Assembly (NCBI RefSeq): GCF_004402785.1
Contig: NZ_SOFP01000072.1
Coordinates: 496-64,495, forward strand
Direction of reading: 5' to 3'
Length of the DNA: 64,000 bases
Source: Cryobacterium algoritolerans
GTDB lineage: Bacteria; Actinomycetota; Actinomycetes; Actinomycetales; Microbacteriaceae
This document shows, in pieces, positions 1 through 64,000 of the stretch. The translations under genes and the position numbers were made by a program. Under the pieces are notes generated by a model. That model was not told where the DNA came from, ran no database searches, and saw only the letters and a list, made by a program, of their open reading frames with translations. The first letter of the stretch is position 1, and each line of letters opens with the position of its first letter.

Positions 1-3
1 CCG

Positions 4-123
4 GGTGGTCGAGCTCGTTGAGACCGGGTGGTCGAGCTCGTCGAGACCCGGCGGTCAAGCCCGTCAAGACCCGGTCGTCGAGCCCGTCGAGACCCGGGTG
101 GGATCTCGACAGGCTCGATCACC
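4..123. repeat. Short palindromic repeat cluster (GGTGGTCGAGCTCGTTGAGACC family)
   Basis: Four direct copies of a 22-24 base unit of the form GGTGGTCGAGCTCGTYGAGACC lie at about 4-25, 27-48, 50-72 and 73-95. A fifth, inverted copy lies at 99-123. Copies 3 and 4 diverge at several positions. The unit has dyad symmetry (GGTctcGAC / GTCgagACC). Relatives of the same sequence recur at 21450-21612, at the other end of the flagellar cluster. From memory, repeats of this type are scattered between genes in many Microbacteriaceae. A role as a bidirectional terminator or REP-like element is inference. Confidence 0.75.
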
Positions 124-221
124 GCAGCGAAGCATCCGCCAGTGGCCCCCAGAATGAGGCACACCGCCCAGTGAAACAGCGGGATCGCGCAGCCCCGCAC
201 TATTTCTTCCTAAGAATCCCC

Positions 222-248
222 TTACTTTGCTAACGCGGTGGTCGATAG
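222..248 (+). promoter_or_regulatory. Sigma-28-like promoter of the flgB operon
   Basis: TTAC (222-225), a 15-base spacer, then GTCGATAG (241-248). The FliA/SigD/WhiG consensus is TAAA-N15-GCCGATAA. Two further copies of the same design precede flbD-motA and fliM, which makes chance unlikely. Transcription would start near 255, leaving a leader of about 68 bases before the GTG of flgB. Not experimentally shown. Confidence 0.55.
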
Positions 249-322
249 CAAGGAACGAGCAGGGATAGCTCAACCTCAGGCCACGGATCGGCCGTCTTCA
301 TTTGACGACGAATCGGGAAACC

Positions 323-664
323 GTGCTTGAATCCGTGACCGCCACCGCGCTATCCAGCGCCCTGGACGGACTGGCCCTGCGCCAGCGCACCATCGCGAAC
401 AACATCGCCAACGTGAACACCCCGAACTACCACGCCAAGCGCGTCGCATTCGAGGCTGCCCTGGCCAAGTCGGTCGCAGCGGGCGACGGTCGCACGAATG
501 CGACGACCGCAAGCTCGCTCGAGCCCACCCGCCTCGACGGCAACAACGTCAACCTCGACACCGAGACCCTCTCCAACACCGAGACGGTGCTGCGCTACCA
601 GTTCGCGGCCCAGGCCGTCAACAACCCGTTCAGCGCGATGCGCGCCGCGATGCGGACCAACTGA
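323..664 (+). CDS. flgB: Flagellar basal-body rod protein FlgB
   Basis: Proximal rod subunit, exported by the flagellar type III system and built on the MS ring/FliE. The GTG start at 323 gives 113 residues beginning MLESVTATAL, the usual FlgB length and N-terminus; an in-frame TTG at 302 would add seven atypical residues. The rod/hook signature NNIANVNTP is at residues 26-34, and the helical C-terminus ends AMRAAMRTN. First gene of the long flagellar operon; flgC starts 13 bases after its stop. A sigma-28-like promoter lies 75 bases upstream. Confidence 0.93.
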   Translation: MLESVTATALSSALDGLALRQRTIANNIANVNTPNYHAKRVAFEAALAKSVAAGDGRTNATTASSLEPTRLDGNNVNLDTETLSNTETVLRYQFAAQAVNNPFSAMRAAMRTN

Positions 665-677
665 TGGGCGCGCATTC

Positions 678-1070
678 ATGAGCATCGACGCGATCGGCAT
701 CGCCGGCACCGGCCTCACCCTGCACCGCAAGTGGCTCGACGCGGTCGCCGACAACATCGCCAACGTCAACACGGTCACCCCCACCAGCGGCAAGGCCTTC
801 CAGGCCCGCTACATCGTCGCCCAGGAGGGCCAGGGCGTCACCGGCGCCTACGTCTCCGGCACCGCGCTCGGCTCGGAGACGGGCATCCTCGCCTCCGACC
901 CCAGCAACCCGCTCGCGGATGCCAACGGCAACGTTCGTCGCCCCGACATCGACCTCGGCGAGCAGATGGGCGAACTGATCATGGCCCAGCGCGGCTACCA
1001 GGCCAACGCCGCCGTCGTCGACCGCGCCAAGACCAGCTACGAAGCAGCACTTCAGATCGGACGTGGCTGA
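678..1070 (+). CDS. flgC: Flagellar basal-body rod protein FlgC
   Basis: Second proximal rod protein, 130 residues. The ATG at 678 was chosen because it puts the rod motif DNIANVNT at residues 25-32, as in other FlgC proteins; the same frame stays open upstream but overlaps flgB and is not FlgC-like. The C-terminal half carries MGELIMAQRGYQANA, the conserved coiled-coil region shared by rod and hook proteins. Its stop codon overlaps the fliE start (ATGA), so translation is probably coupled. Confidence 0.95.
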   Translation: MSIDAIGIAGTGLTLHRKWLDAVADNIANVNTVTPTSGKAFQARYIVAQEGQGVTGAYVSGTALGSETGILASDPSNPLADANGNVRRPDIDLGEQMGELIMAQRGYQANAAVVDRAKTSYEAALQIGRG

Positions 1071-1375
1071 TGACCATCGGCGCAATCCCCGCTGTTCAGT
1101 CAGTGGCTGGCACCGGCTACCTGCCCGGCGTGCAAAACAGCCAGCCCACCGACGGTGCGAGCTTCGGCTCCGCCCTCGCCGGCGCCGTCGACAACCTGCA
1201 GGCTTTGCAGTCCACCTCCAATACCCTCGCGGTGCAGGCGGTCACCGGAAACCTCAACGACATCCACGCCGCGACGATCGCGTCGACCAGGGCGCAGGTC
1301 TCCCTTGAACTGGTCGCAGCGGTGCGTAACAAGGGTGTCGACGCGTTCAACGAGATCATGAGGATGCAGGCCTGA
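1070..1375 (+). CDS. fliE: Flagellar hook-basal body protein FliE
   Basis: Adaptor between the MS ring and the rod and one of the first type III flagellar substrates. It has 101 residues. The C-terminus (VSLELVAAVRNKGVDAFNEIMRMQ) has the conserved FliE shape ending in a QMxV-like helix. The ATG overlaps the flgC stop, and the TGA overlaps the ATG of fliF. The flgB-flgC-fliE-fliF order is the standard early flagellar arrangement. Confidence 0.93.
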   Translation: MTIGAIPAVQSVAGTGYLPGVQNSQPTDGASFGSALAGAVDNLQALQSTSNTLAVQAVTGNLNDIHAATIASTRAQVSLELVAAVRNKGVDAFNEIMRMQA

Positions 1376-2988
1376 TGCCCCGCCCCATTACGTCGGTCTT
1401 CGCCAACATCGCTCGCAACATCCGTGAATTCACCGTCGCCCAGCGCACGGTCGCCATCATCGGGGTCGCCGTGCTCGCGCTCGGCATTGCCGCCCTCACC
1501 ATGTGGGCCAGTAAGCCGGCCTACACGCCCCTGTTCTCCGGTCTCAGCGGCTCCGACGCGAACACCATCGTCGACCAGTTGCGCACCGACAGCGTGCCCT
1601 ACGAGCTCAGCGACGGCGGCGCCACGATCATGGTGCCGCAGGAGAACGTCTACGACGAACGCCTCAAGAGCGCCGCGGCCGGCCTGCCCTCCTCGAGCAC
1701 CGGCGGCTACTCGCTGCTCGACAAGATGGGCGTCACCGCCTCCGAGTTCCAGCAGTCGGTCACCTACAAGCGGGCGCTCGAGGGCGAACTGGCCAACACG
1801 GTCCAGGCCATGAAGGGTGTCAAGACCGCGTCCGTGCGTCTTGCGATCCCCAAGGACACAGTGTTCGCGTCGGAGAAGACCGACCCCACCGCATCCGTCT
1901 TCGTCGAAACGCAGGCCGGCGTCACCCTCAACTCCGACCAGGTGCAGGCGATCGTGCACCTGACCAGCGCGTCCATCGACGGCATGAAGCCCACCGACGT
2001 GGCCGTCATCGACGCCAAGGGTGTCGTGCTCTCCGCCGTCGGCGTCGGCGCCACCGGCTCCGCGGACCAGCAGGCCGGCGACTACGAGCAGCGCGTGCGC
2101 GGCGCCGTCCAGGCCATGCTCGACAAGGTGGTCGGGCCCGGCAACGCCACCGTCGTCGTCGCCGCCGACATGAGCACCCAGTCCGCACAGCGGGTCGAAG
2201 AATCCTTCACCACCCCCACGAACACGCCCACGCTCAACGAGGCCGTCAAGACCGAGACCTACTCGGGTGCCGGTGCCAGCGGCGCCGCGGCCGGCGTTCT
2301 CGGGCCAGACAACATCGCCGTTCCTGCCGGAACCGGCAAGGACGGCTCCTTCACCTCCGCCGACACCACCAAGAACAACGCGGTCAACAAAGTCACCGAA
2401 ACCCGCACCATCCCGGCCGGCCAGATCAACCGCCAGACCGTCTCGGTCGCGGTGAACGCCGACGCCGTCGGCAAGCTCAATGTGTCCGACGTCACCTCCC
2501 TGGTCTCCTCCGCCGCCGGAATCGACGCCAAGCGTGGCGACGCCGTCACGGTCGAGGTCGTCAGCTTCAACGCCGCCGGTGCCACGGATGCCGCCACCGC
2601 CCTCAAGGCCGCCGACGCCTCGGCAGCGGCCGACCGCTTCTCGGAGATCCTGCGCATCGGCATCATCACCGCCGGCATCGTCATCACCTTCGTGCTCGGC
2701 CTCATCCTCTATGCCCGTCGCTCGCGCCGGCAGAGCCGCGAAGCGATCGAGCTCGACGAGCTGATCGAGGCCCGCCCGGTGCTCGCCGCGGCGAACGTCC
2801 CGTTCGGGATCACCGCCCAGAACAGTCCGATCATGATCGACCCGACCCCCACGGTCGCCTACGGCGTCAGCGGAGCCACCGGCGAAGCCGACCGGATGCG
2901 GGTCGAGATCGATTCCCTCGCCCAGCGTGACCCGGCCCGCACCGCCGAGTTCCTGCGCGGCCTGATGGATGACCGGCAGCCCGCATGA
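1375..2988 (+). CDS. fliF: Flagellar MS-ring protein FliF
   Basis: 537-residue membrane protein that forms the MS ring, the base on which rod, switch and export gate assemble. An N-terminal membrane segment lies at about residues 25-45 and a second at about 425-447, followed by basic ARRSRRQS. Between them are the periplasmic ring-building domains, with the typical YTPLFSGLS near residue 50. The cytoplasmic tail ends in ARTAEFLRGLMDD, the FliG-binding segment. Full length for the family. Overlaps fliE by one base and fliG by four. Confidence 0.96.
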   Translation: MPRPITSVFANIARNIREFTVAQRTVAIIGVAVLALGIAALTMWASKPAYTPLFSGLSGSDANTIVDQLRTDSVPYELSDGGATIMVPQENVYDERLKSAAAGLPSSSTGGYSLLDKMGVTASEFQQSVTYKRALEGELANTVQAMKGVKTASVRLAIPKDTVFASEKTDPTASVFVETQAGVTLNSDQVQAIVHLTSASIDGMKPTDVAVIDAKGVVLSAVGVGATGSADQQAGDYEQRVRGAVQAMLDKVVGPGNATVVVAADMSTQSAQRVEESFTTPTNTPTLNEAVKTETYSGAGASGAAAGVLGPDNIAVPAGTGKDGSFTSADTTKNNAVNKVTETRTIPAGQINRQTVSVAVNADAVGKLNVSDVTSLVSSAAGIDAKRGDAVTVEVVSFNAAGATDAATALKAADASAAADRFSEILRIGIITAGIVITFVLGLILYARRSRRQSREAIELDELIEARPVLAAANVPFGITAQNSPIMIDPTPTVAYGVSGATGEADRMRVEIDSLAQRDPARTAEFLRGLMDDRQPA

Positions 2989-4004
2989 TCGAGGTGAAGG
3001 TTCCCCTCACGGGAACGCAGAAGGTCGCCGTTGTCCTGATGAACATGGACCGCCAGCGCGCCTCCGAAGTGATGAAGCAGTTCACTGAGGCCGAGGCCGC
3101 CGACATCGCCGCCGAGATCGTGCAGCTGCGCCGGGTCGACCCCGAGGTCACCGAGACGACGGTGCTGGAGTTCCACGACATCACCGTGAAGGGCGCCCGC
3201 AACCCGCGCGGCGGCCACGCGTTCGCGGTCGGCCTGCTCGAGGCATCCTTCGGCGCCGAGAAGGCCGCCGGCGTGATGACTAGGGTGGCGTCGTCGATGG
3301 CCGGCAAGGCCTTCGAGTTCCTCGATACCGCCGAGCCGCTCCAGGTGCTCACCCTTCTCGACGGCGAACTCCCGCAGACCATCGCTCTGGTGCTCGCGCA
3401 CCTGCGCCCCGAGCACGCCTCAGCCGTGCTCGCCGGCCTCGACGGTTCCCTGCCGGCCGAGGTCGCCCAGTGCATCGCCACCATGGGCACCGCCACCCCG
3501 GAGGCGATCAAGGTGGTCACCGACACCCTCAAGGGCCGGGTCGGTGCCATCTCCTCGTCCCGGGACACCACCGCGGTGGTCGGCGGCATCCAGCCCCTCG
3601 TCGACATCATCAACCGCGCCGACGTCGCCACCGAACGCGCCCTGCTCGAGGCCCTCGACGCTAGCGACCCGATCCTGGCCGAAGAAGTCCGGTCCCGGAT
3701 GCTGACCTTCGCGGATATCGTCAAACTCGAGAGCCGGGATGTGCAGCAGGTTCTGCGCGGCATCGACGCGGCCGTGCTCGCCGTCGCGATGAAGGGCTCC
3801 GCCGAGGGCGTCACCGAGACCATCCGCACCAACCTGTCCGAGCGCAACCGCGAGATCCTCGACGACGAGGTCAAGGCCATGGCGCCTGTGCGGGTGTCGC
3901 AGGTCGAGGAGGCCCGCGCCACCATCGTGCGCGCCATCCGCGACCTGGCCGCGCAGGGCAGCATCACCGTGCAGCGAGCAGACGAGGATGACTATGTCGT
4001 CTAA
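2985..4004 (+). CDS. fliG: Flagellar motor switch protein FliG
   Basis: Rotor protein of the C-ring that binds FliF and interacts with MotA to generate torque. 339 residues, normal for the family. It opens with TGTQKVAVVLMNMDRQRASEVMKQF, typical FliG N-terminal text, and the C-terminal domain contains MLTFADIVKLESRDVQQVLRGID, the charged-ridge region (the MFxFEDI equivalent is MLTFADI). The ATG overlaps the fliF stop by four bases. The gene ends inside the start of fliH. Confidence 0.96.
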   Translation: MIEVKVPLTGTQKVAVVLMNMDRQRASEVMKQFTEAEAADIAAEIVQLRRVDPEVTETTVLEFHDITVKGARNPRGGHAFAVGLLEASFGAEKAAGVMTRVASSMAGKAFEFLDTAEPLQVLTLLDGELPQTIALVLAHLRPEHASAVLAGLDGSLPAEVAQCIATMGTATPEAIKVVTDTLKGRVGAISSSRDTTAVVGGIQPLVDIINRADVATERALLEALDASDPILAEEVRSRMLTFADIVKLESRDVQQVLRGIDAAVLAVAMKGSAEGVTETIRTNLSERNREILDDEVKAMAPVRVSQVEEARATIVRAIRDLAAQGSITVQRADEDDYVV

Positions 4005-4614
4005 CCGCGGATTCTCCACCCTGTCGTTCCCCACCCTCCGGGACGTCAACCGGGACGTCACTGGTGACCAGGACGACGATCGATCTCGCGCCCGCGGCCA
4101 CGCTGCCGGCTACGCGGCCGGGCTCCGGGCCGCCGCCGAGGAGATCGCCACCAGGGCTGCCCACCTCGAGGCCGAGCACGCCGCGGCCGTGAGCCACGGC
4201 CAGGCCCGGGTCGACCACGCCGTCGCCGTGCTGGGGGCCGCCGCCGCCGCCCTCGACGAGCGCACGGTCCCGGTGCTGCGCGACGCGGAGAACACCCTCG
4301 TCACCACCGCCCTCGACCTCGCCGAGGCGATCATCGGCCACGAACTGGACGACGCCGAGAAGTCCGTCCGGTTCGCCCTGGGCCGCGCCCTCGCGCACTC
4401 GACCGCCGCCCAGCCGCACTCCGTGCGGATGAACCCCGACGACCTGGCCGTGCTCGACCCGGCCACCCGGGCGCAGGCCGGCGTCGACTTCGCGGCGGAC
4501 CCGTCCCTCGCCCGCGGCGACGCGATCACCGAATTCCCCGACGGATTCCTCGACGCCCGCATCGGCACCGCCCTCGCCCGCGCGAAGGCCGTGCTCCTCG
4601 GCGGTGCCTCATGA
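3994..4614 (+). CDS. fliH: Flagellar export apparatus protein FliH
   Basis: Predicted peripheral stator of the export ATPase FliI. Two ATGs (3988 and 3994) are in frame; GAGG at 3984-3987 is correctly spaced (6 bases) only for 3994, giving 206 residues (MSSNRGFSTL). The middle is a long Ala/Glu-rich helical stretch, and the C-terminal half (ALDLAEAIIGHELDD ... VRMNPDDLAVL) matches FliH/YscL-type proteins. It overlaps the end of fliG by 11 bases and fliI by four. The call depends on position as well as on moderate family resemblance. Confidence 0.88.
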   Translation: MSSNRGFSTLSFPTLRDVNRDVTGDQDDDRSRARGHAAGYAAGLRAAAEEIATRAAHLEAEHAAAVSHGQARVDHAVAVLGAAAAALDERTVPVLRDAENTLVTTALDLAEAIIGHELDDAEKSVRFALGRALAHSTAAQPHSVRMNPDDLAVLDPATRAQAGVDFAADPSLARGDAITEFPDGFLDARIGTALARAKAVLLGGAS

Positions 4615-5936
4615 CCCTCACCTGGCAGCCGCAGGCCGCCAGGCTCGGCTCGGCCCTGGCCGCTGCCCGGCCGCAGCGCGTCGGCGTCGTCTCCTCCATC
4701 GTCGGCCTCGGCCTCGAGGTGCGCGGCCTCAACTGCGCCATCGGCGACCTGGTCACCATCGGCGAGCACGGCGAAGTCGACGCGGAAGTGGTCGCAACGA
4801 CCCGTGAGGGCATCCGGTGCATGCCGCTGGGACGGATGACCGGCATCCGCGTCGGTGCCCCGGCCCGCTCGGACGGCGCCCCCGACTTCGTGCCGACCGG
4901 CAGGGGCCTCTTCGGCCGGGTCATCGACGGCCTCGGCCGCCCGATCGACGGCAAAGGCCCGCTCGTCGTCGCCGGCCGGGTCTCCCTCGACCACGACAGC
5001 CCCTCTGCCATGGCGCGCTCTCGCATCGTCACGCCCCTCCAGCTCGGTGTGCGCGTGCTCGACACCCTCACCACGGTTGGCAAGGGCCAGCGGATGGGCC
5101 TGTTCGCCGGCTCGGGCGTCGGCAAGTCGTCGCTTCTCTCCATGATCGCCCGTGGCACCGACGCCGAAGTGTCCGTCATCGCCCTGGTGGGGGAGCGCGG
5201 CCGCGAGGTGCGCGAGTTCCTCGAGGACGACCTCGGCCCGGAGGGCCTGGCCCGCTCGATCGTCGTGGTCTCCACCTCCGACGAACCGGCCATGATGCGC
5301 CTGCGCGCGGCCTTCGTGGCCACCCGGATCGCGGAGTCGTTCCGGGACCAGGGCGCCGACGTCATGCTGATGATGGACTCACTCACCCGCGTGGCCATGG
5401 CCCAGCGCGAAATCGGCCTGTCGGTCGGCGAGCCGCCGGCCACCCGGGGCTACCCACCCTCCACGTTCTCCCTCCTCGCCCGGCTGCTCGAGCGCGCCGG
5501 CACCGACGAGGCCGGCTCGATCACCGGCGTCTACACGGTCCTTGTCGACGGCGACGACCACAACGAGCCGATTGCGGACGCCGCCAGGTCCATCCTCGAC
5601 GGCCACGTCGTGCTCGACCGCAAGCTCGCGGTGCTCGGCCACTTCCCCTCCGTCGACGCCCTCGCCTCGATATCCCGGGTGGCCTCACGGGTCAACAACC
5701 CGCACCAGAACGAGGTCGCCGGCATGCTGCGCAAGGTGCTCGCCGCCCGCCGCAACGCCCAGGACCTGCTCGACGTGGGTGCCTACCGCACCGGCACGAA
5801 CCCGCTGGTCGACGCCGCGGTGGCCCACGAGGGCGCGATCAACGCCTTCCTCCAGCAGCGCATGGACGACCAGACCCCGGCAGCCCTCGCCTGGGACCAG
5901 CTCACCGCCCTCACCGGGCAACTCGGAGGCTTCTGA
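4611..5936 (+). CDS. fliI: Flagellum-specific ATP synthase FliI
   Basis: Hexameric ATPase of the flagellar type III export apparatus. 441 residues. Walker A GSGVGKSS is at about residues 167-174, followed by ALVGERGREVREF, the F-ATPase-beta-like signature. The Walker B region (MLMMDSLTRVAMAQREIG) is near residue 253, with SVGEPPATRGYPPS just after it, a diagnostic export-ATPase string. Starts by a four-base overlap with fliH; the stop overlaps fliJ by one base. Confidence 0.97.
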   Translation: MTLTWQPQAARLGSALAAARPQRVGVVSSIVGLGLEVRGLNCAIGDLVTIGEHGEVDAEVVATTREGIRCMPLGRMTGIRVGAPARSDGAPDFVPTGRGLFGRVIDGLGRPIDGKGPLVVAGRVSLDHDSPSAMARSRIVTPLQLGVRVLDTLTTVGKGQRMGLFAGSGVGKSSLLSMIARGTDAEVSVIALVGERGREVREFLEDDLGPEGLARSIVVVSTSDEPAMMRLRAAFVATRIAESFRDQGADVMLMMDSLTRVAMAQREIGLSVGEPPATRGYPPSTFSLLARLLERAGTDEAGSITGVYTVLVDGDDHNEPIADAARSILDGHVVLDRKLAVLGHFPSVDALASISRVASRVNNPHQNEVAGMLRKVLAARRNAQDLLDVGAYRTGTNPLVDAAVAHEGAINAFLQQRMDDQTPAALAWDQLTALTGQLGGF

Positions 5937-6370
5937 TGGCACGCACCTTCGCCCTCGCCGGACTGCTTCGGCTGCGTCACCTGCAGCAGGACCAGGCCGC
6001 CGGCGACCTTGCCGCCGCCAACGCCGCCGCCCGGGCGAACACCCTGCGCCGGGCACACGCCCGGGCCGCCCTCGAGGTGCTGCCGAGCAACGTCACCGGC
6101 CCGGAGACGCTCTATGCGGTCGCCGCGGCACGGGCCTCCTCCCGCAGCATGCTCTCCGAGATGGATGCCCTCGGCCGCAATTACCAGACGGCCGTCGGCG
6201 AGGCGCAGGCCGCCTACGATGCCACCCGCGCGGAGTCGGTGAGCCTCGAGAAGCTCGAGGGCCGGCACGGCCAGGCGGTCGCCGCCGAAGACCTGCACGC
6301 CGAACAGACCATCCTCGACGAGATCGCCTCCACTTCCTGGCACCGCAACCGCAAGGGCCTGCTCCAATGA
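5936..6370 (+). CDS. fliJ: Flagellar export protein FliJ
   Basis: 144-residue coiled-coil protein, identified mainly by position after fliI, by length and by composition. It is rich in Ala/Arg/Glu with heptad-like helices (LRLRHLQQDQAAGDLAAANA and YDATRAESVSLEKLEGRHG) and has the typical basic tail. In characterised systems FliJ is the stalk of the FliI ATPase and an escort for chaperones. The ATG at 5936 overlaps the fliI stop, and the gene ends four bases into the next CDS. Confidence 0.85.
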   Translation: MARTFALAGLLRLRHLQQDQAAGDLAAANAAARANTLRRAHARAALEVLPSNVTGPETLYAVAAARASSRSMLSEMDALGRNYQTAVGEAQAAYDATRAESVSLEKLEGRHGQAVAAEDLHAEQTILDEIASTSWHRNRKGLLQ

Positions 6371-7008
6371 CGATGGTGGCGATGCTGAGCCGGGTCAGCG
6401 ACATCCGTGCCACCCTGGATCAGCTCTCGAGCGTGGTCGCCCCCACGAAGTCGACGGCCACGACCGCCGCGGGCAGCGTGTCGTCGAGCACGTTCGCGGA
6501 TGCCCTGGCCTCCGCCTCCGCCTCCGGCCCCGCCCAGGCCGGCACGGTCACCGCGAACCCCGGCAGCGCGACCGGCGCCGGGGTGGTGAAGGCCGCGGAG
6601 AAGTACCTCGGCGTTCCTTATGTCTTCGGCGGCGAAGACCGGAGCGGCATGGACTGCTCCGGACTCGTGCAGAAGGTCTACGCGGACATGGGCATCGCGG
6701 TGCCGCGCCTCGTCTCCGGCCAGATGAAGATCGGCACCGAGGTTGCCTCGTTGGCCGAGGCCAAACCGGGCGACCTCATCGTCACCGGCGGCGGCGACCA
6801 CATCCTCATCTACGCCGGCGACCACAAGGTCATCCACGCGCCATACGAGGGCCGCACGGTCAGCAAGGTCGAGGCCTACATGGACGACTCCGAGATCACC
6901 ACGATCCGCCGCGTCATCCCCGATGTCCCGGCGGCCACGAGCACGGCAGGCACGACCGACCTCGTCACCGCGGCCTTCGCCAAGCTGATGAAGGGCGGTT
7001 CCCGATGA
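6367..7008 (+). CDS. NlpC/P60 (C40) peptidoglycan hydrolase within the flagellar operon
   Basis: 213 residues: an Ala/Ser/Thr-rich N-terminus of about 70 residues without a clear signal peptide, then an NlpC/P60 domain. The catalytic triad is visible as Cys97 in GMDCSGLVQ, His145 in GGDHILIYAG and His157 in HAPY. NlpC/P60 enzymes usually cut D-glutamyl-meso-DAP or equivalent peptide bonds in the wall. It overlaps fliJ and fliK by four bases each, so it is a true operon member. The likely job is local opening of the thick wall for the rod, a task done by the FlgJ muramidase in Proteobacteria. Lack of a Sec signal suggests export through the flagellar channel; that is inference. Confidence 0.88.
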   Translation: MTMVAMLSRVSDIRATLDQLSSVVAPTKSTATTAAGSVSSSTFADALASASASGPAQAGTVTANPGSATGAGVVKAAEKYLGVPYVFGGEDRSGMDCSGLVQKVYADMGIAVPRLVSGQMKIGTEVASLAEAKPGDLIVTGGGDHILIYAGDHKVIHAPYEGRTVSKVEAYMDDSEITTIRRVIPDVPAATSTAGTTDLVTAAFAKLMKGGSR

Positions 7009-8660
7009 ATTCGGCTCTCCTCCGCTCGGCCGCCCCGGCCGTTTCCCCGCCCTCGTCCCGCGGCCAGGGCGGCACCACGTCCGGGGCCGGTGCGGCTGCC
7101 GGAGCCGGCGCGTTCGCGTCGATCATGCAGGGCACCCTCGACGCACGCGACGGGGTGGCAAGCCGCGGCGCCCGCTACGAGCCGGCCACGAATGCCGCCC
7201 CCGACCGGTCCGCGGACCGCCCTGTGGAGCGCCCGGTGGAGCGCACTCCGAACCGCACTGCGAACCCTGCTTCGCCGGCACAGCGCCCCCAGCCGGACGC
7301 AGGCAAGCCGGACGCAGGTAAGCCGGACGCAGGCAAGCCGGACGCAGGTAAGCCGGACGCAGGCAAGCCGATCCACCGAGGGAGAGCAGACGCCGCAGCA
7401 GCCCCGATGCCGTCCACGATCGCGCCCGCTTCCTTCGTTACCCTTGCTCCGGTCTCCGCGCCGCTGCCGGTCGCCGCCGGAACACAGGCCCCGTCTGATG
7501 AGGCAGGTTCCCCTGACACTCCGGACGACTCAGCTCTTGTCGTCACTACAACCGTCCCGGCGATGCCCGCGACGGCCGCCGGCCTTGACCTGTCCGCCCA
7601 GTCACGGCCCGCAGGCACCATGTCGGATGGCACCGCCTCCAACAACGCCGGATCGGACAACGCCGGATCGGACAACGCCGAATCGGACAAGGCCGAGGTC
7701 GTCGGCGCTTGCGCTGCGACCCCCGTCGGCGATGCGGGCGCGAGCGCGGCCGCCGCCGCCGCCGCAGTCCCGGCTTCAGCCTCGGTCGCCGTCGCCGGAG
7801 CCGTTCCGGCTCTCCGAACCGCTGCCGAACCGACGTCTACCGCAGCCGCGACGGAAACTGCCGAAACCGCTGGCGTCGACGCTGCCGCAGGTTCTACCGC
7901 AGCACGCACCATCGACGCGACCGCGACCGGTGTGGGAACGGCTGCGCCGGGAACTTCAGCGGGAGCACCGACCGGACCCGCGGCCCAGAACGGTTCACCG
8001 GCCGCGACCGGCATGGCCACCGGCACCACGGCCCTTTCCGGGCTCGTTCCAGTCAGGACGGCCGCGGACTTCGGTGCGGCCGTCGCCGGCGCCGCCGCCC
8101 GCATCGATACCGAAGCCGCGGCTCCGGTCGACAAGGCCGCTGCCCCCGGAACCGTGGCGGTTCCGGCCGGCTCCGTCGTCACCCCAGCGCCGACCGTGAC
8201 GCCCGCTGCTGCCGCGGCGGCACCGGCGCCCGCAGCGGCCGTTCCGACCGTGCCGCTGGCGGCCCAGGTTGCCCGGCCGTTGTTCAACCTGGCCGGGGCC
8301 GTCAACGGCGACCACGTTCTCACGATCAGTGTCAGCCCCGACAACCTCGGGCCGGTCACCGTGCGCGCCCACGTGAACGGCGACAACATCCGGGTCGAGC
8401 TCTTCGCCCCGACCGACCTGGCCAGGGACGCCCTGCGCGCCATCCTTCCCGACCTGCGCCGCGACCTCTCGGGTGGCGGGCTCCCCGCCCACCTGGACCT
8501 GTCCGCGAACGACTCGCCCTCCGACCCGTCGGCGAACCGTCAGGACCGGCAGCAGCCCGATGCCCGCACCGAACGCGGCCGAGGCGCCGGCGAAGCCGCC
8601 CCGGAGCGCTTCCGTGCCCCCGTCTTCGGGAGCACACACACCATCGACATCCTGGCCTGA
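7005..8660 (+). CDS. fliK: Flagellar hook-length control protein FliK
   Basis: 551 residues. A long, low-complexity Ala/Pro/Thr region fills residues 1-420 and contains a perfect DAGKP repeat (residues 98-122) and NAGSD repeats near 213-226. The conserved FliK C-terminal domain is at about 425-500 (LTISVSPDNLGPVTVRAHV ... LPDLRRDLS), which in known systems contacts FlhB to switch export specificity. Position between the hydrolase and flgD agrees. The disordered part is the presumed ruler, so repeat number could alter ruler length. Start overlaps the preceding gene by four bases. Confidence 0.9.
   Translation: MNSALLRSAAPAVSPPSSRGQGGTTSGAGAAAGAGAFASIMQGTLDARDGVASRGARYEPATNAAPDRSADRPVERPVERTPNRTANPASPAQRPQPDAGKPDAGKPDAGKPDAGKPDAGKPIHRGRADAAAAPMPSTIAPASFVTLAPVSAPLPVAAGTQAPSDEAGSPDTPDDSALVVTTTVPAMPATAAGLDLSAQSRPAGTMSDGTASNNAGSDNAGSDNAESDKAEVVGACAATPVGDAGASAAAAAAAVPASASVAVAGAVPALRTAAEPTSTAAATETAETAGVDAAAGSTAARTIDATATGVGTAAPGTSAGAPTGPAAQNGSPAATGMATGTTALSGLVPVRTAADFGAAVAGAAARIDTEAAAPVDKAAAPGTVAVPAGSVVTPAPTVTPAAAAAAPAPAAAVPTVPLAAQVARPLFNLAGAVNGDHVLTISVSPDNLGPVTVRAHVNGDNIRVELFAPTDLARDALRAILPDLRRDLSGGGLPAHLDLSANDSPSDPSANRQDRQQPDARTERGRGAGEAAPERFRAPVFGSTHTIDILA
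7296..7370 (+). repeat. 15-bp in-frame tandem repeat in fliK (5 copies, DAGKP)
   Basis: Five consecutive 15-base units GACGCAGGYAAGCCG at 7296, 7311, 7326, 7341 and 7356, alternating C/T at position 9, each encoding Asp-Ala-Gly-Lys-Pro. The near-identity at DNA level indicates recent tandem duplication or slippage. Any gain or loss of whole units keeps the FliK frame. Confidence 0.95.
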
Positions 8661-8677
8661 GCAGAAGAGAGAACATC

Positions 8678-9121
8678 GTGACCATCGACGCAGTTGCCGC
8701 CCCGGTAGCCACCGGCATGTACACCACCACACCCACCCGGGCGCCCAAGCAGACCCTCGACTCCGAGGCCTTCATGTCGCTGCTGGTGACCCAGCTGCGC
8801 AACCAGGATCCGAGCTCACCCATGGACACGAACCAGATGATCGCCCAGACGACGCAGCTGGCGATGATGGAGAAGCTCTCCGCGCTGTCGACCACGGCAG
8901 ACGAGAACTTCTCGCTGCAGATGCGCGTGGCCGCCGCGGCCCTCGTCGGCCAGGACGTCACCTACACGAAGGCCGATGGCACGAGCGCCACAGGCACCGC
9001 CTCCGCCGTCTCCTACGCCGGCAAGGTTCCCCAGGTCACCATCAACGGCACGAGCGTGGCTCTGGATGCGATCTCCGGCGTCACAGCCCATCCGGCGGCG
9101 ACACCCACGGTGACCGCCTGA
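8678..9121 (+). CDS. flgD: Flagellar hook assembly (cap) protein FlgD
   Basis: 147 residues from a GTG at 8678, preceded by GAAGAGAG seven bases upstream. The conserved N-terminal FlgD signature is clear: FMSLLVTQLRNQDPSSPMDTNQM (residues about 32-54), followed by AQTTQLAMMEKL. The C-terminal part is short, lacking a full FLG-Ig domain, so this is a compact Gram-positive-type FlgD. The role is the scaffold cap for hook polymerisation. It lies 17 bases after fliK. Confidence 0.93.
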   Translation: MTIDAVAAPVATGMYTTTPTRAPKQTLDSEAFMSLLVTQLRNQDPSSPMDTNQMIAQTTQLAMMEKLSALSTTADENFSLQMRVAAAALVGQDVTYTKADGTSATGTASAVSYAGKVPQVTINGTSVALDAISGVTAHPAATPTVTA

Positions 9122-9125
9122 CCGC

Positions 9126-9143
9126 GGCCCGCACAGCCGGGCC
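9126..9143 (+). terminator. Small stem-loop between flgD and flgE
   Basis: GGCCCG, six-base loop, CGGGCC immediately after the flgD stop, with no following T run. It may be an mRNA-processing or partial-termination element that sets hook-protein levels relative to upstream genes. Weak evidence: six base pairs in GC-rich DNA. Confidence 0.3.
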
Positions 9144-9206
9144 CCGCCAACTCAACAGCTCCCCTCACCTTTTCAGACTCCCTCCCCTTCAGAAAGGCAG
9201 CATCCC

Positions 9207-10397
9207 ATGCTTCGTTCCCTGTACTCCGGCATCTCCGGCCTTCGCTCGCACCAGACCATGCTCGACGTCACCGGCAACAACATCGCCAACGTCAACACCA
9301 CCGCGTTCAAGGCCTCGGCCACCCAGTTCCAGGACACCCTCTCGCAGCTGAGCCAGGGTGCCGGCGGCCCGCAGGCCGAGGTCGGCGGCACCAACCCGGC
9401 CCAGGTCGGACTCGGCGTCAAGGTGGCCGGCATCTCCACCAACTTCGCCCAGGGCTCCTCGCAGGCCACTGGCAAGGCCACCGACATCATGATCTCGGGC
9501 GACGGATTCTTCGTCACCCAGCTCGGCGGCGAAACCCTCTACAGCCGGGCCGGCGCATTCGACTTCGACGCCCAGGGCCGCCTGGTCTCGCCGGCCGGCG
9601 CGATCGTGCAGGGCTGGAACGGCGTCAAGGGAGTCATCAACCAGGGCGGTGCCATCGGCAACATCACCCTGCCGCTGCAGTCGATCATCCCGGCGAACCC
9701 GACAAAGAATGCGCTCATGGGTGGCAACCTGCCGTCCGACGCTGTGGTTGGCACTGCTCTCCTTCGCGACGTGAAGATCTACGACGCATCCGGTGCCCCC
9801 AGCACTCTGTCGCTCACCTTCACAAATGCCGGCGCGGGCGCCTGGAACGTGTCGGGCGTCGCTGGCGGCGCGACTGCGACGCAAACTCTCTCCTTCACAG
9901 GGGGCAAGCAGACCCCTCCTGCGGCTGACCTGATGGTCGTCACCGCAACCGGTGACAACGTGAAGGTCGAGTTGGGCAAGCTCGAGGGCTTCGCCGGGCT
10001 CACCACCGCCACGATCAACTCGCAGGACGGCGCCGCCGCCGGCACGCTCCAGTCCTTCACTCTCGGCAAGGACGGCACCCTGGTGGGCCTGTTCAGCAAC
10101 GGCGGACAGGCATCCATCGGCCGGATCGCCCTCGCCACCTTCGCCAACCCGGGCGGACTCGAGAAGGCCGGCTCCTCCGAGTACCGCGCCACCTTCAACT
10201 CCGGCAACGCCGCCCTCGGCGCCCCCGGCAGTGGCGGCCTCGGCTCGCTCACGGGGGGAGCGCTCGAGATGTCGAACGTCGACCTCTCTCAGGAGTTCAC
10301 GAACCTGATCGTCGCCCAGCGCGGCTTCCAGGCCAACGCCCGCATCATCACCACCTCGGACGAGGTTCTGCAGGAGCTCACCAACCTCAAGCGGTAG
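9207..10397 (+). CDS. flgE: Flagellar hook protein FlgE (FlgE/FlgF/FlgG family)
   Basis: 396 residues. The N-terminus MLRSLYSGISGL ... NNIANVNTTAFK is the shared hook/distal-rod signature; the C-terminus has GALEMSNVDLSQEFTNLIVAQRGFQANARII, the complementary coiled-coil part. The middle (about 150-330) is the hook-specific variable domain, making FlgE more likely than the shorter FlgF/FlgG. AGAAAGG precedes the ATG. It is the only rod/hook-family gene in the window besides flgB and flgC. An 85-base gap before it and a 243-base gap after it make this one of the few well-spaced genes in the cluster. Confidence 0.92.
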   Translation: MLRSLYSGISGLRSHQTMLDVTGNNIANVNTTAFKASATQFQDTLSQLSQGAGGPQAEVGGTNPAQVGLGVKVAGISTNFAQGSSQATGKATDIMISGDGFFVTQLGGETLYSRAGAFDFDAQGRLVSPAGAIVQGWNGVKGVINQGGAIGNITLPLQSIIPANPTKNALMGGNLPSDAVVGTALLRDVKIYDASGAPSTLSLTFTNAGAGAWNVSGVAGGATATQTLSFTGGKQTPPAADLMVVTATGDNVKVELGKLEGFAGLTTATINSQDGAAAGTLQSFTLGKDGTLVGLFSNGGQASIGRIALATFANPGGLEKAGSSEYRATFNSGNAALGAPGSGGLGSLTGGALEMSNVDLSQEFTNLIVAQRGFQANARIITTSDEVLQELTNLKR

Positions 10398-10417
10398 CAA
10401 GGACTGAGGGGCGGGCC

Positions 10418-10447
10418 GGATCGGTCCTCGTGAGAGGATCCGGATCC
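10418..10447 (+). terminator. Possible stem-loop terminator after flgE
   Basis: GGATC and TCCTC pair with GAGGA and GATCC around a GTGA loop, with a small internal loop (10418-10447), 21 bases after the flgE stop. There is no U-tract. A new sigma-28-like promoter follows at 10566, so a transcript boundary here would be sensible. Modest support. Confidence 0.35.
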
Positions 10448-10565
10448 AACCCGCAGAGGCGCTGATTTATCGCCGAGCTGTGAGTTCTGCACGGTTTTCC
10501 TGCCCTAATTAGTGCTCAAGTCACAGTTCAGCGAGGGCCCACCGCTTCCGGTCGCGGCCGACAAC

Positions 10566-10592
10566 TAACGGCCGGGGCACGGCGACCGACAG
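10566..10592 (+). promoter_or_regulatory. Sigma-28-like promoter for flbD-motA-motB
   Basis: TAAC (10566-10569), 15 bases, ACCGACAG (10585-10592). Spacing is identical to the motifs before flgB and fliM, with a TAAC box and an RCCGA(T/C)AG box. The predicted start is near 10599, about 40 bases before the flbD ATG. The rest of the 243-base flgE-flbD gap shows only the possible terminator and no open frame. Confidence 0.55.
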
Positions 10593-10640
10593 TGGTTCAC
10601 GACGGTTACTTGAACCGTCCGGAGACCAGGGACGGGCCCG

Positions 10641-10952
10641 ATGATCGTTGTGACGCGGCTGAACGGCAGCCAGTTTGCGATCAACCCCGATCTGATCGAG
10701 CGCATCCACGCAAGCCCCGACACCACCCTGGTGATGGTCGACGGTGCCAAGTTCATCGTCACGGAGGGCCTCGAAGAGGTGATCGAGAAGATCGCCCGCT
10801 TCCGAGCCCACGTTATCTCCCTCGCCTACCTCACCTCGGACGCCGATTACAGCACCGGCGCCAGACCGCTCGAAATCGTCAGCGGTCCGCACGCGATCGA
10901 AGACCCTACCCAGCCGGGCGGCGCGCTGCCCCACCGACCGCGGAGGCTCTGA
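10641..10952 (+). CDS. flbD: FlbD-family flagellar protein
   Basis: 103 residues from ATG 10641. The N-terminal 60 residues fit the small FlbD family found next to motA in Gram-positive flagellar operons: MIVVTRLNGSQFAINPDLIERI, then TTLVMVDGAKFIV and EEVIEKIARFR. The C-terminus is longer than usual and ends basic (PHRPRRL). Function is not established; a role in flagellar assembly or swarming has been suggested for homologues. This is unrelated to the Caulobacter response regulator of the same name. Its stop overlaps the motA start. Confidence 0.85.
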   Translation: MIVVTRLNGSQFAINPDLIERIHASPDTTLVMVDGAKFIVTEGLEEVIEKIARFRAHVISLAYLTSDADYSTGARPLEIVSGPHAIEDPTQPGGALPHRPRRL

Positions 10953-11761
10953 TGGATCCCGCAACCCTGATCGGCATCGCTCTCGCCTTCGGCTCGCTCT
11001 TCGCCATGATCACGATCGAGGGTGGCCATGTCTCCTCGATCCTGCTGCCTGCCCCGATGGTGCTCGTCTTCGGCGCCACCATCGCAGTCGGCATCGCCGG
11101 AGGAACGATCCGCGACGCGATCTCGGCGTTCAAGGCCGTGCCCGGCGCCTTCGTCGGCAGGACCACCCCGCCGCAGCAGGTCATCGACCAGATCGTCGGT
11201 TTGGCCGAGAAGGCCCGCAGCGCCGGCCTGCTCGCCCTCGAGCAGGAGGCCGACAACGTCGACGACCCTTTCCTGCGCGGCGCCCTGCAGAACATCGCCG
11301 ACGGCACCGACGGTGACGAACTGCGCATCCTGCTCGAAGACGAGCTGGCCACCCGGACCAAGGCCAGCCGCAACGCCGCCAAGTTCTTCACCAGCCTCGG
11401 CGGCTATGCGCCCACCGTCGGCATCATCGGCACCGTCATCTCCCTGACCCACGTGCTCGAGAAGCTCGACACGCCCTCGACCCTCGGCCCTCTGATCGCG
11501 GCCGCCTTCGTCGCCACCCTCTGGGGTCTCCTCTCCGCGAACTTCCTCTGGCTGCCGATCGGCAACCGGCTCAAGCGCCTCTCCGACATCGAGGTCGAGC
11601 GGATGACGCTCCTGCTCGAGGGTGCCCTCGCGGTGCAGGCTGGAAGCCAGCCTCGCCTCCTCGGCGAACGACTGCGAGCCATGGTGCCGGCGGAATCCTC
11701 CAAGTCGACGAAGGCGGGCAAGACAGACAAGGCGGCCAAGTCCCTGCCCAAGGCGGCGTGA
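10952..11761 (+). CDS. motA: Flagellar motor stator protein MotA
   Basis: 269 residues from ATG 10952. Four membrane segments: two near residues 3-50 (IGIALAFGSLFAMITIEGG, VLVFGATIAVGIAG) and two at about 150-205 (GYAPTVGIIGTVISLTHVLE, GPLIAAAFVATLWGLLSANF). Between them is the cytoplasmic loop that contacts FliG, with charged residues RTKASRN. It forms the ion channel with MotB. The C-terminal tail is Lys/Ala-rich (SKSTKAGKTDKAAKS). The stop overlaps the GTG of motB. Confidence 0.95.
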   Translation: MDPATLIGIALAFGSLFAMITIEGGHVSSILLPAPMVLVFGATIAVGIAGGTIRDAISAFKAVPGAFVGRTTPPQQVIDQIVGLAEKARSAGLLALEQEADNVDDPFLRGALQNIADGTDGDELRILLEDELATRTKASRNAAKFFTSLGGYAPTVGIIGTVISLTHVLEKLDTPSTLGPLIAAAFVATLWGLLSANFLWLPIGNRLKRLSDIEVERMTLLLEGALAVQAGSQPRLLGERLRAMVPAESSKSTKAGKTDKAAKSLPKAA

Positions 11762-12747
11762 GCGGGCACGGCCGGGGGCGCGGCCGCAGCCGGAGCCTCG
11801 AAGAGGAACACGTCGAGCACGTCGATGAGCGCTGGATGGCGTCCTATATGGACATGGTCACCGTGCTGATGTGCATGTTCATCGTGCTGTTCGCCATGTC
11901 ATCGGTCGACCAGTCCAAGTTCGTGCAGCTGAAGAACTCTCTCGCGACCGGTTTCGGCGCCACCGACGTCGGCAAGGTCGACACGGCCAAGGGCGTCATC
12001 GTCACAAAAGAGAAGGCCAAACAGGGCGAAGCGACCGGTCTCACCGACCTGCAGTTGGCGACGTCGGAGGTCGGCAAACTCAAAGCGGCCCGGAAGTCCC
12101 TGCAGGATGCCGTGGATGCCAAGGGCATCGGCAGCCAGGTGCAGTTTGTCATTGATTCCCGCGGCCTCACGGTCGGCCTGATCGGTTCCGAGGCGTTCTT
12201 CGCCCCGAACCTCGCTGACCTCAGTGCCCAGGCGGTACAGGTGCTTGACACGATCGCGCCGATCCTCGCTGCCCAGCCCAACGAGGTGAAGATCGAGGGC
12301 CACGCCGACCGGCATGGCGTCACGGTCAACTTCCCGACCGACTGGGAGCTCTCCTCCGGCCGGGCGACGGCGGTGCTGCGCCGGCTGGTCGAGTTCGGCG
12401 CAATCGCGCAGGAACGCATTTCGGCCGTCGGCTACGGTTCGGCCAGGCCGGTTGCGACCGGTACCGAGCTCGCCGCGATGGCGCAAAACCGCCGGGTCGA
12501 CGTGGTCATGCTCTCCAGCCAGCCGGAGGCCGTCCGTTCGCTGATCCCGTCGGTGCTGGACGGAACGGCCCTCAATCCCGCACCCGCAGCGTCAGCCGAT
12601 CCTGCCGCGGTGCCCGCTGCGGTGCCTGCCGCGGTGCCTGCCGCGGTGCCCGCGGCATCCGCCGATTCGACCACGACCACCACAAAAACCGCGACGTCCA
12701 CCACGACCACCACGACGGGGAAGACCACCGCGAAGACCGGACACTGA
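11758..12747 (+). CDS. motB: Flagellar motor stator protein MotB
   Basis: 329 residues, GTG start overlapping the motA stop. After a short basic/acidic N-terminus, the single membrane helix starts at SYMDMVTVLMCMFIVLF; the ion-binding aspartate falls at Asp32, as in E. coli. An OmpA-like peptidoglycan-binding domain is at about residues 150-250 (VKIEGHADRHGV, LSSGRATAVLRRL, VGYGSARPV). The last 60 residues are a low-complexity PAAV/Thr/Lys tail. No fliL follows, although fliL usually sits here. Whether protons or sodium ions are used cannot be told from this. Confidence 0.95.
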   Translation: MSGHGRGRGRSRSLEEEHVEHVDERWMASYMDMVTVLMCMFIVLFAMSSVDQSKFVQLKNSLATGFGATDVGKVDTAKGVIVTKEKAKQGEATGLTDLQLATSEVGKLKAARKSLQDAVDAKGIGSQVQFVIDSRGLTVGLIGSEAFFAPNLADLSAQAVQVLDTIAPILAAQPNEVKIEGHADRHGVTVNFPTDWELSSGRATAVLRRLVEFGAIAQERISAVGYGSARPVATGTELAAMAQNRRVDVVMLSSQPEAVRSLIPSVLDGTALNPAPAASADPAAVPAAVPAAVPAAVPAASADSTTTTTKTATSTTTTTTGKTTAKTGH

Positions 12748-12797
12748 TCACGGCAACCGGCCACGACGACCCGGAAGATGAGTTTCGCGCCGACTCC

Positions 12798-12824
12798 TAA
12801 CGCGCGCAGTTCGGCGACCGATAG
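12798..12824 (+). promoter_or_regulatory. Sigma-28-like promoter directly before fliM
   Basis: TAAC (12798-12801), exactly 15 bases, ACCGATAG (12817-12824), six of eight matches to GCCGATAA. The GTG of fliM is at 12833, so a start 6-8 bases after the -10 box would give a leaderless or nearly leaderless fliM mRNA. There is no convincing ribosome binding site in front of the GTG, which fits. Confidence 0.6.
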
Positions 12825-12832
12825 TCGTTGTC

Positions 12833-13741
12833 GTGACGGTCCAGGAACAAGCAGTGATTGGTGTGCCCGCTTCGGCGGCGCGCACGGTCGAGGTGTACGA
12901 CTTTCGTCGCCCGACAACCCTCGCCCGCGAGCACTCCCGCGTTTTGGAACTCGCCTTCGAGACCTTCGCCCGCCAGTGGGGTACCCAGCTCACCGCCAAG
13001 GTTCGGGTGCTCTCGCAGGTGACCTGTGACAGCGTGATCATGCGCAGCTACGACGAGTACGCGTCATCTCTTCCGGCGACGACGGCGATGGTGCTCTGCC
13101 CGGTCACCGGGTTCAGCGCCAAGGCCGTCATCCAGTTCCCCGCGGCCGCCGCGCTGTCCTGGGTGAGCCACATGCTCGGCGGCTCGGGCAGCACATCCGC
13201 CCCCGAACGCACCTTCACCCAGATCGAACAGGCGCTCGTGCGGCGGCTGATGGACGACGCCCTCGAGGACTTGCGCTACTGCCTCGGTGCCCTGCTCGTC
13301 GCGCCGATCGTGGTCGGGGGTATCCAGTACAACTCGCAGTTCGCCCAGGCCGCGGCCACCGGCGACCTGATGATCGTCGCGACCTTCTCCATGCGGGTCG
13401 GCGAATCGACCGCCACCGCGACCCTCGCCCTCCCGGCCGACACGCTTCTGCCCCAGCTCGGTGAGACGAACCCGACCAGCAACGCCGGAAACCCGGAAGA
13501 TCTCCTGCACGCACAGCTCGCCTGGGTGCCGGTGGACGTCGCCCTGCAGCTCACACCGATCCGCGTGTTGCCGAGCGTCATCCTGGGCCTGGCGGTCGGG
13601 GACGTCCTCTCCATTTCCCATTCCAAGCACCGCCCGCTCGACGTTGTCGTCGACGGCCAGCCGCTCGCACGCGCCGCCGTTGGTTCCAACGGCTCCCGCC
13701 TGGCCTGCATCGTCATCGACACCGAGGAGACCTTCGCATGA
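12833..13741 (+). CDS. fliM: Flagellar motor switch protein FliM
   Basis: 302 residues, GTG start. The middle (GTQLTAKVRVLSQVTCDSV, then ALSWVSHMLGGSGS) is the CheC-like FliM domain, and the C-terminus (VDVALQLTPIRVLPSVILGLAVGDVLSISH) is the SPOA domain that pairs with FliN. The usual N-terminal CheY-binding segment LSQxEIDALL is missing: the protein starts with VQEQAVIGVPASAARTVEVY. A stop at 12779 and the absence of upstream start codons show it was not missed by a late start call. Overlaps fliN by four bases. Confidence 0.92.
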   Translation: MTVQEQAVIGVPASAARTVEVYDFRRPTTLAREHSRVLELAFETFARQWGTQLTAKVRVLSQVTCDSVIMRSYDEYASSLPATTAMVLCPVTGFSAKAVIQFPAAAALSWVSHMLGGSGSTSAPERTFTQIEQALVRRLMDDALEDLRYCLGALLVAPIVVGGIQYNSQFAQAAATGDLMIVATFSMRVGESTATATLALPADTLLPQLGETNPTSNAGNPEDLLHAQLAWVPVDVALQLTPIRVLPSVILGLAVGDVLSISHSKHRPLDVVVDGQPLARAAVGSNGSRLACIVIDTEETFA

Positions 13742-14442
13742 CCACCACCACCACCGCGATGCCTGCCGCCGCCGTCGACGCCCTGATCGGGCTCCTGCCG
13801 ACCCCGACGTCCCTGCAGGCCGTGCCGTGCTCCGGCGCGGCCCTGGCCGGCCGGCTGGGCGCCGCGGTCGTCGCCTCCTTCGTCGGGGTGACCTCGGCGG
13901 ACATCGCCGTCGTGCTGGCAGACCCGGCGTCGCTCGACGCCGCGGCCGGAGCCGAATCCGCCCTGGTCTCCAGCCAGGACGTGCTGCGCCCGGCGCTCGA
14001 GGGTGCCGCGGGCGCCTTCGGGGTCGGCGTGCTGGGGGAGACCAGGGTCGAAGACGCGACCGCGCTGTTCGCGGATGCCGACACCGTCGTCTACGAACTG
14101 ACCGGCGCAGGCGCCGTCACCGGCTGGTTCGCGATCCGGCTGCGCGACAACGGAACCATCGGCTCCACCGGCCGCGGGCCCGGTTCGGTGGTCGGCAAGC
14201 TCGGCCGCATCAACAGCGTCGAAATGGCCCTCACTGTCGAAATCGGTCGCACCCGGATGTCCGTGCGGGACGTGCTCGCGCTGGAACCCGGGGCGGTCAT
14301 CGAACTCGACCGCTCGGCAGGGGCCCCCGCCGATATCCTGCTCAACGGCAGGTTGATCGCGCACGGTGAGATCGTCGTAGTCGACCAGGACTACGCCGTG
14401 CGCATCACTCAGATCCTCGACGTGGCCGAGAGCCTGACCTAG
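13738..14442 (+). CDS. fliN: Flagellar motor switch protein FliN (long form)
   Basis: 234 residues, about 100 longer than a minimal FliN. The C-terminal 85 residues are a clear SPOA domain (VEIGRTRMSVRDVLALEPGAVIELDR, then GRLIAHGEIVVVDQDYAVRI). The N-terminal 140 residues resemble the CheC-like part of FliY in layout, but I do not see the E-x2-N phosphatase motif of CheC. Residues 8-19 (MPAAAVDALIGLL) loosely recall the CheY-binding helix that FliM lacks here; that is speculative. Starts by a four-base overlap with fliM. Confidence 0.9.
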   Translation: MTTTTTAMPAAAVDALIGLLPTPTSLQAVPCSGAALAGRLGAAVVASFVGVTSADIAVVLADPASLDAAAGAESALVSSQDVLRPALEGAAGAFGVGVLGETRVEDATALFADADTVVYELTGAGAVTGWFAIRLRDNGTIGSTGRGPGSVVGKLGRINSVEMALTVEIGRTRMSVRDVLALEPGAVIELDRSAGAPADILLNGRLIAHGEIVVVDQDYAVRITQILDVAESLT

Positions 14443-14994
14443 GTGGACACGCTCCTCGTCGCTCTGCGGGTTGCCCTCTCCCTGGCCGCTGTGCTCGGGT
14501 TGCTCTGGGTCCTTCAGCGACGCCTGACCCGTGGCGCCCGGGCGACGCGAAGCCAGAACCTCGTCACCGTGGTCGGCCGCCAGGGCCTCGGCCAGAAGGC
14601 ATCCGTCGTCGTCGTCGATATCGACGGCCGCCGGTTCGTGCTCGGCGTGACGGAACAGTCCGTGAACGTGCTGCACGGCGGCGACAACTCGTCCGCTGTC
14701 GACGCCGCAATGACGAGCGACTCGGTGGCCGCCGGAACGGCAGGGGACTCGGTCTTCGCTCGCTCGCTCAACGCGGCCTCGACCGGCGCCGCGGCCTCGA
14801 CCGGTGCCGCGGAGAATGCGGCGCACACCTCAGACGCCGACTTCGAGCCGGCCCCGCCGCTCATCCTGCGACCGCGCCACGGCGCTGCGGCCCGTGCCGC
14901 CGCAGGCCGGACCAATCAGAGCCGCCTGGGTGGCTCCATCCTCTCGCCGGCGACGTGGCAGCAGACCGCAGCCGCCCTCCGGCAGGGACGGTGA
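14443..14994 (+). CDS. fliO: Flagellar biosynthetic protein FliO
   Basis: 183 residues; GTG follows the fliN stop directly. One N-terminal membrane helix (LRVALSLAAVLGLLWVLQRR), then the compact FliO domain (LVTVVGRQGLGQKASVVVVDI, RRFVLGVTEQSVNVL), then a disordered Ala/Thr-rich tail. In other bacteria FliO is an assembly factor for FliP. The stop overlaps the GTG of fliP. Confidence 0.88.
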   Translation: MDTLLVALRVALSLAAVLGLLWVLQRRLTRGARATRSQNLVTVVGRQGLGQKASVVVVDIDGRRFVLGVTEQSVNVLHGGDNSSAVDAAMTSDSVAAGTAGDSVFARSLNAASTGAAASTGAAENAAHTSDADFEPAPPLILRPRHGAAARAAAGRTNQSRLGGSILSPATWQQTAAALRQGR

Positions 14995-15872
14995 ACCCGG
15001 CAGCCCTGCGGGCAGACCGACGCTGGCGCATCGCCCGGGTCTTCGTGATGGCGGCCCTGGTCGTTGTGATCGTGGCGGCGATCGTGCTCGTCATCGCCCC
15101 GGCCGGGCATGCCGCGCCGGTCAACCCTGCGCCGATCGACCCCACCCCGCCGATCGACCCCACCCCGCCGACCGAACCGGCCGCCCCGACCACGCCGGCC
15201 GGCGGCGGCCTGAATGTGTCCATCAACGGGCCCGACGGTTCGCCGTCCTCGGCGATCGTCACCCTGATCGGCATCACGCTGCTCTCGGTCGCACCGGCGC
15301 TCCTGCTGATGATGACCTCGTTCACCAAGATTTTCGTGGTGCTCGCGATGACCCGCAACGCGCTCGCACTACCGTCCATCCCGCCGAACCAGGTGCTCGC
15401 GGGCCTGGCCCTGTTCCTGTCGTTGTTCATCATGGCGCCGATCCTGACCGACATCAACGAGCACGCCCTCCAGCCCTACCTGAACGGCACGCTTTCGTTC
15501 GATGACGCGGTGACCATCGGTTCGGGGCCGCTGCGCACGTTCATGCTCGCGCACACCAGGGAGGAAGACCTCGCCCTGATGACGAGGGCCGCCGACCAGC
15601 CCAACCCGGCGAACCGCGACGCGGTCAACCTGCTCACCCTGATCCCCGCCTTCATGATCTCCGAGCTTCGGGCCGCGTTCATCATCGGCTTCGTCATCTT
15701 CGTGCCGTTCCTTGTCATCGACCTCGTCGTCTCCGCCGCCCTGATGTCGATGGGCATGATGATGCTGCCGCCGGTGATGATCTCCCTGCCGTTCAAGATC
15801 CTCCTCTTCGTGCTCGTCGACGGGTGGGGTCTGATCATCACCACCCTGATCAGCAGTTATCGGGGGGGCTGA
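14991..15872 (+). CDS. fliP: Flagellar export gate protein FliP
   Basis: 293 residues from GTG 14991, which overlaps the fliO stop and has GGCAGGGA upstream; an in-frame GTG at 14955 is less likely. A cleavable signal peptide ends around residue 41 (APAGHA). It is followed by an unusual 25-residue proline-rich linker with duplicated PIDPTP units. The FliP core starts with ITLLSVAPALLLMMTSFTKI and includes FMISELRAAFIIGFVIFVPF and LPFKILLFVLVDGW, which are FliP signatures. Core subunit of the FliPQR export pore in the membrane. Confidence 0.95.
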   Translation: MNPAALRADRRWRIARVFVMAALVVVIVAAIVLVIAPAGHAAPVNPAPIDPTPPIDPTPPTEPAAPTTPAGGGLNVSINGPDGSPSSAIVTLIGITLLSVAPALLLMMTSFTKIFVVLAMTRNALALPSIPPNQVLAGLALFLSLFIMAPILTDINEHALQPYLNGTLSFDDAVTIGSGPLRTFMLAHTREEDLALMTRAADQPNPANRDAVNLLTLIPAFMISELRAAFIIGFVIFVPFLVIDLVVSAALMSMGMMMLPPVMISLPFKILLFVLVDGWGLIITTLISSYRGG

Positions 15873-16147
15873 TGGACACCAACGCCGTTCTCGACATCGG
15901 GCTCCAGGGCATCCTGGTGGCCGGCATGCTGTCCGCCCCGATCCTGATCACCGCCCTCGTCGTGGGCTTCGCGATCTCCCTGCTCCAGTCGATCACCCAG
16001 ATCCAGGAGGTGACGCTCTCCTTCGTGCCCAAGGCGATCGCCGTTGCCGTGGCCCTGATCGTCTCCGGCCATTGGATGATCTCCGAGATCGTCTCGTTCA
16101 CCCATATGCTCTTCGATAAGATCCCCGCGCTCATCGGCGGCGGCTGA
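15872..16147 (+). CDS. fliQ: Flagellar export gate protein FliQ
   Basis: 91 residues with two membrane helices (LISAPILITALVVGFAIS region at about 18-40, and AVAVALIVSGHWMISEIV at about 55-75). The diagnostic loop LLQSITQIQEVTLSFVPK lies between them. ATG 15872 overlaps the fliP stop, and the TGA overlaps the fliR ATG. Part of the FliPQR pore. Confidence 0.95.
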   Translation: MDTNAVLDIGLQGILVAGMLSAPILITALVVGFAISLLQSITQIQEVTLSFVPKAIAVAVALIVSGHWMISEIVSFTHMLFDKIPALIGGG

Positions 16148-16905
16148 TGAACATCACCCTGGACTTCGCGTGGATCGAAGCGGTCATGCTCGCCGGGGTG
16201 CGCATGGTCGCGTTCCTCATCGTGGCGCCACCGTTCTCGTACAACGCAATTCCGCTGCGGATCAAGGGCATGCTGGCCCTCGGGCTCGCCCTGGCCGTCT
16301 CGCCGCAGGTGACCCCCGGCTACGTCTCGCCCGACACGGCCGGTTTCATCGGCGCCCTGATCCTCGAGATCATGGTCGGCGGGGTGCTCGGCTTCCTGGT
16401 CCTCGTCGTCTTCTCCGCCATCCAGTCCGCCGGCAACCTGATCGACATGTTCGGCGGGTTCCAGCTGGCCCAGGGCTTCGACCCGCAGGCCATGATCAAC
16501 GGCGCCATGTTCACCCGGCTTTACCAGATGACGGCCCTGGCGCTCCTGTTCGCCTCCGGCGGCTACCAGCTGATCATCGGCGGCCTCGCCCGCACCTTCG
16601 CAGCCCTGCCGATCGGAGGCGGCATGAACCTCGCCGTGCCGATGCAGGCCGTGACCACGGCGGTCGGGCAGATGCTGCTCGCCTCGGTGCAGATCGCCGG
16701 CCCCCTGATCGTCGTGCTTTTCCTCGCCGACGCCGGCCTTGGCTTGCTCACCCGGGTGGCGCCCGCCCTCAACGCGTTCGCCCTCGGCTTCCCGCTCAAG
16801 ATCCTGATCACCCTGTCACTGGGCGCCGCCGGTTTCGTCGCGCTCCCGCGCATCGTCTCCTCGCTGACCGGCGTCGCCGTCGGCACGATGATGGGGGTGA
16901 AGTAG
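16147..16905 (+). CDS. fliR: Flagellar export gate protein FliR
   Basis: 252 residues with about six membrane helices. Recognisable parts are APPFSYNAIPLRIKGMLALGLAL near residue 27 and LIDMFGGFQLAQGFDPQ near 98, the latter typical of FliR. The C-terminus has ALNAFALGFPLKILITLSLG, also typical. Third component of the export pore. Starts within the fliQ stop; flhB starts immediately after its TAG. Confidence 0.95.
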   Translation: MNITLDFAWIEAVMLAGVRMVAFLIVAPPFSYNAIPLRIKGMLALGLALAVSPQVTPGYVSPDTAGFIGALILEIMVGGVLGFLVLVVFSAIQSAGNLIDMFGGFQLAQGFDPQAMINGAMFTRLYQMTALALLFASGGYQLIIGGLARTFAALPIGGGMNLAVPMQAVTTAVGQMLLASVQIAGPLIVVLFLADAGLGLLTRVAPALNAFALGFPLKILITLSLGAAGFVALPRIVSSLTGVAVGTMMGVK

Positions 16906-18012
16906 ATGTCGGACTCCGGTGAAAAGACCGAGCAGGCGACCGATAAACGGATGCGCGAGGTGCGCTCCAAGGGCCAGCTCTCCAAATCCCAGGACCTCAC
17001 CGCGTGGCTCGGCATCGGCGCCGCCGCCATCATGACCCCGGTCACCATCTCCCTCGGCGCCCAGGCCGGCACCAGCCAGATGATCAGCATCCGCTCCCTC
17101 GTCGCCCGGCCGGACCCCGAACTGGCCGTTCAGATGCTGGGCGAATCGCTCGGCTCGATGGCCGGCGTCCTCACCCCGATGCTCGCGACGGTATTCGTCA
17201 CCGTGCTGATCGGCGCGGTGGCCCAGGGCGGTGTGCACTTCAAGAAGGTCGCCGGCAAGTACGAGCAGTTCAACCTGGTCACCGGCTTCACCCGCACCTT
17301 CGGCGGGCAGGCGGTCTGGCAGGGCGTCAAGGCGCTGCTCAAGACCGTGGCCGTCGGCCTGGTGCTCACCCTGGTGATCCAGGGCCTGATGCCCATCCTG
17401 ATGACCGCCGGGGGCCTGCCCGTGATGGCGCTGATCGGAGCGGCCGGCGGCGGCGCGGCCTCCCTTGTGCAGTCCGCGGTGATCGCGGGTCTCGTACTCG
17501 CCGCCGCCGACGTGTTCGTCGTGATCCGCCGCAACCGCAAGCGCACCCGGATGACGAAGAAGGAGGTCAAGGACGAGAACAAGAGCTCGGAAGGTGACCC
17601 CCAGGTCAAGTCCCAGCGCCGGTCTCGGCAGCTGGCGATGAGCCGCAACCGGATGATGGCGGCCGTCGCTACCGCCGATGTCGTGCTGATCAACCCCACC
17701 CACTTCGCCGTCGCCCTGAAATACGAACCGGGCAAGTCCGCGCCGCGCGTCGTCGCGAAGGGCGCCGGAGTGATCGCCGCCCGCATCCGGGAGCAGGCCG
17801 AGACCGACACCGTCCCCATTGTGCGCGATATCCCGCTCGCCCGAGCCCTGCACGCCGAGTGCGAGATCGGCCAGGAAATCCCGGTCGAGCTCTACAACGC
17901 CGTCGCCCGGGTGCTGGCCTTTGTACTGGCCCTGAAGACCCGTGGCTCCGGCGCCGGGTCCGGCGTGCACACCGTAACCGAACCTGCCCTGATCAACGGA
18001 GGCCACCGATGA
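16906..18012 (+). CDS. flhB: Flagellar export specificity-switch protein FlhB
   Basis: 368 residues. It starts with the classic EKTEQATDKRMREVRSKGQL, has four membrane helices, and contains the autocleavage site Asn263-Pro264-Thr265-His266 in LINPTHFAVAL. Cleavage after Asn and contact with FliK change export from rod/hook to filament substrates. After this the C-terminal domain continues normally (GAGVIAARIREQAE, VRDIPLARALH). The stop overlaps flhA. Confidence 0.97.
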   Translation: MSDSGEKTEQATDKRMREVRSKGQLSKSQDLTAWLGIGAAAIMTPVTISLGAQAGTSQMISIRSLVARPDPELAVQMLGESLGSMAGVLTPMLATVFVTVLIGAVAQGGVHFKKVAGKYEQFNLVTGFTRTFGGQAVWQGVKALLKTVAVGLVLTLVIQGLMPILMTAGGLPVMALIGAAGGGAASLVQSAVIAGLVLAAADVFVVIRRNRKRTRMTKKEVKDENKSSEGDPQVKSQRRSRQLAMSRNRMMAAVATADVVLINPTHFAVALKYEPGKSAPRVVAKGAGVIAARIREQAETDTVPIVRDIPLARALHAECEIGQEIPVELYNAVARVLAFVLALKTRGSGAGSGVHTVTEPALINGGHR

Positions 18013-20060
18013 ACCGCAACCTCGCCAAACTCGCCGTGCCGATCGGCGTTGTCGGCATCATCCTGCTGCTCGTCGTGCCGGTGCCGGCGGTGCTCCTCGA
18101 CGTCCTCATCATCATCAACATCCTGCTCGGCCTGGTCACACTGCTGACCACCATGTTCGTGAAGAAGCCGCTCGATTTCTCGGTCTTCCCCTCGCTGCTG
18201 CTGGTGGCCACCCTGTTCCGGCTCGGCCTGAACGTGGCCTCCACCCGCCTCGTGCTCGGCGACGGCTACGCCGGCCAGGTCATCGCCTCCTTCGGCCAGG
18301 TTGCCGTCGGCGGGTCGATCATCATCGGCGCGGTGATCTTCCTGATCCTCGTCGTGATCCAGTTCGTGGTCGTCACCAAGGGCGCCGAACGGGTCGCCGA
18401 GGTGGGCGCCCGGTTCACCCTCGACGCCATGCCCGGCAAGCAGATGGCGATCGACGCCGACCTGAACGCCGGCCTGATCACCGACACCCAGGCCAGGGAG
18501 CGCCGGGCCGAGGTGTCCGCCGAGGCCGACTTCTACGGCGCCATGGACGGCGCCTCGAAGTTCGTCAAGGGTGACGCGATCGCCGGCATCATCATCATCA
18601 TCATCAACCTGGTCGGCGGCATCGCGATCGGCATGATCCAGCGCGGCCTGGAGATCGGCGAGGCGATGAGCACCTACTCGCTCCTCACCATCGGCGACGG
18701 CCTCGTCACCCAGATCCCTGCCCTGCTGATGGCCGTCTCCACCGGCATGATCGTCACCCGCTCGAACGCGGAGTCCGACATCGGTACGACCGCTTCCGCC
18801 CAGCTCACCCAGTCCCGCAACGCGCTGATGATCGCCGGGGCAGCCGCCCTCCTGATGGCGCTCATCCCCGGCATGCCGATCATCCCGTTCGTGGTGATCG
18901 GGGTGGCCCTGATCCTCTTCTCCCGGCGGATCAAAGCCGGTGAGGAGCGCGACCAGGCCGGTAAGGATGCCGCGGTCGCGGCCGAGGGGCTGGCCCCGCG
19001 GTCGGACACCGCCGAAGACCTGATCGAAACCATGCGGGTGCACGCGCTCGAGATCCTCCTCGCGCCCGACCTCGTCGACCTCGTCTCCGGCGCCCAGGAC
19101 GACCTCCTCGCCCGGGTGCGTTCCCTGCGCCGCAAGATCGCGATGGACCTCGGCGTCGTGGTGCCGCCCGTTCGCACCAGGGACAGCGTCGACCTGCCCT
19201 CGGCGACCTATGTCATCCGTATCGCCGGCGTCGAGGCCGGCCGCGGCACGGCCCCCGCCGGCAAGGTCCTCGCCCTCGGCGACGCCCTCGAGCTGCTGCC
19301 CGGCACCGCCACGGTCGAACCGGTCTTCGGCCTGGCCGGCAAGTGGGTGCCAAGCGAGATGCGTCACAGCGCGGAGATGACCGGGGCGACCGTGATCGAC
19401 CGGGTCTCCGTGCTCGTCACCCACCTCTCCTCGATCATCACCGGCAACGCGGCCAGGCTCCTCACCAGGGAGGACGTGCGCGTGCTGACCGACGGGGTCA
19501 AGCAGGTCAACCCGTCCGCCGTCGACGACCTGATCCCCGGCCTGCTCTCCCTCGCCGAGGTGCAGCGCGTGCTGCAGGGGCTGCTGGTCGAACTGATCCC
19601 GATCAACGACCTGCCCCGCATCTACGAGTCCCTCTCGCTGCGGGCGAAGGTCTCCGCCGACCCGGAGGGACTGGTCGAGGCAGCCCGCCAGGCGCTCGGC
19701 CCGGCGCTCACCGCCCAGTACCTCGACGACGGACTGCTCCGGGTGATCATGATCGAGCCGGGGCTCGAACAGTCCATGCTCGAGGGCATGCGTCCCTCCG
19801 AGCAGGGCACCCAGATCATGCTCGACGCGGCGAGGATCGACGCCATCCTCGGCTCGCTCAAGGAGGCCCTGGCGAACGTCGAGGCGAGCGGGCTGACCGC
19901 GGTGCTGGTCTGCGCGCCCGCGCTGCGCCCTGCCATCCGCCGCCTGCTCTCCGCGCACGCCGGCGGGCTGCCGGTGCTCTCCTACCAGGAGGTGACGTCG
20001 GCGAACGTTGCCATCGAGACGGTGGGAGTGGTTCGTGGAACCGAAACGATTTCTGCTTGA
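18009..20060 (+). CDS. flhA: Flagellar export gate protein FlhA
   Basis: 683 residues from ATG 18009 (four-base overlap with flhB). The N-terminal half has about eight membrane helices, with the family signatures FPSLLLVATLFRLGLNVASTR, FYGAMDGASKFVKGDAIAG and GDGLVTQIPALLMAVSTG. The C-terminal cytoplasmic part forms the ring that receives substrate-chaperone complexes and ends with LPVLSYQEV. The longest gene of the operon and full length for the family. The next gene starts 26 bases before its stop. Confidence 0.97.
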   Translation: MNRNLAKLAVPIGVVGIILLLVVPVPAVLLDVLIIINILLGLVTLLTTMFVKKPLDFSVFPSLLLVATLFRLGLNVASTRLVLGDGYAGQVIASFGQVAVGGSIIIGAVIFLILVVIQFVVVTKGAERVAEVGARFTLDAMPGKQMAIDADLNAGLITDTQARERRAEVSAEADFYGAMDGASKFVKGDAIAGIIIIIINLVGGIAIGMIQRGLEIGEAMSTYSLLTIGDGLVTQIPALLMAVSTGMIVTRSNAESDIGTTASAQLTQSRNALMIAGAAALLMALIPGMPIIPFVVIGVALILFSRRIKAGEERDQAGKDAAVAAEGLAPRSDTAEDLIETMRVHALEILLAPDLVDLVSGAQDDLLARVRSLRRKIAMDLGVVVPPVRTRDSVDLPSATYVIRIAGVEAGRGTAPAGKVLALGDALELLPGTATVEPVFGLAGKWVPSEMRHSAEMTGATVIDRVSVLVTHLSSIITGNAARLLTREDVRVLTDGVKQVNPSAVDDLIPGLLSLAEVQRVLQGLLVELIPINDLPRIYESLSLRAKVSADPEGLVEAARQALGPALTAQYLDDGLLRVIMIEPGLEQSMLEGMRPSEQGTQIMLDAARIDAILGSLKEALANVEASGLTAVLVCAPALRPAIRRLLSAHAGGLPVLSYQEVTSANVAIETVGVVRGTETISA

Positions 20061-21147
20061 AGGTGCCACCCTCGAGGGGCTGAAGGCGCGCATCCTCTCC
20101 GAACACGGTGCGGATGCGCGCATCGTCGCCGCCGAATGCGTCACGGTCGGCGGCATCCGGGGCTTCTTCGCCAGGCGGCACTTCGAGGTCACCGTCGAGG
20201 TGCCGGAGCGGCGGCGCCGCGGCGCGCACGCCCGGTTCGGCCTGCAGGACCGGCGCGAACCGCAGGACCGGCGTGACCGGCGTGACCGGCGTGACCCGCA
20301 GGGTAGGCGCGACCCGCCGGACCAGCCCGACCTGCAGGCCAGGCTCGGCATCGCCGCCCTCCTGGACGACGCGGACGAGGCCGAGGCTCGCCTCCAGACG
20401 AGCCCGGAACTGACCCTGTCCACCGACTCCGCCGACTTCGCCCACCTGATGGATGAGCTCACCTTTCAGGCCGAACCGGATCCTGCCCCGATTGTGCTCA
20501 CCGCGACTCGCGTGCGCGCCGCCGGTACCGACGTCGGGCCCATGGAGGCGCAGCCCGCCGCGCAGCCCGCCGCGCAGCTCGCCCCGCCGCCGACGCCGGT
20601 GACCCGGGTGCCTCGGCCCCTCTCGGGGCACGGGGATCTGGTCGTGCTCGTCGGGCTGCCGGATGCCGCGCTTCAGGTCGCGCGTTCGATGGCGCTCAAC
20701 GGGGCCGGCGAAGTGCTCGTCGCCGGGGCGGTCCGCTCCGATGAGGGCGAACGCGCAGACGACCGCCGCACGGCGCTCTCGGCCAGGGCCAGGGGAGTCG
20801 AACGGGGCCTGACCGCCTTCGTGGCCTACGGCCTGGGCGGCAATCTGGCCGACTCGGTGACCCTGGTCGCGGCCCTGGCCGACACGCTCGCGCCGATCGG
20901 TGCCGACCAGGTCTGGCTCGTGGTGGAGGCCGGCCGAAAACCCTCGGACACCGGCCGCTGGGCCGCGGCGCTGGCCGCCATCACGCAGATCGACGCTGTC
21001 GCCGTGGTCGGGGCTTCAACCACCGGCACGCCGGGCACCGTCGACGAGCTGGGCCTTCCGATCGGCTGGGTGGACGGAGCTCCGGCAACGGCCACGACAC
21101 TGGCGGGAGTGCCGAGCCTCCCAGGCCTCGCGGACGGGTCGCGCTAG
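20035..21147 (+). CDS. FlhF-like protein with degenerate SRP-GTPase domain
   Basis: 370 residues from a GTG at 20035 inside the end of flhA. Residues 1-45 (KRFLLEGATLEGLKARILSEHGADARIVAAE) match the start of FlhF, as does the position after flhA. A low-complexity segment follows (QDRRDRRDRRD, then QPAAQPAAQ). The region from residue 200 keeps the strand pattern of an SRP GTPase, but the G1 loop reads VGLPDAALQ with no Gly-Lys-Thr, G3 reads VEAGRKPSDT instead of DTAGR, and no TKxD G4 is present. It should not hydrolyse GTP. FlhF normally positions the flagellum; here a structural role is inferred. Confidence 0.75.
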   Translation: MEPKRFLLEGATLEGLKARILSEHGADARIVAAECVTVGGIRGFFARRHFEVTVEVPERRRRGAHARFGLQDRREPQDRRDRRDRRDPQGRRDPPDQPDLQARLGIAALLDDADEAEARLQTSPELTLSTDSADFAHLMDELTFQAEPDPAPIVLTATRVRAAGTDVGPMEAQPAAQPAAQLAPPPTPVTRVPRPLSGHGDLVVLVGLPDAALQVARSMALNGAGEVLVAGAVRSDEGERADDRRTALSARARGVERGLTAFVAYGLGGNLADSVTLVAALADTLAPIGADQVWLVVEAGRKPSDTGRWAAALAAITQIDAVAVVGASTTGTPGTVDELGLPIGWVDGAPATATTLAGVPSLPGLADGSR

Positions 21148-21156
21148 GCTGGGCTG

Positions 21157-21417
21157 GTGCTGGTACTTACACGCAAACAGGGGGAGAAGATCCTCATTGG
21201 TGACGACATCGTCATCACCATTCTCGACGTGCGAGGCGACAGCATCCGAATCGGAATCGACGCCCCCCGCGGCGTCGGAATCCAGCGCGACGAGGTCGTG
21301 CGTGCGGTCACCGAGGCGAACATCTCCGCCAGCCACGCCGACAGCGACGCCGAGGCCCGGATCAAGGCGACACTCGGCCTCCTCGCTCCCGGCACGCCCC
21401 CGGCTCCCGCTCCGTAG
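21157..21417 (+). CDS. csrA: Translational regulator CsrA
   Basis: 86 residues, GTG start nine bases after the flhF-like stop. The first 55 residues are a clear CsrA: LVLTRKQGEKILIGDDIVITI and IRIGIDAPRGVGIQRDEV. The RNA-binding residues are the Leu4-Arg6 strand and the GVxIQRDEV-type strand, although Val/His choices differ from Gammaproteobacteria. A 30-residue tail ends in APGTPPAPAP. CsrA at the end of a flagellar cluster usually represses flagellin translation until FliW titrates it (known from Bacillus). The partner fliW is not in the window. Confidence 0.95.
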   Translation: MLVLTRKQGEKILIGDDIVITILDVRGDSIRIGIDAPRGVGIQRDEVVRAVTEANISASHADSDAEARIKATLGLLAPGTPPAPAP

Positions 21418-21421
21418 CCGC

Positions 21422-21612
21422 CCCGGCACCCGAGCCCCCGGCACCCGAGCTCGTCGAGATCCCGTCTCCCGGCGCCCGAGTGTCCCGGTGATCGAGCTCG
21501 TCGAGATCACTGTCACCGGTCTCACCGGTCTCACCGGTCTCACCGGTCTCACCGGTCTCGACGGTCTCGACGGTCTCGACTGGCGGTCTCTGCGGGCTCG
21601 ACCACCGGGGTG
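21422..21612. repeat. Palindromic and 9-bp tandem repeats between convergent csrA and GH130
   Basis: Three elements fill this gap. First, diverged GAGCTCGTCGAGAT units, including a 23-base near-palindrome at 21488-21510 (GTGATC ... GATCAC). Second, five perfect CACCGGTCT units at 21514-21558. Third, GACGGTCTC units followed by GGGCTCGACCACC up to 21606. The sequence family is the one seen at 4-123. Genes converge here, so the hairpins may end transcription from both sides (inference). Confidence 0.8.
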
Positions 21613-21613
21613 G

Positions 21614-22684
21614 TCAGGCCGGGATGTGGTCCAGGCGAGCGACGCCGATCTTCGAGTCCGCCATTCCGTAGAAGACGAAGCGCACGCCGTCGATCTCCTC
21701 GATCGCGGTCGGGAAGACCACGTTCGGCACGATTCCGCTGATCTCGTCCGGCGTCTCCGCCTTGAGCAGCGGCTCGCTCGTGCGCGCCAGGACGATGGTG
21801 GGGTCGTCGGCGTCGAGGATCATCGCGCCGGCTGAATAGTTCACCCTCTGCTGCTGGGAGAACGCACCGTCGATGGTCCCCGTAACGCCGTGGTGCATGA
21901 GCAACCAGCCCTCCGGGACGCGCAAGGGGGCAGGCCCGCCGCCGATCTTCAGCTCCTCGAACGGGAATTCCGGCCCGGCGAGGAAGCGGTGGTCGCCCCA
22001 GAAGGTCAGCTTCGTGACGTCGGCCAGCACATCGGCGACCGGCACGTAGCTGATCCAGATGCTCTGCCGGGTGTCGGTGACGCCGGCCGGAACCCGGATG
22101 CCCTCTCCCGGCTTGACCTCGCCGAGGTCCCACATCGGGCGGTGCAGCGCGGCAAAGCTCTCCACCCCGTCCGGGCCGGTGACCGGCTCGGGGAAGAAGA
22201 CGGTGTCCTTGTTGTGGAACAGGTTCAGGTCCATGTCGAGGGCCTCGTCGTACTCGAACAGCACCGGGCCGAGTCGACGCCACTCGCGCAGGTCGCTGGA
22301 GACGGCGACGGCCGTTCGGGGACCGAGCGGACCGTACGCGACATAGGTCATCACGTGCAGGCCGAGGCGCGGGATGTGGGTGACCCGGGGGTCCTCGACC
22401 CCGGCGTTGTTCGCGCCGCGTTCCCAGCCCCGGTCCGGTTCGAGCACGACGCCCTCACGTTCGACCCCGGTGGGTACGCCGTCGGTGATGACGACCTTCG
22501 CCAGGCCGACCCGGGAGACGTTGCCGGTGGCAACCAGGCGGGGGAGCAGGTACAGGGTGCCGTCGGGGGTGTGGCCGCTGCCCGGGTTGAGAACGCCTTC
22601 GGCCTCGAGGTCGTTGCCGTCTTCGGGCGTCATGATGACGCCCATTCTGGTCAGGGTATAGGGAAAATTCGTTGGGGTAGTCAT
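21614..22684 (-). CDS. Glycoside hydrolase family 130 protein (mannoside phosphorylase/mannosidase type)
   Basis: 356 residues; ATG at 22684, two bases after the permease stop. A five-bladed beta-propeller GH130 protein is indicated by GVEDPRVTHIPRLGLHVMTYVAY, EYDEALDMDLNLFHNKDTVFFPEPV and WLLMHHGVTGTIDGAF. Known family members phosphorolyse or hydrolyse beta-1,2- or beta-1,4-mannosides. It is last in an operon with a sugar ABC importer, which suggests cytoplasmic processing of an imported beta-mannoside. The exact linkage, and phosphorylase versus hydrolase, cannot be decided by eye. Confidence 0.85.
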   Translation of the reverse strand: MTTPTNFPYTLTRMGVIMTPEDGNDLEAEGVLNPGSGHTPDGTLYLLPRLVATGNVSRVGLAKVVITDGVPTGVEREGVVLEPDRGWERGANNAGVEDPRVTHIPRLGLHVMTYVAYGPLGPRTAVAVSSDLREWRRLGPVLFEYDEALDMDLNLFHNKDTVFFPEPVTGPDGVESFAALHRPMWDLGEVKPGEGIRVPAGVTDTRQSIWISYVPVADVLADVTKLTFWGDHRFLAGPEFPFEELKIGGGPAPLRVPEGWLLMHHGVTGTIDGAFSQQQRVNYSAGAMILDADDPTIVLARTSEPLLKAETPDEISGIVPNVVFPTAIEEIDGVRFVFYGMADSKIGVARLDHIPA

Positions 22685-22686
22685 TT

Positions 22687-23520
22687 CTAACCTTTCACGC
22701 CGGAGCCGATATCGGTGGAGACAAAATGTCGTTGGAAAACGATGAAGAGCAGGACGGCCGGGGCTGCGAGCACGCAGGCTCCAGCGAGGACGGCTCCGAA
22801 GGGATTGGCGGCGGTGGCGGCCACGTTGCTGATGTAGTTGGCCAGTGCCACGGCGAGGGGCTGCATGGAGGCCTCCTTGGTGACGAGGAATGGCCAGAGA
22901 AACTCGTTCCAGGGTCCGATGAAGGTCAACAGCACCACGGTCAGGATTGCGGGGCGTACGAGCGGGATGGCGATCTTCATCAGTACGGTGATCTCGCCGG
23001 CCCCGTCGATCCTCGCCGCGTCGAACAGGTCCCGGGGAACCTGGAGGAAGTACTGGCGGAAGATGATGACGGCGGTTGAGTTGATCGCGAATGGGAGGAT
23101 CATGCCGAGATAGTTGTCGGCGAGGCCGTAGTCCCTGGCGATCATGACGTAGAGCGGGATCATCAGCAGCTGGAACGGAACGACCTGGACCAGGAGCACG
23201 AGTGCGAAGGTGACCCCGCGTCCGCGCCACTGCAGCTGGGCCAGCGCATAGCCGACGAGCACCCCGAAAACGAGGGTACCGACGATGACGCCGCCGGTGA
23301 AGATGCCCGAGTTGAGCAGTCCCCGAATGAGGTTGATCCGGCTGTTGATGTCGGTGTAATTCTCGAGGGTCAGGTTGGCAGGGTTCGGGAACGCCCCACC
23401 GGGAGTCGAGTCAGGCGAGGCCTGCAACGATCCGATGATCATGTAGTAGAACGGAAAGAGGAACGCGACGGCACCGACCGACAGCACGACGCCGCGGAGG
23501 ATTTTCTGGCCGCGCGTCAT
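22687..23520 (-). CDS. Sugar ABC transporter permease (MalG-like)
   Basis: 277 residues, six membrane helices, CUT1-type. The EAA loop that contacts the ATPase reads DGAGEITVLMKIAIPLVRPAI. It starts by a four-base overlap with the other permease and ends just before the GH130 gene. No ATPase gene is in the operon, so a shared MsiK-type ATPase encoded elsewhere is likely, as is common in Actinobacteria (inference). Confidence 0.92.
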   Translation of the reverse strand: MTRGQKILRGVVLSVGAVAFLFPFYYMIIGSLQASPDSTPGGAFPNPANLTLENYTDINSRINLIRGLLNSGIFTGGVIVGTLVFGVLVGYALAQLQWRGRGVTFALVLLVQVVPFQLLMIPLYVMIARDYGLADNYLGMILPFAINSTAVIIFRQYFLQVPRDLFDAARIDGAGEITVLMKIAIPLVRPAILTVVLLTFIGPWNEFLWPFLVTKEASMQPLAVALANYISNVAATAANPFGAVLAGACVLAAPAVLLFIVFQRHFVSTDIGSGVKG

Positions 23521-24470
23521 GACTCGTCACCTCCCGCTACCTTGCGCTGGATGAACGCGACGATGAGAACTCCGATCACGAGCACGATTCCAATCGCCGA
23601 TGCCGTGCCGGGGTGGCCCTGCTCGATTCCCTTCTGGTACATGAGCAGCACGGGCGAGGTGGATGCCCCGTTCGGGCCGCCACCACCGGTGAGCAGGTAC
23701 GGCTCGGTGAAGAGGTTCGCGCCGGTCACGGTCGAGAGTAGGAGAACGAGCACTGTCGCGGGACGCACGCCGGGGATCGTGACGGAGAAGAAGCTGCGCA
23801 GGGCGCCGGCGCCATCGGTTGACGCGGCCTCGTAGAGCTCCTTGGACACGCTCTGCAGCGCGGCGAGGTAGAGCAGGATATAAAAACCGAGCTGTTTCCA
23901 GGTGACGAACAGAGCGATTGTGGGCATCGCCCAGGTCGGGCTGATCAGCCAGGACGGCTTGGGGGCGAACGGGCCGAGCAGCTGGTTGACCAGGCCGCTC
24001 CCGCTGAACAGGAACAGCCACACGCCGACGACCGCGACACTCGCGGTCACGTACGGAACGTAGTAGGCCACGCGCAGGAACGTTCGGCCGTGGACCGCCT
24101 TGTTGAGCGCGGTCGCGAGCACGAGGGAGAGCACGACGGTCAGCGGCACGTTGATCAGCAGGAAGATGCCGACGTTGCCGAACGAGCGGATGACGGCCGG
24201 GTCGGAGAGCACCTCCTGGAAGTTGGCGAGGCCCACGAACGGGCGGTCGACCTGGGCGCCCGGGGCGGCGAAGAAATAGTCGTGGAACGCCATGTACGCG
24301 GCGAAGACGAGCGGATACGCGAAGACGACGATGACGAAGACGAGGTACGGCGCGCTGAGCAGGAGCCCGATCGGGTTCTTGCCGAGGAGCGGGCGGTGGC
24401 GGTGGCCCCGCCCGCCGGGAGATCGAGTGGATCCCCCGGCGGGCGGGGTCGCCGTTGCGGTGGTGGACAT
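23517..24470 (-). CDS. Sugar ABC transporter permease (MalF-like)
   Basis: 317 residues. A Thr/Pro/Arg-rich cytoplasmic N-terminus of about 30 residues is followed by six helices beginning LLLSAPYLVFVIVVFAYPL. The EAA loop is EAASTDGAGALRSFFSVTIPGVRP. Pairs with the downstream permease in a CUT1 oligosaccharide importer. Nine bases separate it from the binding-protein stop. Confidence 0.92.
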   Translation of the reverse strand: MSTTATATPPAGGSTRSPGGRGHRHRPLLGKNPIGLLLSAPYLVFVIVVFAYPLVFAAYMAFHDYFFAAPGAQVDRPFVGLANFQEVLSDPAVIRSFGNVGIFLLINVPLTVVLSLVLATALNKAVHGRTFLRVAYYVPYVTASVAVVGVWLFLFSGSGLVNQLLGPFAPKPSWLISPTWAMPTIALFVTWKQLGFYILLYLAALQSVSKELYEAASTDGAGALRSFFSVTIPGVRPATVLVLLLSTVTGANLFTEPYLLTGGGGPNGASTSPVLLMYQKGIEQGHPGTASAIGIVLVIGVLIVAFIQRKVAGGDES

Positions 24471-24479
24471 TGGCAGACG

Positions 24480-25781
24480 CTACTTCGCCCCGACCAACTG
24501 GTTGATCTTCGTGGCGGCGTCGGTAAGAAACTTCTTCACATCACCCTCGCCGAAGATGACCGACTTGGAGTAGGCGTCGCGGAAGTCCTGCCACACCTCG
24601 ACCGAGTTGGACACGTTGGGAACCTCGACCGTGCGAGCGGCCTGGTCACCGAACTGCAGGTAGGCCGGGTTGGCCTTGAAGTACTCCGGGTATGCGGTCG
24701 GCAGGTCGCCACGGATCGGCATCTGGCCGGTTAGGTCGAGCAGCTGGCCATCCTGTGCCTTGCTGGTCGAGAACTTCAGCACGTCCCAGGCGGTGGCCTG
24801 GTTCTTGCACGAGGAGTACATTGCGACGTTCTTGGCATCACTGAACGTGTAGGTCTTGTCGGCGGCCGTGCCCGCGCTGGTGGGAACGGGAACCGCACCC
24901 CAGTTGACCTTGTCCTTATAGACCGGCACGGCCCACGGGCCGACGATCGACATGGCGGCAACGCCGTCAGCGAAGGAGTCGCTCTGGTACTTCTCCTTGC
25001 TCGCGAGACCCTCGGTGTACAGGGTCTTCCAGAACTCGGCGACCTTCGCGCCGGTGGCGTCATCGAAGGTGGCCTTGCCGTCCTTCACGAGCTGCTGGCC
25101 GCCGCTCTCGGCGGCGTACAGCGGGTAGAAGTCGAACCAGCTCTGGTAGAACTCGCTCGTCGGCGACGGGAAGATGGCGTTCTTGGCCGCGCCGCTGGAG
25201 ACCAGGGTGCGGGCCGTGGCAAGGAATTCGTCATAGGTTGCCAGCGACGGGTTCTCGGCGTCGAGCCCGGCCTTGGTGAACATGTCCTTGTTGTAGAAGA
25301 TCATCACAGGGTTGGACTTCCACGGCATCTGGTAGAACTTGCCGTCGACGCTCTTGTACTGCGCGGCGGTCTCGCCGCTGCGGTCCTGGATGTAGGAGGC
25401 ACCGTCCTTGAAGCTGCTCAGGTCGACGAGTCCACCCTGCTTCTGGAACTGTGGCACGGCCACGGGGGCGGTGTTGTAGATCAGGCAGGGCGCGTTCCCG
25501 GCCGTGATGGCGGCGCCGATGACTTCCTCGCTGCTCTTGCCGGCCGGAATCTCCTGCGCCTTCACCTTTTCGTTCGGGTGGTCTGCGTTCCAGGCCGTCA
25601 CCATCTGCTTGCCCCATTCGATCTCGCTCGAGTTGTTCGAGTACCAGATCGTGATCGGGCCGCGCGCCGTGCTGGCGTCGCCGCTCGTCCCACCCGAGGC
25701 GCAGGCGCCGAGCGCCAGCACCACGGTGGCCGAAGCGGCCGTGACGGCGAGAAGCCGCCGGGTCATTCCCTTGCTGTGCAT
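24480..25781 (-). CDS. Sugar ABC transporter substrate-binding lipoprotein
   Basis: 433 residues from the ATG at 25781; an ATG 12 bases earlier is possible, but GGAG seven bases before 25781 decides. Lipoprotein signal: basic MTRRLL, hydrophobic core, lipobox LGAC with lipidated Cys. The mature part is an extracellular solute-binding protein family 1 (MalE/UgpB-like) with ITIWYSNNSSEIEWGKQM and MFTKAGLD-type text. First gene of the import operon; substrate probably an oligosaccharide matching the GH130 enzyme. Confidence 0.92.
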   Translation of the reverse strand: MHSKGMTRRLLAVTAASATVVLALGACASGGTSGDASTARGPITIWYSNNSSEIEWGKQMVTAWNADHPNEKVKAQEIPAGKSSEEVIGAAITAGNAPCLIYNTAPVAVPQFQKQGGLVDLSSFKDGASYIQDRSGETAAQYKSVDGKFYQMPWKSNPVMIFYNKDMFTKAGLDAENPSLATYDEFLATARTLVSSGAAKNAIFPSPTSEFYQSWFDFYPLYAAESGGQQLVKDGKATFDDATGAKVAEFWKTLYTEGLASKEKYQSDSFADGVAAMSIVGPWAVPVYKDKVNWGAVPVPTSAGTAADKTYTFSDAKNVAMYSSCKNQATAWDVLKFSTSKAQDGQLLDLTGQMPIRGDLPTAYPEYFKANPAYLQFGDQAARTVEVPNVSNSVEVWQDFRDAYSKSVIFGEGDVKKFLTDAATKINQLVGAK

Positions 25782-25803
25782 GTGTTTCTCCATTTCCTAA
25801 GAT

Positions 25804-25821
25804 CGCAGCAGCCCTGCTGCG
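25804..25821 (-). promoter_or_regulatory. Perfect 18-bp palindrome at the promoter of the sugar operon
   Basis: CGCAGCAG-CC-CTGCTGCG, arms of eight, directly next to an AT-rich block (TATATTC on +, GAATATA on -) that could be the -10 box. On the - strand the palindrome would cover the transcription start of the binding-protein gene, a usual place for a repressor site. It does not resemble the ACCGGTTTAG sites before lacI. Confidence 0.5.
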
Positions 25822-25830
25822 GGTATATTC

Positions 25831-25865
25831 GTGGGTCGTGGGTCGTGGGTCGTGGGTCGTGGGTC
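25831..25865. repeat. 7-bp tandem repeat (GTGGGTC x5)
   Basis: Five perfect head-to-tail copies of GTGGGTC between lacI and the binding-protein gene. On the - strand they sit just upstream of the presumed -10 region, in the place of a -35 box or activator site. They could be simple slippage or a direct-repeat protein-binding array. Confidence 0.9.
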
Positions 25866-25880
25866 TCTAGGCCGGGCTGT

Positions 25881-26906
25881 TCAGTGCCGAGTCGGCGGAG
25901 CGGCCGAGCCTCGGATGATGAGCCTGGCGGCGGGCAGGTCCACGTCATCTGCGCGGCCGTGCTCCATCAGTTGCAGCAGTGTCGTCGCCGCGGCGCGGCC
26001 CCATACCGCCGGCGCAGCGCTGACGGTGGTCAGCGGCGGGAACACGTAGCGGCAGAAGTCGATGTCGTCGAAGCCGGTGATCGAGAGGTCCTCGGGAACT
26101 CGGATGCCGAGCTCGTGCGCCACGCCCAGGCCGGCGATGGCCATCGGGTCGTTGGCGTAGACGATCGCGGTCGGTCGGATCGCCTGGCCGAGCAGCCGGC
26201 GGGTGGCGTCAGAGCCGGCCCGCGCAGAGAAATCGGTCTCCACGGTCTGCCCATCCGGCAGCCCGGCCGCCGTCATCGCGGCCGCGAACGCCTCTCGGCG
26301 ACGGGTGCCGTGCAGCAGGTTCGTGCTGCCGGCGACGTGCGCGATGCGGCGGTGGCCGAGGTCTGCGAGATAGCGAACGGATTCCATCACCCCGGGGGTG
26401 TCGTCAATGGTGACCGCGGGGAACGGGCTGTCACCTTCGGCGCGCCCGAGGGTGACCGCAGGCAGGCCCAGTTCGGTCAGAAGCGGGATGCGGGCGTCGT
26501 TGTGGCGCAGGTCGCTGAGGAACACCCCGTCAACCCGCCCGTCGGCGACCAACGACCGATAGGTCTGCAGTTCGGTTTCCTCGTCGGGCACCACGCTGAG
26601 CACCAGCGCGCGACGCTCGGCGGCCAGGATCGATTCGACGCCGGCGATGAACGACGGGAAGAACGGGTCGGAGGCGAGAACCTCCGGGTTCCTGGCGATC
26701 ACGAGCCCGAGCGCGAATGAACGCTGGGTGGACAGCGAACGAGCCCGGAGCGACGGCTTCCAGCCGAGGTCCTGGGCAACCTGAAGGATGCGCACCCGGG
26801 TTTCCGCGCCGACCCCCGGTCGGTTGTTCAAGGCGAATGAGACCAGGCCCTTGCTCACGCCGGCCGTCCTGGCCACATCGGCGATCGTCACCTTCTCAGC
26901 ACTCAC
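25881..26906 (-). CDS. LacI-family transcriptional regulator
   Basis: 341 residues, GTG start with AGGAGG five bases upstream. The N-terminal helix-turn-helix VTIADVARTAGVSKGLVSFALNNR (hinge VGAETRVRILQVAQDLGW) is followed by a periplasmic-binding-protein-like sensor domain with ARNPEV, VTIDDTPGVMESVRYL and PTAIVYANDPMAIAGL. It lies upstream of and in line with the sugar import operon, which it probably represses in the absence of the sugar. Two near-identical operators precede it, implying autoregulation. Confidence 0.93.
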   Translation of the reverse strand: MSAEKVTIADVARTAGVSKGLVSFALNNRPGVGAETRVRILQVAQDLGWKPSLRARSLSTQRSFALGLVIARNPEVLASDPFFPSFIAGVESILAAERRALVLSVVPDEETELQTYRSLVADGRVDGVFLSDLRHNDARIPLLTELGLPAVTLGRAEGDSPFPAVTIDDTPGVMESVRYLADLGHRRIAHVAGSTNLLHGTRRREAFAAAMTAAGLPDGQTVETDFSARAGSDATRRLLGQAIRPTAIVYANDPMAIAGLGVAHELGIRVPEDLSITGFDDIDFCRYVFPPLTTVSAAPAVWGRAAATTLLQLMEHGRADDVDLPAARLIIRGSAAPPTRH

Positions 26907-26950
26907 GGAGGCCTCCTCATTGATCGCCAGCCGCGGGTTTCACCCATGAA

Positions 26951-26982
26951 CTGAACCGGTTTAGTCAACTATACCGGTTTAG
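26951..26982 (-). promoter_or_regulatory. Pair of LacI-type operators upstream of lacI
   Basis: CTGAACCGGTTTAG (26951-26964) and CTATACCGGTTTAG (26969-26982): two 14-base palindromes centred on CCGG with one mismatch pair each, 18 bases centre to centre. LacI-family sites are typically such CG-centred palindromes. They lie 45-76 bases before the GTG of lacI. The same box is not present before the binding-protein gene. Confidence 0.7.
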
Positions 26983-26984
26983 CA

Positions 26985-27208
26985 ACCGTCGTCAAGCGAC
27001 CGTCGTCAATCAACCGTCGTCAATCAACCGTCGTCAATCAACCGTCGTCAAGCGACCGTCGTCAATCAACCGTCGTCAAGCGACCGTCGTCAAGCGACCG
27101 TCGTCAAGCGACCGTCGTCAAGCGACCGTCGTCAAGCGACCGTCGTCAAGCGACCGTCGTCAAGTACCCCGTAGCCAAGCAACCTTCTCCAAGTACCCCG
27201 TCGCCAAG
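26985..27208. repeat. 14-bp minisatellite (13 conserved plus 3 degenerate units)
   Basis: Thirteen head-to-tail 14-base units ACCGTCGTCAAGCG or ACCGTCGTCAATCA from 26985 to 27166, followed by three decayed units up to about 27208. The two unit types are interspersed (units 2, 3, 4 and 6 are the ATCA type). No spacers, so not CRISPR. The 433 bases between lacI and the next gene contain the two operators, this array and, near 27300, nothing else I can name. Confidence 0.95.
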
Positions 27209-27339
27209 CAACCGACATGAAGAATAGGTCCCGCCACCGTCGGGCCCCCGGAGCCGACGGATGGCCACCTCGTGCTCGACCCGCCCGGGCCTCGGACCCC
27301 ATTGAAGGCCGTTGCGCTCGGGCCTATGGTGAATCCACC

Positions 27340-28779
27340 ATGGACTGGTTCAATGCGGGAGACTCCGAGTTCGCGCGGCAGATGCTGCAGCGCGGCGTTG
27401 CCGCGTGCTACGTGATCGGCTTCATCTCGGCGGTCAACCAGTTCCCGGCCCTGCTCGGCGAGCACGGTCTGCTCCCGGTGCCGGAATTGGTCTCCCGGAT
27501 CAGGTTTCGCCAGTCGCCGAGCCTGTTCCACTGGCGGTACTCCGACCGGATGCTGCTGGCCCTGGCCTGGTCCGGCGCGGCCCTGGCCGCCGCACTGGTG
27601 GCCGGTCTGCCGCAACTCGGACCGCCGTGGCTGCCGCTGGTCGCCTTCCTGCTGCTCTGGGCCGGCTACCTGTCCATCGTCAACGTCGGTCAGACGTTCT
27701 ATTCGTTCGGCTGGGAGAGCCTGCTACTCGAAGCCGGCTTCGTGGTCGCGTTCCTCGGGTCGAACGAGGTGGCACCGCCGATCACGGTGATCCTCTTCTG
27801 CCGCTGGCTGCTGTTCCGGCTGGAATTCGGTGCCGGGATGATCAAGATCCGCGGCGGCCGGGAATGGCGCGACCTGACCGCGCTGTTCTATCACCACGAG
27901 ACGCAGCCGATGCCGAATCCGGTCAGCTGGTACGTGCACAACCTGCCGAAGTGGTTCCACCGTGGCGAAGTCATCGGCAACCACTTCGCGCAACTCGTGG
28001 TGCCGTTCTTCCTGTTCGCACCGCAACCGGTGGCATCCGTCGCCGCCACCATCATCGTGCTGACCCAGCTCTGGCTCGTGTTCACCGGCAATTTCGCCTG
28101 GTTGAACTGGATCACGATCGTGCTTGCCTTCTCCGCCGTCGATGACAACGCCTTCCGCGCCGTGCTGCCCGGGCTCCCGGCCGCGGGCGAGTCCCCGGCT
28201 GCACCCCTCTGGTTCGTCGTGGTCGTGCTGGCCGCCACGCTCTTCCTGCTGGTGCTCAGCCACCGGCCCTTCCGCAACATCTTCGCCCGCCGGCAGCTGA
28301 TGAACGCGAGCTTCAACCGCTACCACCTGGTCAACGCCTACGGTGCCTTCGGCACGGTCACCACGGAACGGTTCGAGGTGGTCGTCGAGGGCAGCGACGC
28401 GGCCGACCCTCGCGACGCGACCGGCTGGCGTGCCTACGAGTTCCGGGGCAAGCCGGGCGCACCGGGGCGGATGCCGCGCCAGTTCGCCCCGTACCACCTG
28501 CGCCTGGACTGGCTGATGTGGTTCCTTGCCCTGGGCGCGCGGGACACCCGGTGGTTCGAGACGTTCCTGGTCCGGCTGCTCGAGGGCGACCGCCCCACTC
28601 TCCGGCTGCTGCGCGTGAACCCGTTCCCGGAGGCCCCGCCCCGGCAGATCCGCGCCCGCGTCTACCTGTACCGGTTCTCGACCCCGGCGGAACGCCGGGC
28701 CTCCCGCGACTGGTGGATTCGATCGGAGGTAGGACTCCTCGTCTCGCCAGTGTCCCTGGCCGGTCGGGCCCATGCCTGA
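27340..28779 (+). CDS. Lipase maturation factor family membrane protein
   Basis: 479 residues from ATG 27340, where the protein becomes LMF-like (MDWFNAGDSEFARQMLQRGVAACYVIGFISAVNQFPALLG); an upstream in-frame ATG adds low-quality sequence. Several membrane helices, then the conserved core RWLLFRLEFGAGMIKIRGGREWRDLTALFYHHETQPMPNPVSW and the C-terminal RQFAPYHLRLDWLMWF. Vertebrate LMF1 helps lipases fold in the ER; the bacterial function is unknown. It overlaps the following flavoprotein gene by eight bases, so the two are probably co-expressed. Confidence 0.85.
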   Translation: MDWFNAGDSEFARQMLQRGVAACYVIGFISAVNQFPALLGEHGLLPVPELVSRIRFRQSPSLFHWRYSDRMLLALAWSGAALAAALVAGLPQLGPPWLPLVAFLLLWAGYLSIVNVGQTFYSFGWESLLLEAGFVVAFLGSNEVAPPITVILFCRWLLFRLEFGAGMIKIRGGREWRDLTALFYHHETQPMPNPVSWYVHNLPKWFHRGEVIGNHFAQLVVPFFLFAPQPVASVAATIIVLTQLWLVFTGNFAWLNWITIVLAFSAVDDNAFRAVLPGLPAAGESPAAPLWFVVVVLAATLFLLVLSHRPFRNIFARRQLMNASFNRYHLVNAYGAFGTVTTERFEVVVEGSDAADPRDATGWRAYEFRGKPGAPGRMPRQFAPYHLRLDWLMWFLALGARDTRWFETFLVRLLEGDRPTLRLLRVNPFPEAPPRQIRARVYLYRFSTPAERRASRDWWIRSEVGLLVSPVSLAGRAHA

Positions 28780-30214
28780 CGTCAATGTCGTCGGCGCCGG
28801 GCCCAACGGGCTCGCCGCGGCGGTCGTATTGGCCAGAGCGGGCCTCTCGGTGCAGGTCACCGAGCTGGCCGACGCCGCCGGCGGGGCACTTCGCACCGAG
28901 GAACTGACCCTGCCGGGGTTCCGGCACGATGTGGGCTCGGCGGTGCATCCGGCAGCGCTCGCCTCGCCGTTCTTCCGGGCCTTCGGGCTCACCGCACGGG
29001 TGCCGTTCATCATTCCGGAGGTGTCGTACGCGCATCCCCTGGACGCCACCAGAGCGGCCGTCGCGTATCGCAGCCTGGACCGGACTGCGGACGGCCTCGG
29101 CCGGGACGGTCGCGCCTGGTCTCGCTTGTTTCAGCCCGTCCTCAACCGCCTCGACGGCGTCGTCGCCCTGACCGGGAACCAGCTCCTGCGCTGGCCGGAC
29201 GCCCCGGTTGCCGCCCTGGTCTACGGCATGCGGGTGGCCGGCCTCGGCACGGAACTCCAACGCGGGATCCTCCGCGGTGAGGCGGCCCAGGCGCTCTTCG
29301 CAGGGGTGGCCGCGCACGCGCCGGGGCGCCAGCCGTCGCTGGCCACGGCCGGCGCCGGCCTGCTCCTGGCCGCATACGCCCACGGGGCCGGCTGGGGCTA
29401 CCCGGTCGGCGGCTCGCAGGCCATCGCCGACGCCATGGTCGCCGACATCATCGCGCACGGTGGCCGGTTTGACCTCGGCCGGGAGGTTCGGGTTCCCGGT
29501 GATCTCGAACCGGCCCGGGTGACCATCCTCGACACCTCGCCCGACTTCCTGGACCGGTTCGCCGGGCACGCTCTGCCGGCCAGGTATCGGCGGGCGCTGG
29601 CACGCTTCCGCTACGGCAGTGGGGTCGCGAAGGTCGATTTTGCACTGTCCGGCCCGGTGCCGTGGGCGAACCCCGAGCTGGTCCTCGCACCGACGGTTCA
29701 CGTAGGCGGCAGCCGGGCCGAGGTGATTCGTGCGGAACGGGAGGTGGCGCGGGGACGGGTGCCGGAGCATCCGTTCGTCCTGGTCACCCAGCCGAGCGTG
29801 CTCGACTCGACCAGGGCGCCGAACGGACGGCAGGTGCTCTGGGCCTACACGCACGTTCCCCCGGGGTCGGATGCCGACCGATCGGAGGCCATCGTGCGCC
29901 GGATCGAGGAGTTCGCGCCCGGATTCCGGGACACCGTCCTGGCCACGGCGTCCTCCACCGCGCGGGCGCTGAACCTGGTCGACCCGAACCTCATCGGTGG
30001 GGACATCCTCGGCGGGCAGGTCACCCTGCGGCAACTCATCAAACGGCCCGTCGTGTCAACCCGGCCATGGAAGACCCCCGTGCCCGGACTTTACCTCTGC
30101 TCGGCCTCGACGCCGCCGGGACCGGCCGTGCACGGTATGAACGGCTGGCACGCGGCCACCCTCGTGCTGCGCGAGGAATTCGGCATCCGTGAGCCGCCCA
30201 CCCTGGCGCCCTGA
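28772..30214 (+). CDS. Phytoene-desaturase-like FAD/NAD(P)-dependent oxidoreductase
   Basis: 480 residues. Dinucleotide-binding motif VVGAGPNGLAAAVVLARAG at residues 5-23, a GGALRTEEL segment, and a C-terminal FAD contact of the CrtI type (PGLYLCSASTPPGPAVHGMNGWHAA). It belongs to the broad CrtI/amine-oxidase group but differs from the true CrtI at 32285-33913. The substrate is unknown; a polyene or lipid is possible. Co-oriented and overlapping with the LMF gene. Confidence 0.82.
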   Translation: MPDVNVVGAGPNGLAAAVVLARAGLSVQVTELADAAGGALRTEELTLPGFRHDVGSAVHPAALASPFFRAFGLTARVPFIIPEVSYAHPLDATRAAVAYRSLDRTADGLGRDGRAWSRLFQPVLNRLDGVVALTGNQLLRWPDAPVAALVYGMRVAGLGTELQRGILRGEAAQALFAGVAAHAPGRQPSLATAGAGLLLAAYAHGAGWGYPVGGSQAIADAMVADIIAHGGRFDLGREVRVPGDLEPARVTILDTSPDFLDRFAGHALPARYRRALARFRYGSGVAKVDFALSGPVPWANPELVLAPTVHVGGSRAEVIRAEREVARGRVPEHPFVLVTQPSVLDSTRAPNGRQVLWAYTHVPPGSDADRSEAIVRRIEEFAPGFRDTVLATASSTARALNLVDPNLIGGDILGGQVTLRQLIKRPVVSTRPWKTPVPGLYLCSASTPPGPAVHGMNGWHAATLVLREEFGIREPPTLAP

Positions 30215-30286
30215 GCTTCCTGGCCTCGGCCCTCCGCGCCCCTCTCCGCCCCCTCCGCGCCTCGGCCCTCCGCGCCCCCTCTCCGC

Positions 30287-30703
30287 TCAGTCGTCGTCGG
30301 GAAGCCAGGAGGCGTCGCCCGGCTCGCCGCGCTGGGTGGCGCGCAGCTTGTCGATGTCCCGGCGCTCCCGCTTCGTCGGCCGCCCGGCGCCGCGGTCGCG
30401 CATCGGCACCAGGGCCACCTCTTCGCGCGGCGGCGGCGGCGGAGTCTTGTCGACGAAGCACTCGACGGCCACCGTGGCGCCCACCCGCTTGCTCACGATC
30501 CGGGAGACGATCAGGATGCGGTCGAAACCGTTGCTGCGCACCCGCACCTCGTCGCCGATCCGGACGGGTTGTGCAGACTTGGCGCGGTCGCCGTTGACTC
30601 GTACGTGCCCGGCCCGGCAGGCCGCGGTGGCGGATGAACGCGTCTTGTACATGCGCACCGCCCAGGTCCAGCTATCGACACGGGCGGTCATCACGGGGTC
30701 CAT
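30287..30703 (-). CDS. S4-domain RNA-binding protein (Hsp15/HslR-like)
   Basis: 138 residues. The S4 fold is visible in RVDSWTWAVRMYKTRSSATAACRAGHVRVNGDRAKSA and VRIGDEVRV. The C-terminal extension is proline- and charge-rich (TPPPPPREEV, GRPTKRERRDIDKLRA). In E. coli the relative Hsp15 rescues stalled 50S subunits carrying nascent chain. The start may be the ATG at 30703 or the in-frame ATG at 30691. Convergent with the flavoprotein gene; the 70-base gap holds a duplicated CCTCGGCCCTCCGCGCC motif. Confidence 0.85.
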   Translation of the reverse strand: MDPVMTARVDSWTWAVRMYKTRSSATAACRAGHVRVNGDRAKSAQPVRIGDEVRVRSNGFDRILIVSRIVSKRVGATVAVECFVDKTPPPPPREEVALVPMRDRGAGRPTKRERRDIDKLRATQRGEPGDASWLPDDD

Positions 30704-30755
30704 CCCTCGACTCTACGACCACGGGGTCCACGGGCACGCCGGGGCGCCACCCGGC

Positions 30756-31655
30756 TCAGGAAACGAGCAGCACCCAGCCGATGAGCAGCATGGTGACGAG
30801 GAAGCCGGTGAGGAAGTTGAGCCAGAGAAAACGTTTCCAGCCGGCATTGGCGTTCTCGGCGCGGTCGTCCGAGACAGACCGGAACGGCCAGGCGGCGGCA
30901 ATGTACGGTAGGGCGAGCACCACGGCCAGCATCCCCGGCCAGCCGGTTCCGAGCATGAGTAGCCCGGCAATCGCCCAGAGTGCGATCGCGAGCCGCACGG
31001 TGCGTGCGGCCCCGAGGGCTGTGGCGATCGAGGAGATCCCGCCCTCCCGGTCCGGCACGACATCCTGCACGGCGCCGAAGGCATGGCTGGCCATGCCCCA
31101 GAAGAAGAAGGCCACGAGCAGGGCGACCAGGCCGGGCGTGACGGTGGCGCCGGCGACGACAAGACCGTACACGGCCGGGCTCACGAAGTGCGTGCTGGAG
31201 GTCATCGAATCGACGAACGGGCGCTCCTTGAACCGCAGTCCGGGCACCGAGTAGGCCACGACCGCGAACAGGCTGATCGCCAACACCAGCCAGGACCACG
31301 GATGCTGCGCCCCCGCGAGCACGAGCATCGCGCCGAGCACGGGCACCGCCGTCAGCACCCCGGCCGCAAGCACGGTGCGGTGCAGGCCGGGGTCGAGCAT
31401 CGCTCCCTCGACGCCGCCCTTGCGCGGGTTGCGCAGGTCGGATTCGTAGTCGAAGACGTCATTGATGCCGTACATCAGCAGGTTGTACGGGATCAGGAAG
31501 AACACGGTGCCGACCAGGAGGAGGGCGTCCACCCGCCCGGTCGTCACGACGTAGGCGGCCGCGAACGGGAACGCGGTGTTGATCCAGCTCAGCGGGCGCG
31601 AGGACAGCAGCACCTGCCGGGTCTTCCACAGCGTCGACGTGGCCATCTCAGTCAT
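30756..31655 (-). CDS. crtEb: Lycopene elongase / UbiA-type prenyltransferase
   Basis: 299 residues with about eight membrane helices. The first UbiA aspartate motif is in YGINDVFDYESDLRNPRKGG; the second part (VQDVVPDREGGISSIATALGA) has the DxxxD-type second motif. In C50 carotenoid pathways this enzyme adds two C5 units to lycopene (flavuxanthin in Corynebacterium). Last gene of the carotenoid operon, starting eight bases inside crtYf. The order crtYe-crtYf-crtEb is that of C. glutamicum. Confidence 0.9.
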   Translation of the reverse strand: MTEMATSTLWKTRQVLLSSRPLSWINTAFPFAAAYVVTTGRVDALLLVGTVFFLIPYNLLMYGINDVFDYESDLRNPRKGGVEGAMLDPGLHRTVLAAGVLTAVPVLGAMLVLAGAQHPWSWLVLAISLFAVVAYSVPGLRFKERPFVDSMTSSTHFVSPAVYGLVVAGATVTPGLVALLVAFFFWGMASHAFGAVQDVVPDREGGISSIATALGAARTVRLAIALWAIAGLLMLGTGWPGMLAVVLALPYIAAAWPFRSVSDDRAENANAGWKRFLWLNFLTGFLVTMLLIGWVLLVS

Positions 31656-31953
31656 CCGTTCTCCCCAGCAGTGACCAGAGCGCCGGCAGCAGGAGCGCCG
31701 CGGCGACCGGGTAGGCGAAGTCCTCGATCGGGGCGACGCCGAGGCGCAGCCCGTTGATCCGGTCCGGATCGTAATCGACCAGTCCGATCCCGATCATAAT
31801 GTTGTCGAAGACCGCCGTGAGCACCAGCACGCCGACGAGCGCGATCCCGAGTGAGGGCAGGAGCCGCCGGTAGCCCGGTCGGAGGCGGAAGGCGACGGCG
31901 GCGACCACGGCGGCGACGAAGAGGAACACGGCGTTCAGCAGCAGGTAGGTCAC
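31648..31953 (-). CDS. crtYf: C50 carotenoid cyclase subunit (CrtYf/CrtYh-like)
   Basis: 101 residues with three membrane helices. The lycopene cyclase-domain signature is seen in AVFDNIMIGIGLVDYDPDRINGLRLGVAPIEDFAYPVAAALLLP (the PIEDFAY motif). One of two small subunits that together form the cyclase closing the ring ends of C50 carotenoids. It overlaps the partner gene by four bases and the elongase by eight, so expression is coupled. Confidence 0.9.
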   Translation of the reverse strand: MTYLLLNAVFLFVAAVVAAVAFRLRPGYRRLLPSLGIALVGVLVLTAVFDNIMIGIGLVDYDPDRINGLRLGVAPIEDFAYPVAAALLLPALWSLLGRTDD

Positions 31954-32288
31954 CGGTCCGGTCTCACCCTCCTGATGCGCGCGGCCAACAGCAGCCGTGC
32001 GCCCTGTACGGAGTTCATCGTGAGATAGCTGAGGAACGCGAGGAAGAAGAACTCCTCCAGCGGCAGTTCAGGGGCCAGCTGCAGGCCCGTCATCAGCGTC
32101 GTCTCGCCTCGGTAGAAGATGCCGAGGCCGATCCCGGCCAGGTCCCAGGTCAGGAACAACGCCATCCCGGCACCGAGCACGATGGCCGCGCGCGCCGGCC
32201 GACGCCAGAAGAACAGGCGGAAGCGCCGGTCGAGCAGCACCATCGCCCCGAGCGACACGAGCAGGGTGAGCAGGTAGGCGAATGTCAC
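31950..32288 (-). CDS. crtYe: C50 carotenoid cyclase subunit (CrtYe/CrtYg-like)
   Basis: 112 residues, GTG start overlapping the crtI stop. Three membrane helices; motif PELPLEEFFFLAFLSYLTMN matches the conserved P-E-E-x-x-F of the lycopene cyclase domain. Partner of the downstream subunit. Whether the ring is epsilon (decaprenoxanthin), gamma (sarcinaxanthin) or beta (C.p.450) cannot be read from the sequence by eye. Confidence 0.9.
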   Translation of the reverse strand: MTFAYLLTLLVSLGAMVLLDRRFRLFFWRRPARAAIVLGAGMALFLTWDLAGIGLGIFYRGETTLMTGLQLAPELPLEEFFFLAFLSYLTMNSVQGARLLLAARIRRVRPDR

Positions 32289-33913
32289 TGCTTTTTCGAC
32301 TGTTTTTTCGACTGCGTTCCCGGCACGCGTGCCGAACGTGGCTGCGGCAACGGTTCCGGGAGTGGCCCGGTACTGGTGTCAGCCCGAACCCGCTTGAGCA
32401 GGATCTCCGCGCTGATCAGGCACATCGGCAGGCCGATCCCGGGGATCGTCGTGCCGCCGGCGTAGAACAGGCCGTCGACCTTCGAGGAGGCGTTCGAGCC
32501 GCGCAGGAACGCGCTCTGACGCAGGGTGTGCGCAGGCCCGAGCGCCCCGCCGCGCCAGGAATTGAGGTCCTCGGCGAAGTCGGCCGGGCCCACCGTGCGG
32601 CGCACCACGATCCGATCGAAAAGGTCGGGGATCCCGGCCCACTCGGCGAGCTGGGCGATCGTGTCGTCGGCGATCTTCTCGATCGCCGCGGAACCGGCGC
32701 CGTCGATGCCGCCGCGGCCGAGGCCGGGGTCAGCGGGGATCGGCACCAGGATGAACATGTTCGAGTAGCCCTCCGGGGCAACGCCGGGGTCGGTCACGCT
32801 AGGCAGGCAGGCGTAGAAGGAGGCCGGCGAGGCGACGCTCGGCTTCTTGCCGAAGATGCGACCGAAGTTCTCGCCCCAGTCCTTGGTGAAGAACAGGGTG
32901 TGGTGCTCGAGCTGGGGCAGTTCGCCCCGGATGCCCAGCATCACCAGCACGGCGCCCGGCCCGGACACTCGCTTCTGCCACCAGCGCTCAGGGTAGGTCT
33001 GTTTTCCGGCCGGCAGGAGCTCGGTCTCGGTGTGGTGCAGGTCGGCGGCGGAGACCACCTGGTCGGCGTCCAGCTCGATGACCGTGCCGTCGGAGGCCCG
33101 GTAGCTGACCCCGGCCACGGCGCTTTTCGCGTCAGCCGTGGTGCGGATCCGAGTCACCCGCGCCCCCGTGATCACGTGCACGCCCTCTGCCACGGCGAGG
33201 TCGGCGATGCTGTCGATCAGCCTGGTGAAGCCGCCCTGCGGGTAGAGCACGCCGTCGGCCAGGTCGAGGTGGCTCATCAGGTGGTACATCGACGGGGTCT
33301 GGTCGGGGGAAGAACCGAGGAAGACGGCCGGGTAGCCGAGGATCTGCCGGAGCCGCGGGTCCTTCACATAGCCGGCCGCGAACTTGTCGAGCGGCTGGAG
33401 GAGTAGACGGGCGAGCCGGCCGAGCCGCGTCAGGACATCGGGTACCAGCAGAGGCCGGAACGACGCGAAGCTCGTGTACAGGAAGCGTTTCACGGCCATC
33501 TCGTAGGTGTCCTTCGCCGAAACGAGGTACCGGTCAAGCGCCGCGCCCGCGCCGGGCTCCAGACGTTCGAAGAGGCGGATGTTGTCGGCCCGGTCGGCGG
33601 CGATGTCCACCGGCTCCGGCTCGTCCTCGAAGTAGACCCGGTAGCCGGGGTCGAGCCGGGTGAGGGTGAATTGCTCGGCCGTGCTCGTGCCGAAGAGGCG
33701 GAAGAAGTGGTCGAACACCTCCGGCATCAAGTACCAGCTGGGTCCGGTCTCGAACCGGAAGCCGTCGACGCTCCAGGAGCCGGCGCGACCGCCGAGTTCG
33801 TCCTGCGCCTCGAGCAGGGTGACGTCGTGGCCGTTCCGGGCGAGAAGGGCGGCGCTGGCGAGCCCCGCGATGCCACCGCCGATGACGACGGTGTGCGGGG
33901 TGCGCTTCGTCAT
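32285..33913 (-). CDS. crtI: Phytoene desaturase (lycopene-forming) CrtI
   Basis: 542 residues from ATG 33913, which overlaps the crtB stop. The FAD-binding N-terminus VVIGGGIAGLASAALLARNGHDV is followed by ELGGRAGSW and FETGPSWYLMPEVFD. The C-terminal CrtI signature is GLFYAGGTTIPGIGLPMCLISAEI. It converts phytoene to lycopene. The final residues (SKKQSKKQ) come from a 12-base duplication at 32288-32311 that also touches the crtYe start region. Confidence 0.96.
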   Translation of the reverse strand: MTKRTPHTVVIGGGIAGLASAALLARNGHDVTLLEAQDELGGRAGSWSVDGFRFETGPSWYLMPEVFDHFFRLFGTSTAEQFTLTRLDPGYRVYFEDEPEPVDIAADRADNIRLFERLEPGAGAALDRYLVSAKDTYEMAVKRFLYTSFASFRPLLVPDVLTRLGRLARLLLQPLDKFAAGYVKDPRLRQILGYPAVFLGSSPDQTPSMYHLMSHLDLADGVLYPQGGFTRLIDSIADLAVAEGVHVITGARVTRIRTTADAKSAVAGVSYRASDGTVIELDADQVVSAADLHHTETELLPAGKQTYPERWWQKRVSGPGAVLVMLGIRGELPQLEHHTLFFTKDWGENFGRIFGKKPSVASPASFYACLPSVTDPGVAPEGYSNMFILVPIPADPGLGRGGIDGAGSAAIEKIADDTIAQLAEWAGIPDLFDRIVVRRTVGPADFAEDLNSWRGGALGPAHTLRQSAFLRGSNASSKVDGLFYAGGTTIPGIGLPMCLISAEILLKRVRADTSTGPLPEPLPQPRSARVPGTQSKKQSKKQ

Positions 33914-34803
33914 CGCTTCCACGCCTTGGGGCCGAATGATGCGCCGAGGGCAATCATGATCTTCTCCGGATCCGGCACCCGCACTCGGGCGCTCATCAGT
34001 TCTCGTGCGGGGGTTGCCCGCAGCTTCGTCGACAGGCGGGCGAAGAGGTCGTGGGCCGCGGTGACCGCACGCCGGCTGCCCCGCGGGAGCATGGGGAGTA
34101 CCAGTTCGGCCGCGGCGAGGTCGGCGTCCATGTCGTCGAGGAGCACGTTCTTCTCCTCGTCCGTCATCGTGAGCAGGCTCACCCCGGGAAAGTAGTTGCG
34201 TCCGAGCCCGTCGCGGTCCGCGGCCAGGTCCCGGAGAAAGTTCACCTTCTGGAACGCGGCGCCGAGGCTGCGGGCGCCGGTCTCCAGCACGGCCAGGTCG
34301 GCTCTCGTGCGTGGGGCGTCCTGGATGAAGCAGCGCAGGCACATCAGCCCGATCACCTCGGCGGAACCGTAGATGTATTCGGCTACGCCGGCCGTGTCGA
34401 ACGGGGCAGGATCGAGGTCCCGGCGCATCGAGGCGAAGAACGGCGCCGTGAGGTCGGCGTCGATCCCGGCCTCTCGGGCGGTGGCGGCGAACGCGTGCAC
34501 GACGAGGTTGGTGCTGAAACCGTGGGTGATGGCCTCGGTCGTCTCCCGCTCGAGGCCGTCGAGCAGCGCCCGTTGTTCGTCCCGGCTCAGCCCGGCCTGG
34601 CTGGCCGCGCCGTCGACGATCTCGTCGGCGATCCGCACCAGGGCGTAAATAGTCCTGACCTGGCTGCGCACGCGGGGCTCCAGCAGCCTGGCAGCCAGGC
34701 CGAACGAGGTGGAATAGTGGCCGATCACAGTGGCCGAGCTGGCGCGCGCCGCCTGGTTATAGGTGCCGATCTCGGTCTTCGTCGGGGGAGTGCGGCGGCT
34801 CAT
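33910..34803 (-). CDS. crtB: Phytoene synthase CrtB
   Basis: 297 residues. Squalene/phytoene synthase fold with aspartate motifs RIADEIVDG (residues about 52-60) and RDLAADRDGLGRNYFP (about 193-208), which bind the diphosphates through magnesium. It condenses two geranylgeranyl diphosphates into phytoene. Start overlaps the crtE stop by four bases. Confidence 0.96.
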   Translation of the reverse strand: MSRRTPPTKTEIGTYNQAARASSATVIGHYSTSFGLAARLLEPRVRSQVRTIYALVRIADEIVDGAASQAGLSRDEQRALLDGLERETTEAITHGFSTNLVVHAFAATAREAGIDADLTAPFFASMRRDLDPAPFDTAGVAEYIYGSAEVIGLMCLRCFIQDAPRTRADLAVLETGARSLGAAFQKVNFLRDLAADRDGLGRNYFPGVSLLTMTDEEKNVLLDDMDADLAAAELVLPMLPRGSRRAVTAAHDLFARLSTKLRATPARELMSARVRVPDPEKIMIALGASFGPKAWKR

Positions 34804-35849
34804 CGAGTGCGATTCACGGCGGTGCCGGCCAGCGTCGTCAGGTGGCTGCGCAGCGCCTCCGGGATAGAGCGAGTGTCGAGGGCCGCCACGGCGCGTTCGG
34901 CATGGCTCCGGGCCAGTTCCTCCGCGGCGTCGAGGGCGCCGCAGTCACGCAGTCGCTCTTTCACCTCGGCACCCTCCTCCTCGGAGAGGTCGGCCCTGCC
35001 GATGAACGGCGCAATATCGGGCCAGGCCGCTGTCGTACCGGCGTGGGCGATCAGGGCGGTCTGCTTGCCCTCGCGCAGGTCCGAGACCACGCTCTTGCCG
35101 GTCTTCGCCGGGTCGCCGAACACGCCGAGGATGTCGTCGGTCAGCTGGAATGCCACCCCGATCAACCGGCCGAATTGACCGAGCACGTTGATGGCCTCCA
35201 CCCCGGCGCCGGCCAGCACGGCCCCGGCCTGCAACGGTGCCTCGAACGAGTACACGGCCGTCTTCTGCTCGAGGGTGAACACCACCTGTTCGACCGAGAG
35301 CGGTTCCTTCGACGTGGTGTTGGTCACGTCGGCCAGCTCGCCCGCCGCGCTGACGAACACGGCGCGATCGAGCAGGTCGAGCAGCCGACCGCGGAGTTCC
35401 CGTTCGACCGGCAGCATCGCCAGGGCCCGATGGGCCTCGCTGAGGGCGAGGTCGCCGGCGAGAATGGCGGCGGTGGCGGCCCACGTGTCCGCCTGGGTGC
35501 TGACGGCCCCGTGGGCGATCGCACGCTCGATGAACCGGCCGGCGACGTTGGCCACGCCGCGGCGGGCCAGGTCGCGGTCGATCACGTCGTCATGGATGAC
35601 GAATGCCGTGTGCAGCAGCTCGAAACTCACGGCCACCGTCGTGGCCAGGCTGAGGTCGGTGCCGCCGAGACCGGTGAACGCGGCCAGGACCAACGCGGGA
35701 CGCACTCGTTTTCCGCCGGTGCTGGCCTGCTCCAGGCAATCCCAGAGAGCCACGTAGTGCTCGCCGTAGTCGCTCGCACGCAGCCGGGACGCGGCGAAGA
35801 ATCGTTCCAGTTCCGTGCCGACCCCGATGGTCGCGATGTCAGGCACCAA
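34800..35849 (-). CDS. crtE: Geranylgeranyl diphosphate synthase CrtE
   Basis: 349-residue polyprenyl synthase. First Asp-rich motif in FVIHDDVIDRDLARRG, second in FQLTDDILGVFGDPAKTGK, with GGKRVRPALVLAAF near the start. It makes the C20 precursor for CrtB. Its start lies 11 bases inside idi, and the operon position (before crtB) assigns it to carotenoids rather than menaquinone; a second polyprenyl synthase is at 62451-63569. Confidence 0.93.
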   Translation of the reverse strand: MVPDIATIGVGTELERFFAASRLRASDYGEHYVALWDCLEQASTGGKRVRPALVLAAFTGLGGTDLSLATTVAVSFELLHTAFVIHDDVIDRDLARRGVANVAGRFIERAIAHGAVSTQADTWAATAAILAGDLALSEAHRALAMLPVERELRGRLLDLLDRAVFVSAAGELADVTNTTSKEPLSVEQVVFTLEQKTAVYSFEAPLQAGAVLAGAGVEAINVLGQFGRLIGVAFQLTDDILGVFGDPAKTGKSVVSDLREGKQTALIAHAGTTAAWPDIAPFIGRADLSEEEGAEVKERLRDCGALDAAEELARSHAERAVAALDTRSIPEALRSHLTTLAGTAVNRTR

Positions 35850-36378
35850 AGTCGGTCAACTCCTTCATTTGAAGTCCCAGCCAGGGGCTGAAAGCCCACG
35901 GAAGGTCCAGGACGGAGCGGCGGAGCGTGGCCGGGTCGACCCAGGCGAACTCCACGACCTCGTCGGGGTTCGGAACGGGGTCGCCGCTCGCAGTGGCGAC
36001 GTAGACCGGGCAGATCTCGTTTTCGACGATTCCGCTGCTGTCGACGGCTCGATAGCGGAAATCGGGGAGGATCACGGTGACACAGTCGAGTGCGAGGCCG
36101 AGCTCGAAACGAGCGCGGCGGTCGATGGCGTCCGGGATCGATTCGCCGGGGAGCGGGTGGCCGCAGAACGAATTGGTCCACACTCCGGGCCAGGTCTTCT
36201 TGACCAGGGACCGACGGGTTATGAGCACCTGCCCGAGCGGATCCAGCACGTAACAGGAGAACGCGAGGTGCAGCCGGGTGTCGGCGTCATGCATTGTGAT
36301 CTTCGGGGCTGTTCCGATGGGCGAGCCGGACTCATCGACGAGCACCACGTGTTCCGCGAGCAGTTCGATCTGCGCCAT
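35839..36378 (-). CDS. idi: Isopentenyl-diphosphate delta-isomerase Idi (type I)
   Basis: 179 residues. Nudix-fold isomerase with the catalytic Cys motif NSFCGHPLPGES (Cys near residue 69), the metal-binding His residues, and ALDCVTVILPDFRYRA. Interconverts IPP and DMAPP to feed chain elongation. First gene of the carotenoid operon, transcribed away from the MarR gene; the 83-base divergent region holds the palindromic operator. Confidence 0.95.
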   Translation of the reverse strand: MAQIELLAEHVVLVDESGSPIGTAPKITMHDADTRLHLAFSCYVLDPLGQVLITRRSLVKKTWPGVWTNSFCGHPLPGESIPDAIDRRARFELGLALDCVTVILPDFRYRAVDSSGIVENEICPVYVATASGDPVPNPDEVVEFAWVDPATLRRSVLDLPWAFSPWLGLQMKELTDFGA

Positions 36379-36417
36379 GACCGCCCCTTTCCGTCCTTGG
36401 ATCCACGATACTCGGAA

Positions 36418-36442
36418 AAGTATCTAACAAGGTTAGCTACTT
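36418..36442. promoter_or_regulatory. 25-base palindromic operator between idi and the MarR gene
   Basis: AAGTA-T-CTAAC-AAG-GTTAG-C-TACTT: ten of the eleven base pairs across the dyad match, with a three-base centre. It sits centrally in the only divergent intergenic region of the carotenoid cluster, 40 bases before idi and 20 before the regulator. MarR proteins bind such 15-25 base dyads, so one site could repress both genes. Strong on symmetry, unproven on binding. Confidence 0.75.
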
Positions 36443-36461
36443 GTGAGGCTAGCATGGGGGG

Positions 36462-36989
36462 ATGTCATCACCAGCAGCAGCCTCGCCACCGGCGGGCTCC
36501 TACTGGAACGGCATGGACGGGGAGGGGCCCGACACCGCCATCGCCGTGTTGAAGGCGGTTCGCGATTTCCGCAGGATCGATGCGGCCATGCGCCGGCGCA
36601 CCCAGGCCGCGCTCGCGATCAACGAGACGGACCTGCTCGCCATTCGCCACCTGATCAAGGCCGAGCGAGCGGGGGAGTCGATCGGTCCGACGGAGCTGAG
36701 CGCCCGTCTCGGGATCACCTCGGCCGCCACGGCCAAGCTCCTTGCGAGACTGGCGAGCACCGGTCACATCAGCCGCGAACCCCACGCCGTCGATCGAAGA
36801 GCCCAGATCGTGCACGCCACACCGCGGGCCCACCAGGAGCTCACCCGGGCGCTTGGCGCGGTGCACCAGCGAATGATCGACGTCGCCGAGGACCTCAGCA
36901 TCGCCGATCGACGCGCCGTCGTCTGCTTCCTGGACGCGATGGGTACGGCCATGACCGGTGGCGACACTGCCAGGGCCAAGAGGTCTTAG
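36462..36989 (+). CDS. MarR-family regulator of the carotenoid operon (CrtR-like)
   Basis: 175 residues. Winged helix-turn-helix in the middle: IGPTELSARLGITSAATAKLLARLASTGHISREPHAVDRRAQIVHATPRAHQEL (about residues 69-122) with the DxR wing motif DRRAQ. Divergent from idi-crtE-crtB-crtI, with a shared palindrome at 36418-36442. In Corynebacterium glutamicum the MarR repressor CrtR occupies this position and responds to geranylgeranyl diphosphate; the same job is inferred here. The apt coding start follows 34 bases after its stop. Confidence 0.88.
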   Translation: MSSPAAASPPAGSYWNGMDGEGPDTAIAVLKAVRDFRRIDAAMRRRTQAALAINETDLLAIRHLIKAERAGESIGPTELSARLGITSAATAKLLARLASTGHISREPHAVDRRAQIVHATPRAHQELTRALGAVHQRMIDVAEDLSIADRRAVVCFLDAMGTAMTGGDTARAKRS

Positions 36990-37023
36990 AGCTCGCCCGG
37001 TCGGCATCGCCTACGCTGAATCA

Positions 37024-37551
37024 GTGCCAACTCCCGCAGCAGCCCATGTCAACACCCTCCTCGCCTCCTACCCGGACTTCCCGAAGCCGGGCATCCTGTT
37101 CCGCGATCTGAACCCCGTCTTCGCCGATGCCGCCGCGTTCCGCTCCCTCATCGATGAGCTGGCCGGCCGGTTTGCGGGGAAGTTCGACGCCGTTGCCGGT
37201 ATCGAGGCGCGCGGCTTCCTGCTTGCCGCGGCCGTCGGCTATGCGGCCGACGTCGCCGTGCTCGCCGTGCGCAAGGGCGGCAAACTGCCCGGCGCCGTCC
37301 TGAGCGAGGAATACGACCTGGAATACGGGTCGGCCTGCCTCGAACTCGAAATCGGCCAGCTCGCTCCGGGGTCACGGGTTCTCGTCCTGGACGACGTGCT
37401 GGCCACGGGCGGCACGATCGCCGCGACCTCCCGCCTGATCGGACGCGCCGGATACGCCCTGGCCGGCGTGGGCGTGGTGCTCGAACTCACCGACCTCGAC
37501 GGCCGCAGCCGGCTCGGCGACGCCGCGGTGCACACCATCGTTGCTCTCTGA
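37024..37551 (+). CDS. apt: Adenine phosphoribosyltransferase
   Basis: 175 residues from GTG 37024 (FPKPGILFRDLNPVF at residue 19 on, typical Apt start). PRPP-binding loop VLVLDDVLATGGT (residues about 118-130) and the flexible-loop part EYDLEYGSACLEL. Salvages adenine to AMP. Frame is open further upstream to 36958 within the MarR gene but the protein there is not Apt-like. Its stop codon is the first unit of a pentanucleotide repeat. Confidence 0.95.
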   Translation: MPTPAAAHVNTLLASYPDFPKPGILFRDLNPVFADAAAFRSLIDELAGRFAGKFDAVAGIEARGFLLAAAVGYAADVAVLAVRKGGKLPGAVLSEEYDLEYGSACLELEIGQLAPGSRVLVLDDVLATGGTIAATSRLIGRAGYALAGVGVVLELTDLDGRSRLGDAAVHTIVAL

Positions 37552-37595
37552 TCTGATCTGATCTGATCTGATCCGATCTGATCTGATCTGATCTG
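37547..37595. repeat. Pentanucleotide tandem repeat (TCTGA x9) at the apt stop
   Basis: Nine consecutive TCTGA units, one of them TCCGA, then a partial unit. The first unit supplies the TGA stop of apt. Each junction creates a GATC. AT-rich relative to its surroundings and 28 bases before the next start codon. Slippage could change spacing to the SDR gene without harming apt. Confidence 0.95.
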
Positions 37596-37623
37596 GCCGG
37601 CCGCCGGCCGTTACGCTGGAACG

Positions 37624-38598
37624 ATGACGACGACAGCGCAACACAGGCTCCCTTCCGGCTTCGGGCCGGGCACCACCGCGGCCGAGGTCCTCGACGGGAT
37701 CGACCTGGCCGGTCGCACCGCGATCGTCACCGGTGGGTATTCCGGCCTCGGCATCGAGACGGTCTCAGCCCTCGTCGGTGCCGGTGCGCGTGTGATCGTT
37801 CCCGCTCGCCGTCCCGAGGTGGCCAGGGCAGCCCTCGACGCGCGCGGCCTGGGCGCCGTTGCCGTCGATGAGCTGGACCTGTCGGACCTGGCCGGCGTGC
37901 GCGCCTTCGCCGACCGTTTCCTGGCCACCGGTCGCAGCGTCGACATCCTGATCAACAACGCGGCGATCATGGCGGCTCCGGAGGCCAGGGTCGGTGACGG
38001 CTGGGAATCCCAGTTCGCGACCAACCACCTGGGCCACTACGCGCTCACGAACCTGCTCTGGCCTGCGCTCGTCGCTAACGGCGGGGCCAGGGTCGTTGCA
38101 CTCTCGTCCACCGGGCACAAGCTGTCCGGGATCCGTTTCGACGACCCTCAGTTCAGCACCGGCTACGACAAATGGGTGGCGTACGGCCAGGCCAAGACGG
38201 CCAACAGCCTGTTCGCGGTGCAGCTCGACCTCCTCGGCGCCCCCCTGGGCGTGCGGGCGTTCGCCGTGCACCCCGGCGGCATCATGACCGAACTCCAGCG
38301 CCACCTGCCCAAAGCGGAGATGGTCGCGTCGGGCTGGATGACCGAGGACGGCGTCGTCAACCCGCGGTTCAAGTCCCCCGCGCAGGGGGCAGCGACCTCG
38401 ACCTGGGCGGCGACGTCGCCCCTCCTCCTCGGCCGGGGCGGCGTGTATTGCGAGGACTGTGACATCGCCGAAGCGACCGTACCGGACGGGCCTGACGCCC
38501 GCGTGTCCGGGGTGAACGTGCACGCCATCGATCCGGATGCCGCAGCCTGGCTCTGGGCCTACTCCGCGCGCCTCACCGGCGTCAACGCGTTCGCCTGA
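37624..38598 (+). CDS. Short-chain dehydrogenase/reductase
   Basis: 324 residues. Rossmann cofactor motif VTGGYSGLGIETVSALVGAGARVIVPAR (residues about 38-65), NNAA motif in VDILINNAAIMAAPE, catalytic Tyr/Lys in YGQAKTANSLF and Ser in VVALSSTGHK. The SDR type resembles retinol-dehydrogenase/WWOX-like oxidoreductases. Arg after the first strand suggests NADP(H). Substrate unknown. Confidence 0.9.
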   Translation: MTTTAQHRLPSGFGPGTTAAEVLDGIDLAGRTAIVTGGYSGLGIETVSALVGAGARVIVPARRPEVARAALDARGLGAVAVDELDLSDLAGVRAFADRFLATGRSVDILINNAAIMAAPEARVGDGWESQFATNHLGHYALTNLLWPALVANGGARVVALSSTGHKLSGIRFDDPQFSTGYDKWVAYGQAKTANSLFAVQLDLLGAPLGVRAFAVHPGGIMTELQRHLPKAEMVASGWMTEDGVVNPRFKSPAQGAATSTWAATSPLLLGRGGVYCEDCDIAEATVPDGPDARVSGVNVHAIDPDAAAWLWAYSARLTGVNAFA

Positions 38599-38938
38599 GC
38601 CGAGCGGTCCTCGCGCATCAGCAGACGCCTCACCGGCCGGGCGCCCGCCCTGGATGCGTCGGGCTGGAGAGGGGCAACCGTCGCTCCGGCGCCGAGGGAG
38701 TCCATCCGTGAACCCAGGGAACCGCCCGGTTGGAAGGCCAGGAGTGACCGGGTCAGCTCAGGGAAGGCTGCTTCCCCTGCTTCCCTTACTGCTGCCCTCT
38801 GCGAGCCGGTGTCCCCTTTGATGCCGACTGTGGTCGACCGGGGCAACTGCTAGCTTGGCGGCAGACGGCCTCGGTCGCCCGGCAGACGATCCTGCATGAA
38901 CGGGATGGAGGAGCTGCCCCAGCACGGGGGATCCAGCC
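38599..38938. other. 340-base gap with no recognisable gene
   Basis: Open frames here are short and not protein-like. A pyrimidine-rich stretch near 38770-38800 (CTTCCCCTGCTTCCCTTACTGC) and a CTAGCTTGG box near 38850 are visible, but I can assign neither a terminator nor a promoter with confidence. The last 20 bases contain the GGGGGATCC leader of the next gene. Confidence 0.5.
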
Positions 38939-39496
38939 ATGCACATCACCTGCCCTTATTGCCATTCGAACGCGAACCTCGCCCCGAATCCCGACCACGA
39001 GCTCCGGGCTGCCCTGCCCCTCTACGTACTGGACTGCACGGGCTGCTCCCAGACCACCGTGCGCCACGAGAACCAGGAACACCTGGTCGCGGCCCTCGTC
39101 GGCAATCGCCACGGAAACGGCAGCCACGAACTGACCGTCTCCGCGGACGCGATCGGCCACACCAGTTTTCATACCGACCCGACGGGGCGCACCACCCCGA
39201 GCATCGGCTACTCGGAACTGCTGGAGTATGTCACCTGCCGGATCAGTGCCGCCGACACGTTCAGCCTCATGCTCCACACCGTCGAAATGGGTCCCCGCTA
39301 CCTGTCGCCGGAGGGAGGGGTCCCGTATCAGGCCGTTCGCGGCTGGGTGGTGACGAATGGGGAGATCCACGCACTGACCGGGCAGGAGGTCTGGGAGGCA
39401 TCCTGCCGCGATTCCGCCTCGGGCCTGCCGCTCGACCCGGAAGGCGGTATTCATTACGTCGACGCGGACGACATCCCCCGGCCGTACCCGTGGTGA
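38939..39496 (+). CDS. Hypothetical protein with N-terminal zinc ribbon
   Basis: 185 residues. Starts MHITCPYCHSN, with a second pair LDCTGCSQ, so CxxC...CxxC at residues 5-8 and about 32-35 should bind zinc. The rest is soluble, mixed alpha/beta and not recognised; it is rich in His and aromatic residues (GGIHYVDADDIPRPYPW at the end). ATG has GGGGG 10 bases upstream. Long open frames on the opposite strand are compositional shadows in my view. I do not know its function. Confidence 0.6.
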   Translation: MHITCPYCHSNANLAPNPDHELRAALPLYVLDCTGCSQTTVRHENQEHLVAALVGNRHGNGSHELTVSADAIGHTSFHTDPTGRTTPSIGYSELLEYVTCRISAADTFSLMLHTVEMGPRYLSPEGGVPYQAVRGWVVTNGEIHALTGQEVWEASCRDSASGLPLDPEGGIHYVDADDIPRPYPW

Positions 39497-39571
39497 CTCG
39501 CAAACCGGCGCGCTGGCTCCAACCCGCTGATTCCGGCGCGTGACCGGGCTGAACGAAGAGTCGTGTCGGCC

Positions 39572-39714
39572 GTGATGTCTCAGGGCTTTGTGACGTCTCA
39601 GGGCTTTGTGACGTTTCAAGGGCTTTGTGACGTTTCAAGGGCTTTGTGACGTTTCAAGGGCTTTGTGACGTTTCAAGGGCTTTGTGACGTTTCAAGGGCT
39701 TTGTGACGTTTAAC
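39572..39714. repeat. 19-bp tandem repeat array before the Nudix gene
   Basis: Seven units of GGGCTTTGTGACGTTTCAA (the first is an 18-base variant with GTCTCA, the last ends in TTTAAC), preceded by a half unit at 39572. Each unit contains an imperfect 14-base dyad TTGtgACGTttCAA. The array ends 25 bases before the ATG at 39739, so it overlaps the expected promoter. No spacers, hence not CRISPR. Confidence 0.93.
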
Positions 39715-39738
39715 GGCTCCGTGACGCATGCTGGTGAG

Positions 39739-40227
39739 ATGAGCGGTAACGGCGACACCTGGGTCTACGGCCCCGACGGCCGAAAGTTCTGGGGGCGCTT
39801 CGGCGCGGCCGGTCTCCTCGTCCACCACCTGGAGCTGGGCGTGCTCCTGCAGCACCGCGCGGTCTGGAGCCACCAGGGCGACACCTGGGGGGTACCCGGG
39901 GGAGCGCGGCACGAGCACGAGACCGCGCTCGAGGCCGCCCTGCGCGAGGCACGCGAGGAGGCCGGGGTGCCGGCCGACCTGGTCAGCGTGCAATTCAGTT
40001 CGGTGCTCGACCTCGGCTTCTGGTCGTACACCACCGTGGTCGTTCGAGCGACCCGGCGTTTCGAACCGGTGATCAGCGACGGGGAGAGCATCGCCCTCCG
40101 CTGGGTGCCGACAGGCGAGGTCGGCGCGCTCCCGCTGCATCCGGGATTCGCCGCGGCCTGGCCGGGGCTGCTGCTGCGGCTCGGCCAGCACCCGGCAACG
40201 ACTAGCGTTGTTCCGGAGGCACCATGA
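39739..40227 (+). CDS. Nudix hydrolase
   Basis: 162 residues from ATG 39739. Perfect Nudix box GARHEHE-TALEAAL-REAREEAG (G-x5-E-x7-REUxEExGU) at about residues 53-74. Hydrolyses a nucleoside diphosphate linked to some group X; the substrate is not predictable. The N-terminus WVYGPDGRKFWGRFGAAGLLV resembles ADP-ribose/NUDIX proteins of Actinobacteria. Immediately downstream of the 19-bp repeat array, and overlaps the next gene by four bases. Confidence 0.92.
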   Translation: MSGNGDTWVYGPDGRKFWGRFGAAGLLVHHLELGVLLQHRAVWSHQGDTWGVPGGARHEHETALEAALREAREEAGVPADLVSVQFSSVLDLGFWSYTTVVVRATRRFEPVISDGESIALRWVPTGEVGALPLHPGFAAAWPGLLLRLGQHPATTSVVPEAP

Positions 40228-40724
40228 ACCTGGAACCCATGTTTCTCGCCGTCGACCGGGTCGCGGGAGGGCGGAGCGTCGACTATACGATCCCGCCGGC
40301 AATGCGAGACCACCCGCGCACCCGGCGCGCCTTCGTCGCCATCGCCTGGCTGCTCGCGGCCGAACTCGTGCTCGGCGCGGCGGCCGTGATTGTGGCGGTC
40401 ATGCTCGCCCTCGGCGGCGCCGCGCTGCCCTTCTCGGTCTGGATGCGCACCTTCGTGGTGCTCGCGATGACGCTCACGCTGTTCTACTTCGCCTGGCGCG
40501 CCCGGAAGGGCTACTACTGGGCCTACTCCCGTCTGAGGCTGTTCAGCAAGATCTTCCCTGTGATCACGCTGGTCCTGGCCGCGATCCCCGGGCTCTACCC
40601 GTTCTGGATGGTCACCGAACAAATCCTGTTCAGCCTGATCATGATCGGCGTAGCCGACTACCTCTCCTCCGACCACATGAGGGATGCCTTCCCCAAGCGG
40701 CCCAGGGTGCCGCGCCGCTCCTGA
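40224..40724 (+). CDS. Small integral membrane protein, unknown
   Basis: 166 residues. About 35 cytoplasmic residues (VDRVAGGRSVDYTIPPAM) are followed by three or four helices: AFVAIAWLLAAELVLGAAAVIVAVML, SVWMRTFVVLAMTLTLFYFAW, VITLVLAAIPGLYPFWMV and ILFSLIMIGVADYL. Basic C-terminus. No family recognised. Translationally coupled to the Nudix gene by a four-base overlap, convergent with ligD. Confidence 0.75.
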   Translation: MNLEPMFLAVDRVAGGRSVDYTIPPAMRDHPRTRRAFVAIAWLLAAELVLGAAAVIVAVMLALGGAALPFSVWMRTFVVLAMTLTLFYFAWRARKGYYWAYSRLRLFSKIFPVITLVLAAIPGLYPFWMVTEQILFSLIMIGVADYLSSDHMRDAFPKRPRVPRRS

Positions 40725-40734
40725 CCGCGTCGGG

Positions 40735-43221
40735 CTACCCGGGGTTTTCCCCGGCCACGTCGGCGGGCGCCTTGTCCGCCCGCCAGCCTCGCCAGACGGG
40801 GTGCCGGAGTCGCTTCGCCTCGGTCCACTCCGCGAACACCACCTCGGCGACGAGGAGCGGCCGTACCCAGTGCGCATCCGCGGCGTCGGCCGCGGGGACC
40901 TCGGCGAACGGGCTCACCGCCGCGCCGATCGGCCGCAGCCGGTCCAGGATCTGGTCCAGGTCGCGATCCCGGAACCCCGTACCGACCCGGCCGATGTAGG
41001 TGAGTGCGCCACCGTCCGGGATGCCGACCAGCAGTGATCCGATCGAGCCGGCCCGGTGGCCCTTCCCGGGGCGCCACCCGCCGACCACGACCTCCTGGGT
41101 CGGATGGTGCTTGATCTTGATCCAGGATCTGGACCTGCGCCCCGGTTCGTAGCGGCCGTCCAGTCGTTTGGCCACGATGCCCTCCAGACCGAGCTCCCGG
41201 CTCGCCCGGATCGCAGCCGTCGCATCACCGTCAAACGAAGGCGGCACCTGGATCCGACCGTCGCCGCTCACCACCTGGTCCAGGATGCCGCGGCGCACCG
41301 AGTACGGCTGCCGGGTCAGGTCCTGCCCATCCCGCTCGACCAGGTCGAAGACGAGGTAGCTCACCGGCGTCGTGACCGCCCGGTTCGCCAGCAGGCCGAA
41401 GCTCGGCCGGCCGGCGTCGTTGAGTGCGACGACCTCGCCGTCGAGCACCGCTGATCCGGCCGTGATCGCGGCCGGCAGCGCGCACACGAGGGCAGGGTAG
41501 GCAGCCGTCAGGTCATGGCCGTTCCGGCTGGCCAGGCGCACCGTTGTGGTGGGGCCGACCGCCCTGACGTGGGCGAGCACCCGGATACCGTCCCATTTCA
41601 TCTCGAAGGCCCACTCCGTGCCGGGCATCCCGGCCAGGTTGTCCTCCGTGCCGAGCGCGGCGAGCATGGGGGAGTAGCGGATGCCTCCGGCGGGCGGGGC
41701 AGGGTAGGGCAGGGCCGGTGCGCCCTGGGCCCTGTCGACACCTGGCCGGGCCGCCCCTGCCCGACCGGGCGTCGCGGTCGCCTTCATCAGGTGGATGAGC
41801 CAGTTGTTCTCGGCGCGGTCCGGCCCCTTCGTCTGGATCAGGGCGAACCGCACCGCCCCGCCGAGGCTCCCGCCCGGCGCGCCGTGCAGGGTGACTATCA
41901 CCTCGTCGGTACGCCACTTCTCCAGGTCGTAACGGCCGCTGTCCCAGATCCTGACCGTGCCCGCGCCGTATTCCCCGGCCGGAATGTCCCCTTCGAACGT
42001 GCCGTACTCTAGCGGGTGGTCCTCGGTGCGCACGGCGAGATGGTTCTTCGTCGGCTCGGTCGGAACGCCCCGCGGCAGCGCCCACGACGCCAGCACCCCG
42101 TCGTGCTCGAGGCGCAGGTCGTAGTGCAGGTTGCGGGCGTGGTGCTCCTGGATCACGAAGGAGCGGCCCTCCCATGAACCGGTGGCCTCTGCCGGCACCG
42201 GTTCCGGAGTTCGGGTACCGTTGCGCCTGCTCCGGTATTCGGCCAGCCGGTCGGTTGCCCCTGGGCCTGGGCCCGGGTCCGCCGCGGCGCCGGGGGCTGC
42301 CCGGATACCGGGGTGGGCGGTGAGCAGGTCAGCCAGAGCGTCGCCGTTCCGCTCCACCCGGTGCATCGCCTGGCGATAGTCGATCTGGGCGAGGCCGGGG
42401 GAGGCCAGCTCGCGCCAGGTGCGGGGCATGGCAACCATCGGGCGCGTTGTGCCGCGAAGGGAGTACGGCGCGATCGTGGTCTTGGCGGCGTTGTTCTGGC
42501 TCCAGTCCACGAAGACCCGGCCGGTGCGCCTGGCCTTCTTCATGTCGCTGACCACGAGGTCGGGATGGTCGGCTTCGAGGGCGCGCGCCAATTCATGCGC
42601 GACCGCGGACACTTGGTCGGAGGTGTGGCTGAGATTCAGCGCCGCGTACAGATGGATGCCCTTGCTTCCGCTGGTCACCGGAAACGGGTCCAGGTCCATG
42701 TCGCGGAGGATGGCCCTGGCCAGCCTGGCCACCTCCGCGCATTCGGCGAGGGTGACGCCCTCGCCGGGGTCGAGGTCGAGCACGAGCCGATCCGGGTTGC
42801 GAGGGTGCCCATCCCGGCCGAACTGCCACTGCGGGACATGGATTTCGAGGGCCGCGACCTGGCCGAGCCAGGTCAACGTTGCCAGGTCGTTGACCAGCGG
42901 ATACACGTTGACGTGGTCGGAATGCTCGATCGACCGTCGTACCACCCAACTCGGCGTCGACGCGTCGAGGTTCTTCTGGAAGAACATGGGGCCGGGCTCC
43001 GCTGCGGTGCCGACGCCGTGCACCCAGCGCTTCCTCGTCGCCGGTCGGTTGGCGGCATGGGGGATCAGCACGTCGGCAACGGCCGCATAGTAGGCGAGCA
43101 CGTCCGCCTTGGTCGTGCCGGTCTCCGGGTAGAGCACCTTGTCGAGGCTGGTGAGCGTGATCCGATGGCCGCCGACCGTGACGACCTGGCCGGCGGCCGA
43201 ACGGTCCGGTCCCTGGTTCAT
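40735..43221 (-). CDS. ligD: Multifunctional NHEJ ligase LigD (polymerase, phosphoesterase, ligase)
   Basis: 828 residues with all three domains. Primase-polymerase domain at 1-300, metal aspartates Asp149 and Asp151 in LVLDLDPGEG. 3'-phosphoesterase at about 345-480 (FVIQEHHARNLHYDLRLEHDG, HPLEYGTFEGDIPAGEYGAG). ATP-dependent ligase at about 520-825 with catalytic Lys542 in EMKWDGIRV. The Pol-PE-Lig order is that of mycobacterial LigD. Works with Ku, encoded divergently 68 bases away, in non-homologous end joining of DNA breaks. Confidence 0.96.
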   Translation of the reverse strand: MNQGPDRSAAGQVVTVGGHRITLTSLDKVLYPETGTTKADVLAYYAAVADVLIPHAANRPATRKRWVHGVGTAAEPGPMFFQKNLDASTPSWVVRRSIEHSDHVNVYPLVNDLATLTWLGQVAALEIHVPQWQFGRDGHPRNPDRLVLDLDPGEGVTLAECAEVARLARAILRDMDLDPFPVTSGSKGIHLYAALNLSHTSDQVSAVAHELARALEADHPDLVVSDMKKARRTGRVFVDWSQNNAAKTTIAPYSLRGTTRPMVAMPRTWRELASPGLAQIDYRQAMHRVERNGDALADLLTAHPGIRAAPGAAADPGPGPGATDRLAEYRSRRNGTRTPEPVPAEATGSWEGRSFVIQEHHARNLHYDLRLEHDGVLASWALPRGVPTEPTKNHLAVRTEDHPLEYGTFEGDIPAGEYGAGTVRIWDSGRYDLEKWRTDEVIVTLHGAPGGSLGGAVRFALIQTKGPDRAENNWLIHLMKATATPGRAGAARPGVDRAQGAPALPYPAPPAGGIRYSPMLAALGTEDNLAGMPGTEWAFEMKWDGIRVLAHVRAVGPTTTVRLASRNGHDLTAAYPALVCALPAAITAGSAVLDGEVVALNDAGRPSFGLLANRAVTTPVSYLVFDLVERDGQDLTRQPYSVRRGILDQVVSGDGRIQVPPSFDGDATAAIRASRELGLEGIVAKRLDGRYEPGRRSRSWIKIKHHPTQEVVVGGWRPGKGHRAGSIGSLLVGIPDGGALTYIGRVGTGFRDRDLDQILDRLRPIGAAVSPFAEVPAADAADAHWVRPLLVAEVVFAEWTEAKRLRHPVWRGWRADKAPADVAGENPG

Positions 43222-43289
43222 GACACCAGCATGCCCCCACGCTCCGGCCGCGGCTAGCCTGCCGCGTTCAACCGGTGTTCACTGGCGGC

Positions 43290-44165
43290 ATGAGATCGAT
43301 CTGGAAGGGCGCGATCACCTTCGGACTCGTCAATGTGCCCGTCAAGGTCTACAGCGCCACCGAGGACCACGACGTCGCCCTGCACCAGGTGCACGACAAG
43401 GACGGCGGGCGAATCCGCTACCAGCGCCGCTGCGAGATCTGCGGCCAGGTCGTGGACTACGCCCACATCGACAAGGCCTGGGACGACGGCGACCATACGG
43501 TGATCCTCACCGACGCCGATCTGTCCTCGATGCCGGCCGAGCGGAGCCGCGAGATCGACGTGGTCGAATTCGTGCCGAGCGAGCAACTCGACCCGATGAT
43601 CTTCGAGCGCAGCTACTACCTCGAACCGGATGGTTCATCGCCGAAGGCCTATGTGCTGCTGCGGCACGCGCTGCAGGCGACCGACCGCACCGCGATCGTG
43701 CGGTTCGCCTTGCGCCAGAAGACCCGGCTCGGCGCTCTCCGCGTGCGCGGCGACGTGCTCCTGCTGCAGTCCCTGCTCTGGGCGGACGAGATCAGGGCGG
43801 CGGATTTCCCCGCGCTGGGCACTGAGGTGCGCATTTCGGCCCAGGAGCTTGACCTGTCGGCCGCACTGGTCGAATCGTTCGCCGCCGACTTCTCGCCCGG
43901 CGATTTCCGGGACGACTACCAGGACCAGCTGCGGGAGCTGATCGAGGCGAAGCTCGCGGCCGGCGACACGGTCGACACCAGCGTCACCTTCGGCCGCGCG
44001 CCGGGGGAGGGCGCGGACGAAACGGACGGCGGCGGGGGAGTGCTCGACCTGATGGAGGCGCTCCGTCGCAGCGTGGAGCGCAGCCGCGCCAGGACCGAAG
44101 CGGGCAGCCGCAGACGGCCGGGGCGAGGCGACTCGGCTCCCCGCACCGGCGCATCCGCGGGCTGA
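43290..44165 (+). CDS. ku: Non-homologous end joining protein Ku
   Basis: 291 residues from ATG 43290 (MRSIWKGAITFGLVNVPVKVYSAT, the standard bacterial Ku start); an ATG five codons earlier is less likely. Core ring sequence HQVHDKDGGRIRYQRRCEICGQVV and FERSYYLEPD, KAYVLLRHAL are clear. The C-terminal tail is basic ([17 protein letters not shown]), which in other Ku proteins aids DNA binding. Binds DNA ends as a homodimer and recruits LigD. Confidence 0.96.
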   Translation: MRSIWKGAITFGLVNVPVKVYSATEDHDVALHQVHDKDGGRIRYQRRCEICGQVVDYAHIDKAWDDGDHTVILTDADLSSMPAERSREIDVVEFVPSEQLDPMIFERSYYLEPDGSSPKAYVLLRHALQATDRTAIVRFALRQKTRLGALRVRGDVLLLQSLLWADEIRAADFPALGTEVRISAQELDLSAALVESFAADFSPGDFRDDYQDQLRELIEAKLAAGDTVDTSVTFGRAPGEGADETDGGGGVLDLMEALRRSVERSRARTEAGSRRRPGRGDSAPRTGASAG

Positions 44166-44214
44166 CGGGATGGCGCGCTCCGGTCCGTGGAGCGCCTCGA
44201 TAGACTCGGGAATT

Positions 44215-44832
44215 GTGAGCGCGGCAGAGGAACGACAGGTCAGTTCGAGGGTGGTCACGCTGCCCAACCTCCTGAGCATGCTGCGGCTGGCCCTGGTTCC
44301 CGTCTTCCTCGTCCTGCTGATCCGCGGCGAGGATTCCTGGGCCTTGCTCGTGCTTGTCGTGGCCTCCGCCTCCGACTTCCTCGACGGGTTCCTCGCCCGG
44401 CGGTTCGACCAGGTCACCCGGCTCGGCCAACTGCTCGACCCTGCGGCCGATCGCCTCTACATTTTCGCGGCCTTGCTCGGGCTCGCCTCCCGCGACCTCG
44501 TTCCCTGGTGGATCGTGCTCGTCGTCGTCGGCCGGGATGTCTTCCTCCTCGGCCTCGGAGTCGTCCTGGCCAACTTCGGTTTCGGGCCTCTCCCCGTGCA
44601 CCAGCTCGGCAAGCTCGCCACCTTCTGCCTGTTCTACGCGCTCCCCATGATCATGCTCGGCCAGGCTTTCCCGATGCTGGCCTGGTGGTCTGGTCCGGTG
44701 GGTTGGGCATTCGGGATCTGGGGAGCCTTTCTGTACTGGTGGGCGGGGATAATCTACGCAATAGAAGCCGCCAGGGTGATTCGGCTTTCGCGGGTAAAAT
44801 CGTCCTCTCGATCCGATACGCTGGAGGAGTAG
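44215..44832 (+). CDS. CDP-alcohol phosphatidyltransferase (PgsA-like)
   Basis: 205 residues from GTG 44215; five or six membrane helices. Full CDP-OH motif: Asp57-Gly58, Ala61-Arg62, Gly71, Asp75 and Asp79 in DGFLARRFDQVTRLGQLLDPAAD. Makes a phospholipid from CDP-diacylglycerol and an alcohol, probably glycerol-3-phosphate. It precedes garA and ftsR as pgsA2 does in mycobacteria (from memory). The next gene starts 10 bases after the stop. Confidence 0.9.
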   Translation: MSAAEERQVSSRVVTLPNLLSMLRLALVPVFLVLLIRGEDSWALLVLVVASASDFLDGFLARRFDQVTRLGQLLDPAADRLYIFAALLGLASRDLVPWWIVLVVVGRDVFLLGLGVVLANFGFGPLPVHQLGKLATFCLFYALPMIMLGQAFPMLAWWSGPVGWAFGIWGAFLYWWAGIIYAIEAARVIRLSRVKSSSRSDTLEE

Positions 44833-44842
44833 GAGGTGTACG

Positions 44843-45331
44843 GTGATTGATTCCAAAAAGACGAATGAACCCCAGCGCGAGGGCACGCCCGAAAACTTCG
44901 CCAACACCGACACGACGATGACGTTCAGCCAGGAGTTCGCGGCCCAGCTGGCCGCCCTCGACGGCGATGTCACGGCGGAGGAGCAAGAGGCCATCGCGGC
45001 GCTCCCCTCCAGGTCGGCACTGCTCGTGGTGCGTCGCGGACCGAATTCGGGGGCGCGATTCCTGTTGGATGCCGACGTCACCGCCGTCGGCCGCCACCCC
45101 AATGCTGACATCTTCCTCGACGACGTCACCGTCTCACGTCGGCACGCTGAGTTCCTCCGCCGCGGTCGCACGTTCGAGGTGAAAGACCTCGCTTCGCTCA
45201 ACGGCACCTACTTCGACGGCGTCCGGATCGATTCGACGCTGCTGCACGACGGCGCCGAGGTCCAGGTCGGCAAGTTCCGGCTGACGTTCTACGCCTCGCG
45301 GCTCGACCTTTCGCCACTGGCGAGCGACTAG
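44843..45331 (+). CDS. garA: FHA-domain protein of the GarA/OdhI type
   Basis: 162 residues, GTG start. The N-terminal tail has adjacent threonines in NTDTTMTF (Thr24-Thr25), corresponding to the kinase-phosphorylated ETTS segment of GarA/OdhI. The FHA domain follows at about 75-145 (VGRHPNADIFLDDVTVSRRHAEF, LASLNGTYFDGVRID). Known homologues switch 2-oxoglutarate dehydrogenase and glutamate metabolism according to phosphorylation. Followed by ftsR with a one-base overlap, a conserved actinobacterial pair. Confidence 0.9.
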   Translation: MIDSKKTNEPQREGTPENFANTDTTMTFSQEFAAQLAALDGDVTAEEQEAIAALPSRSALLVVRRGPNSGARFLLDADVTAVGRHPNADIFLDDVTVSRRHAEFLRRGRTFEVKDLASLNGTYFDGVRIDSTLLHDGAEVQVGKFRLTFYASRLDLSPLASD

Positions 45332-46029
45332 TGCCCGCGTCCTCCGCCCAGGCAAGGCAGCCGGGCGCGACGTCACTCTTGAGCATCGGACAGGTGTTGG
45401 CCCGGCTGACCCCTGAGTTCCCGGAACTCACGCCATCCAAGCTGCGTTTCCTCGAGGAACAGAAACTCGTCTCCCCGGCCCGGACCGAGTCCGGTTACCG
45501 CAAGTTCTGCGCGGTGGACCTGGACCGCCTGCGGTTGATCCTGTCGATGCAGCGCGACCACTACCTTCCGCTGAAGGTCATTCGCGGCTACCTCGAAGAC
45601 ATCGACAACGGCCTCACCCCTACCCTTCCCGGCGGGGTGACCCCCGGCCCCTCCATGCTCTCGAACGTGCGCCGGTTGAGCAGGGACGAACTCCTGCGCG
45701 AGGCCGGGGCCGCCGCCACGCTGCTGCACGACGCCGTTTCCGCCTCGATCATCCTCCCGGCGGACGTCTACGGAGACGACGCGCTCGGCGTGCTTCGTGC
45801 CCTGGTGGAGTTGCAGCGCAGCGGCATCGAGCCGAGGCACCTTCGTGGTTTCCGGGGCGCCGCTGAGCGGGAACTCGGCCTGATCGAAAGCGCCCTGGTT
45901 CCGCTGTCGCGTCGGAAAGACGCCTCCAGCCGTGCGAAAGCCGCCGAAATGGCGGTCGAAATCGCCGGCCAGCTCGAGGTGATTCGCGGCAGCCTGATCC
46001 GGTCCGCCCTCGGGCGCCTCACCAAATAA
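45331..46029 (+). CDS. ftsR: MerR-family regulator FtsR
   Basis: 232 residues, GTG start overlapping the garA stop. Winged-helix MerR N-terminus: SIGQVLARLTPEFPELTPSKLRFLEEQKLVSPARTESGYRKF. Homologue of Rv1828/FtsR, which activates ftsZ in Corynebacterium. The dimerisation region is not the short coiled coil of metal-responsive MerRs. Position after garA supports the call. A perfect 8-bp hairpin follows the stop. Confidence 0.9.
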   Translation: MPASSAQARQPGATSLLSIGQVLARLTPEFPELTPSKLRFLEEQKLVSPARTESGYRKFCAVDLDRLRLILSMQRDHYLPLKVIRGYLEDIDNGLTPTLPGGVTPGPSMLSNVRRLSRDELLREAGAAATLLHDAVSASIILPADVYGDDALGVLRALVELQRSGIEPRHLRGFRGAAERELGLIESALVPLSRRKDASSRAKAAEMAVEIAGQLEVIRGSLIRSALGRLTK

Positions 46030-46039
46030 GACATACACT

Positions 46040-46059
46040 GGGGACCGACGCCGGTCCCC
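46040..46059 (+). terminator. Stem-loop after ftsR
   Basis: GGGGACCG-ACGC-CGGTCCCC, eight perfect base pairs with a four-base loop, starting 11 bases after the ftsR stop. No T run follows, as is common in actinobacterial terminators. Confidence 0.55.
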
Positions 46060-46085
46060 GCCGCAGTCGACCCGAGGTTTCCTTG

Positions 46086-46148
46086 CATCCGACACGCTGA
46101 TTTGTTCGGTCGGATGTCATTGATCAGGGCCGTTCGCCTCGGTAGCGT
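46086..46148 (+). promoter_or_regulatory. Putative promoter and inverted repeat before the second MerR gene
   Basis: CATCCGAC (46086-46093) and GTCGGATG (46109-46116) form a perfect 8-bp inverted repeat with a 15-base spacer. Just downstream TTGATC (46120-46125), 17 bases, TAGCGT (46143-46148) could be a housekeeping promoter. The repeat would be a suitable binding site for a regulator, perhaps the MerR protein itself. Moderate support only. Confidence 0.45.
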
Positions 46149-46195
46149 TGATACAGCGATCATCGGTATCGCAGACACCCCCGAGAGGCGATCGT

Positions 46196-46747
46196 ATGAG
46201 TGAGCTCAACCAGCGTGACGACGCCTCCCGCTACGGACTCGGACTTCTCTTCACCGACGGGATGCCGGAGCTCGACGAGCATTCCGGTTACCGCGGTGCC
46301 GTGGCCGCCAGGGCCGCCGGCATCAGCTACCGCCAGCTCGACTACTGGGCCCGCACCGAACTGGTCCAGCCGACGGTGCGTGGCGCCGCCGGATCGGGTT
46401 CCCAGCGTCTCTACGGTTTCCGGGACATCCTGGTGCTCAAACTCGTCAAACGCCTGCTTGACACCGGCATCTCGCTCCAGCAGATCCGCACCGCCGTCAA
46501 CCAGCTGCGCGAATCGGGAGTGAGCGACCTGGCCCAGACCACGCTGATGAGCGACGGCGCGAGCGTCTACCTGTGCACGTCCAACGACGAGGTCATCGAT
46601 CTCGTCAGCCGCGGGCAGGGTGTCTTCGGCATCGCCGTCGGCAAGGTGCTCCGTGAGGTCGAGACCAGTCTCGTCGAGCTGGACACCCAGACCATCGACC
46701 CGTCCGACGAGCTCGCCGCGCGCCGGACCAGCCGCAAGGTCTCCTGA
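46196..46747 (+). CDS. MerR-family transcriptional regulator (Rv1830-like)
   Basis: 183 residues from ATG 46196, with GAGAGG seven bases upstream. HTH: YRGAVAARAAGISYRQLDYWARTELVQPTV, wing GSGSQRLYGFRDILVLKLVKRLLDTGISLQQIRTAV. The C-terminal domain (GVFGIAVGKVLREVETSLVEL) is typical of the second MerR of the garA-ftsR-(bifunctional nuclease)-merR neighbourhood. The DUF151 nuclease gene normally found between the two (Rv1829 in mycobacteria) is missing here. Confidence 0.9.
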   Translation: MSELNQRDDASRYGLGLLFTDGMPELDEHSGYRGAVAARAAGISYRQLDYWARTELVQPTVRGAAGSGSQRLYGFRDILVLKLVKRLLDTGISLQQIRTAVNQLRESGVSDLAQTTLMSDGASVYLCTSNDEVIDLVSRGQGVFGIAVGKVLREVETSLVELDTQTIDPSDELAARRTSRKVS

Positions 46748-46749
46748 CC

Positions 46750-46861
46750 GCTCCTGCGCTGCCAGTCACGCGCCGCCGCTACTGCGCTGCCAGTCACGCG
46801 CCGCCGCTCCTGCGCTGCCAGTCACGCGCCGCCGCTCCTGCGCTGCCAGTCACGCGCCGAC
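46750..46861. repeat. 28-bp tandem repeat (4 copies) between convergent genes
   Basis: Four head-to-tail units beginning GCTCCTGCGCTGCCAGTCAC, 28 bases each, at 46750, 46778, 46806 and 46834. The second unit has one substitution (CTACTG) and the fourth ends in GAC. Each unit contains GCGC...GCGC dyads. It fills the space between merR (+) and the ParA-like gene (-), where a bidirectional terminator would be expected. Confidence 0.95.
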
Positions 46862-46890
46862 CCACCGAGCACGTCCGTGCCGAGAGTCGG

Positions 46891-47697
46891 CTAGTGCTGT
46901 TCGGCGTATTCGCCGATGCGCGCGGTGCGGAGCACCCGTTCCAGCAGCTGATCGAAGTAGCGGGCCATCTCCTGGGCGCTGTCGCCCGGCCAGGTGTGCA
47001 ATGGCTTCGCGGCGCCCTGCGCCTGCTGGAGCGACGTGCGCTCAGGCAACTGGGGGCTGAGTACGAGCGGGCCGAACATGTCGCGGAGTTCCTTGATCCG
47101 GAACTGGTGCTCGAGCGAGGCAGTCCTGGCCCGGTTGACGATGATGCCGAGGGGCTGGAGTCGTGGGCTCAGACCGCGGCGGATCTCTTCGATCGCCCGC
47201 AGTGCCCGGTCCGCCGCCGCGACGGAGAACAAACCAGGCTCGGTGACCACGGCGACGCGGTCGCTGGCGGCCCAGGCGGTGCGGGTGAGGGCGTTGAGCG
47301 AGGGTGCACAGTCGATCAGGACGAGGTCGTAGTCCTTCTCGACCGTTGACAATGCCTCTTCCAGCTTCCAGATATCACGGATGCTGGGGTGCGGTCCGTC
47401 GAAATTGATCGCGGACGGGCTGCCGATCATCACGTCGATCGTTCCCTGCCGGCCGCGGGTCCACCCGCTGGGCACGATGGCAGCGCGAACGACCTTCTCC
47501 TTAGGGGACGCGAGGACGTCGGCGATGTTGAGGTGGCCGGTCACCTCGATGTCCATGCCGGTCGAGACATCCGACTGGGGATCAATGTCCACAACCAGGG
47601 TTCGTACGCCGCGGGCGAAGGCAGCAGACGCCAGACCAAGGGTCACCGTGGTCTTGCCTACTCCTCCCTTGAGGGAGCTAACGCTTAGTACGTGCAC
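46891..47697 (-). CDS. ParA-family ATPase
   Basis: 268 residues from GTG 47697. Deviant Walker A KGGVGKTT at residues 10-17, then LVVDIDPQSDVSTGM and DYDLVLIDCAPSLNALT (Walker B region). A ParA/Soj-type partition or positioning ATPase without a ParB gene beside it, so an orphan. Divergent from pyruvate carboxylase with 77 bases between. Confidence 0.9.
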   Translation of the reverse strand: MHVLSVSSLKGGVGKTTVTLGLASAAFARGVRTLVVDIDPQSDVSTGMDIEVTGHLNIADVLASPKEKVVRAAIVPSGWTRGRQGTIDVMIGSPSAINFDGPHPSIRDIWKLEEALSTVEKDYDLVLIDCAPSLNALTRTAWAASDRVAVVTEPGLFSVAAADRALRAIEEIRRGLSPRLQPLGIIVNRARTASLEHQFRIKELRDMFGPLVLSPQLPERTSLQQAQGAAKPLHTWPGDSAQEMARYFDQLLERVLRTARIGEYAEQH

Positions 47698-47774
47698 AAG
47701 TAGACACGTTACCTTCACTAGTCTGGGAGAACCTAACCGTCAGCTGTGTGCGACGCCACGCTCGAAAGGTCTGC

Positions 47775-50700
47775 ATGTTCACGAAAATTCTTGTTGCCAA
47801 CCGCGGGGAAATCGCGATTCGTGCGTTTCGTGCGGCCTATGAGCTCGGTGCCAAAACGGTAGCGGTGTTCCCCTTCGAGGACCGGAACTCCCTCCACCGG
47901 CTGAAGGCCGACGAGGCGTACCAGATCGGTGAGCCCGGGCATCCGGTGCGTGCGTACCTCACCGTGAGCGAGATCATCCGGGTAGCGAAGGAGAGCGGCG
48001 CCGACGCCATCTACCCCGGCTACGGGTTCCTCTCCGAGAACCCCGAACTGGCCCGCGCAGCCCGCGAAGCAGGCATCACCTTCATCGGCCCGGGCGAGCA
48101 CGTGCTGGAAATGGCCGGCAACAAGGTCACCGCCAAGGAACACGCGATCGCGGCCGGCGTGCCGGTGCTGGGGTCCAGTGCGCCGTCGCGCGACGTCGAC
48201 GAGTTGATCGCCGCGGCCGAGGCCATCGGCTTCCCCATCTTCGCGAAGGCCGTCGCCGGCGGTGGGGGGCGCGGCATGCGCCGGGTCGCCAAGATGAGCG
48301 AACTCCGCGGCTCCCTCGAAGAGGCGATGCGGGAGGCCAACAGCGCCTTCGGCGACCCGACCATGTTCCTCGAGCAGGCCGTGCTGCGACCCCGTCACAT
48401 TGAGGTGCAGATCCTGGCCGACACGACCGGCGCCACCGTGCACCTGTTCGAGCGCGACTGTTCGGTGCAGCGCAGACACCAGAAGGTCATCGAGATCGCC
48501 CCGGCGCCCAACCTCTCCGACGAGATCCGCCAGCGCCTCTACGCGGACGCCATCGCCTTCGCCGAGTCGATCGGCTATGTCAACGCCGGAACGGTCGAGT
48601 TCCTCCTCGACACCGTCGGCGAACGGGCCGGGCAGCACGTGTTCATCGAAATGAACCCGCGGATCCAGGTCGAGCACACGGTCACCGAGGAGGTGACGGA
48701 TGTCGACATCGTCGTCGCGCAGATCCGGATCGCCGCGGGGGAGACCCTCGCCGACCTCGGCCTGGCCCAGGATAAGATCCAGCTTCGCGGGGCCGCCCTG
48801 CAGTGCCGGATCACCACGGAAGACCCCACCATGGGCTTCCGGCCCGACACCGGCAAGATCACCACCTACCGCTCTCCCGGCGGCGCCGGCGTGCGCCTCG
48901 ACGGCGGAACCATCAACCCCGGCGCGCAGATCAGCCCGCACTTCGACTCGATGCTCGCCAAGCTCACCTGCCGTGGCCGTGACTTCACGTCCGCGGTGAC
49001 CCGATCAAAGCGCGCCCTGGCCGAGTTCCGCATCCGCGGGGTGTCGACGAATGTGTCCTTCCTGCAGGCTGTGCTCGACGACCCCGACTTCGCCGCCGGT
49101 AACCTGAGCACCTCCTTCATCGATGAGCGACCGGAGCTGCTCCGCGGCCGGGCCTCGAAGGACCGCGGCACAAAGATCTTGAACTGGCTCGCCGACGTCA
49201 CGGTCAACAAGCCCAACGGCGTGCCGATCACCCTGCTGAACCCGGCCGAGAAGCTACCGAAGCTCGACCTGTCCGTTGCGGCCCCGGTAGGTTCACGCCA
49301 GCGTCTCCAACTGCTCGGCCCGGTGGGCTTCGCCGCCGACCTGCGCGCGCAAAAGGCCCTCGCCGTCACCGACACGACCTTCCGCGACGCGCACCAGTCG
49401 CTGCTGGCGACGAGGGTGCGCACCCGCGACCTCGTCGCGGTCGCCCCCTACGTGGCACGGATGACCCCCGAGCTGCTCTCGATCGAGGCCTGGGGTGGAG
49501 CCACCTACGACGTGGCGTTGCGCTTCCTCGGCGAAGACCCGTGGGAACGCCTCGCGTCGCTTCGCGAGGCCCTGCCGAACATCAACGTGCAGATGCTGCT
49601 CCGCGGCCGCAACACCGTCGGTTACACGCCGTACCCGGTCGAGGTGACCCACGCCTTCGTGCGTGAGGCCTCTGACACCGGCGTCGACATCTTCCGGATC
49701 TTCGACGCGCTCAACGACGTGTCCCAGATGCGCCCGGCGATCGACGCGGTGCTCGCGACCGGCACGAGCGTGGCCGAAGTGGCCCTCTGCTACACGGGCG
49801 ACCTGCTCGACCCGGCCGAGAGCCTGTACACGCTCGACTACTACCTGCGGCTCGCGGAGCAGATCGTGGATTCCGGCGCGCACATCATCGCGATCAAGGA
49901 CATGGCCGGGCTGCTCCGCCCGGCGGCCGCCGAGAAGCTCGTGGCGGCCCTCCGCGACCGGTTCGAGCTGCCGGTGCACGTGCACACGCACGACACGCCG
50001 GGCGGGCAGCTGGCGACCCTGCTCGCCGCCGCGCGCGCCGGCGCCGACGCGGTCGACGTCGCAAGCGCCCCGATGGCCGGCACCACCAGTCAGCCCTCCG
50101 CCTCCTCGCTCGTCGCCGCGCTCGCCCACACCGAACGCGACACGGGAATCTCGTTGAAGGCAGTCTGCGACCTCGAGCCGTATTGGGAGGACGTGCGCCG
50201 GGTCTACCACCCCTTCGAATCGGGCCTCCGCGCTCCGACCGGCCGGGTCTACACCCATGAGATCCCCGGCGGCCAGCTCTCCAACCTGCGCACCCAGGCG
50301 GTCGCGCTGGGCCTGGCCGACGACTTCGAACTGATCGAGGACATGTACGCCGCGGCGAACAACATCCTCGGCCGAGTGCCGAAGGTCACCCCCTCGTCGA
50401 AGGTCGTCGGCGACCTCGCCCTCTACCTCGCCGCGGTGCGCGCCGACCCGGCAGATTTCGCCGAGAACCCCGGCAACTATGACGTGCCGGACTCGGTGAT
50501 CGGCTTCATGGCCGGGGAACTGGGCGACCTGCCCGGAGGCTGGCCCGAACCTTTCCGCAGCAAGGTGCTCGCCGGGCGCAACATCCGTATCGGGGTCACC
50601 GAGCTCACCGCTGAGGAACGCGACGCCCTCGGCAAGGATAGTCTCACCCGCCGGGCGATGCTCAACCAGCTGCTCTTCCCGGCGCCGACGCGCCAGTATG

Positions 50701-51179
50701 AGCAGATCCGCGAGCTGTTCGGGGACCTGTCGGTGCTCGACACCGTCGACTACCTCAACGGCCTCCAGCAAGGCACGGAGCACGCCGTCGAGATCGCCAG
50801 GGGTGTGCGGCTGTACGTGGGCCTCGAAGCAATCAGCGAGGCAGACGACAAGGGTATGCGCACCGTCATGACGACGCTCAACGGGCAGCTCCGCCCGGTG
50901 TTCGTGCGCGACCGCAGCATCACCGTCAGCACCAAGGCGGCGGAGAAGGCGGATGCGAACCGGCCGGGCCAGGTTGCCGCCCCGTTCTCCGGGGTGGTCA
51001 CCCTGCAGGTCGAGGAGGGTGACACCATCGAGGCCGGACAGAGCGTGGCGTCCATCGAAGCGATGAAGATGGAAGCGGCGATCACCTCTCCCATCAGCGG
51101 TGTCGTCGACCGGGTCGCGATTCCCAAAACCCAGCAGGTGGATGCGGGCGATCTGCTCGTGGTGGTGCGACCGCGCTAG
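47775..51179 (+). CDS. pyc: Pyruvate carboxylase
   Basis: 1134 residues from ATG 47775 (MFTKILVANRGEIAIRAFRAAYELG, with GAAAGG upstream). Biotin carboxylase domain at 1-450 with the ATP-grasp loop GGGGRGMRRV and the EMNPRIQVEHTVTEE motif. Carboxyltransferase domain at about 530-800 (DTTFRDAHQSLLATRVRT; metal site HVHTHDTPGGQ). Biotin-carrier domain at the C-terminus with biotinyl-lysine Lys1098 in EAMKMEAA. Anaplerotic: makes oxaloacetate from pyruvate. Confidence 0.98.
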   Translation: MFTKILVANRGEIAIRAFRAAYELGAKTVAVFPFEDRNSLHRLKADEAYQIGEPGHPVRAYLTVSEIIRVAKESGADAIYPGYGFLSENPELARAAREAGITFIGPGEHVLEMAGNKVTAKEHAIAAGVPVLGSSAPSRDVDELIAAAEAIGFPIFAKAVAGGGGRGMRRVAKMSELRGSLEEAMREANSAFGDPTMFLEQAVLRPRHIEVQILADTTGATVHLFERDCSVQRRHQKVIEIAPAPNLSDEIRQRLYADAIAFAESIGYVNAGTVEFLLDTVGERAGQHVFIEMNPRIQVEHTVTEEVTDVDIVVAQIRIAAGETLADLGLAQDKIQLRGAALQCRITTEDPTMGFRPDTGKITTYRSPGGAGVRLDGGTINPGAQISPHFDSMLAKLTCRGRDFTSAVTRSKRALAEFRIRGVSTNVSFLQAVLDDPDFAAGNLSTSFIDERPELLRGRASKDRGTKILNWLADVTVNKPNGVPITLLNPAEKLPKLDLSVAAPVGSRQRLQLLGPVGFAADLRAQKALAVTDTTFRDAHQSLLATRVRTRDLVAVAPYVARMTPELLSIEAWGGATYDVALRFLGEDPWERLASLREALPNINVQMLLRGRNTVGYTPYPVEVTHAFVREASDTGVDIFRIFDALNDVSQMRPAIDAVLATGTSVAEVALCYTGDLLDPAESLYTLDYYLRLAEQIVDSGAHIIAIKDMAGLLRPAAAEKLVAALRDRFELPVHVHTHDTPGGQLATLLAAARAGADAVDVASAPMAGTTSQPSASSLVAALAHTERDTGISLKAVCDLEPYWEDVRRVYHPFESGLRAPTGRVYTHEIPGGQLSNLRTQAVALGLADDFELIEDMYAAANNILGRVPKVTPSSKVVGDLALYLAAVRADPADFAENPGNYDVPDSVIGFMAGELGDLPGGWPEPFRSKVLAGRNIRIGVTELTAEERDALGKDSLTRRAMLNQLLFPAPTRQYEQIRELFGDLSVLDTVDYLNGLQQGTEHAVEIARGVRLYVGLEAISEADDKGMRTVMTTLNGQLRPVFVRDRSITVSTKAAEKADANRPGQVAAPFSGVVTLQVEEGDTIEAGQSVASIEAMKMEAAITSPISGVVDRVAIPKTQQVDAGDLLVVVRPR

Positions 51180-51215
51180 GATTGGGGCCGATCTATCGAC
51201 GAAGGGACGGGTCTT

Positions 51216-52547
51216 TTGTCAGATAAGCGCACGGGCGACGAGGTCTCCGGCCAGGAACCCTCCATGACGCCGGGCACAGTTCCCGGTGACGAGTACAACA
51301 GCGAATTGCCGCCGCACACGATTCACAACCTGGCGGCTGCGCTTCCGGGCAGCCTGAACGGTCGAGCGGACGCGTCGTTGTCCGCTCGACCGGCGGCAAA
51401 CGAACGGGCCGGCCGCTCCGGCCGGCCCGGGACAGTGGACACCGGTGCGCACCCGGCCACGCACACGGTCGAGATCAGCACGCCGGGGATTCCCCGCGCC
51501 GCCCGGCCGGCGCCGGGCGTCGTCGTCGCCCTGTCGGCCCCGGCCGCGGACGCCGCCGCGCACTCCCGTCGTGAGCGCCTGCGCACGGAGAACGGGTCGG
51601 CGCCTGAGTCGGCGGCGATGCTCACCTCCGACCGCCTGCTCGCGGTCAACCGTAAGACCAAACCGCCGCCCCACGGCACCTGGAACAGCTTCGTCTACGC
51701 GGCGACCCTGCACCTGGTGAACCTCGGCGATTCGGCGAAGGTGCGCGCCCACGACGCGATGGACGAGCGCATCCGCCGGGAATTCGAGGGCGGCACCCGG
51801 TTCGTGCCGATCCTCACCCGCAAGGGTGGCGTGGGCAAGACCACCGTCACCGCCCTGCTCGGCATGGCCCTGGCCGACGCCCGCGAAGATCGGATCATCG
51901 CCGTCGACGCGAATCCCGACCGTGGCACGCTCTCCGAACGGGTCAGCAAACAGACCAGGTCGACTGTGCGGGACGTGGTGTCGAAGGCCGCGTCGATCGG
52001 AGGCTTCACCGACTTCTCAGCGCTGGTCTCCCGCGACGCCACCCGGCTGGACATCCTCGCCTCCGACACCGACCCGTTGCTCTCCGAAGCGTTCGACGAG
52101 AACGACTACAACGTCGTCGCCGACCTTGCCGCCCGGTACTACTCCATCATGCTCACCGACTGCGGCACAGGGATCGTTCACTCGGTCATGCGCGCCACCC
52201 TGCAGCGCGCGGACTCGATCGTCATTGTCTCCGGCGGCAGCGTCGACGAGGCTCGCCTTGCCTCCGAGACCCTGACCTGGCTGGAGGCCAACGGTTACGG
52301 AGACCTGGTGCAGAACGCCATCGTCGCCCTCAACACGGCGACTGCGGGCACCAACCTGGTCAAGCTCGAGGAAATCGAGTCGCATTTCCGTTCGAGGGTG
52401 CGCGAGATCGTGCGGATCCCGTATGACCCGCAGCTGGCCGCCGGGAGCGTCATCTCCTACAACGACCTCAAGCCCATCACCCAGCTTGCGGCCAGGACCC
52501 TTGCGGCACTCGTGGTGGAGGGCCTGCCGGCCGACCGGGCGATCTGA
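51216..52547 (+). CDS. MinD/ParA-like ATPase with long disordered N-terminus (EspI-like)
   Basis: 443 residues, TTG start with GAAGGGA upstream. The first 150 residues are low-complexity (Ala, Arg, Pro), followed by a spacer and a P-loop ATPase domain: RKGGVGKTTVTALLGMALAD (Walker A about 203-210), IIAVDANPDRGTL. This N-terminal disorder plus DANPD type is shared with EspI/SCO5717-like ATPases linked to ESX secretion in other Actinobacteria. No ESX gene is visible in this window. Role unknown here. Confidence 0.85.
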   Translation: MSDKRTGDEVSGQEPSMTPGTVPGDEYNSELPPHTIHNLAAALPGSLNGRADASLSARPAANERAGRSGRPGTVDTGAHPATHTVEISTPGIPRAARPAPGVVVALSAPAADAAAHSRRERLRTENGSAPESAAMLTSDRLLAVNRKTKPPPHGTWNSFVYAATLHLVNLGDSAKVRAHDAMDERIRREFEGGTRFVPILTRKGGVGKTTVTALLGMALADAREDRIIAVDANPDRGTLSERVSKQTRSTVRDVVSKAASIGGFTDFSALVSRDATRLDILASDTDPLLSEAFDENDYNVVADLAARYYSIMLTDCGTGIVHSVMRATLQRADSIVIVSGGSVDEARLASETLTWLEANGYGDLVQNAIVALNTATAGTNLVKLEEIESHFRSRVREIVRIPYDPQLAAGSVISYNDLKPITQLAARTLAALVVEGLPADRAI

Positions 52548-52646
52548 ACCGAGCGCACCGAGCGCACCGGCACCTACCAGCGCCGGCACCACCAGCGCCA
52601 CCGTCACCGCGGCAATCACCGCACGAACAGACTTGGAGTCTTCCCT

Positions 52647-53138
52647 GTGCCCGAGCGCCAGATCCGACTATTCGGAGATCCCGTACTCAAGACCGTCTCC
52701 GACCCGATCGGCATCATCGATGCCCGGGTGCGGGGTCTCGTCGACGACCTGGTTGACAGCGTACGTCTCCCCGGCCGGGCCGGCGTTGCCGCGTCGCAGA
52801 TCGGCGTCAATCTGCGGGCCTTCAGCTACAACGTCGACGGCGAAATCGGCTACATCCTCAACCCGGTCGTCGTCGAGGTGACCGGCGAGCCCGTGCTGGT
52901 TGAGGAGGGCTGCCTGTCGGTGCCCGGCCTCTGGTACCCGACCAGTCGCTTCCCCTTCGCACGCGTCTCCGGCATCGACCTGGAGGGGAACCCGGTCGAA
53001 CTGTCCGGGACCGGCATCATGGCGCAGGCGCTGCAGCACGAGACCGATCACCTGGACGGTTTGCTATACCTCGACCGGCTCGACAAGGAGAATCGGCGGG
53101 CCGCCATGAAGGAGATCCGGCAGTCCACCTGGTTCTGA
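52647..53138 (+). CDS. def: Peptide deformylase
   Basis: 163 residues, GTG start behind TTGGAGTC. All three motifs are present: GVAASQIG (residues 46-53, with Ser where most have Pro), EGCLSVPG (metal ligand Cys89) and HETDHLDG (His131, Glu132, His135). Removes the formyl group from new proteins. The 99-base leader has repeated CCGAGCGCA/CACCAGCGCC bits. Convergent with the acyl-CoA synthetase gene. Confidence 0.95.
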
Positions 53139-53163
53139 CCCGTGCGTGGGCCCGCTGCACGCC

Positions 53164-54996
53164 TCAGGCGCGCAGCGGGGTGCTCTCGGTGATCGGCGCA
53201 CCCGCGTACATACCCGCGATGACGTCGGCGAAGTCCTTGAGGATCAGGTCCCGCTTGATGCTCAGCTTCGGGGTGAGATAGCCGTTGTCCTCGGTGAGCT
53301 CGGTGGTGAGCACGATGAACTTGCGGATCGACTCGGCCCGGGAGACGTGATCGTTGGCGTGGTCGACCGCGCGCTGCACCTCGGCGACGACCTTCGGATT
53401 CACGGCCGCCTCGGCCAGCGACATGCCGGCATCCTCACCGTTGTTGTTCAGCCAGACCGCGAGCATGTCAGGGTCGAGCGTCACCAGGGCCGCGATGAAC
53501 GGTTTGCGGTCACCAACGACAACGACCTGCCCGATCAGCGGATTGGACCGGATCGGGTCTTCGAGGGCGGCCGGGGCGACGTTCTTGCCGCCGGCCGTGA
53601 CGATGATCTCCTTCTTGCGCCCGGTGATGGTGAGGAATCCCTCGCTGTCGAAGTCACCGATGTCGCCGGTGCGGAGCCAGCCGTCCTGGAATGCGGCAGC
53701 GGTCGCCTCCGGGTTCTTCCAGTACTCCTTGAAGACGTTGACGCCCTTCACCTCGATCTCACCGTCGTCCATGATGCGCACGGAGACGCCGGGCAGGGGC
53801 GGGCCGACGGTGCCGATCTTGAACTTGGTCGCGAGCCCGACGCTGGTCGGCGCCGTGGTCTCGGTGAGTCCGTAGCCCTCGAGGATCTTAATCCCCAGGC
53901 TGTGGTAGAAGTGGCCGAGGTGAGCGCCGAGGGGCGCGGACCCCGACACGGCGTACTTGACGTTGCCGCCCATCGCGGCGCGCAGCTTGCTGTAGACGAG
54001 ACGGTCGAAGATGGCGAACTTGATCTTCATCATCAGCGGAACCGGTTTGCCCTGGTCGACGGCGATCGAATGGTCCACGGCGATCTGCGCCGCCGCCTCG
54101 AAGATCTTGCCGCGACCGGCCGCCTCGGCCTTCTGCTCGGCGGAGTTATAGACCTTTTCGAAGACGCGGGGGACAGCCAGCAGGAAGGTCGGCTTGAACG
54201 TGCCGAGCGCGGGCAGCAACTGACGGGTGTCCGGTTGGTGGCCGACCCGCACGCCCGACTGCACACAGAGCACGGCGATGAACCGGGCGAAGATGTGTGC
54301 GGTGGTGATGAAGAGCAGCGTGGATGCTCCATGCTCGTCCTCGAGCACCTCTTTGAGGGCCACGGAGGCGTTGCGGGTCGTCTCCACGAAGTTGGAGTGG
54401 GTGAGCACGCAGCCCTTCGGGCGGCCCGTCGACCCGGAGGTGTAGATGAGCGTGGCCATGTCGTCGCCCACGGCGATGTTGCGGCGGCGCTCGATCTCCG
54501 CATCCGTGACGCCCGTGCCGGAGGCGGCGAGTTTGTCGAGGTCGCCGAGGCCGATCTGCCAGACGGTTTGGATGCTCGGCAGTTCGGGGTGCACCTCGTC
54601 GAACCGGGAGAAGTGGTCGGCCGTCTCGAGGATCACGGCGGTGGCGCCGGAATCACCGAGGATCCACTGGATCTGGATGGGGGAGCTGGTCTCATAGACC
54701 GGCACGAGCACAGCACCTGCATACCAGGCAGCGAAGTCGATCAGCGTCCACTCATACCTGGTCTTGCACATCAGGCCGATCTTGTCGCCGGGTTCGATCC
54801 CTCCGGCGACGAGGCCCTTGGCCAGGGCAACCACCTGGCGGTGGAATTCCGCGGTGGTGACCGGGACCCATTGGCCGTTGACGGGAAGCGAGAAGAGCAC
54901 GGACTCCGGCGTGGCCGCGACGCGAGCGGCCAGGAGGTCGGTGACGTTGGCCTCGGGGTCGGCGGGAACGATAGCGGGCTGGTCGAACTGTTTCAC
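53164..54996 (-). CDS. Long-chain acyl-CoA synthetase (FadD15-like)
   Basis: 610 residues from GTG 54996, with AGGAG five bases upstream. Adenylate-forming signature TLIYTSGSTGRPKGCVLTH, then GYGLTETTAP and the C-terminal LRTGDIGDFDSEGFLTITGRKKEIIVTAGGKNVAP. Activates fatty acids to acyl-CoA through acyl-AMP. It is divergent from the glucokinase gene. The neighbourhood (fadD, plsC, aroG, pknL, idsA) matches mycobacteria. Confidence 0.93.
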   Translation of the reverse strand: MKQFDQPAIVPADPEANVTDLLAARVAATPESVLFSLPVNGQWVPVTTAEFHRQVVALAKGLVAGGIEPGDKIGLMCKTRYEWTLIDFAAWYAGAVLVPVYETSSPIQIQWILGDSGATAVILETADHFSRFDEVHPELPSIQTVWQIGLGDLDKLAASGTGVTDAEIERRRNIAVGDDMATLIYTSGSTGRPKGCVLTHSNFVETTRNASVALKEVLEDEHGASTLLFITTAHIFARFIAVLCVQSGVRVGHQPDTRQLLPALGTFKPTFLLAVPRVFEKVYNSAEQKAEAAGRGKIFEAAAQIAVDHSIAVDQGKPVPLMMKIKFAIFDRLVYSKLRAAMGGNVKYAVSGSAPLGAHLGHFYHSLGIKILEGYGLTETTAPTSVGLATKFKIGTVGPPLPGVSVRIMDDGEIEVKGVNVFKEYWKNPEATAAAFQDGWLRTGDIGDFDSEGFLTITGRKKEIIVTAGGKNVAPAALEDPIRSNPLIGQVVVVGDRKPFIAALVTLDPDMLAVWLNNNGEDAGMSLAEAAVNPKVVAEVQRAVDHANDHVSRAESIRKFIVLTTELTEDNGYLTPKLSIKRDLILKDFADVIAGMYAGAPITESTPLRA

Positions 54997-55169
54997 GGTA
55001 ACTCCTTTGGCACCGGACGGGATTTCCCCCACTCTATCCGGGTGGGCCGGCGGTCGTGGACGTTTCGCCTGGCCGTGCGCTGGTTCACTACACTCTAGAG
55101 GGGACGCCCCGGCAGCTCTGATCGCTCTGCGGCCCAATTCCCCGGCCACGCCTAAGAAAGAAGTTCGCT

Positions 55170-56117
55170 GTGCACGCGATTGGGATTGACATCGGTGGCA
55201 CGAAGATCGCCGCCGCCCTCGTCGACGAATTCGGAACGATCATCCGTTCCGATCGCCGCCCGACCACAGCGAGCGACCCGCGCGGCATCGAAGACGCCGT
55301 CGTCGAGATGATCACGGGGCTCGCCGAAGGCGAGGAGGTCGTCGCCGCCGGAATCGCCGCGGCCGGGTTCATCGACGCGGCCCAGTCCGTCGTCTACTAC
55401 GGCCCCAACGTCAACTGGCGCCACGAACCTCTTCGGGCAACCCTCGAGGCGCGCCTGGACATGCCGATCCTGATCGAGAACGACGCCAACGCCGCCGGCT
55501 GGGCCGAATTCTGTTTCGGCGCCGGCCAGATGTACAGCGACATGGTCATGCTCACCATCGGCACCGGCGTCGGCGGCGCGATCATCTCCGAAAACCGGCT
55601 CTTTCGCGGCGGCTTCGGCTGCGCCGCAGAGCTTGGGCACCTGCGGATCGTCCCGAACGGGCGCTCCTGCGGCTGCGGCGCCCAGGGCTGCATCGAGCAG
55701 TACGGTTCCGGCCGTGCCCTGCTCCGGATCGCCAACGAGCTGGCGGATGCCGGCGGAATCGGCCAAGGCCTCGCCGCCGCCCGCAAGGGGAAGGGCAAGC
55801 TGACCGGCAAGGACGTGGGTCGGTTGATCCAGGACGGCGACAACGGCGCGCTGGCCGCGCTGCGCCAGCTGGGCAGTTCGCTCGGCCAGGCCTGTGCCAG
55901 CCTCTCCGCCGTGCTCGACCCGCAGATCTTCGTCTTCGGAGGGGGAGTCGCCGACGCCGGCGACCTGCTGCTGGAGCCGATTCGGGCCGCCTACCTGGAG
56001 AACCTCCCGGCCAGGGGCTACCACCCCGAGGCGGAGTTCGCCATTGCCCAGCTCGTGAACGATGCCGGCGTGGTCGGTGCGGCCGACCTCGCGCGGAAGC
56101 ACGTTTTCACGAAGTAG
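55170..56117 (+). CDS. ROK-family glucokinase
   Basis: 315 residues, GTG start. Phosphate-binding motif AIGIDIGGTKIAAALVDEFG at the N-terminus; catalytic Asp in IENDANAAGWAE; ROK zinc/signature motif in CAAELGHLRIV and GRSCGCGAQGCIEQYGSG. Phosphorylates glucose with ATP (or polyphosphate in related enzymes). As in Corynebacterium, it lies next to plsC and aroG. Confidence 0.93.
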   Translation: MHAIGIDIGGTKIAAALVDEFGTIIRSDRRPTTASDPRGIEDAVVEMITGLAEGEEVVAAGIAAAGFIDAAQSVVYYGPNVNWRHEPLRATLEARLDMPILIENDANAAGWAEFCFGAGQMYSDMVMLTIGTGVGGAIISENRLFRGGFGCAAELGHLRIVPNGRSCGCGAQGCIEQYGSGRALLRIANELADAGGIGQGLAAARKGKGKLTGKDVGRLIQDGDNGALAALRQLGSSLGQACASLSAVLDPQIFVFGGGVADAGDLLLEPIRAAYLENLPARGYHPEAEFAIAQLVNDAGVVGAADLARKHVFTK

Positions 56118-56145
56118 GCTCAGGGAGTCCAACGGAGGGAGCCCA

Positions 56146-56835
56146 ATGTTTTATTGGTTCATGAAAAACATTGTCATCGGTCCCCTGGTGCTCGGAATCT
56201 TCCGGCCCTGGGTGGTCGGGCTGGGGAACATCCCCAAAGAGGGCGGCGTGATCCTCGCCAGCAACCACCTGTCTTTCATCGACTCGGTGTTCCTCCCCCT
56301 GGTCGTCTCCAGGCGGGTCGTCTTCCTGGCCAAGAGCGAGTACTTCACTGGCAAGGGCCTCAAGGGCTGGGCCACGCGCCAGTTCTTCAAGGCCACCGGC
56401 CAGCTTCCGATCGACCGCTCGGGCGGCAAGGCCTCCGAGGACTCCCTCAACACCGGCCTGCGCGTGCTCGCCGGCGGCGGCGTGCTCGGCATCTATCCGG
56501 AGGGCACGCGTAGCCCTGACGCCAAGATGTACCGCGGCCGCACCGGGGTGGCCCGAATGGTGCTCGAGGCTGGCGTGCCGGTGATCCCCGTCGCGATGAT
56601 CGACACCGAGAAGGCCATGCCAACCGGCACCCGCATCCCGAAGGTGCGCCGGATCGGCGTCGTGATCGGCACGCCACTGGACTTCAGCCGGTTCGACGGC
56701 ATGGAGGGCGACCGGTTCGTGCTGCGCTCGATCACCGACGAACTGATGTACGAACTGCAGCGACTGAGCACTCAGGAGTACGTGGACGTCTACGCCACCA
56801 GCGTGAAAGAAAAGCGGGCAAGCCTTTCGCGATAA
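56146..56835 (+). CDS. plsC: 1-acyl-sn-glycerol-3-phosphate acyltransferase (PlsC family)
   Basis: 229 residues from ATG 56146, with GGAGGGAG upstream. Acyltransferase motif I NHLSFID (HxxxxD, H near residue 43), motif III IYPEGTRSPDAKMYRGRTGVA. An N-terminal hydrophobic stretch (MKNIVIGPLVLGIF) probably anchors it to the membrane. Second acylation in phosphatidic acid synthesis. Starts 28 bases after the glucokinase gene. Confidence 0.92.
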   Translation: MFYWFMKNIVIGPLVLGIFRPWVVGLGNIPKEGGVILASNHLSFIDSVFLPLVVSRRVVFLAKSEYFTGKGLKGWATRQFFKATGQLPIDRSGGKASEDSLNTGLRVLAGGGVLGIYPEGTRSPDAKMYRGRTGVARMVLEAGVPVIPVAMIDTEKAMPTGTRIPKVRRIGVVIGTPLDFSRFDGMEGDRFVLRSITDELMYELQRLSTQEYVDVYATSVKEKRASLSR

Positions 56836-56943
56836 GCTCGCGTCATTGGTTTCGCCCAGATTCCCCGGCCGCAACCGGCCACAAACCCACCCCCGGCAGG
56901 CAAGATTCCCGCGTGCCGCGCAAGAGAAAACAGGACTAGCCCA

Positions 56944-58314
56944 GTGGTAGACCCTACCGAACCAGTCGTTGTCGCAGATCGATCTGTGATCGCTGGCCTG
57001 GACTATTGGCGCTCACTGCCGATCAAGCAGCAGCCGACCTGGCCCGACGCCGAGGCCGTCGCCCTGGCATCCGCGGAGCTGTCCACTCAGCCGCCGCTCG
57101 TCTTCGCCGGCGAGGTCGATATCCTGCGCGACCGGCTGGCCCAGGCCGCAAGCGGCGAGGCCTTCCTGCTGCAGGGCGGCGACTGCGCCGAGACCTTCAG
57201 CGGCGCCACCGCTGAGCAGATCCGCAACCGGGTCAAGACCGTGCTGCAGATGGCCGTGGTGCTCACCTACGGCGCGTCGATGCCCGTGATCAAGATGGGG
57301 CGGATGGCCGGCCAGTTCGCCAAGCCGCGCTCCAGCGACTTCGAGACCCGTGGCGGCGTCACGCTGCCGGCCTACCGCGGCGACATCGTCAACGGCTATG
57401 ACTTCACGCCCGAATCGCGCGAGGCCGACCCGGCGCGCCTGGTGAAGGGCTACCACACCGCCGCATCCACCCTCAATCTCATCCGTGCGTTCACCCAGGG
57501 TGGTTTCGCCGACCTCCGCCAGGTGCACAGCTGGAACCAGGGCTTTGCGGCGAACCCGGCGAACCAGCGCTACGAGAAGGTGGCCAAGGAGATCGACCGG
57601 GCCATCAAGTTCATGATCGCCTGCGGCGCCGACTTCGAGGCGATGCGTCGCACGGAGTTCTACACCAGCCACGAGGGTCTCCTGATGGACTACGAACGAC
57701 CGATGACGCGGATCGACTCCCGCACCGGCACCCCGTACAACACTTCGGCGCACTTCATCTGGATCGGGGAGCGAACCCGCGAACTCGACGGCGCTCACGT
57801 GGACTTCCTGTCCAGGGTGCGCAACCCGATCGGGGTCAAGCTCGGCCCGACCACCCAGGCCGACGACATGCTGCGCCTGGTCGACAAGCTCGACCCGAAC
57901 CGCGAACCCGGACGCCTAACCTTCATCACCCGGATGGGTGCCGGCAAGGTGCGCGACGCCCTCCCGCCCCTGCTCGAGGCGATCAAGGCGAGCGACGCCC
58001 AGCCGCTCTGGGTCACCGACCCGATGCACGGCAACGGCGTCACCACCCCGACCGGCTACAAGACCCGTCGTTTCGACGACGTGGTCGACGAGGTGCGCGG
58101 CTTCTTCGAGGCCCACCGGAGCGTGGGCACCCACCCCGGCGGCGTGCACGTGGAGCTGACCGGCGACGACGTCACCGAGTGCCTTGGCGGCTCCGAGCAC
58201 ATCGACGAGGCCGCCCTGGCGACTCGTTACGAGTCGCTCTGCGACCCGCGCCTGAACCACATGCAGTCCCTCGAGCTGGCCTTCCTCGTGGCGGAGGAAC
58301 TCGCCGCCCGCTAG
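56944..58314 (+). CDS. aroG: Class II 3-deoxy-7-phosphoheptulonate (DAHP) synthase
   Basis: 456 residues, GTG start. Class II (plant-type) signatures: LQGGDCAETFSGATAEQIRNR, KMGRMAGQFAKPRSSDFE, GRLTFITRMGAGKVRDALPPLL and DPMHGNGVTTPTGYKTRRFDD, with metal ligands among Cys/His/Glu/Asp of these blocks. First step of aromatic amino acid synthesis. The 108-base region before it contains a small GGCCG/CCGGCC hairpin; a role is not evident. Confidence 0.96.
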   Translation: MVDPTEPVVVADRSVIAGLDYWRSLPIKQQPTWPDAEAVALASAELSTQPPLVFAGEVDILRDRLAQAASGEAFLLQGGDCAETFSGATAEQIRNRVKTVLQMAVVLTYGASMPVIKMGRMAGQFAKPRSSDFETRGGVTLPAYRGDIVNGYDFTPESREADPARLVKGYHTAASTLNLIRAFTQGGFADLRQVHSWNQGFAANPANQRYEKVAKEIDRAIKFMIACGADFEAMRRTEFYTSHEGLLMDYERPMTRIDSRTGTPYNTSAHFIWIGERTRELDGAHVDFLSRVRNPIGVKLGPTTQADDMLRLVDKLDPNREPGRLTFITRMGAGKVRDALPPLLEAIKASDAQPLWVTDPMHGNGVTTPTGYKTRRFDDVVDEVRGFFEAHRSVGTHPGGVHVELTGDDVTECLGGSEHIDEAALATRYESLCDPRLNHMQSLELAFLVAEELAAR

Positions 58315-58339
58315 CCCGGCCAGTCCCCGGCCCGCCGCC

Positions 58340-58424
58340 GTCGAGTTCGACGGACATTTTTCCAAATATCACCTGTTTTCCTGCGAAAACTGCTTTTTGG
58401 GAAAGTATCTCCGTCGAATTCGAC
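58340..58424. terminator. 85-base imperfect hairpin between convergent aroG and pknL
   Basis: Arms of about 41 and 40 bases around a CTGC loop: GTCGAGTTCGACGGA at the outer left pairs with TCCGTCGAATTCGAC at the outer right, and GTTTTC pairs with GAAAAC next to the loop, with mismatches between. The interior is AT-rich in a GC-rich genome, with runs of T on both strands. Placement between convergent genes fits a bidirectional terminator; a decayed miniature mobile element is an alternative. The rest of 58315-58548 holds no gene. Confidence 0.7.
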
Positions 58425-58548
58425 CTGCGCACAATCCGTTCTGGCGGGCCACACCGGGCAACGGATGCCGTCGGCCCGCCGGACGAGTCTCACGGCGGGG
58501 TGGCCTGTTGGTGCTCAGTGGGCGCTCAATTGGCGGTGTGTGCGGACG

Positions 58549-60498
58549 CTATCCGAACGGATTGGTCGGCTTGAGGGTGATGGTGCTTCCCTTGGGGGCG
58601 GAGGTACCCGCGGCCGGATCTGTTGACGCGACCTGGATCAGAGAAGAGTAGACAGGCGCATCCGCGCCGGGGTTGTACGTTAATTTGAAGCCGAGGTCGC
58701 TGAGGATCTTCTTACCTTCGCCCCAGGATCTGCCGACGACATCGGGAACAACGACGGGCTCCGGGCCGCGTGAGATCGTCAGGTTGAAGGTATCGCCCAC
58801 GCGCACAGGGCCGTCGCCCGCGGCGGAGGCCTTGATCACATGGCCCTCCGGGATCGAGTCGCTGTAGGTCTGTTCGCCGGATTTGGCAGCCAGGCCCTTC
58901 TCCTTGAGGACGGCGGTCGCGTCGTCGACGGACTTGCCCGCGACATCGGGGATGCCCCCGAGCGAGACGACCAGGTTCACCTTCATGCCCTCGAAGTAGC
59001 CGCCGCCCTGCGACACGTCGCCCGAGTCGCTCTCCCGGCTGGCCGAGATGACGGTTCCCGCGGCGACGTCGCCGTTGAAGACCGAGTCGGTGCCGCCGAC
59101 GGAGGCCTTCAAGTCGGTGATCGCCTTCGTGGCGGCATCCGTGGCCAGGCCGGCCAGCACGGGCAGGGTGATCGGCTGGGGTCCCTGGGATACCCGCAGC
59201 GTGACGGTGCCGCCCTTGGCCACGCGAGCGGCGGCGCCCGGCTCGGTGCTCGCGACCAGGCCGGCCGCGATCGTGCCGCTGTACTGGGTGCCGAGTGTGG
59301 CCTTCAGGCCCAGCTTGGTGAGCTGGCTGGTCGCGTCCTCCGGCGACGCAGAGACGAGCTGAGGGACGGCGACGAGCGAGCCGGGCCCTGAGCCGAAGTA
59401 CCAGCCGGTACCGCCGGCCAGGGCCGCGAGCAACATGACCAGAGTGAACAGCCAGTAGCCCTTGCGTTTGCGTTTGCGTGCGTTGTCGGTGAGGCGTGCC
59501 GCGTTGTCAGGCTTGGGCGGCGGCGTTTTGGACTTGGTTGCCGTGGCGAGGGGTTTGACACCGAGGATCTGGGTCGCCGCGTCGGCGACCGCGCTCGACA
59601 GCCCGGTGGAGAGGATCATCGTCGGTTGGAGGGCGGTCTGATCGGCGGAGGACGCGCGCACGATCTTGTCGACGTCCTGGAGTTGGTCGAGCATGACCCT
59701 GGCATCCCGCGGGCGGTTCTCCGGGTCGCGGGCGGTCGCCCAGCTGACGAGCTCGTCAAGTTCGGGCGGGATCGTCGGCACCCGGGTGCTCGGCATCGGC
59801 ACGGTGTCGTTCGCGTGCTGGTACGCGATCTGCATGGGAGCTTCGCCCACGTAGGGCTGCTCGCCGGTGAGCATCTCATAGGTCATGATGCCGAGCGCGT
59901 AGATGTCGCTGCGCGCGTCGGCGATCCCGCGGGTCACGAGCTCGGGGGAGAGGTAGGCGATCGTGCCGAGCAGTGCCTGCCCGGTGGCGGTGTTGTTGTT
60001 GACGGCGCGGGCGAGGCCGAAGTCACCGATCTTGATCCGGCCGTCGTCGGCGAGTAGCACGTTCTCCGGCTTGAGGTCTCGGTGCACGATCCCCGCCTTG
60101 TGCGCCGCGGCGAGCCCGGACAGCACGGCCCCGAGGATGTCCATGGTCTGCTCGCTCGTGAGCCTGCCGTAATCCTTGAGCAGGTCGCGCAGGGTGATTC
60201 CCGGCAGGTACTCCATCACCAGGTAGGCCATGTCGGCATCCTGGCCCTGGTCATACACGTTGACGACGTTCGGGTGGGCCAGCCGGGCGGCCGACCGGGC
60301 CTCCTGAACGAAGCGGGCCTTGAAGGCGTTGTCGTCGGCAAGGTGGCCGTGCATGATCTTGATCGCGACCCGGCGTTCGAGGCGCAGGTCGGTGGCGAGG
60401 TAGACGGTGGCCATGCCGCCGCGGGCGATTCGAGAGCGCACCTGATAGCGGCCGTCAATCAGACGGCCGATCATCGGATCGGCAGGGCTATCGCTCAC
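58549..60498 (-). CDS. pknL: PASTA-domain Ser/Thr protein kinase (PknL-like)
   Basis: 649 residues. Kinase domain about 17-280: Gly-loop ARGGMATVY, invariant Lys47, HRDLKPEN with catalytic Asp141, DFG 159-161 and a Thr-bearing activation loop (NNNTATGQALLGTIAYLSPE). A linker and basic RKRKRK lead to one membrane helix at about 345-367, then four extracytoplasmic PASTA repeats that would sense wall fragments. The gene sits between aroG and an Rv2175c homologue, the known context of pknL; mycobacterial PknL lacks PASTA but corynebacterial forms have it (from memory). Confidence 0.92.
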   Translation of the reverse strand: MSDSPADPMIGRLIDGRYQVRSRIARGGMATVYLATDLRLERRVAIKIMHGHLADDNAFKARFVQEARSAARLAHPNVVNVYDQGQDADMAYLVMEYLPGITLRDLLKDYGRLTSEQTMDILGAVLSGLAAAHKAGIVHRDLKPENVLLADDGRIKIGDFGLARAVNNNTATGQALLGTIAYLSPELVTRGIADARSDIYALGIMTYEMLTGEQPYVGEAPMQIAYQHANDTVPMPSTRVPTIPPELDELVSWATARDPENRPRDARVMLDQLQDVDKIVRASSADQTALQPTMILSTGLSSAVADAATQILGVKPLATATKSKTPPPKPDNAARLTDNARKRKRKGYWLFTLVMLLAALAGGTGWYFGSGPGSLVAVPQLVSASPEDATSQLTKLGLKATLGTQYSGTIAAGLVASTEPGAAARVAKGGTVTLRVSQGPQPITLPVLAGLATDAATKAITDLKASVGGTDSVFNGDVAAGTVISASRESDSGDVSQGGGYFEGMKVNLVVSLGGIPDVAGKSVDDATAVLKEKGLAAKSGEQTYSDSIPEGHVIKASAAGDGPVRVGDTFNLTISRGPEPVVVPDVVGRSWGEGKKILSDLGFKLTYNPGADAPVYSSLIQVASTDPAAGTSAPKGSTITLKPTNPFG

Positions 60499-60593
60499 CA
60501 GACAATTCTAGGGAAGGATACGGCGTTCACCGTTGCAGGACACCCGGAACCCGGGGGATTTGCGGGTAAGAAGGGCGCGGTTTGGGGCCCAGG

Positions 60594-61934
60594 TCAGCCC
60601 AGTTCGGGGAGCCACGCCCGAGCGGACGTCTCCCACTTGGCGTAATAGTCGGGGAAGGCGGAGATCTGCACGGCCTGGGCCGCCTGGGTCACGGTCATGG
60701 CCTCCCAGCCGGGTATGTCGAGCAGACCGTGGGTGACTCCTCGGTTCGGGTTGCCGGCTCCGCCGAAGAAGGCCTGGCTGGCGCGCACCGGGTCCATGAC
60801 CTGCTCAGCCGATCCCCAGCCCGCGCTCGGTCGCTGCTGGAACAGGCCGAGGGAATCCCGGTCGCCGTGATGCACGTTGCGCAACCCGGATTCCTGGGCG
60901 GCGGCGGCCAGCGCCACGACGAGGCCGGCGTCGCCGACGCCGGCGGCACGCCCGGCGGCCACGATGATGCGGGCGTTCTGGCGCATCTCGTCGGTCAGCG
61001 TTGTGACGACTCCGGCGGTGGCCGTCGGCTCGGGGCGCGCGGGGTCTGCGACCGGCGCGGCTGCGACCGACGACACGACGACCGACGAGACCTGTGCGAT
61101 GGCGAGGGAGGGCACCGCCAGGACCTGGCCCGGGTAGATGATGCTGGACCAGCCGAGCCCGTTGGCGTCGAGCACAGCCTGCACGGAGACCCCCGCGGCC
61201 GCAGCGATGGCGCCGATGGTGTCGCCGGCGTTGATGGTGTGCGTGCCGGTCGCCGCCGTGGCCGGGGCGGGGATCGGGGCCGGTGCCGGTCGTGTGGCCG
61301 GCGCGACTGCGGGTGCGGCGGCACCGGGCAGCACGATGGCCTGGCCGGGGAAGATGATGCTGCCCCGGTCGAGGCCGTTCGCGCTCAGGATGTCGCCCAC
61401 GGACAGTCCGTGGGCGGCCGCGACGCCGCTGATCGTGTCACCGGCCACGATCGTGTACCGGGTGATCTCGGCCGCGACCGGGGTCGGCGCTGCGGCGACC
61501 GGCGCGGCCTGGCCGGAGAGGGTGAGGGTCTGGCCGGGGAAGATCACGGCGGACCAGCCGAGACCGTTCAAGGCGAGCACGGATGCCGTAGACAGGCCGA
61601 ACCGGCCTGCCACCGCGCTGACGGTGTCACCCTCGACCACCGTGTACCGGGTCGGCGCCGCCTCAGCTGATGCGCGCGCGACCTGGCCGCGAACGGGGGC
61701 TGCCGGGACGGCGCCCGGCAGGTTGCTCCGGCTCTTCAGCGGCTTCTTCGCGATGCTCGCGGCATCCGCCGGCGAAGCCAGGTTCAGGGCGATGGCGATG
61801 GTGCTGATGATAACAAGGGGGATCGTGGCGAGGCGTCTGACTGACCGATGAGGCCCGAACTGGCCCTGGCTGTGCCGCCCGCCATCCACTGGTGGCCCTG
61901 TCTGTGCTCCGATTCTGCTGGCTTTTGCCGACAT
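60594..61934 (-). CDS. Secreted LysM protein with lytic-transglycosylase-like C-terminus
   Basis: 446 residues from ATG 61934 (GGGGAG upstream). Signal peptide/anchor around SVRRLATIPLVIISTIAIALNLASPADA. Three LysM domains: TRYTVVEGDTVSAVAGRFGL, TRYTIVAGDTISGVAAAHGL and GTHTINAGDTIGAIAAAAGV, each about 45 residues and ending ...FPGQ or YPGQ. The C-terminal domain (VALAAAAQESGLRNV, DSLGLFQQRPSAGWG) looks like a lysozyme/transglycosylase fold with Glu in AAQESG as possible acid. Located next to a PASTA kinase, suggesting wall remodelling. Confidence 0.87.
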   Translation of the reverse strand: MSAKASRIGAQTGPPVDGGRHSQGQFGPHRSVRRLATIPLVIISTIAIALNLASPADAASIAKKPLKSRSNLPGAVPAAPVRGQVARASAEAAPTRYTVVEGDTVSAVAGRFGLSTASVLALNGLGWSAVIFPGQTLTLSGQAAPVAAAPTPVAAEITRYTIVAGDTISGVAAAHGLSVGDILSANGLDRGSIIFPGQAIVLPGAAAPAVAPATRPAPAPIPAPATAATGTHTINAGDTIGAIAAAAGVSVQAVLDANGLGWSSIIYPGQVLAVPSLAIAQVSSVVVSSVAAAPVADPARPEPTATAGVVTTLTDEMRQNARIIVAAGRAAGVGDAGLVVALAAAAQESGLRNVHHGDRDSLGLFQQRPSAGWGSAEQVMDPVRASQAFFGGAGNPNRGVTHGLLDIPGWEAMTVTQAAQAVQISAFPDYYAKWETSARAWLPELG

Positions 61935-61958
61935 GGCGCTCCCCGTCCAGATTGCATA

Positions 61959-61988
61959 CAACGTGCAACGTTGACACAGATGATTATG
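61959..61988 (-). promoter_or_regulatory. Putative promoter with 15-base dyad before the LysM gene
   Basis: On the - strand TGTCATAAT (extended -10; - strand of 61983-61991) is followed after a few bases by the perfect dyad CAACGT-GCA-ACGTTG (61959-61973), 25 bases before the ATG. The dyad would lie over the transcription start and could be a repressor site. No good -35 box is seen. Confidence 0.4.
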
Positions 61989-62083
61989 ACAGTCAACCAG
62001 CGTGCCCCGTGTTATCGGAGTCAACACACGGGAAAGCCGACAGGGGGTTTGTCGACGTTCGGGAATCATGGAATGCTGGTGAC

Positions 62084-62428
62084 GTGACCGAATCGTTTTC
62101 AGATCAGCAGTGGCTGTCCATCCCCGATCTCGTCCAGCTCCTCGGCGTGAGCCAGAGCAGGGTTCGCCAACTGATCGATGACAAGCAGCTGCTGGCCATC
62201 CGCCGCGGTGGCGGCCCGCTGCAGGTTCCGGCCCAATTCATCAAGGACGGCGCCCCCCTCCCGGAACTGCGCGGAACCCTGATCGTGCTCGGTGACGACG
62301 GTTTCACCGACGAGCAGGCCATGGATTGGCTTCTCGAGGTGGACAGCAGCCTGGGCGTTCCACCCATCGTAGCGCTGCTGGCCGGCCGCAAGGCCGAAGT
62401 GCGACGGGTCGCCCAGGCTCTCGCCTAG
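62084..62428 (+). CDS. Rv2175c-family DNA-binding protein
   Basis: 114 residues from GTG 62084. Small winged-helix: WLSIPDLVQLLGVSQSRVRQLIDDKQLLAIRRGGGPLQVPAQFI, then a conserved C-terminus (LRGTLIVLGDDGFTDEQAMDWLLEVDSSLGVPPIVAL). In M. tuberculosis Rv2175c binds DNA and is phosphorylated by PknL; here the PASTA kinase is two genes away. The target promoters are unknown. Confidence 0.9.
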   Translation: MTESFSDQQWLSIPDLVQLLGVSQSRVRQLIDDKQLLAIRRGGGPLQVPAQFIKDGAPLPELRGTLIVLGDDGFTDEQAMDWLLEVDSSLGVPPIVALLAGRKAEVRRVAQALA

Positions 62429-62450
62429 GCACCACGCCCCTCCAGGAGAT

Positions 62451-63569
62451 CTAGAAGACCCTTCGGGTCACGGTTTCGGCGAGAAGGCCGAGCTGCCCGG
62501 TCACCTCGGCGTCGATCGGCGAGCCGGCCAGCGCGGCCAGGGCCTCGGCCACGTTGGACTGGATCAGGTCCTCGACCCGGCGCACGGCACCGCTGTCGCT
62601 GATGAGCCGCTGCAGGCCGGTGATCTGTTCCGCGGTGAGCCCGGGGTCACCGAGCAGCGTGTCCAGCAGCTTCCGGTCGTCCTCGGCCACTGACTGTCTC
62701 GCCAGGGCGACCAACACCGTGCGCTTGCCCTCGCGCAGGTCGTCGCCACTGGGCTTGCCCGTCACAGCCGCGTCGCCGAAGACCCCCAGGAGGTCATCGC
62801 GCAACTGGTAGGCGATGCCGAGCGGCAGCCCGAATGCCCGCAGGGTGTCGAGGTGTTCCTCCTCGGCTCCGGCGACGGCGGCACCGATCACGAGCGGTGC
62901 CTGCACGCTGTACTTCGCCGACTTGAAGACGATCACCCGCATGGCCCGATCGAACAGTTCGGACTCCGGCTGGGTGAGCCAGGCTCGCTCCTCCAGGATG
63001 TCCAGGTACTGCCCCGCCGTGACCTCGGTGCGCATCCGGTTGAATTGGGCCCTCGCGGCCTGGGCCGAGGCCCGCGGCACCCCGGCCAGTCCCTCGTCGA
63101 GGAGCTCGTCACTCCAGCCGAGCAGGAGGTCGCCGAGCAGGATCGCCGCGGCCTGCCCGAAGTCCTGGCGGCTGCCGGCCCACCCGCTCGACGTGTGCAT
63201 CGCCTCGAAGAGCCGATGCGCGGACGCCTTGCCGCGCCGGGTATCCGACTTGTCGATGATGTCATCGTGAACGAGCGCCGCAGCATGGAAGATCTCGAGC
63301 GCTGCGGCGACGGCGACCACCGGCGACAATCGCGCAGGGGGGTCGTCGGCGGCAGCCGGTTCGGCGGGGGATCGGCTGCCCTCGACGCTCTTCCAGCCCC
63401 AGTAACAAAAGAGGGCCCGGAAGCCCTTGCCACCGCTGAGAAATTGCCGTGAGAAGTCCACCAGCGGCGTAAGATCCGGGCTGATAGTAGTCACAATTGG
63501 TTGACGGGTTTCGACGAATTCGTCGATCCGAGAATGAACCAGTTCGATCAGTTGATTGCTTTCAGCCAC
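62451..63569 (-). CDS. Polyprenyl diphosphate synthase (IdsA-type)
   Basis: 372 residues, GTG start. Two Asp-rich motifs: AALVHDDIIDKSDTRRGK and AYQLRDDLLGVFGDAAVTGKPSGDDLREGK. Length and position (next to Rv2175c, before DUF3040) match idsA/grcC-type geranylgeranyl or farnesyl diphosphate synthases that feed general isoprenoids, as distinct from the pathway-specific CrtE at 34800-35849. Divergent from the DUF3040 gene. Confidence 0.92.
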   Translation of the reverse strand: MAESNQLIELVHSRIDEFVETRQPIVTTISPDLTPLVDFSRQFLSGGKGFRALFCYWGWKSVEGSRSPAEPAAADDPPARLSPVVAVAAALEIFHAAALVHDDIIDKSDTRRGKASAHRLFEAMHTSSGWAGSRQDFGQAAAILLGDLLLGWSDELLDEGLAGVPRASAQAARAQFNRMRTEVTAGQYLDILEERAWLTQPESELFDRAMRVIVFKSAKYSVQAPLVIGAAVAGAEEEHLDTLRAFGLPLGIAYQLRDDLLGVFGDAAVTGKPSGDDLREGKRTVLVALARQSVAEDDRKLLDTLLGDPGLTAEQITGLQRLISDSGAVRRVEDLIQSNVAEALAALAGSPIDAEVTGQLGLLAETVTRRVF

Positions 63570-63640
63570 GTGCCTAGCCTAGCCATCCCAGCGGGGCTAG
63601 AATTGGGAGCCAAGCCGCCGGTCCGAGTAGGAGGAATGAG

Positions 63641-64000
63641 ATGCCGCTTTCGGAACAAGAGCAGCGACTCCTCGAAGAAATGGAGCGCGGTCTCTACCAC
63701 AATGATGCCGACTTCGTGTCGACCGCCGGCGGTTCGCCGCTCCGACCCAATTACCGCTCGATTGCGATCGGCGTCCTCGCCGCAGTCGCCGGCATCGGCG
63801 GATTGATCGCCGGTGTCGCCGTTCAGCAGCTCTGGATCGGCATCCTCGGATTCATCGTCATGTTCGCCGGCGTGCTCATCGCGACCACGCCTGGCAAGTC
63901 CGCTCGCCGGATGGGCGCCCCACCGCTTGGTCGTCCGGCCCCGCGGGCCGCCGACAAGGGGTTCATGGACCGTCTCAACGAACGCTGGGATCGTCGACAG
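63641..64000 (+). CDS. DUF3040 membrane protein (partial, runs off the end)
   Basis: Begins at ATG 63641 behind a strong GGAGG and is open to the last base (120 codons seen). The start MPLSEQEQRLLEEMERGLYHND is the DUF3040 signature. Two membrane helices follow (IAIGVLAAVAGIGGLIAG and LWIGILGFIVMFAGVLI), then a Pro/Arg-rich tail. In other Actinobacteria it stands immediately before mraZ and the division/cell-wall cluster, which should lie just outside this window. Confidence 0.92.
   Translation, partial: MPLSEQEQRLLEEMERGLYHNDADFVSTAGGSPLRPNYRSIAIGVLAAVAGIGGLIAGVAVQQLWIGILGFIVMFAGVLIATTPGKSARRMGAPPLGRPAPRAADKGFMDRLNERWDRRQ

Follow-up and report, generated by a model that had tools for sequence, protein, structure and literature searches.

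Three flagellar transcription units of Cryobacterium algoritolerans are very probably transcribed by RNA polymerase carrying the genome's own FliA (sigma-28), from promoters of which two lie inside the operon and whose −35 box follows a dialect that goes with a changed recognition helix in this sigma factor. The three sites lie in a 64,000-nucleotide stretch of the genome, the window (contig NZ_SOFP01000072.1, positions 496 to 64,495). P1 would start the flgB operon, P2 and P3 would restart transcription at flbD-motA-motB and at fliM onward, and the flagellin and flgN-flgK-flgL-fliW units, on either side of the sigma gene, would use the same FliA promoter. Computation shows the sites themselves, with an occurrence above chance, conservation and a flagellar link, as well as the sigma gene and the agreement between helix and dialect.

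Table 1 Promoter sites, leader elements and genes; positions are those of the window unless another locus is named.
Feature	Position	Strand	Remarks
P1, sigma-28-type promoter TTAC-N15-GTCGATAG	222–248	+	upstream of flgB; conserved in related loci
P2, promoter TAAC-N15-ACCGACAG	10566–10592	+	upstream of flbD-motA-motB
P3, promoter TAAC-N15-ACCGATAG	12798–12824	+	upstream of fliM and export genes
flgB leader element 1, GAGC(AGGGATA)GCTC	257–271	+	CsrA-site-like ANGGA in loop; formed in predicted fold
flgB leader element 2, GGCC(ACGGATC)GGCC	279–293	+	CsrA-site-like ANGGA in loop; absent from minimum-energy fold
flgB	323–664	+	first operon gene; start about 323 (GTG 323 or TTG 326); NCBIfam FlgB 78.2 bits, over cut-off
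flgE	9207–10397	+	last gene ahead of P2 gap; profile match
flbD	10641–10952	+	Pfam FlbD 84.4 bits
motA	10952–11761	+	profile match
motB	11758–12747	+	profile match
fliM	12833–13741	+	start GTG 12833 or GTG 12854; profile match
csrA	21157–21417	+	downstream within flagellar gene run; Pfam CsrA 76.9 bits
Flagellin-leader ANGGA hairpin	L037 3978–3991	-	resembles Bacillus hag CsrA site

The first-pass annotation had reported the three motifs and placed each at a real gap of the operon. Re-reading of the sequence found all three exact and the gaps as described: P1 precedes flgB, P2 falls between the end of the flgE open reading frame and flbD, and P3 falls between the end of the motB reading frame and either possible GTG start of fliM, the second of which (12854) has a Shine–Dalgarno-like AGGA upstream. 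The genes in Table 1 were assigned by profile; flgC, fliE, fliF, fliH, fliJ, fliK, flgD and the genes past fliM were named by order and look only. The same gene run also holds an NlpC/P60 domain protein (6367–7008; 77.4 bits), perhaps a wall hydrolase for passage of the rod or flagellum, and a 23-nt direct-repeat array (GGTGGTCGAGCTCGTTGAGACCG) lies directly upstream of the flagellar operon (window 1–115; L038 362–600, contig C69).

The flagellar sigma consensus for FliA/SigD/WhiG (sigma-28) promoters is TAAA / GCCGATAA, as given in PMC8325347. Spacing N15 is common to all five flagellar sites of the genome. Their −35 box is TAAC at four sites and TTAC at P1, so the TAAC sites keep three of the four textbook bases and TAAA itself is met at none. 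The −10 boxes are close to the textbook GCCGATAA, reading GCCGATAG at fliC and flgN, ACCGATAG at P3, ACCGACAG at P2 and GTCGATAG at P1, with G as the last base. Of the five, the flgB site (TTAC, GTCGATAG) and the flbD site (TAAC, ACCGACAG), each matching the consensus at 10/12, are weakest; they appear convincing mainly through their conservation.

Counting both strands, the window has three matches to the pattern TNAC-N15-RYCGAYAG, against a mean of 0.18 and a maximum of 1 in 100 dinucleotide shuffles. The textbook pattern TAAA-N15-GCCGATAA, scanned over the window with three mismatches, gave 14 matches against 7.5 expected, and recovered just P3 among the three sites. A palindrome, CCCCANAATGGGG, had one match in the window with one mismatch, which is within chance.

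Across the assembly (3.7 Mb in 87 contigs), the loose pattern had 17 matches and its reversed control 8. Flagellar genes follow five of the 17, which are P1 to P3 and a further pair on contig C40, upstream of fliC and of flgN-flgK, where the first-pass annotation had proposed that such a scan might find further sites. The narrower TAAC-N15-RCCGAYAG had four matches in 3.7 Mb, all before flagellar genes. Exact copies of TAAC-N15-GCCGATAG numbered two (flagellin and flgN), and one mismatch added two more, at fliM and at C56:68802, the latter without a known flagellar link; with up to two mismatches the search became poorer and uninformative (109 matches against 161 for the reversed control).

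A probable FliA/WhiG-type sigma gene, of the kind that the annotation had suggested looking for, is present on contig C40 between flagellin and flgN. The order there is fliS, fliD, flagellin, a site and fliA leftward, then a site, flgN, flgK, flgL and fliW rightward, so that fliA is flanked by two copies of the promoter. Its product matched the NCBIfam model FliA_WhiG best, at 119.9 bits, under the curated cut-off of 189.6, and E. coli FliA, WhiG and Aquifex sigma-28 come nearest to it among solved chains. We infer that this factor reads the sites, and likewise infer the transcription-start positions. Three CCCC-N5/6-GGGG dyads, about 20 nt apart, lie 205 to 246 nt ahead of fliA (L037, about 5063–5118) as a candidate site for a regulator of fliA; Cryobacterium sinapicolor likewise has three, and 10 further loci of the 30 have at least one.

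Chemotaxis genes, also proposed as targets, did not bear out: the genome has no match to the MCP signalling domain (PF00015), and its two matches to CheW (PF01584) are both below cut-off. It thus carries flagellar genes and no recognizable chemosensory system, which fits the 14 of 69 flagellated actinobacterial species reported to lack one (PMC10746217).

We asked how the promoter word is distributed in the family, using 120 genomes, 38 with motA and 82 without. Exact TAAC-N15-GCCGATAG occurred in 36 of the 38 motA-bearing genomes (84 copies; G016 and G063 have motA and lack the word), against 3 genomes with 3 copies among the 82 without motA (Fisher p 1.1e-24); the reversed control gave 4 and 11 copies, respectively. 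Seventy-one of the 84 copies shared a contig with motA and lay no more than 26 kb from it, 2 were farther away and 11 were on other contigs.

Position was examined in 80 named loci around FliI (flgB found in 75, flbD in 48 and fliM in 43), with the window as an extra; the FliI of the window has 90% and 88% identity to two Cryobacterium records. The sites before flgB, flbD-motA and fliM hold their position in related genera. In the TAAC group, whose genera were grouped by hand after the per-locus site results were seen, sites of at least 10/12 at N15 or N16 were found in 53/54 flgB, 30/31 flbD and 27/27 fliM regions; control spacings occasionally reach 10/12 as well, with means per spacing of 6.2/54, 1.4/31 and 3.5/27. 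Among the flgB regions of this group, N15 occurred in 44 of 54 and N16 in 11 of 54. FliA was found in 31/31 genomes searched, and 24 of the 30 loci returned were TAAC-type; a site lies 59–64 nt ahead of flagellin in 20 of these 24, and the other 4 are without a detected flagellin start. Microbacterium showed TTAC-N16-CGCGATAG, read by eye, at flgB (4/4) and flbD (3/3), and the same word was not seen at fliM. Promicromonosporaceae-like loci carry CCAC-N15 sites upstream of fliC and flgN (4/4, the fliC ones weak), in two loci as CCAC-N15-RYCGASAG before both genes, and no site was found there before flgB, flbD or fliM. Micrococcales-like flagellar clusters also turned up in records titled Vibrio cholerae 35D (L149), Sphaerisporangium cinnabarinum (L137) and Acidobacteria MAG (L175), which are probably mislabelled or contaminated.

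The 12 loose genome matches without a known flagellar link are close in number to the reversed control's 8, as they would be if the three matches in the window were accidents of a GC-rich operon. Against the 0.18 expected in the window, the family-wide link to motA and the conserved position, we consider such an accident so improbable that we reject it. The conservation and the flagellar link would also be compatible with a bipartite site for a flagellar activator or repressor, transcription coming from a promoter of another type. We think this very unlikely, as both halves, their order and N15 match the flagellar sigma consensus in PMC8325347 save for the fourth −35 and last −10 base, the sites are always oriented toward the gene, and a probable FliA-type sigma gene lies between two of them. 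Sigma-28-type promoters, as first claimed, are supported by the excess over chance, the conservation and the flagellar link, and the claim of middle promoters inside the export and motor operon is upheld by the conserved sites at flbD and fliM.

We then turned to the sigma factor itself. Its region 4.2 helix has the sequence THSAVSQQR, where E. coli FliA has ESRVSQLH and WhiG ESRVSQIH. A class-wide search of 394 genomes gave 53 with a FliA match of at least 188 bits; flagellin was searched in 51 of these and matched in 46. Including the named loci, the set comprised 77 FliA proteins, 65 with a flagellin start and 12 without a usable one. Ten of the 65 pairs fall outside the tally: three SA rows (all TAAC, with a weaker −10), two SR rows and five rows with other helices. 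SA-type helices with a clear −10 (24 of 27 rows) went with TAAC in 22 and TTAC in 2. SR-type helices with a clear −10 (31 of 33 rows) went with TCAG in 18, TCAA in 8, TCAT in 3, TAAA in 1 and TCAC in 1, the last at N17 and probably misplaced. The −35 word thus appears to track the recognition helix, SR-type helices going with TCAN and H[SA]A.SQ.R helices with TWAC. With the five other-helix rows assigned by eye and G243 (N17) excluded, the state of helix position 2 (His/Arg or not) agreed with that of −35 position 4 (C or not) in 59/59 rows.

These data suggest how the dialect may be read. A gap-free alignment with the genome's SigA puts His201 of FliA opposite the leading arginine of VTRERIRQ, the place of sigma-70 Arg584. 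According to PMC2613000, Arg584 touches the template base at −31, and R584A favours A:T over C:G there. Because of this alignment with a reader of C:G at −31, His201 would be the likeliest reader of the fourth −35 base pair, C:G. In E. coli FliA and in WhiG, with their TAAA consensus, the equivalent residue is Glu. The rule seen with Arg584 covers both states: C:G where the residue is positive, and A, G or T where it is Glu, Asp, Gln or Leu. In this branch of the Micrococcales, a group of soil and ice bacteria, the 4.2 helix has the form HSAVSQQR where SR.SQ is commoner, and the −35 box is TWAC where TCAN is otherwise found.

Real sigma-28 promoters could also have acquired their −35 dialect by drift or phylogenetic inheritance, unrelated to the FliA helix. 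Helix and dialect each switch a single time on a quick FliA tree computed with the helix columns removed, giving a single independent pair and no significance; there is thus no independent repeat of the coupling, and the tree lends it no statistical support. Set against this are the agreement of all 59 rows (five assigned by eye), the alignment of the changed residue with Arg584, which is reported to contact the matching base pair and, as R584A, to prefer A:T there (PMC2613000), and the Glu at that place in E. coli FliA and WhiG alongside a TAAA consensus. We see drift or inheritance as a serious possibility, somewhat short of an even one. The 'local dialect' of a flagellar sigma factor, as the first-pass annotation worded it, is supported; the helix change that accompanies it was outside that annotation's view.

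The promoters resemble FliA/SigD/WhiG promoters in the two boxes, the same spacing, the GCCGAT core, the late flagellar targets and the probable FliA/WhiG-type sigma gene, but differ in the fourth −35 base (C, not A), the last −10 base (G, not A), the altered helix, the inclusion of the flgB, flbD-motA and fliM units and the failure to find FlgM. Flagellar genes of Actinoplanes are directed by WhiG-like sigma factors (PMC8325347), and Actinoplanes missouriensis is reported, in papers citing Jang 2016 and Hashiguchi 2020, to have a similar actinobacterial flagellar cluster under WhiG/FliA-type factors, three FliA factors in that species; the large class genomes of family f24 show SR helices with TCAG.

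The transcripts themselves may carry a further layer of control. Two ANGGA elements follow P1 in the flgB leader; in the predicted fold of this single leader (z −0.57) hairpin 1 formed and hairpin 2 did not. Across 76 flgB leaders, the window included, at least one ANGGA element was present in 74 and at least two in 70, 144 in total, against a mean of 1.2 and a largest count of 4 in shuffles and 0 on the opposite strand; in 70 of the 76 the elements are in tandem, 21–25 nt apart. No covariation was found in the element cores, and it lends them no support because the core stems hardly vary. A DNA dyad is less likely there than an RNA hairpin, since the asymmetric ANGGA and the lack of opposite-strand matches favour RNA. 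Rfam gave no match up to E 5 in window positions 1–1400. The flbD and fliM leaders are mostly without such elements (8/49 and 0/44, respectively).

Flagellin leaders of the class genomes carry an ANGGA hairpin in 33 of 39 cases (36 elements in total, shuffle mean 0.7), and here base pairs 2 to 7 of the stem show compensatory changes. The fliW gene of the flgN operon matched Pfam FliW at 82.5 bits, over the cut-off, as did csrA its own model. With csrA and fliW in the regulon and ANGGA elements in the leaders, a CsrA/FliW checkpoint may act on two of its transcripts, those of the flgB operon and flagellin. The anti-sigma factor FlgM (PF04316) is not recognizable in the genome, where a search up to E 1 gave no match, and none of 51 further genomes with FliA matched at E 0.01, against 3 over the cut-off among 14 controls; a strongly diverged FlgM could have escaped these searches.

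The likeness is to the Hag-FliW-CsrA switch of Bacillus subtilis (PMC6529632), which shares csrA, fliW and the ANGGA hairpin in the flagellin leader, with ANGGA at the Shine–Dalgarno of the flagellin mRNA in many leaders here. There are two differences: here the leader of the flgB operon has another element, in tandem, and no FlgM was found, a protein that in Bacillus acts beside CsrA. The literature searched, few subscription journals among it, showed no report of the TAAC dialect or of a flgB leader element. Put at its fullest, the proposal is that an entire sigma-28 regulon took on a new promoter word (TCAN to TWAC) along with its sigma helix (Glu/Asp/Gln to His at the Arg584 place), and that it has an actinomycete checkpoint without FlgM, in which regulon-encoded CsrA and FliW would gate the flgB operon through its tandem ANGGA leader and flagellin through its own hairpin. 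We offer this combination tentatively, as rather less likely than not.

Taken as real sigma-28-type promoters with a testable change of specificity, and with suggestive signs of a post-transcriptional layer, the sites provide a working promoter word for the flagellar genes of Cryobacterium, Arthrobacter, Curtobacterium, Leifsonia and relatives, in which a scan with the textbook consensus is unspecific. They raise the question of how flagellum assembly is timed in actinomycetes without a recognizable FlgM, and may be a naturally occurring example of joint change in the specificity of promoters and their sigma factor, with one residue to test.
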